This document shows, piece by piece, positions 1-22,265 of a stretch of 22,265 nucleotides of DNA; position 1 is the stretch's first letter, and each line of letters opens with the position of its first letter. Below the pieces are notes generated by a model. It made no database searches. It had not been told where the DNA came from and saw nothing but the letters and a program-made list of their open reading frames with translations. Both the position numbers and the translations under genes were made by a program. The stretch is from a virus, in IMG/VR virus record IMGVR_UViG_3300035228_001097, positions 1-22,265 of that record; one strand, given 5' to 3'.

Positions 1-711
1 TCTTGTAATTCCTATTTCACATAGGTCTTCATTTCCCCAAAATGGATATACTTCAACTGTTTCTTCAAATGTTAATGTCTGTGGTAATCCTGCGATATCA
101 GAATCACTCCTAAAGGTGTAATTGTTATCAAACTTTTCTTCTGACACACCCTCATATATAAAATCAAATGGTACAAGTGATTGGCAACCCATGTCTGATA
201 AATCCACATCTACGTGAATTGTTTGTGTACCAATAGGTACTCCCCATATCATGAAATCTCCCGCATCGTTAGTTTTTGCTGTGTACTTATAATATTTTTC
301 ATAGACATATAATACCTCTTCTCTCGTGAGAATATCTTCTTGATCGGGAAATGTCCCTGTTGGTGTATGTCCTGTGTGTTGTTTTCTTTTAGGAAACAAA
401 TTGTATTTGTAACCTTCAGTTGTTACATCTTGTGTTGACTTGTAGGGGTAAAGTGAAGAAACTACGGGATCCTGTTCATCCACATCATCTATAGGAACGA
501 AAACTGAAACTCTCGCATTTGCAACTCCGAATCCTTTGTTTGCTGTTATTCTACCACAGACAACACCGTAATCTGCGCAAATAGATGTGTATATATCTTG
601 TTGCGTGAACTTAAGTGAAAGGATTTCTAAAAGATCATAATCCTGTTTTAATTCAACAGTTACCTTATGATCCTTACCGATTTCTGTTCTTATTCGATGT
701 TTCTGTATCAT
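1..711 (-). CDS. Virion/baseplate structural protein with carboxypeptidase-regulatory-like (transthyretin-type) segments, 3' end outside window
   Basis: The frame is open from an ATG at 711 to the left edge (237 codons, no stop), so the C-terminus is missing. The first other ATG just upstream (716) hits a stop after two codons, which fixes 711 as the start. About residues 48-68 read GVVCGRITANKGFGVANARV and then SVFVPID. Later comes KTNDAGDFMIWGVPIGTQ followed by IHVDVDLSDMG. These are the two halves of a transthyretin-like or carboxypeptidase-regulatory beta-sandwich pattern (G.V....G.gv.nA.V ... T...G.F...gvp.G...) separated by a Tyr/Lys-rich insertion. It lies 59 bases downstream of the gp6-like gene. 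In T4 the gene after gp6 encodes wedge protein gp7, so a role in the baseplate wedge or periphery is a positional inference. The leader (712-770) is AT-rich with no hairpin that I can see. No enzymatic motif is visible. Confidence is high that it is a gene and moderate for structural role. Confidence 0.75.
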   Translation of the reverse strand, partial: MIQKHRIRTEIGKDHKVTVELKQDYDLLEILSLKFTQQDIYTSICADYGVVCGRITANKGFGVANARVSVFVPIDDVDEQDPVVSSLYPYKSTQDVTTEGYKYNLFPKRKQHTGHTPTGTFPDQEDILTREEVLYVYEKYYKYTAKTNDAGDFMIWGVPIGTQTIHVDVDLSDMGCQSLVPFDFIYEGVSEEKFDNNYTFRSDSDIAGLPQTLTFEETVEVYPFWGNEDLCEIGITR

Positions 712-770
712 ATCATATAAATAGATTGGAACCTATTTTCCCTAATTAATAATAATACAGAAAAGAATTT

Positions 771-2603
771 TTAGAATGTAGTGGAACCTAAAGTTTTTAC
801 TCTTACTTTGATGTCTTTGTTAGGGAATCTTATTTGGTAAATTTGATTACTTCTCATGTAGATTGTAGAGTCAGATTGTGAAATTTCTTTTGTTGTATCG
901 TCAACATATCCTTGAGACACCTCTGAAGTTGAATACTCACCTCCCGTGATACCTTTAACTTTGGTTTCTACCACATTTACAACCCCCGTAATATCGGCTA
1001 TGGTTTTTTGTAATTCACCAACAAACAATGGGTCGCCCATTTTTCTACTGTCGATTTTGAAAAATTCAGTCGTACTTGTTATTACGTCTTTAAGTACATC
1101 TGATTGGGTAACATTTTTATCTATTACAAGATCAACGTCCACACCGAAATCTATGACTTCACCACTTATAATATCTAAATAATCATTGATCATTCGATAA
1201 TTTGTGAGGTATCTTAGTATATTGTTTTTTAAAGTGTTAGAGACTGTGTCGGTTAGATTTCCTGAGTCGTCGTACGATAATAATTTTATTTTTATTTTAT
1301 TATCTTCTTCCATTACGTTAACCTTTGCAGGTGCACCAAACGTAGATGGCATTGTTTCAATTAATGACTTATAATCATTAAGAGTTACCGCTCTGTTTTG
1401 TGCCGCAAAATTGAAACCAACTAAATTTCTTATTTCTTCAACTGTTGGTTGTTCTGAACCACCAATTGCGGGTGTAATGTTTGCCACATTTAAAGATTGT
1501 ACTATTTGATTGTTTACATTAGTTAGTGGTCCATTTACATTAAATTCAACATTATCTACTGAAGTAATGACATTAACACCTAAATTACTACTTTTACCAC
1601 CACCTATTCTGTATTTTATGAAGACTGTGGATCCCGCTTTTGGGACAGATCCCAAAGAGAGATTATTTAAGTGTGTTGCTAAATTAACTTTTAAATTACC
1701 TGAGTTATATGAATCTAAATTATCTAAAGGATCCACACTACCCGAACCAAAAGTTACACACATAAAACCTTCAGGTGTGTACTCACTAATAAACTTATTT
1801 GTAACTCTTTTGTAATCACCAGATGTGAAATTGTCTTTGTCTGATGCGGAAGTGGTATCAGGTAAGAATATTTTATCTTCCATTAAACTCTTAACTTCAT
1901 ACCATCTGTTTCGTTCTGCGGTGAACTCAGATGAACTTGGGTTTGAAGTGAGGTTTGTACCCTCTTTGTGAATAATAGATACAACACCCAACACATTTTT
2001 TTCAGGTAGAAACAACTTTAGAAAGGGTTTTTGATCTTGTTTGGTAACAACCCTTCTAAATATTCTTGATACACCATTAACTACTGCCTCTCTCTTCGTA
2101 ATAGTATAAGATATTAACTTATTATTTGAATCGAAATTTGGGATCTTTAATCTGTTTGGTTCTCCTTTATTATTGAATGGGTTTGAAAAGTCTGTATCCT
2201 CAATAGTTTCAAATGTTTGACCTCCACCTGATACTTGTGCCCCCGCTTTTAATATACCTAAATACCTTTCGTCTTCTTTATCACCTCTAACAGGTACGTT
2301 GACTGAGAAATCCACTAAAGAGACTGATGGTCTATTACCTGGTATTCTTATACCGTATGTTTTTGCGATATGAAACAATGATCTTCTTTGTTGTGCAAAA
2401 TCTAACATTGTTTCTTGCCAAACTCTATCTATGTGGTAATGTAGGTTATCGCCGATTGCTGCGTTTAAATCTAATAACACCGAATATATCGATGCATCAT
2501 TTGTGTTTTTTACCAAATCAGGGTAAAAATCATTTGTAAGGTTCACAAGATCTTCTCTTAATCCTGCAAAATCTCTTTTAGCGTATGATATTTTCTTAGC
2601 CAT
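771..2603 (-). CDS. Baseplate wedge protein, gp6-like (baseplate J family)
   Basis: This 610-residue protein has the length and organisation of T4 gp6 (about 660 residues) and baseplate J proteins, which dimerise to form the inner ring of the contractile-tail baseplate and bind gp25 and gp53. The N-terminus (SYAKRDFAGLREDLVNLT, then Y.D.......D....LLDLNAAIGD....H.DR.WQET) matches the usual gp6-type opening: residues about 5-90 with a helical core, then TYGIRIPGNRPSVSLVDFSV. The central part is beta-rich. The region at about 390-425 (VEEIRNLVGFNFAAQNRAV, then TLNDYKSLIETMPSTFG) is the J-family helical segment, followed by a C-terminal alpha/beta stretch with VDVDLVIDKN. It starts at ATG 2603, one base after the gp25-like stop codon, so the two are almost certainly translated from one message. 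No Shine-Dalgarno is visible; the leader is AT-rich. The gp25-gp6 adjacency and order match T4-type and many other contractile systems. Confidence 0.88.
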   Translation of the reverse strand: MAKKISYAKRDFAGLREDLVNLTNDFYPDLVKNTNDASIYSVLLDLNAAIGDNLHYHIDRVWQETMLDFAQQRRSLFHIAKTYGIRIPGNRPSVSLVDFSVNVPVRGDKEDERYLGILKAGAQVSGGGQTFETIEDTDFSNPFNNKGEPNRLKIPNFDSNNKLISYTITKREAVVNGVSRIFRRVVTKQDQKPFLKLFLPEKNVLGVVSIIHKEGTNLTSNPSSSEFTAERNRWYEVKSLMEDKIFLPDTTSASDKDNFTSGDYKRVTNKFISEYTPEGFMCVTFGSGSVDPLDNLDSYNSGNLKVNLATHLNNLSLGSVPKAGSTVFIKYRIGGGKSSNLGVNVITSVDNVEFNVNGPLTNVNNQIVQSLNVANITPAIGGSEQPTVEEIRNLVGFNFAAQNRAVTLNDYKSLIETMPSTFGAPAKVNVMEEDNKIKIKLLSYDDSGNLTDTVSNTLKNNILRYLTNYRMINDYLDIISGEVIDFGVDVDLVIDKNVTQSDVLKDVITSTTEFFKIDSRKMGDPLFVGELQKTIADITGVVNVVETKVKGITGGEYSTSEVSQGYVDDTTKEISQSDSTIYMRSNQIYQIRFPNKDIKVRVKTLGSTTF

Positions 2604-2604
2604 A

Positions 2605-3057
2605 TTATATGTTTATAATTACAAAATCTGATGATGAAAACGCTCCGTCATTTACCGTATAGTCAATCTTAACTTTAGCAGTATATGGTTTTGTAGATGG
2701 ATCGGCCAACCTAAATATTCTATTGTCCGTATCTTCATCCACAGTCGTAACGGGATCACTATCGTCTTCCGCAGATATTACCCTTATTGAGTTTATGTCG
2801 AGATTCGGTAAATACTTTTTACAACCTTCCCTAATTTCTTCTTCAATTAAATTGAATGTAACCATATCGTTTTGATCAAATATATATTCATATATTCTTG
2901 TACCAAAATCAGGTAAATAATACCTACTACCCTTTTTAGTTAAAATCAAATGTATGAGATTTGATCTCACCTCTCTTTCAGGGGTTGCAGTCATTTTTAA
3001 ATAATCACCCTTAACACTTTCTCTAAAGGGGAAATCTATACCATAGGTTATTGCCAT
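2605..3057 (-). CDS. Baseplate wedge protein, gp25-like
   Basis: A 150-residue protein of the gp25/GPW family, which in contractile phages and type VI secretion systems (TssE) sits in the inner baseplate and nucleates sheath polymerisation. The start MAITYGIDFPF, then EREVRSNLIHLILTKKGSRY and LPDFGTRIYEYIF, is the family signature: a variant of the E-P-R/N-L..L..T..G.R...P.FG..l...lF pattern. The C-terminus is a beta-rich tail ending FVIINI. The open frame extends 8 codons further to a TTG at 3081, but I chose the ATG at 3057 because MAITYGIDFPF is the expected N-terminus and the extra residues are hydrophobic and AT-coded. It is the first gene after the terminator that follows nrdA, so it probably opens a new transcription unit with the gp6-like gene one base downstream. 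Confidence 0.9.
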   Translation of the reverse strand: MAITYGIDFPFRESVKGDYLKMTATPEREVRSNLIHLILTKKGSRYYLPDFGTRIYEYIFDQNDMVTFNLIEEEIREGCKKYLPNLDINSIRVISAEDDSDPVTTVDEDTDNRIFRLADPSTKPYTAKVKIDYTVNDGAFSSSDFVIINI

Positions 3058-3064
3058 ACTAATA

Positions 3065-3093
3065 AATATAATCAATAACAAAATGAGTGTAAA
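3065..3093 (-). promoter_or_regulatory. Possible sigma70-like promoter for the gp25-gp6 baseplate unit
   Basis: On the minus strand a TTTACA box (3093-3088) is followed 17 bases later by TATATT (3070-3065), each five of six to the E. coli consensus. It lies immediately after the nrdA terminator and just before the gp25-like ATG at 3057. Initiation about 7 bases past the -10 box would give a transcript with almost no leader. The DNA is very AT-rich, so a chance match is plausible. A Bacteroidota-type TAnnTTTG box is not seen here. Position is the main support. Confidence 0.25.
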
Positions 3094-3095
3094 TA

Positions 3096-3120
3096 AAAAC
3101 CCCTCGAAGTGAGGGGTTTT
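3096..3120 (-). terminator. Rho-independent terminator after nrdA (potentially bidirectional)
   Basis: A perfect inverted repeat, AAAACCCCTC (3096-3105) and GAGGGGTTTT (3111-3120), encloses a 5-base loop. Transcribed on the minus strand it gives a GC-rich hairpin followed by a T-rich run (TTTTTATTT). It begins 24 bases past the nrdA stop codon and precedes the gp25-like gene, so it separates the replication/nucleotide block from the downstream baseplate genes. The T-run on the plus strand would also let it act in the opposite direction, although no plus-strand gene converges here. Confidence 0.9.
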
Positions 3121-3143
3121 AATAATTAATTATATAAAATGGG

Positions 3144-5594
3144 TTAAGACCCACAACCTTCACAGTCAAATGGGGAATCATCTGGTCTCACATCTTGTGA
3201 ATTTACCATTACTAATTCTTTGTTTTCGCTAATGATTGAATTTGATGTTGGTACGGGATTATCAGTTTTCTCCGTCGGTTGATCCTTACTTTCAGGTGTA
3301 GGTTTTGATCTTTGAGTACTAATACCTAAACCTTTTAGTGGGTCTACCGCTGAACGAGTTCTTAAATAATACATACCTGTCTTCAAACCTAACTTCCATC
3401 CATATAAGTGTGCCGCCAATAACTTTGCTTTGGTTGCGTTACTTATAAATAAATTGAGTGATTGGGATTGGTCAATAAATACCGATCTCTTTGCTGCCAT
3501 CTGTAAAAGTCTTTTTTGAGACATTTCCCAAACAGTCTTATAGATTTCCTTCACATCAACAGGGATTTCAGGAATATTCTGTACTGACCCATTCTCCATT
3601 ATAAGTTTATTCTTAATTTCATCGTTCCATAAATCATTATCCATCAAACTTTGGACGAGGTGTTTATTAATCACAATAAACTCACCACCTAATGTTCTTC
3701 TTGAATATAGATTTGAGGTAAATGGTTCGAACGCCTCATTATTACCTAATATTTGTGCTGTAGATGCGGTCGGCATTGGTGCCAATAAAAGTGAATTTCT
3801 TACACCATATTTAACAACTTCCTTTCTTAATGATCTCCAATTCCAACTACCCGATAGATCTTTATCTTTTAATCCCCACATTTGGTATTGAAAGACTCCT
3901 TTTTCTATTGGAGAACCCGAAATAGATTCATATGGACCCACTTCTTTTGAAAGATCTTTACTTGAGGTCAAAGCCGCAAAATAAATCGTTTCAAAAATAT
4001 TTGTTTGTAATTCATCCGCCACCTCAGATTCAAACGGTAATTTTAACAAACAGAACACATCCGCCAAACCTTGAATACCTAAACCAATTGGTCTATGTTT
4101 AAAGTTAGATCTCTTTGTTTCTTCTGTTGGATAAAAGTTTAAATCAATTACGTTGTTCAAATTTCTTACAACTTGATAAACATACTCATACAGTAATTTA
4201 TGATTAAATTCACCATCAACAATATACTTAGGAAGTGCAATAGACGCCAAGTTACAAACCGCTTGTTCTGTTGGTGAACTATACTCTATAATCTCAGTAC
4301 ATAAATTAGACGATTTAATAGTACCTAAGTTTTTTTGGTTAGATTTATCATTTGCCGCGTCCTTGTACAACATATAAGGGGTACCTGTTTCTATTTGTGC
4401 GGTTAAAATCGCGTCCATAAGTTTTCTCGCCTTAACAACCCTTCTACCTTTACCTTCTTCTTCATATTTTGTATAAAGTTCAGTAAAATCTTTAGAGTTA
4501 GAAGAATCATAAACGTCTGATAGACCTGGTGCCTCATCAGGTGAAAATAGTGTCCACTCTCCATCCTCCTCAACACGTTTCATAAATAAATCAGGTGTCC
4601 ACATAGCCAAGAATAAATCTCTTGCTCTCATCTCCTCTTTTCCATGATTTTTTCTCAAGTCAATGAATTCAAATATATCGGCATGCCATGGTTCAAGGTA
4701 AATTGCAAAAGAACCTTTTCTTTTACCTCCTTGATTAATCCATCGTGCAACTTCGTTATATGTTTTCATCATAGGTAGTAGTCCATCTGACTCACCACCT
4801 GTCCCTTTAATATATGATCCTTTAGATCGTACGTTATGAACATGTAATCCAATACCACCTGCCCACTTAGAAATATTTGCCACATCTTTGATAGTGTCAA
4901 ACAACCCGTTAATGTCATCACCTTTGTTTCCAATTAAGAAACATGAAGACATTTGTGGTCTCCTTGTCCCCGCATTAAATAATGTTGGTGTTGCATGAGT
5001 ATAAAAGTGTTGTGATAAATCATCATAGATTCTAAGACCCATTTCAATATCACCATTACAAATACCTAATGCAACTCTCATGTACAAATACTGAGGTCTT
5101 TCAACAATTCTGTCACTAATTTTCAAAAGGTAAGATCTTTCTAACGTTTTGAAACCAAAATAATCGAAATCGAAATCCCTTTCCTGTACGATAGCTCCGT
5201 CAATAACAGATTTGTTTTTTTTAACAAATTCATAAAGTTCGTCAGAAATCAAAGACGATTCTTTACCTGTTCTTGGTTCAACAAAAGAGTAGAGTTCTTT
5301 GATTGCCAAAGAAAACTTTTTTGGTGTTGTTTTATGTAAATTAGTTACCGCTACCCTACCCGCTAATTTTGCATAATCGGGATGTGTAGTTGTCATTGAC
5401 GCTGCGGTCTCCGCAGTCAATTGGTCTAATTCAGTCGTTGTTATTTCATCGTATATACCTTGAGTTACTTTCAGGGTTATATAAGTTGGATCGACATACT
5501 CCAAATTTAAGTCAGAACACAAGGCAGATATTCTTCTTGTGATCTTATCATATCTCATTTCTTCTAATGAACCGTCTCTCTTTTTTACCTTCAT
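3144..5594 (-). CDS. nrdA: Class Ia ribonucleoside-diphosphate reductase, large (alpha) subunit, eukaryote-like type
   Basis: It reduces ribonucleoside diphosphates to deoxyribonucleotides with the radical supplied by NrdB, feeding phage DNA synthesis. The 816 residues are full length. An N-terminal ATP-cone (about 1-92: VKKRDGSLEEMRYDKITRR ... LDQLTAETAA ... HPDYAKLAGRVAVTNLHK) suggests allosteric activity control by ATP/dATP. Catalytic residues are all visible: the redox pair C218 (MSSCFL) and C447 (AVCNLA), thiyl-radical C432 with N430 and E434 (SNLCTE), the PMPTASTAQILGNNE loop (607-620), the radical-transfer pair Y742-Y743 (KTGMYYLRT), and the C-terminal shuttle cysteines in the terminal CEGCGS (811 and 814) after a Pro/Ser/Glu-rich linker. 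Long stretches (GFKTLERSYLL, FAIYLEPWHADIFEF, QGLADVF) follow the eukaryotic R1 pattern rather than E. coli NrdA, a type also found in Bacteroidota. It lies 11 bases after nrdB and is followed by a strong terminator. There is no intein or truncation. Confidence 0.97.
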   Translation of the reverse strand: MKVKKRDGSLEEMRYDKITRRISALCSDLNLEYVDPTYITLKVTQGIYDEITTTELDQLTAETAASMTTTHPDYAKLAGRVAVTNLHKTTPKKFSLAIKELYSFVEPRTGKESSLISDELYEFVKKNKSVIDGAIVQERDFDFDYFGFKTLERSYLLKISDRIVERPQYLYMRVALGICNGDIEMGLRIYDDLSQHFYTHATPTLFNAGTRRPQMSSCFLIGNKGDDINGLFDTIKDVANISKWAGGIGLHVHNVRSKGSYIKGTGGESDGLLPMMKTYNEVARWINQGGKRKGSFAIYLEPWHADIFEFIDLRKNHGKEEMRARDLFLAMWTPDLFMKRVEEDGEWTLFSPDEAPGLSDVYDSSNSKDFTELYTKYEEEGKGRRVVKARKLMDAILTAQIETGTPYMLYKDAANDKSNQKNLGTIKSSNLCTEIIEYSSPTEQAVCNLASIALPKYIVDGEFNHKLLYEYVYQVVRNLNNVIDLNFYPTEETKRSNFKHRPIGLGIQGLADVFCLLKLPFESEVADELQTNIFETIYFAALTSSKDLSKEVGPYESISGSPIEKGVFQYQMWGLKDKDLSGSWNWRSLRKEVVKYGVRNSLLLAPMPTASTAQILGNNEAFEPFTSNLYSRRTLGGEFIVINKHLVQSLMDNDLWNDEIKNKLIMENGSVQNIPEIPVDVKEIYKTVWEMSQKRLLQMAAKRSVFIDQSQSLNLFISNATKAKLLAAHLYGWKLGLKTGMYYLRTRSAVDPLKGLGISTQRSKPTPESKDQPTEKTDNPVPTSNSIISENKELVMVNSQDVRPDDSPFDCEGCGS

Positions 5595-5605
5595 CTTTTG
5601 TTATA

Positions 5606-6580
5606 TTAAAAATCCATATCCCCGAACGCAGAGTTTAAATCTTCTTCGGTATCGTTATTAACCCCTGCCTTTTGATATTCAGCAACTCTCTTTTCAAAGA
5701 AATTAGTCTTTCCTTGAAGTGCAATGTTTTGCATAAAATCAAATGGATTCTCAGTATTAAATTTCTTTTCAATGTTTAAAGAATCTAGTAGTCTATCAGT
5801 AACAAATTCTAAATATTGTTCCATCAAATCTGCATTCATACCAATTAATCTTACTGGTAATGCCTCAAGAATAAATTCCTTCTCGATTTCTAATGCTGAA
5901 AGAATGATTTCCTCGATTCTTCCTTCAGGTAATTTATTTTCAATATGTTCGTTATATAGGTGACATGCAAAATCACAGTGAAGACCTTCATCCCTTGAAA
6001 TAAGTTCGTTAGAGAAAGTTAAACCTGGCATTAAACCACGTTTCTTTAACCAAAAAATTGAACAGAATGAACCCGAAAAGAATATTCCCTCAACAGCTGC
6101 GAATGCAATAAGACGTTCCGCAAAAGAATCTGATTCAATCCATTTTAATGCCCATGTCGCTTTCTTTTGAATTGCAGGAATAGTTTCAATTGCATTAAAT
6201 AATCTATCTTGTTCTTCGGTATCTTTTATTAGAGAATCAATTAGTAATGAATATGTCTCTGAGTGAATGTTTTCCATTGCAATTTGAAAACCATAAAAGA
6301 ACTTCGCTTCAGTATATTGTACGTCATTAATAAAATTTTCAGCAAGATTCTCATTGACAATACCATCAGACGCGGCAAAGAATGCTAATACGTGTTTAAC
6401 AAAATGTCTTTCATCGTCGTTTAATTTATTAGTCCAATCACCAACATCTTGTTGTAAATCAATTTCTTCCGCAGTCCAAAAACTCGCTTCTTGTTGTTTA
6501 TAATATTTCCATATATCATTGTGTGTTATTGGAAACAGGACAAATCGTCCTGGGTTCTCTTGTAAGATTTTTTCTGTCAT
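5606..6580 (-). CDS. nrdB: Class Ia ribonucleoside-diphosphate reductase, small (beta) subunit
   Basis: The 324-residue beta subunit houses the diiron-tyrosyl radical that is passed to NrdA. By comparison with eukaryotic R2, the six iron ligands are present: D72 ([11 protein letters not shown]), E103 and H106 (AMENIHSE), E164 (AAVEGIFF), E198 and H201 ([11 protein letters not shown]). The radical tyrosine is Y110 (IHSETY). It is therefore predicted to be an active, tyrosine-radical class Ia enzyme rather than an Mn/Fe (Ic) form. The C-terminal FGDMDF resembles the NrdA-docking tail of R2 proteins. The start at ATG 6580 is 27 bases after the helicase stop, with an AT-only leader. The order nrdB-nrdA (11 bases between them) is opposite to E. 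coli and to T4. Both subunits look eukaryote-like, so they were probably acquired as a pair. Confidence 0.96.
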
Positions 6581-6607
6581 TATTTTAAATTTATTTATTA
6601 ATATTAA

Positions 6608-8011
6608 TTATATGTCGAGGTTTTTAGATTTCTTGTAGAGATTTCTTGCTCTCTCCATACTATTTTCCTCTTTACGGATTTGGTGTCCTAACAATGTTTC
6701 TTGTTCTGTGACATCAATATCCAAGTATTGGTTATCAAACTTACAATTAAGGAAGTTTACACCATCCCTACCAATCCTTGATTTAACAAGGGTTACATTG
6801 GCAGTTTTATTTTCTTTTTGTTCTAAACTCTTAGCAATAGATATTATAACGTGAGCCGATTGTGCCTTCTTAATCGAACCACCCATATCATCAACATTTA
6901 CAACGTCTGCAGAAATTGAATTCCTATTACCTTGTGTTGCCGTCCAAACCGCAACATTCATTTCTGAACATATCGATTCTACCGCTCTGATAACTGAACC
7001 CTCTCCTTTCCATTCTTCCCCAAAGACCCCTTTATCAGATCCTACACATTCAATGTAATCTATAACTATCAAGTCCACAGCAAAATCTGAACTTTCTATT
7101 TTTCTTAATTTTCTTCTAATGTCACCAACTGTTGTTGTGTCACTAATCATTTTGATCAATTTCATTTGACCAAATCCCTCTTTGGTTACCTTTTCTTCGA
7201 CTAATCTTGCAGTTTCAATTTTATTTTCTTGTGATTCACTTTGGTAATCACTATCGGTTCCTGTCCAAATTGTATAGTGTTTTTTTCTAATTTGTGATTC
7301 TGTATCTTCAAAGAAGATGTGTACAACATTAAAACCTAAATTAACTGCGGTGTTTGCGAACTTTGTAAGTATTGTTGTTTTACCTGTTCCTGTAGGTGCA
7401 ATCACCATTCCCAATTCACCGTGACCTAACCCACCTTTAAGTAAGTTGTCTAAACCATCTATTCCTGTTGCAATTGGTGTCCTTGTGTCTTTTTCCAACG
7501 ACTCAAGTATATTCTCAGTGATATCGGTGATATCGTCGTCCGTAACACCCACTTGTAATGCAACGTTAATTAGTTCGGTAATCTTATCGTACTCTTGGAA
7601 GTCACCACCGTCCATAATACCATGGACTTTTTTAAGTGTTTTTTTTAAATTTTGTTGTTTACAAAAGTTAAGTGCGGTGTCTTTTACATATGTTGGTCCA
7701 TGTGTCGTTTCGTCTAATTCCTCAATACCAAAAAGAGTATCTGTATGAATTTTACCACTCATCGGATTAGATGTGGTATCATCCATAATTTTCTGTTTTA
7801 AAGTCGCGTAGTTTGGTATTCTTCTATAAGAATCATTAAGTTCTCTAATGTTTTGAATTATATATCTAAAGGAATTGTTCTCGAAGTATTTTGGGTCAAG
7901 TACATCAATAATTTGTTCGCCATATTTTGCGTCTTCTATTATTGATTTAATTAATGTTTGTTGGAAACCGTTGCCTAAGTTTTCAAATGTTCTGTCAGTA
8001 ATCTCACTCAT
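6608..8011 (-). CDS. Replicative DnaB-type DNA helicase (T4 gp41-like)
   Basis: A 467-residue hexameric replicative helicase of the RecA-fold superfamily 4, close in size to T4 gp41 (475). The N-terminal helical domain (about 1-150) leads into a linker and the RecA core: TGIDGLDNLLKGGLGHGELG (182-201), Walker A APTGTGKT (205-212), catalytic glutamate in FFEDTES (about 235), Walker B DLIVIDY (313-319), then TATQGNRNS and a Gly/Arg-containing stretch KSRIGRDGVNFL near the C-terminus that supplies the arginine-finger region. It acts at the phage replication fork and probably interacts with a phage primase not in this window. It sits between the 149-residue gene (9 bases upstream) and nrdB (27 bases downstream). 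The upstream AAAGAAG is the closest thing to a Shine-Dalgarno among these genes. Confidence 0.93.
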   Translation of the reverse strand: MSEITDRTFENLGNGFQQTLIKSIIEDAKYGEQIIDVLDPKYFENNSFRYIIQNIRELNDSYRRIPNYATLKQKIMDDTTSNPMSGKIHTDTLFGIEELDETTHGPTYVKDTALNFCKQQNLKKTLKKVHGIMDGGDFQEYDKITELINVALQVGVTDDDITDITENILESLEKDTRTPIATGIDGLDNLLKGGLGHGELGMVIAPTGTGKTTILTKFANTAVNLGFNVVHIFFEDTESQIRKKHYTIWTGTDSDYQSESQENKIETARLVEEKVTKEGFGQMKLIKMISDTTTVGDIRRKLRKIESSDFAVDLIVIDYIECVGSDKGVFGEEWKGEGSVIRAVESICSEMNVAVWTATQGNRNSISADVVNVDDMGGSIKKAQSAHVIISIAKSLEQKENKTANVTLVKSRIGRDGVNFLNCKFDNQYLDIDVTEQETLLGHQIRKEENSMERARNLYKKSKNLDI

Positions 8012-8020
8012 ATTGCTTCT

Positions 8021-8470
8021 TTATTTAGATAATTCGTAATTCATATATTTTGTCATTAATTTTGTTGAAGATAGGGTCTCGCTAAGATCTCCTAAGAATC
8101 TTCTAAGTTTGGGACGAATGTCTACAGAGTACCTAACTTTTGGGTGGTAGATATATGCAGGGAATATCCTTGAGATAAATACTTCGTCATTTTGCTTTAT
8201 CTCCAATTGGAAGTTCTCTTTTACCTCTTGACCTTCGTCATTATTAACCCCCGAAACGGGAAAATAATTTGGATTTTCGTGTAGAAATTCCAATGTTTTT
8301 TGTTTCAAATCTTCTTGAATTTCTTCACAAATATTTTTCACTTCGTAATGTAAATCGAGAGATCTTTTAACTCTTGGATTATAATTCCTTACATTAAAGA
8401 ATCTTTGGCAAATTATGTTACCACTCAGGGTTAACAAAAATTCTAATTTAGTTGTGTCGTTACTACTCAT
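8021..8470 (-). CDS. Conserved-looking phage protein of unknown function between 5' nuclease and helicase genes
   Basis: I do not recognise this 149-residue protein. It is soluble, with no signal peptide or membrane segment, and looks like mixed alpha/beta: a beta-type N-terminus (KLEFLLTLSGNIICQRFF), a central charged helix (about residues 40-65, EVKNICEEIQEDLKQKTLEF), a beta stretch (FQLEIKQNDEVFISRIFPAY) and a basic C-terminal helix (RPKLRRFLGDLSETL). Its ATG overlaps the stop codon of the 5' nuclease gene in an ATGA junction (8467-8470), so translation is probably coupled. It ends 9 bases before the helicase start. The location suggests a replication accessory factor, for example a helicase loader or fork protein, but no T4 gp59 similarity is evident and that is only inference. 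Confidence 0.8.
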   Translation of the reverse strand: MSSNDTTKLEFLLTLSGNIICQRFFNVRNYNPRVKRSLDLHYEVKNICEEIQEDLKQKTLEFLHENPNYFPVSGVNNDEGQEVKENFQLEIKQNDEVFISRIFPAYIYHPKVRYSVDIRPKLRRFLGDLSETLSSTKLMTKYMNYELSK

Positions 8471-9480
8471 TTCTTTTTTATTTTTATAACACGTTTATTT
8501 TTTTCCTTACGAGTAAGTCGTAGGAAAGGGTTGAGGAATTTTATCCACGCATCGTCTGATTTAGGAAGGACTGTAAAAATACCATCTTCCATCATCATCT
8601 TCATTGTGTTTTTATAGGATCTTCCCTCAGGATCCAAATCTTCATGTATCAAGTCAACAATAGTTTGTCTCGCTTCATCCGTTAGAAACGGTTCGTCTAA
8701 ACTTACTATACTTTCATTTAAAGTGAAAAATTCTTCACCGAAAACTCCGTACTTTGTGACTCCTGTTAGAAGATTATTTACTGTGGTGTTATTTTTATCT
8801 TCCTCGAATAATGAATTTGATTTATCAATCACATGTTGAACAGTGATTGGTCTCTCTTTTACTTCGGGAAAAATTCCTAAAAACTTTTTGATTCCCATGT
8901 TTCTAATCCCCGCGATATTATCAGACCGATCACCACACATGATTTTAACGATTTTAACGTTCTTTATGTGGATATCTTCCTTCTCGTAAGGGATTATATC
9001 ATTTTCTTCGTAAAGTCTTCTGTGAGAGGGGTTGTAGACCCTCACGTTTTTTGAAACTAACTGAGCTAAGTCTCCATCTGAAGAATAGACAATACAGTTT
9101 TCTTTTGTGTTTTGAGAATAGTATGCGATACTGTCATCAGTTTCACAGAATTCGAACTCTCCTTGTCTCACATACAATTCTTCTAAGTATTGTTTTACTC
9201 TTCGTCTTTGTTTTGTATATGATTCTTTTTCTTTGTCCGAACGTATTCTTGATCTTCTGTTCTCCTTGTACTTGTGGTAAATTTTTCTACGAGATTGTGA
9301 ACCATCTTCACCATCCCAAAAGACAACAATCTTATCTAAACGATAATTTTCGAAAGATCTCCTAAGAGTATTTAAAAAATGATATATACCCCCAATGTGT
9401 TCTCCTTTATAGAAGTAGTTTTTAACTCCATAAAATCCGATTGTAAGTAAATTATCTCCGTCTACTAATAAAACTGACAT
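8467..9480 (-). CDS. 5'-3' exonuclease / RNase H of the FEN family (T4 Rnh-like)
   Basis: The 337-residue flap endonuclease family protein is similar in size to T4 RNase H (305). Such enzymes remove RNA primers and degrade 5' ends during lagging-strand synthesis. The acidic metal-binding residues are visible in order: VDGDN (D7, D9), FWDGEDGSQSRRKIYHKYK (D56 and the basic helical-arch residues that follow), ETDDSIAYY (E113, D115, D116), SSDGDLAQL (D135, D137) and CGDRSDNIAGI (D184, D187), the last leading into the helix-3-turn-helix DNA-binding element (NIAGIRNMGIKKF). The C-terminus is very basic (RKEKNKRVIKIKKK) and could bind DNA or gp32. The upstream AAAAGGT is a possible weak Shine-Dalgarno. 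It follows uvsX by 31 bases and overlaps the next gene by 4. Confidence 0.9.
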   Translation of the reverse strand: MSVLLVDGDNLLTIGFYGVKNYFYKGEHIGGIYHFLNTLRRSFENYRLDKIVVFWDGEDGSQSRRKIYHKYKENRRSRIRSDKEKESYTKQRRRVKQYLEELYVRQGEFEFCETDDSIAYYSQNTKENCIVYSSDGDLAQLVSKNVRVYNPSHRRLYEENDIIPYEKEDIHIKNVKIVKIMCGDRSDNIAGIRNMGIKKFLGIFPEVKERPITVQHVIDKSNSLFEEDKNNTTVNNLLTGVTKYGVFGEEFFTLNESIVSLDEPFLTDEARQTIVDLIHEDLDPEGRSYKNTMKMMMEDGIFTVLPKSDDAWIKFLNPFLRLTRKEKNKRVIKIKKK

Positions 9481-9484
9481 TTAT

Positions 9485-9518
9485 ACCTTTTAAAGGTTAA
9501 ACAAAAGTTGGTTAAACA
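9485..9518 (-). repeat. Short direct repeat and palindrome at the uvsX/5' nuclease gene junction
   Basis: The 9-mer GGTTAAACA occurs at 9495-9503 and again at 9510-9518, the second copy containing the uvsX stop codon. Next to it, ACCTTTTAAAGGT (9485-9497) has 6-base arms around a single central base. The palindrome lies a few bases before the nuclease start codon and could modestly affect its translation. In AT-rich DNA, elements this short may be chance. Confidence 0.3.
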
Positions 9519-10507
9519 TCTTCTTTGATATCAAAGTCTCCGTCTATACCTAACTGTCTCTTCCAATATTCTGCATGTTCCGATTTGTATGCCTCTAAAG
9601 ACTTCTTTTCTTCTGCAGAATCTTTACCACTCAAAAAACCGTGTGCTGTTATAATGATTCTACCATCTTCATAACCTAAACCGTTTACGTGGTTTTTCAT
9701 AATCGAAATCTTAGTTCTCGTAGCGAACTTAACTTTTCTCTTGTCTTTGACTGCTGAGATAGGATTAGTTCCTGCGTTTTTTTGATTTCCGAATCTGAAT
9801 ACTAAAGTTGAATTCAACCAAATTGATTCTCCACCCTTTGCCTTTATTTTAGGTTGACTAAATGGATTATCAGGTAATTCTACCCATGGTTGGTTAACTA
9901 TGACCAAAGTATTTGTATACTTAGATTCAACTCGTCTTGAACCAGATATTCTCTGATTTAAACCCATTCCAATTTTATCGGCTAACGTTGATGCGTTATG
10001 TTGTTTACCACCTTTACCATCAAAGGTCATTTTACATGGTACTGAACCAACCGAATCCCATAGAAAAAGTAGATCGTATTCGATCTCACCTTTTTGTTGT
10101 GCATCAATTAATTCATTTATGTAATCAGTGATTTGTTCAATATATTGGAATTGGTTGTTAAACAGAAAAAATCCGTCATATTCTATTTCACCTGTAGTCT
10201 CATCAACCACTTCTTCAATTTCGAGACCCATCAACTTTGCGTGAGGGAAATCCCATTTTTGTTCAGTGATTACGAAGACAGGTAAAATTCCTTTCTTTTG
10301 TGCATCGACCGCAGTTTTAACAAGTGCAGTGGTTTTTCCTGTATCTGAATGTCCTAAAAACATGTTGATATGTCCCATAGCGGGACCTGGTAAACCTGTC
10401 GCGTCTAAGAAAGAGTCTCCTAAGTCAAGAAATTTATCAGACTTAAACTTTGCCTGTTTCGAAAACTTTGACTTAATACTTTTAAAATCTTTTTTCTTTA
10501 TTGCCAT
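9512..10507 (-). CDS. uvsX: UvsX-like RecA-family recombinase
   Basis: A 331-residue strand-exchange protein that would form filaments on ssDNA for recombination-dependent replication and repair, working with the gp32-type protein encoded just upstream. The RecA core is clear: MGHINMFLGHSDTGKTTALV with Walker A GHSDTGKT (52-59), a catalytic glutamate at VITEQKWDFP (about 82), Walker B DLLFLWDS (145-152), then SGSRRVESKYTNTLVIVNQ and the KAKGGESIWLNSTLVFRFG stretch typical of the UvsX/RecA loop 2 and following strand. It is shorter than T4 UvsX (391); the extended C-terminal domain is reduced to an acidic tail (GIDGDFDIKEDV). Its ATG is only 11 bases from the U-tract of the structured element at 10519-10606, leaving no room for a conventional separate promoter. 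A uvsY mediator is not identified in the window. Confidence 0.88.
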   Translation of the reverse strand: MAIKKKDFKSIKSKFSKQAKFKSDKFLDLGDSFLDATGLPGPAMGHINMFLGHSDTGKTTALVKTAVDAQKKGILPVFVITEQKWDFPHAKLMGLEIEEVVDETTGEIEYDGFFLFNNQFQYIEQITDYINELIDAQQKGEIEYDLLFLWDSVGSVPCKMTFDGKGGKQHNASTLADKIGMGLNQRISGSRRVESKYTNTLVIVNQPWVELPDNPFSQPKIKAKGGESIWLNSTLVFRFGNQKNAGTNPISAVKDKRKVKFATRTKISIMKNHVNGLGYEDGRIIITAHGFLSGKDSAEEKKSLEAYKSEHAEYWKRQLGIDGDFDIKEDV

Positions 10508-10518
10508 ATTATATTTTT

Positions 10519-10606
10519 AAAAAAGGGTCCCCCGTTCCTCATAGGGCCGACAATAGGGTCAAACATGTCGGATGCAGCTCCACCAATACTGTGAGGTGGG
10601 GGACCC
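10519..10606 (-). terminator. Structured multi-helix RNA element between the gp32 gene and uvsX, ending in U6 (terminator or attenuator)
   Basis: On the minus strand, GGGTCCCCC (10606-10598) pairs perfectly with GGGGGACCC (10533-10525). Inside it, CCTCA (10596-10592) pairs with TGAGG (10541-10537), and CCGACA (10571-10566) pairs with TGTCGG (10552-10547) around a 13-base loop. The outer helix is followed at once by T6 (10524-10519), as in an intrinsic terminator, but the span between the outer arms is 64 bases, far larger than a normal terminator loop. It starts about 11 bases after the stop codon of the gp32 gene and ends 11 bases before the uvsX ATG. It is much more GC-rich than its surroundings. 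A role in terminating or attenuating transcription between the two genes, or in protecting the 3' end of the gp32 mRNA, is inferred. The pairing is directly visible. Confidence 0.75.
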
Positions 10607-10617
10607 AAGGTCTACTT

Positions 10618-11478
10618 TTAAAATGGTAGTTCGTCAGATGTTTCTTGTTTACTTTGTGGATCTTCAGTAACAACTGTTTTTTCAACAGGTGCAGTTACTG
10701 TCGTTCCTCCAAAATCACTTTCTCCTTCTGCCTTAGAAACATATTTCTTTGCGTCTCTGTCCCATTGTGGAACTTCACCCATTGCAACCATTTCTAAATA
10801 TTCATGTGGTTTTACGGAATACACATCTCTCCACGTATCAGGATGATTCGCCCATTCATTTGAAACTTCTGAATCATTATGAAGTGGTGATATGTCTTCT
10901 TGAATAATTGAATTAATACTTGTGTATTCTCTACCGTTTGGTGCTTTAGTTAATGTTAGAGATAAAATTAAATCTCTTCCTTCTACCAAATCAGTAATAT
11001 TACCCTTACTTTTAATAATAGGGATAATTTTGTCGAGAGGTCCTTCACCTTTGTAGTTGTGTTTGAATCTCCAAAATTTAGGTCCATCTTCTTCTTTGTC
11101 TCGGTCGATAACTTTAACAATATAGAATTTTCTCGCTCTGTAATTTCTCGCGTTGATTTTATCCGATTCGGTTCCTGTTGCTAATAGTGCCTTTTGAACC
11201 TCATTAAGTGGTGATGGATCACCATCTTGAGACGGATCGTATAATTTCATCCATCTCCCATCTACTTGGATTTCGTGGAATGAAACTTCTTTAAAAGGAC
11301 TCATTCCATCTGCAGCAGGGAGAATTCTAATTCTCTTTTGCCCACCTGGCGTTCCTTTAGGTAAAATAGTTGTGAAGTACTTTTTTAGTCGGTCTTCATT
11401 CGACATCGAGTTGCCACTTGTGGCTCTTTGCGTATTTTTCTCATATTGAGAAAGAATCGCATCAATTGAATTTGTCAT
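10618..11478 (-). CDS. Single-stranded DNA-binding protein, T4 gp32-like
   Basis: A 286-residue protein close to the size of T4 gp32 (301), which coats ssDNA cooperatively and organises the replisome. A polar N-terminal arm (residues 1-30) is followed by an OB-fold-like core (about 35-200) with RIRILPAADGMSPFKEVSFH, ARKFYIVKVIDR, PKFWRFKHNYKGEGPLDKII and EGRDLILSLTLTKAPNGREY, matching the gp32 core pattern. A flexible acidic C-terminus ends ETSDELPF, the usual docking tail for replication partners. There is not a single cysteine, so the His-Cys3 zinc site of T4 gp32 cannot be present. The gene sits immediately before uvsX, with the structured element between them. Its roughly 100-base leader and A-rich start region may allow autoregulation as in T4, but this is not shown. 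Confidence 0.87.
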   Translation of the reverse strand: MTNSIDAILSQYEKNTQRATSGNSMSNEDRLKKYFTTILPKGTPGGQKRIRILPAADGMSPFKEVSFHEIQVDGRWMKLYDPSQDGDPSPLNEVQKALLATGTESDKINARNYRARKFYIVKVIDRDKEEDGPKFWRFKHNYKGEGPLDKIIPIIKSKGNITDLVEGRDLILSLTLTKAPNGREYTSINSIIQEDISPLHNDSEVSNEWANHPDTWRDVYSVKPHEYLEMVAMGEVPQWDRDAKKYVSKAEGESDFGGTTVTAPVEKTVVTEDPQSKQETSDELPF

Positions 11479-11582
11479 AATTATTATTTTTTGTGTTATT
11501 TAAATTATATTAAAATGGTACACAAAAAAGTTTCAAAAGTCAACCCCCTTGAACAATAAAATTTTGATGTTTATCTGGAAAA
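11479..11582 (-). promoter_or_regulatory. Leader of the ssDNA-binding protein gene with a possible promoter
   Basis: This 104-base gap is the second longest in the window. On the minus strand it carries TTGACT (11543-11538) followed 17 bases later by TACCAT (11520-11515), a moderate sigma70-like pair, and a separate TATAAT (11509-11504) without a good -35. A short imperfect hairpin (GTTCAA / TTGAAAC) followed by T6 lies near 11527-11555 and could be a weak terminator for the upstream genes. The last 35 bases before the ATG are nearly all A and T, with A6 and no evident structure, the kind of site gp32 proteins can bind. All roles are inferred. Confidence 0.3.
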
Positions 11583-11957
11583 TTACCTTAAAGTAAGTAA
11601 ATAAGATAGTTTACTGACTTGTGTGAGTATATCATCTCTAAGACTTAAAAGGTCAGTATCTTTTTTGTCTATCTCAATATCACATATTACGTCACAAGCA
11701 ACTTTGATCATTGCGACAAGATCAATATCTGATAGGTTATTAATATTTAACACTCGGTCGTCATTTTCTAATTTAAATCTTCCGTACTTGCCCATAGAAA
11801 CTTCCACAAATAGATCAATTAATTCATCTAACTTGTGATATGTCTCACCAAATGATAAGTGTTTTGCATGACTCTTAGTCTGCCAGTGTAAAACTTTTAA
11901 TTGTGATTGTAGTTCGAGAAAGAATTTAATATTAGAATTTAATGTTGTCATCCTCAT
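11583..11957 (-). CDS. Small helical phage protein with HWQT motif (DUF5856-like, possibly ferritin-like fold)
   Basis: A protein of about 122-124 residues with no known function. Its core, LQSQLKVLHWQTKSHAKHLS then FGETYHKLDELIDLFVEVSMGKYGRF, matches a pattern I recall from uncharacterised phage proteins (DUF5856): LHWQT...A.H..........LD...D.FVE...GKYGR. The first helix also resembles the HW-containing helix of Dps/ferritin-like proteins, but the full metal-site set is not evident, so the fold is a guess. A Lys/Asp-rich pair of helices forms the C-terminus. Start choice is uncertain: GTG 11960, ATG 11957 and ATG 11951 all lie inside the end of the preceding gene. I use 11957; 11951 (MTTLNSNIKFF) is equally possible. 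It overlaps the acidic coiled-coil gene by 20-26 bases. Confidence 0.75.
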   Translation of the reverse strand: MRMTTLNSNIKFFLELQSQLKVLHWQTKSHAKHLSFGETYHKLDELIDLFVEVSMGKYGRFKLENDDRVLNINNLSDIDLVAMIKVACDVICDIEIDKKDTDLLSLRDDILTQVSKLSYLLTLR

Positions 11958-12579
11958 CACTTTCTATAAAAGAGTCTCTCATCTCTTTTTGATTATAATC
12001 ATTGATCTCTGCCTTTGAGATTACGTATTCATTTTTTCCACTGTTCTTCATGTCTAATTGTTTTTCTTTGAAGAATTCTGATGGATTTTGATTAAAAGGG
12101 TATGAATCTAATGATCTCATCTCTAATTTTTCTTGTGGTGTAGGTTCTTTCATATCCTCGACTTTACTTTCGAGTCCGTCGATCTTTGCGATAACATTAT
12201 CCATTTGTGAAAGTTTACCTTCTAAGTCATCAAGTTTTGTAAATAAATCACCCATTTTAGATATAACCTGTTCATTATCTGATTTAGACGAATCTAAATC
12301 GTTTTTAATGTTTTGTGTCATATTAACTAAATCAGTAATATCCATCTCTTCGACATCCGCGTCAGGTGAATCTACCATTGGTTCTTCACCACCTTCGATT
12401 GCCACGTCCCCCTCAGGTTCTGCTGGAATATCTTCAATTGGTGCATCACCTTCAGGTGCGTCACCTGTTGGTAATTCGTCTGCAGGTATCTCCTCTTGTT
12501 CAGAGATTAATGATTTTTGGTAATTGTTGATACTCTTATATCTGAGTAACTCCTCGTGTAATTTATTTTCTAAACCCAT
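11932..12579 (-). CDS. Acidic coiled-coil protein of unknown function
   Basis: The 215-residue protein has four visible parts. A short helical, partly basic N-terminus (residues 1-27) is followed by a strongly acidic, Pro/Gly/Glu-rich low-complexity segment (about 28-75, with repeated PADE, GDAPEGDAP and IPAEPEGD units). Then comes a heptad-patterned helix (about 80-145, with LFTKLDDLEGKLSQMDNVIA and KIDGLESKVEDM) and a polar C-terminus ending DSFIESDEDDNIKF. The coiled coil suggests oligomerisation. The disordered acidic stretch could keep a partner soluble or mimic DNA. It begins one base after the stop of the 67-residue gene and overlaps the HWQT gene at its end, so these three small genes form one unit. 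The position after two giant virion genes suggests a structural or assembly role, but I do not recognise a family. Confidence 0.8.
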   Translation of the reverse strand: MGLENKLHEELLRYKSINNYQKSLISEQEEIPADELPTGDAPEGDAPIEDIPAEPEGDVAIEGGEEPMVDSPDADVEEMDITDLVNMTQNIKNDLDSSKSDNEQVISKMGDLFTKLDDLEGKLSQMDNVIAKIDGLESKVEDMKEPTPQEKLEMRSLDSYPFNQNPSEFFKEKQLDMKNSGKNEYVISKAEINDYNQKEMRDSFIESDEDDNIKF

Positions 12580-12580
12580 C

Positions 12581-12784
12581 TTAGTCGCTTAATAATTGTC
12601 TTCCATCTTCGGTTATGTATCGTTTGTTAATTCTCTCAACGATACCATCTTTAGAACGGATTACGTAACATTCACCAGTATTCATGTCACAAACTTCTTG
12701 TTCAGTTCCGTCCTCATTTAAATTTTTTACTGACTTTTTTCCTAAGAAGTTATCAAGTGTTGAACCTATTTTTAAATTATCCAT
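12581..12784 (-). CDS. Small hypothetical protein (67 residues) with two cysteines
   Basis: It starts at ATG 12784 (MDNLKIGSTLDNFLGKK). A longer reading from TTG 12814 adds ten AT-coded hydrophobic residues and is less likely. The centre, EVCDMNTGECYVIRSKDG, has a C-x6-C pair and a beta-hairpin-like pattern; the rest is polar (IVERINKRYITEDGRQLL). There is no membrane segment or zinc-binding set of four ligands. It is 50 bases downstream of the 1871-residue gene and one base before the acidic coiled-coil gene. The leader on the minus strand is A-rich (AAAAAGAACAATT), like other starts here. I do not recognise its function. Confidence 0.7.
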   Translation of the reverse strand: MDNLKIGSTLDNFLGKKSVKNLNEDGTEQEVCDMNTGECYVIRSKDGIVERINKRYITEDGRQLLSD

Positions 12785-12834
12785 AATTGTTCTTTTTAAT
12801 ATAAATATCACCAAATTAGTAATTATCCATGAAA

Positions 12835-15800
12835 TTACTCAATTGTAAAGTAGACAACATCTCCATTGACTAATTTTAAGTCTTTCATAAGGTTTTTAGA
12901 CAAGGTTAAACCGAAGTATTCTGAGTTACCACTTTCAATACTCTGAATTACTCTTTCTCCCGAATCTATTGGTCCATTAACATATCTTGCACCATTATCA
13001 CTGTTTAATTGTGAGTCCGCATTTACTGTCTTCGCTAAATTCTTAAGTGGATTTAGGAATTGTGTTGTTGAATTAAGCATCAAGTAGTCGGTGGTTTTTG
13101 CAACACTGAAATCTAATGGTACAGAAAAGAAATACTTATTACTGTTTTTAATTTCTCCCCACTTTAATTGATTTGGTTTAACCGTAACCGATTCACTTAG
13201 TTTTGTTGGTAGTGACATAACAATATCGTCTGATAACGGGGCTTCCTGTCCCATTTGAATAACTCTTGAACGATACCAAATATTTCCTTTGTATTTTACC
13301 TTCTGTACCCCTAAAACATTATTAAATCCGTTGTATGGTACTCCGAGGTTAGTAACACCTGATTCGTCTATTAATTCTTCGCCAGGTATTCTATAATCTT
13401 CAGGTCCTCTATCAGTAACAAACCCACCCCTTACAATTTCTTCTGTCGTGGTCGTTAGTGCCACACTACCTCTTGCTGTGGCGGCGTTCATTATCTTATC
13501 AAATAATACACGATACATCGCAGTAAATGATTCTTTAGGGTCAGGTAGTGAATCTTTAGGTATTCTTACACCTTTAAAGGATGTTGAAACTGTATTATTG
13601 GTAATATTATGTGTCACTTCAATGATCCAATATGCTCCCTCGAATAGTGGTACGTTTTTAAGTTGGAAATACATGGTAGGTTGTATCATAACGTTACCCA
13701 TAGATTGAACTGTACACTCGTATGATCTCGCACGATATATATCAAATAATCCAATATCTACTTGTGACGCACCCGATCCCGCTTCAGACCTCGCTAACCT
13801 TTCAATTGCAAGATTACTCTCAAATGTATTCCTAAATTGACTTTGGTCTAAACTTATCCCTTTAAAAATACCCTGATTTTGATCTCCAAAACTAACCTCA
13901 AAGGCAACAACCTTATTTGATTTAGAGAGATTTTCACTTTCGAAATATCTCGGATTAGTTATCAAAAGTGGGTTAGAGGTTGTATCCTCCATATTAAACC
14001 CATCATTTAGGAATTTGTACTCTTTATCTATTGTACTTAAGTTTAAGTGTTTAGATGTTTGTCCAACATACTGTAATAACATTTTTGGTGTTGAATATTC
14101 TAAATCTACATCCAAAAATTTACCGAACATAGTGTTTGCAATCGTGTTAGAGGGTTTAATCTTCGCACTTGATGAATCGTTTCCATAAAAGTTTACATAC
14201 GCGGGAAGTGCTCTTAAATCAACATTAGTTCTTGCCAATAATAAGGATATAACCCCGTATAACTCGAGAGATTGATTTTTTGTATCTCCCAAACCAATTA
14301 ATCTTTTAAGGTCCATGAAAAACGTATCACCAATATCTCTATTCGCTTTGTCTAAAAATAAAAACTCCTCCAATAATAGTCTTTGTCCTATTGAGTTACC
14401 TGAGGTCCATCTATCATTAAAAAGTTTAAAATTATTATACGTTTCAAGTTTTAATGGGTCATCATTGAATCCACCTAAAGTTTTTAGATTGTTATTTTGA
14501 TCTTTAATTCTTTTAAGTGAAGGGAACCTTCTAATCATCACAGTCATAAATTGTCTTTGTCTTGACTGACTTGGACCAACAATGTTTTGTGCAATGTAAT
14601 CACCGAAATCTGATTTAGTGTTTGTTCCTCCTGATTTCCTGTAACCTGCATAAATCTGTATTAATGATCTAAACTTTAGTACGTTCGATTCTGAAACTTC
14701 AATATCACTTATGGCAAAAAACTCTCCATAGTAATTATTAAAATCAAGAGTCTCACCAACATATAATTCGATGTACTTTTGATTATCCACCAACTGAGAT
14801 GAATTGTATGACCCATAATTAAATGTGTCGGTATCACCATAATAACCTCTTAGGACACTAAGATTAAGTTCTTTCGGATTAGATATTGTGACCTTCAGTA
14901 AATTTTTTGTTGAAAGGACATCCTCTGTCACTTGTTTAAATTTATCTATTTGTCTTGTCTGTAGTTTCGATACTAAAGAACTAATCTTATCGTATGATAA
15001 ATCATCGGTATCTTTTTTGTCGACACTAACCAAATCTTTTAGTAGGTCTTGGAAGTTATCGTATTTAATATTTGGATATTGTTTGTAGTCCTCATATGAC
15101 GATACCTTTTGACTTGAAAAGTTAAGAAACAGGTCTTCGAACTCTTCTAATATTTTTGGACTAAAGGTTCCAATGAGGTCTATAACTTTTTTGTTATTAG
15201 ATCCCATCTCTTCAAAGTAATCATTATATGTGGGTCTTGTTTTTCCTGTTACTACAAATTCATCAGTATCAGACTCCCATACAGACCTGAAATTAAACTG
15301 TTCAGAATCATTATATGTTAAGTAACTATTTCTTACCGTAAGTCCACCGTGAGATGGTAGTAATGTGTATCTTTTATCACTGAATGTAAATCTACTATTA
15401 TCCACAAAAGACGTATAGTATTTTAATTGTCCCAAATCAAAATGTTTTCTATATAGAACTAAATTTGTAATTGCAGATTCGTAACTTGACGGTGTTCCAT
15501 CAAAGTGTGTGTAGTCATTTACTATTTGGTGAAAATATTGTTCATACTTTGGATGTATTCCCACGTATGGTGTGCCCGTTGTTGTTCCTGAGTATGTTAA
15601 ACCTTGACCACCGTCGTAATAGTCTGAACTGTTAATCGGTGATTCCATACCACTTATAATGTCCGTACCTTCTAATATGAATGTCTTATATCTGTGGTAC
15701 ATTGACCCCCATTTCAACATTAAATGATATGGTATAAAGTGAGTCGCACCAACTTCCCTAAATAAGTTCGACATAGTAACCCCACCAGTATTTAATTCGT

Positions 15801-18450
15801 CATGTAAATCATGAAACGGTAAAGAGTTTAATAAAAGATATGATGATCCTTTATATTTACCCTTTGTATTTGAATTAAGGAAGTCCTCATTCAACATCTT
15901 ATGGAAGTACGGTGTGTTAAGTATATTTAACTTATTCGTACCGTCTATATCGAATTTTCTTGAGAAAATATTTTCTTTATGTTCTGTAACTACCCAATTA
16001 GTTGGGTCCATTGGTGTTACCACAAAACCATTAGTTGTGTCAATACTTAAGTAATCATCCATAGATAGATCATTAACCGTTAGACTTTGTTTGTTCACAT
16101 AACCAAGGTATGTGTCAGAAGAAAAGGGATATATTTTAGTTCTGTATTCCTCACTTCTATAGTTTTTTAGGTTCGACTCTAATTTTGGATATAGACCACT
16201 TTGTTGTGTTTTTTTTGTACTACCTATATTACTTTCAATTTTGAAGGAGACAGAATCAATATCTAAAATGTATGGTGTTGTTGGTATACTGTCTTTGTAG
16301 TATGGATATCTTTCAAATGGTGAAAACCCCTGCAGATAATCAATTAATATTTGATTGGTGTTTACTCTTTCTTTTAATATGTCCACAATAAAGAAATCCT
16401 CTTCTATGGAATTCTGTAGGTTATTGAACTCAATCGATGCTAATTCATTAATTGTTTTAGTATCAAAAGTGTCATATAATGTTACCATTTGTGATCTTTC
16501 AAATATTTCGTATAATACAGCGGGTAGATTTTTATCACTGTATGGTGGAATATCAAAAATTGTATTTGTGGTACCAATCTTACTTGTTAGTTTTTCATCG
16601 GCGTTTGTATCTGCAAATGTGAATGAGACCGAATCGAACGTTTTTTCTTTTTCCGCTAAAGTGTCGTTTATCTTCATTGAAGTCCTTATGTACTCCTCAA
16701 CAAACCCAACCTCGGGCCATAAAGAAAAGTCATCACTACCAAGTTTACCCACTAACTCACTATCCCCTGGATATGCCAATACCTTAGCGTTACCGTCTGT
16801 TTCTTTTTTTACTTCAGGCCATGGATATATTGCGTCGTCGTTTGGTGTTTCATCACTAAAACCTTTTAATCTTTTCTTTCTCTCTTCTCTATTGTTATAT
16901 GCTTGGAAATGAACATCCCTCATTAATCTTATATAAACATCCGCATTTGCAAGGATTACCGCAAATATATTTCTGATGGTTGGTTTAAATCCGATCCCTT
17001 TTGATGGATCAGATATTATTTTGTTCATCTCTTCTTCTACCTTGTCTTGGAATTTCTTTTTTTCTTCCAAGAAAGATTTGTTAATATCGAGTATATCAGT
17101 TAGAAGTTTATTTATTGAAATTCCATATTTACCACTTCTTTGTTCGACATAATTTTTTATGTCTTGTATTGGGTTGGTGGTGTTTACTGAAATTCTACTT
17201 CTATTAAAGTTTACGTCTTTCCTCAACATTTCTTTTGTGAAGGACTGTCCTTTTTTAATCTTCTCTAACCCCGATTTGATAATTTGTTCAAGGGTACCAC
17301 TTTTAGTTCCCGTTACATTTTCTAATTTATTATCTTCGGTTTTAATTAGTTGAAAGTATTTTATTGATTCGACCTCATTTTGATCATTTGTTTCATCATT
17401 AAGGAAGAAATCTCCCGCTAAGTATCTACCCTTCCAACTCTTAACGGATTGATATAATTTGTTTATGTTTTCTTCAAATTCTTTTATTGCCGCAAAAACT
17501 CTCATGTCAACCACTTCACTGAATATCTCATTCTCTAATAGTTGATCCAATCTTTTTGCAATTACAATTAACTCCCTTAAAGTAGGATTAACATCTGGTG
17601 GAAAATCAATAAGTTTTTTTCTCCTTAATTCTTGATATATAGATTTAAGGGTTAAATAACCTTTAGAAGTTTTAGATAGTTTTACTTGGTACTCACCAGT
17701 CTTTTCATTGACACCTGATTTTTCACTACGTTCTACCCCAAACATGTACGGGGCATTTAATATACCCGTCAAGGGGATATCGTTTAAGTAAGCATATGTG
17801 GACCCAACAAATTTTGTACTAACCACAAAGTTTCCTGTCGCATCATCGTACGCGGTATTAAATGATGTAAGGTGTAGTCTATACCTGATTGCCTTACCAT
17901 AATAACCTTTTACTGTAAGATAAAATATCGGCCATGGTTGGTGAAAGAATGCCTTGTATGGTGAATTTTGTGGTGATTCAAATAGAGTTTTTCCCCTAAC
18001 ATCAAGAAATTCTATTGATACCGAAGGAATAAAGTTAGTTCCCTTTACTTCTATTGAGACACTACTCATACCAAAGGATTGTCCACTTGAATCAAAGTTT
18101 TTCTCTCCGACTAACTCTCCTGTGTCAGGATTTATAGTGGTTTTAGGTCGATTAGTATATAATTCTGTCCAACCTGTATCTAAATATTCTCCATCATTGT
18201 TAGAAAGTAAATTTAACGTTCCTTTGGCAATGGAGGTTAGTGAACCACCACCTCTGTTCGCACTATTCAGTATTGTTCTTGGTATTAGATCTGCTTCTAA
18301 ATTTACGTATGATACTAAATTTTCTGCATTGGTAGCTCTTGGTTGTACCTCACCATCTACTTGTACACTGTTAGGGTCAATAAAAATTAAATTGTTTTGA
18401 TCAACCTTAACAAGTATGTCTTCACTTTTTGATAAATCACTGTTCGCCAT
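12835..18450 (-). CDS. Giant virion structural protein (1871 residues), probable baseplate/tail-hub component
   Basis: One uninterrupted 1871-codon frame. Near the N-terminus (about 128-236) is a beta-rich block with VSIEVKGTNFIPSVSIEFLD, FFHQPWPIFYLTVKGYYGK and AIRYRLHLTSFNTAYDDATG. Near the C-terminus (about 1565-1632) is IGLFDIYRARSYECTVQSMG ... MYFQLKNVPLFEGAYWIIEV ... FKGVRIP, which resembles the end of tail-hub proteins (gp27/gpD/XkdQ type), where a 'PG.........G.YWI.EV.H.I......T.f...R' pattern is common. The roughly 1300 residues between are mixed, with charged helical stretches at about 270-525 and Tyr/Ser/Asn-rich beta-like stretches at about 700-1060. The final 240 residues are again beta-rich. 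It starts inside the last codons of the gp53-like gene (14-base overlap). A hub or inner-baseplate role is inferred from motif and context; fibre or tape-measure function is less likely because long coiled coils and repeats are absent. Confidence 0.75.
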   Translation of the reverse strand: MANSDLSKSEDILVKVDQNNLIFIDPNSVQVDGEVQPRATNAENLVSYVNLEADLIPRTILNSANRGGGSLTSIAKGTLNLLSNNDGEYLDTGWTELYTNRPKTTINPDTGELVGEKNFDSSGQSFGMSSVSIEVKGTNFIPSVSIEFLDVRGKTLFESPQNSPYKAFFHQPWPIFYLTVKGYYGKAIRYRLHLTSFNTAYDDATGNFVVSTKFVGSTYAYLNDIPLTGILNAPYMFGVERSEKSGVNEKTGEYQVKLSKTSKGYLTLKSIYQELRRKKLIDFPPDVNPTLRELIVIAKRLDQLLENEIFSEVVDMRVFAAIKEFEENINKLYQSVKSWKGRYLAGDFFLNDETNDQNEVESIKYFQLIKTEDNKLENVTGTKSGTLEQIIKSGLEKIKKGQSFTKEMLRKDVNFNRSRISVNTTNPIQDIKNYVEQRSGKYGISINKLLTDILDINKSFLEEKKKFQDKVEEEMNKIISDPSKGIGFKPTIRNIFAVILANADVYIRLMRDVHFQAYNNREERKKRLKGFSDETPNDDAIYPWPEVKKETDGNAKVLAYPGDSELVGKLGSDDFSLWPEVGFVEEYIRTSMKINDTLAEKEKTFDSVSFTFADTNADEKLTSKIGTTNTIFDIPPYSDKNLPAVLYEIFERSQMVTLYDTFDTKTINELASIEFNNLQNSIEEDFFIVDILKERVNTNQILIDYLQGFSPFERYPYYKDSIPTTPYILDIDSVSFKIESNIGSTKKTQQSGLYPKLESNLKNYRSEEYRTKIYPFSSDTYLGYVNKQSLTVNDLSMDDYLSIDTTNGFVVTPMDPTNWVVTEHKENIFSRKFDIDGTNKLNILNTPYFHKMLNEDFLNSNTKGKYKGSSYLLLNSLPFHDLHDELNTGGVTMSNLFREVGATHFIPYHLMLKWGSMYHRYKTFILEGTDIISGMESPINSSDYYDGGQGLTYSGTTTGTPYVGIHPKYEQYFHQIVNDYTHFDGTPSSYESAITNLVLYRKHFDLGQLKYYTSFVDNSRFTFSDKRYTLLPSHGGLTVRNSYLTYNDSEQFNFRSVWESDTDEFVVTGKTRPTYNDYFEEMGSNNKKVIDLIGTFSPKILEEFEDLFLNFSSQKVSSYEDYKQYPNIKYDNFQDLLKDLVSVDKKDTDDLSYDKISSLVSKLQTRQIDKFKQVTEDVLSTKNLLKVTISNPKELNLSVLRGYYGDTDTFNYGSYNSSQLVDNQKYIELYVGETLDFNNYYGEFFAISDIEVSESNVLKFRSLIQIYAGYRKSGGTNTKSDFGDYIAQNIVGPSQSRQRQFMTVMIRRFPSLKRIKDQNNNLKTLGGFNDDPLKLETYNNFKLFNDRWTSGNSIGQRLLLEEFLFLDKANRDIGDTFFMDLKRLIGLGDTKNQSLELYGVISLLLARTNVDLRALPAYVNFYGNDSSSAKIKPSNTIANTMFGKFLDVDLEYSTPKMLLQYVGQTSKHLNLSTIDKEYKFLNDGFNMEDTTSNPLLITNPRYFESENLSKSNKVVAFEVSFGDQNQGIFKGISLDQSQFRNTFESNLAIERLARSEAGSGASQVDIGLFDIYRARSYECTVQSMGNVMIQPTMYFQLKNVPLFEGAYWIIEVTHNITNNTVSTSFKGVRIPKDSLPDPKESFTAMYRVLFDKIMNAATARGSVALTTTTEEIVRGGFVTDRGPEDYRIPGEELIDESGVTNLGVPYNGFNNVLGVQKVKYKGNIWYRSRVIQMGQEAPLSDDIVMSLPTKLSESVTVKPNQLKWGEIKNSNKYFFSVPLDFSVAKTTDYLMLNSTTQFLNPLKNLAKTVNADSQLNSDNGARYVNGPIDSGERVIQSIESGNSEYFGLTLSKNLMKDLKLVNGDVVYFTIE

Positions 18451-18760
18451 AATACAAGTTGTACAATTCTACCGCCCTTTTATATTCTTGAAGAGTATTA
18501 ACCAAAGGAAATGGTATTCTAAGTGTAAAGTTATTTGGTACCTCGAATTCAATACTACCCGCAGTTGGGTTTGATTGTAAAATCAACCAACCGAATACGG
18601 GTGTGTTATAATATTCTTGAGATAATTTATCCAATCTATCTTTACCTTTTTTGTATTGTACATACTTGTCAGTTGACCTTATTGGAATCTCGATACCTGG
18701 TACTATTTTAAAATCACCATTATCCTCAAAAAACTCATACCTATTAAAATACTCTCTCAT
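18437..18760 (-). CDS. Baseplate wedge protein, gp53/LysM-like
   Basis: The 107-residue protein reads STDKYVQYKKGKDRLDKLSQ then EYYNTPVFGWLILQSNP, matching the LysM-like core of gp53-type wedge proteins (a 'D.L..ls..YYg.p.lww.I...N' pattern), in which the LysM fold is used for protein-protein contacts in the baseplate rather than peptidoglycan binding. A beta-rich middle (SIEFEVPNNFTLRIPFP) and a C-terminal helix (LQEYKRAVELYNLYYG) follow. It is shorter than T4 gp53 (196), essentially the LysM core plus short extensions. Its ATG overlaps the stop codon of the upstream giant gene in a TAATG junction at 18760. Its own end overlaps the next giant gene by 14 bases, so all three are probably translated in a coupled manner. 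Confidence 0.78.
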   Translation of the reverse strand: MREYFNRYEFFEDNGDFKIVPGIEIPIRSTDKYVQYKKGKDRLDKLSQEYYNTPVFGWLILQSNPTAGSIEFEVPNNFTLRIPFPLVNTLQEYKRAVELYNLYYGEQ

Positions 18761-21700
18761 TACGGTTTATAATCATTTAAGGTTGAACCGAGACCGACTC
18801 TCTTACTGTGAACTTTTTCTAAGTCCTCAATTTGTGTTGGGTCTGTTATGTCCTGTTCAGACTGTATTTCGTAAGTTAATGGGTCATCACTTTTTCTTCC
18901 TTTGAATCTTGAAGTTCTAACTTTTTCTTCTTTTGTTTCATCAAAGAATCTTTTAACTTTTCTTTCTATTTTATTCAAAATATTTTGTGGATACAGTATA
19001 CCGTCGTTTTTATAGATATCAATTATTTCTTGTTTTTTCTCTATTAATAATACAGATAAAATTTCACTTAATACAGTGATATCTACATTCAAAGAGTTAA
19101 AATTAATTGTGTCGTCTAATTTTGATACAAATCTGTCACTGTTTTTATCGAAATAATCAATACAGTGGTCGTATTCTTCATATAGTGACGTAAAGGTGAA
19201 TCCAACAAGTTCTGCTTGTTTTGGTGTGGGTGTATTGTCTTTAGGGAATTTACCATCACTATAATATTTTGTCATGTAATTTAATTTATCTAAAATTGGT
19301 GTTAGATTGTTACGTGATTCTGTCAACTCCTTTAATGCATTATTACTGAAAATACTATCTAATTTATCTTCTACTAATTCTCTTAATTTTGGTCTCAGTA
19401 TGTCATTTGATTTTACTATTTTATCTTCTGATAAAAATCTATCGAAGGATAACATAGTTGTAACATCTGAAGTTTCTATCGCCGAAACCATCTTCACTTT
19501 AAGTTGTGTAACATAAGAGTCAAGACTTTTTACCCTATCGTACTCACCGAATAAATTTATTGTCCTTGTACCAACGTTTGAACTGTTTACTATATAAGTG
19601 TTAATTGTTCTATAGTTGGGGGAGAATAGAAGTGAATGTACTTGTGGTCCGTATGATACTAAAACATTATCATATGATGTGACGTATTTTTGGAAATACT
19701 CATCCGTTTTACTAAAAACATCAGTCACAATATCAGTGTATGTAATGTTTGTTCCTGAATTAACCCCAATATATGTTCCTGCAACCACAGTATCGGAAGG
19801 TTCTATGTCTTCTGCAGATGGTGCATTACCTGTTGTTGCACCAATACTCTGTAGTTCCTCTAAAAAGTCTTTTGTAAATTCTTCGGTGGATTTACCGTCA
19901 ATATTTGATGTTGACACCGACCTTGGATCATACATTTCAGTATTTGCAAAGAAATTAGAAGATAATGCGTTTTGTAGTCTTTCTACTGGTTTTGACAGTC
20001 CCTGTCCTCCAATAAAGTTTACTTGTAATGTTACATTTGCCAACATTGGTTGTACCCCAATACCCTCAGGGTTTAAATCCCAAGTGGAATCGTCATAAGT
20101 TATATTAACATCTCTTATTACTACCTTAGAATGGTAAAAATCCCCTATTCTAATAACACAGATAGGTGGTGGACCAAAACTTGTATTCCTTGCCCTAAGA
20201 TCAAGGTCAGAGTTAAGACCTTTAATTGGTATTGTATCACCAGGTCTCACACATTGTAATAAGAAATTAAGTCTAGCATTCAACCCTTCAGGTGTCATAG
20301 AATGAAATGCGGGGTGGAAGTATTTTAATTTATCTTTTAAACTTTTAAACGTTACAGGAGAATCTTCCTCTAACATTTTGAAGTAATAACACTCAGACAA
20401 TGTCTTCATTATTATTTTCTTCATTTCATTTATTGGTGGTTTCTTTACACCTGGAACTTCAACATCCTCAGATGTTACTACAAATTTCGGTTGTTGGTCA
20501 GGATCAATAGGATCAGGTACAACATCAATAGGTTGTACTTCGAATTTAACTGTTGACTGTCTACAGTAGAATGTTACGGGGGCAGTTTTCTTAAGTCGAG
20601 TATTTGATCGTATTTCGTCGCTATGACAATCTACATTAGTGTCTCCCCCACCAAACTCATTGGCGTTTACTTGTTCATTTTCTCCTACACTTGTAAATAA
20701 ATAACTAATCTTTCCTTCCACATCAAAACCTAATTCTTTGAACGTATATTCATTACTTACATCGACCTCGGCAACACCATCGGCAGGAACTTGTGATGTC
20801 CAAGTTATTTCTTTAGAATTTTTAGATATACCTTTAACTATATCTCTGATTATACTGTGAGATCTTCTGAGTGATAATTTTACATTGTAATCATCTCCTG
20901 CGATTGATGAAGTACTACTTGTTGCACTCAACTTTATTTCTTTTATCTCACCATTTTCAATTCGTGTCTTTAACTCACTAATCTTGTCTGAGTATGCACT
21001 ATAGTTTTGGTCTAATTTAGAAAATGCGGTTGTCATTTTGTCCTTGACCAACTGAATCTTTGATTGGTCGATTACAATTTCTTCGTTTCCATAAATTACT
21101 TTCTTATCATTCTTTTTCGCTGCAGTAGGTGATCCTTGACCTAATAAGGTTAAACCCGTTTCTAAGTCAGTCATGTATTGACCTGTACCTCCACCATACA
21201 ATGTATTATATTGTGAGTAGACTTGATTATATGGTTTACCTTTTAATTGTGAACCCTCAATTCTTGGGATGTCATTTGGGAAGAATAATGTTATTTCTTG
21301 TTCTTCAGGATCTTGTGCTATGGGTTCTTGATCAATTGGTTCTATGTCCTCAGCATCTTCAGTATCAACTTTTAATTTTTTAATTGTTTCTTTGTCTGTT
21401 CCCGCTTCTAAATAATCTTTTATACTTTGTACGTCATCGTTTGTGAGTGTAGTGTATGTTCTTATAAGTGAATAGAAATCAATCTCCTCACACCCCGCAA
21501 AGAACGCATTTATATAATTGTCAGATTCTTCGTCCGACATGTCTTTGAATACTTTACTTACCATTAAATTAAGTATACTTGGGTGATCAACAATAACTTT
21601 AAAGGAAACTTGTCCCGATCTTTCAGTATTTTGATAGGTGTATATTGGTTCAGGTCGTCCTAAGAAATTATTACTTTCCCATTTTGCATTGTTTTGTTCA

Positions 21701-22265
21701 GACATTTTTAAATCATATGGTGGAAACCACATAACTCTACCTCCATTATTACCTCTTTCACAAAAAGGTAGGTCCGTATAAGTGAAACCTGGTAGACTCG
21801 AAGTTTTCCAAGCCAAGTTTTCGATGGAGAACATATATTTTTTAGCGTAGTAACCATCACCACCCTTAACCATATTAGATGACCCTTCAAAACTCCCCTG
21901 ACCATTTGACATTGGACCATAATTAAGATTCCATGGTGTTGTCATTACACTATCGTCAAACTTTCTTACATTTCCAGTTCTCTTCATTGTGTCTGACATG
22001 TTCATGTATGGATTATCTTTTGTCCACACTCTACAGTATTCAACACCCGTTTCACCCCCGAATTGGTCAACATATTTTATCGCCGAACCTCTTGAAATCA
22101 TTTTATCACCTTCTCTGAAAACTCTACTTGTTTGGTCTATTGCGTTTGCAACATGTGATCTTGCAGCACCACCGTCAGACGGCATACTGTTTAGTAATTC
22201 TTGAGTTTTACCTAATATTGAATCTGATCTGAAACCATATGAAGTGGATAAACTTTGTTCGAGTT
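18760..22265 (-). CDS. Large virion structural protein with OmpA-like domain, probable tube/baseplate junction protein, 5' end outside window
   Basis: The reading frame continues past the first internal ATG (22185) to the right edge without a stop (1167 codons visible, N-terminus missing). Numbering from M at 22185, residues about 118-205 contain FSIENLAWKTSSLPGF, GNNGGRVMWFPPYDLKMSE and FLGRPEPIYTYQNTERSG, then VSFKVIVDHPSI. Residues about 640-740 contain PGDTIPI, PPICVIRIGDFYHSKVVIRD, WDLNPEGIGVQPMLANVTLQ and FIGGQGLSKPVERLQNALS. Such paired beta blocks recall tube-initiator/baseplate proteins of contractile tails (gp48/gp54/XkdP-type). Between them lies an OmpA-like segment, with IKEIKLSATSS then GDDYNVKLSLRRSHSIIRD (about 414-448). 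The C-terminal third is helical and charged. The gp53-like gene follows with a one-base overlap. Structural role is fairly secure; exact position in the tail is inference. Confidence 0.75.
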   Translation of the reverse strand, partial: LEQSLSTSYGFRSDSILGKTQELLNSMPSDGGAARSHVANAIDQTSRVFREGDKMISRGSAIKYVDQFGGETGVEYCRVWTKDNPYMNMSDTMKRTGNVRKFDDSVMTTPWNLNYGPMSNGQGSFEGSSNMVKGGDGYYAKKYMFSIENLAWKTSSLPGFTYTDLPFCERGNNGGRVMWFPPYDLKMSEQNNAKWESNNFLGRPEPIYTYQNTERSGQVSFKVIVDHPSILNLMVSKVFKDMSDEESDNYINAFFAGCEEIDFYSLIRTYTTLTNDDVQSIKDYLEAGTDKETIKKLKVDTEDAEDIEPIDQEPIAQDPEEQEITLFFPNDIPRIEGSQLKGKPYNQVYSQYNTLYGGGTGQYMTDLETGLTLLGQGSPTAAKKNDKKVIYGNEEIVIDQSKIQLVKDKMTTAFSKLDQNYSAYSDKISELKTRIENGEIKEIKLSATSSTSSIAGDDYNVKLSLRRSHSIIRDIVKGISKNSKEITWTSQVPADGVAEVDVSNEYTFKELGFDVEGKISYLFTSVGENEQVNANEFGGGDTNVDCHSDEIRSNTRLKKTAPVTFYCRQSTVKFEVQPIDVVPDPIDPDQQPKFVVTSEDVEVPGVKKPPINEMKKIIMKTLSECYYFKMLEEDSPVTFKSLKDKLKYFHPAFHSMTPEGLNARLNFLLQCVRPGDTIPIKGLNSDLDLRARNTSFGPPPICVIRIGDFYHSKVVIRDVNITYDDSTWDLNPEGIGVQPMLANVTLQVNFIGGQGLSKPVERLQNALSSNFFANTEMYDPRSVSTSNIDGKSTEEFTKDFLEELQSIGATTGNAPSAEDIEPSDTVVAGTYIGVNSGTNITYTDIVTDVFSKTDEYFQKYVTSYDNVLVSYGPQVHSLLFSPNYRTINTYIVNSSNVGTRTINLFGEYDRVKSLDSYVTQLKVKMVSAIETSDVTTMLSFDRFLSEDKIVKSNDILRPKLRELVEDKLDSIFSNNALKELTESRNNLTPILDKLNYMTKYYSDGKFPKDNTPTPKQAELVGFTFTSLYEEYDHCIDYFDKNSDRFVSKLDDTINFNSLNVDITVLSEILSVLLIEKKQEIIDIYKNDGILYPQNILNKIERKVKRFFDETKEEKVRTSRFKGRKSDDPLTYEIQSEQDITDPTQIEDLEKVHSKRVGLGSTLNDYKP

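Follow-up and report, generated by a model that had tools for sequence, protein, structure and literature searches.

The stretch of viral DNA analysed here (the window, 22,265 nt) carries on its minus strand the genes of a gp32-like single-stranded DNA-binding protein and, after an intergenic gap of 110 nt, of a uvsX-like recombinase. The gap holds an element of 88 nt on the same strand, and 11 bases separate the end of its U6 tract from the ATG of uvsX. The first-pass annotation had described this element as a set of helices followed by a U tract, and all of the parts were found, on the minus strand: an outer helix, P1, with 9 of 9 pairs and a span of 64 enclosed bases, an inner extension CCTCA/TGAGG, the complementary strands CCGACA/TGTCGG of an inner hairpin, P3, and U6 (Table 1).

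Table 1. Features of the gp32–uvsX locus in the window.
Feature	Position	Strand	Basis
gp32-like ssDNA-binding protein, upstream gene, 286 aa	10618..11478	-	Pfam PF08804 gp32, 47.1 bits (cut-off 26.8); PHROG 1192 and 224
uvsX-like recombinase, downstream gene, 331 aa	9512..10507	-	PHROG 97 UvsX-like recombinase, E 1e-13; Pfam RecA 25.7 bits, narrowly under its cut-off (27)
P1 outer helix (putative terminator stem), 5' arm GGGTCCCCC	10606..10598	-	sequence; P1 kept in 16 distinct relatives
P1 (putative terminator stem), 3' arm GGGGGACCC	10533..10525	-	pairing check in relatives
P1 inner extension, 5' strand CCTCA	10596..10592	-	pairs with TGAGG, pair probability 0.99; CUC/GAG equivalents in relatives
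P1 inner extension, 3' strand TGAGG	10541..10537	-	sequence and pair probability
CCACC, could pair with the conserved GGUGG in a competing helix	10595..10599	-	CCCACC invariant in 16/16 clade members
Conserved single-stranded UGGUGGAG of the domain	10578..10585	-	invariant in the gp32–uvsX clade; UGGUGG nearly invariant in the wider family
P3, 5' strand CCGACA	10571..10566	-	P3 covaries in the wider family
P3, 3' strand TGTCGG	10552..10547	-	P3 covaries in the wider family
Conserved CCC (YCC) directly 3' of P3	10544..10546	-	comparison with the clade and wider family
U6 tract of the putative terminator, 11 nt before the uvsX ATG	10524..10519	-	sequence; hairpin and U tract in homologous gaps
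Recurring RNA domain, putative degenerate copy without the P2 hairpin	10543..10592	-	R2 and R3 scores; intact in sister phages L002-L013, L242 and L406

The element folds with a predicted energy of −36.9 kcal/mol, against −26.2 ± 3.0 for dinucleotide shuffles (z −3.6; 0/300 shuffles), but a stretch of 126 nt that includes the flanks reaches a z of only −1.9, and folding energy alone is therefore modest evidence. We regard the comparison with relatives as decisive. Each of the 16 distinct sequences of the window's clade (uvsX at least 87% identical) keeps the pairing of P1, and four pairs of this helix show both-sided exchanges (U-A/G-C, C-G/G-C/U-A, C-G/A-U and U-A/C-G); conserved helices with compensatory changes in the gp32–uvsX gaps of relatives are what the first-pass annotation had proposed to look for. 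RNAalifold was hampered by mis-aligned 3' arms in the clade alignment (A11), and P1 was therefore checked sequence by sequence. The inner hairpin CCGACA/TGTCGG was borne out in part: its strands are present, but it does not belong to the minimum-energy fold of the window, where its pair probability is about 0.3 and another fold competes; P3 is supported by the relatives.

In order to place the element in its phage group, we collected 157 loci with relatives of the gp32-like and uvsX-like proteins, giving 97 distinct gaps. A strict hairpin and U-tract test, whose U-tract rule was calibrated on enterobacteria whereas the hosts here are probably Bacteroidota, was passed by 74 of the 97 gaps compared with 3.3% of shuffles, and most of the gaps that fail miss only narrowly by eye. 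On this count the gp32–uvsX gap of this uncultured T4-like group has a conserved predicted terminator, behind which uvsX begins after no more than a short AT-rich stretch. The sequences of the window's clade are all metagenomic, and as a search of genome contigs found no relative of uvsX, no host was found.

P1 and U6 have the make-up of an intrinsic (Rho-independent) phage terminator, since the 9-bp GC-rich stem runs directly into U6 and its position is conserved in homologous loci across the group. The usual terminator loop is 3–20 nt, and 3–19 nt in the distant relatives, whereas the stem of the window's clade, and of this clade only, encloses 57–66 nt as a three-way junction. The earlier view that this is not a plain terminator hairpin is supported, in that a conserved multi-helix RNA does lie in the gap. 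As the outer helix is a predicted terminator at a site where most of the group has an ordinary one, the element is best described as a putative terminator with an inserted domain. With 11 nt between the U tract and the start codon, uvsX probably depends on transcription that reads through the element, one of the two routes that the first-pass annotation had named; the other, a promoter inside the element, could be an alternative.

Within P1, the intact members of the clade carry a domain of fixed order, hairpin P2 - U - GGUGGAG - hairpin P3 - (Y)CC, which reads in sequence as P2, UGGUGGAG, P3 (CCGAC..GUCGG) and CCC. P2 is GATG-GAAA-CATC and becomes GACG-GAAA-CGTC in L002 and L267 (U-A to C-G). 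The window and its nearest relative, L001 (uvsX 98% identical), have lost P2 and retained P1, and the copy of neither is significant alone; UGGUGGAG, P3 and CCC are present in the window. Its copy scores 13.7 bits with covariance model R2 (E 0.026 in its own record) and 12.9 bits with model R3 (E 1.7 in 652 kb), the latter not significant alone, and its membership of the domain would rest on synteny with the intact sisters and not on its own score. With P2 gone, what is left of the domain in the window may remain solely as a piece of the terminator. A second weak R2 match in the window (20144-20190, plus strand, 12.4 bits) is antisense to a long open reading frame and was judged to be chance.

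A first pattern taken from the clade and scanned through IMG/VR returned the same arrangement after quite different genes. This pattern biased the first matches towards CCGA/UCGG, which we countered by fetching relatives of the small gene that often follows the domain and reading their upstream regions. The constants of the wider family are a hairpin with AAA before its 3' strand (35 of 36 sequences), U, GGUGG(A/G), 3–8 nt, a second hairpin and (Y)CC, while the stems vary freely. Over 36 sequences, none of them from a gp32–uvsX gap, 9 of 11 pairs change on both sides (56 cells), a value matched by 0–1 of 500 shuffles, and the signal collapses in slid controls; both P2 and P3 covary in these non-gp32 copies. 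An extension of P3 through GGA/YCC pairing is plausible but unproven, because GG-CC hardly varies. Model R3, built from the 36 sequences, was then run on 652 kb of gp32/uvsX loci, and its top 11 matches are gp32–uvsX gaps of the clade (17.7–24 bits; E 0.001–0.08, rough values from a short calibration). The intact clade copies are recognised as the recurring domain by a model built without them. Scores of sequences preselected by pattern are easily over-read, as such sequences reach 20–28 bits with R2. A pattern scan of 84,980 bacterial and archaeal genomes gave 70 matches, which we judged to be chance; nearly all are GC-rich and the rest look coding. A literature search on the motif string returned nothing relevant.

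Most phage records scanned hold one strong copy of the domain, even at 200–326 kb, although this count was made on partly incomplete records. Phage G001, for example, has a plain hairpin in its gp32–uvsX gap and a strong copy elsewhere (G001:167930). The upstream genes are mutually unrelated (a glutathione-peroxidase-like protein, a 5'-3' deoxyribonucleotidase and several without assignment), and their stop codon often lies 1–5 nt before P2. All 39 wider-family copies are followed by a predicted terminator, which starts 0–7 nt behind the motif in 37 (by script) and was identified by eye in the other two. The next gene, if on the same strand, mostly has its own late-promoter-like TATTTA box after the terminator, and in three loci (L256, L525 and L527) it is convergent, so that control of read-through cannot be the general function of the domain. 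This context is that of a 3'-terminal RNA domain and not of a switch for the downstream gene. The small protein encoded downstream of many copies (~99 aa, GSYMAKQQLFTIATLAYKMWEQMEDGEQLEDWMESK; L188:6440-6739) has about 140 relatives and is frequent and well conserved in this set of phages; it matched no PHROG or Pfam family, and no relative was found in INPHARED.

We also compared the element and the domain with known RNAs. In keeping with the first-pass annotation, which could match the element to no named RNA family, none of 4227 Rfam families, searched at gathering and relaxed thresholds, reached its cut-off on either. The wcaG RNA (RF01761) gave weak matches (16–26 bits, against a gathering cut-off of 42 bits) to copies of the domain elsewhere: in 26 phage genomes, the motif locus accounts for 11 of its 12 best matches (17–26 bits, the best on the domain at 26.1 bits), and the wcaG model has no match on the window element. 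The wcaG motif is known from T4-like cyanophages and marine metagenomes, and Weinberg et al. (2010, PMC2864571) put it forward as a candidate riboswitch. Its consensus reads GUUUC-hairpin-UGGUGCGGA-hairpin-gCC, followed by a second GUUUC-hairpin-UGGCGaGCC. Like the domain, which also occurs in T4-like phages, its 5' half has the order GUUUC/UUU, hairpin with AAA before the 3' strand, U, GGUG.GGA, hairpin and CC, and this module (hairpin - U - GGUG - GGA - hairpin - CC) is found in intact wider-family copies and not in the window's, with P3 itself skipped in the local wcaG and R3 alignments. Unlike wcaG, which lies in 5' UTRs, the domain lacks the second module ending in UGGCGaGCC and sits at predicted transcript ends, directly followed by a terminator. 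In the reverse direction, the best whole-genome match of R3 falls on the wcaG-like locus in S-RIM4, Syn1, S-ShM2, Vibrio phage nt-1 and Mycobacterium phage MrMagoo; in four further phages it does not. In S-ShM2 (GU071096, motif at about 164,943–164,985) two hairpins flank UGGUGGAG, and CC and a terminator follow. Intact copies of the domain appear distantly related to the cyanophage wcaG RNA; since neither the wcaG cut-off is reached nor the second module present, we read the domain as a new wcaG-like subfamily and do not file it as a member of wcaG.

The GOLLD RNA (RF02032), another phage non-coding RNA, co-occurs with the motif in 8 of 24 scanned phage records, typically 0.8–3.6 kb away on the same strand, but it is about 410 nt long, is not homologous to the motif by any model used and is absent from the window and from many motif-bearing phages. 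In L170, L176, L188, L190, L199, L202, G011-G013, G016-G018, G020 and G021 the motif lies about 0.8–3.6 kb downstream of GOLLD on the same strand. In MrMagoo (NC_053515; L535:1155-1568) a wcaG/motif-like hairpin-UGGUGGA element, located between tRNA genes and GOLLD RNA, starts 2 nt after a tmRNA match that is unannotated in the record. In S-CREM1 (OP535465; L536:748-845) the wcaG, manA and abiF RNAs all lie inside a tRNA gene cluster, which fits their annotation as cis-regulators poorly. The consensus of GOLLD, in its 3' part (UACuuccggaAAAcggaaGUGGA), and that of manA (GGUGGUG) include stretches that resemble the hairpin-AAA-UGG part of wcaG and the motif, possibly a building block shared by phage RNAs. 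The T4 stable RNAs rnaC and rnaD (species 1 and 2) are likewise small RNAs of unassigned function in a T4-like phage; they were rejected as relatives, as there is no R3 match and no UGGUGG element in the T4 cluster.

Comparison shows the position of the predicted terminator, the helices and the recurrence of the domain, and we consider it fairly probable that the element ends the gp32 message as a leaky intrinsic terminator and that its stem encloses a worn copy of a recurring wcaG-like RNA domain. RNA polymerase leaving gp32 would mostly stop at the U tract, and the fraction reading on would make uvsX, with its start codon 11 nt downstream; gp32 would then be made in excess of UvsX, the element lowering uvsX relative to gp32. 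Less certainly, the enclosed domain might fold compactly at the 3' terminus of the RNA, where it could bind a protein or resist exonucleases, or it might be released from the 3' UTR as a small RNA. For the domain elsewhere, our best guess is a folded 3' end or a small RNA derived from the 3' UTR. The simpler possibility that the enclosed sequence is passive filler, with only the stem and the U tract of importance, has in its favour that most relatives have a plain hairpin in the gap and that the window and L001 keep P1 without P2; it is nevertheless quite unlikely, given that UGGUGGAG, P2 and P3 are kept in intact clade members and that copies of the domain at other sites covary strongly. A coding origin of the GC-rich island was rejected as very improbable. 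The frame after the gp32 stop is indeed open in the window, reading ...LGPPPHSIGGAASDMFDPIVGPMRNGGPFFKNIIWQ*, but indels in the relatives are not multiples of three (gap lengths 99–115) and the RNA pairs are kept by compensatory changes.

Regulatory readings of the element have to be weighed against its context. The first-pass annotation had suggested a candidate attenuator, RNA sensor or mRNA 3'-end stabiliser that sets the ratio of gp32 to uvsX. The domain is not specific to this locus: it occurs about once per genome beside many other genes, and in at least three cases no same-strand gene follows, which makes a dedicated gp32:uvsX sensor unlikely. An attenuator, in which GGUGG would first pair with CCACC of the 5' arm as an antiterminator and later be displaced by the 3' arm, with uvsX tuned by a shift in this balance when a ribosome finishes gp32 or when a protein (gp32, for instance) binds, is attractive in that CCACC and GGUGG are invariant and complementary in 16 of 16 clade members although the arms differ, that RNAalifold chooses this helix (on an alignment with imperfect 3' parts) and that prefix folds form it in several members. 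At full length, however, P1 wins over it by 6–11 kcal/mol, and an invariant helix cannot show covariation; the wider family, which has no upstream CCACC, conserves GGUGG just as well, which argues that GGUGG is not selected for this pairing, and three wider-family copies have no downstream gene on their strand. We therefore consider an attenuator unlikely. A riboswitch-like cis-regulatory aptamer that senses a metabolite and controls the downstream gene, as put forward for cyanophage wcaG (PMC2864571), appears more improbable still: the likeness to wcaG is weak but position-specific and some cyanophage wcaG-like copies precede sugar-epimerase genes, but in the Bacteroidota-type phages the downstream gene varies and mostly has its own late-promoter-like box after the terminator or is convergent, and the element of S-CREM1 and MrMagoo has tRNA/tmRNA genes as neighbours. 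Tentatively, and with considerable doubt, the domain may instead be a widespread class of phage RNA that works in trans, as a small RNA or in a ribonucleoprotein and not as a riboswitch, and was captured inside the gp32–uvsX terminator in the window's clade. Its members would then number about one per genome, often with tRNA, tmRNA or GOLLD genes nearby, and occur in uncultured Bacteroidota-type T4-like phages, cyanophages (including the wcaG RNAs), Vibrio phage nt-1 and Mycobacterium phages such as MrMagoo.

The comparison turns an isolated oddity into a testable RNA family that is supported by covariation, absent from Rfam as such and present at about one copy per phage genome, and links it to the unexplained wcaG RNA. 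The variable context of the domain (3' UTRs, tRNA arrays, convergent genes) counts against the accepted reading of wcaG-like RNAs as cis-regulatory riboswitches, and the presence of the same arrangement in the cultured cyanophage S-ShM2 makes the question testable. For gp32 and uvsX, the leaky-terminator reading suggests a simple way to obtain binding protein in excess of recombinase.

Among the plain gp32–uvsX terminators, those of L025, L041, L043, L046, L050, L062, L064 and others share a common loop, GGMGAUAACGUCA (for example GGGGUGGAGAUAACGUCAGAAGCCCC), and another group shares GGUGAAAUAUCC; a conserved loop, as in these two groups, is unexpected for a simple terminator.
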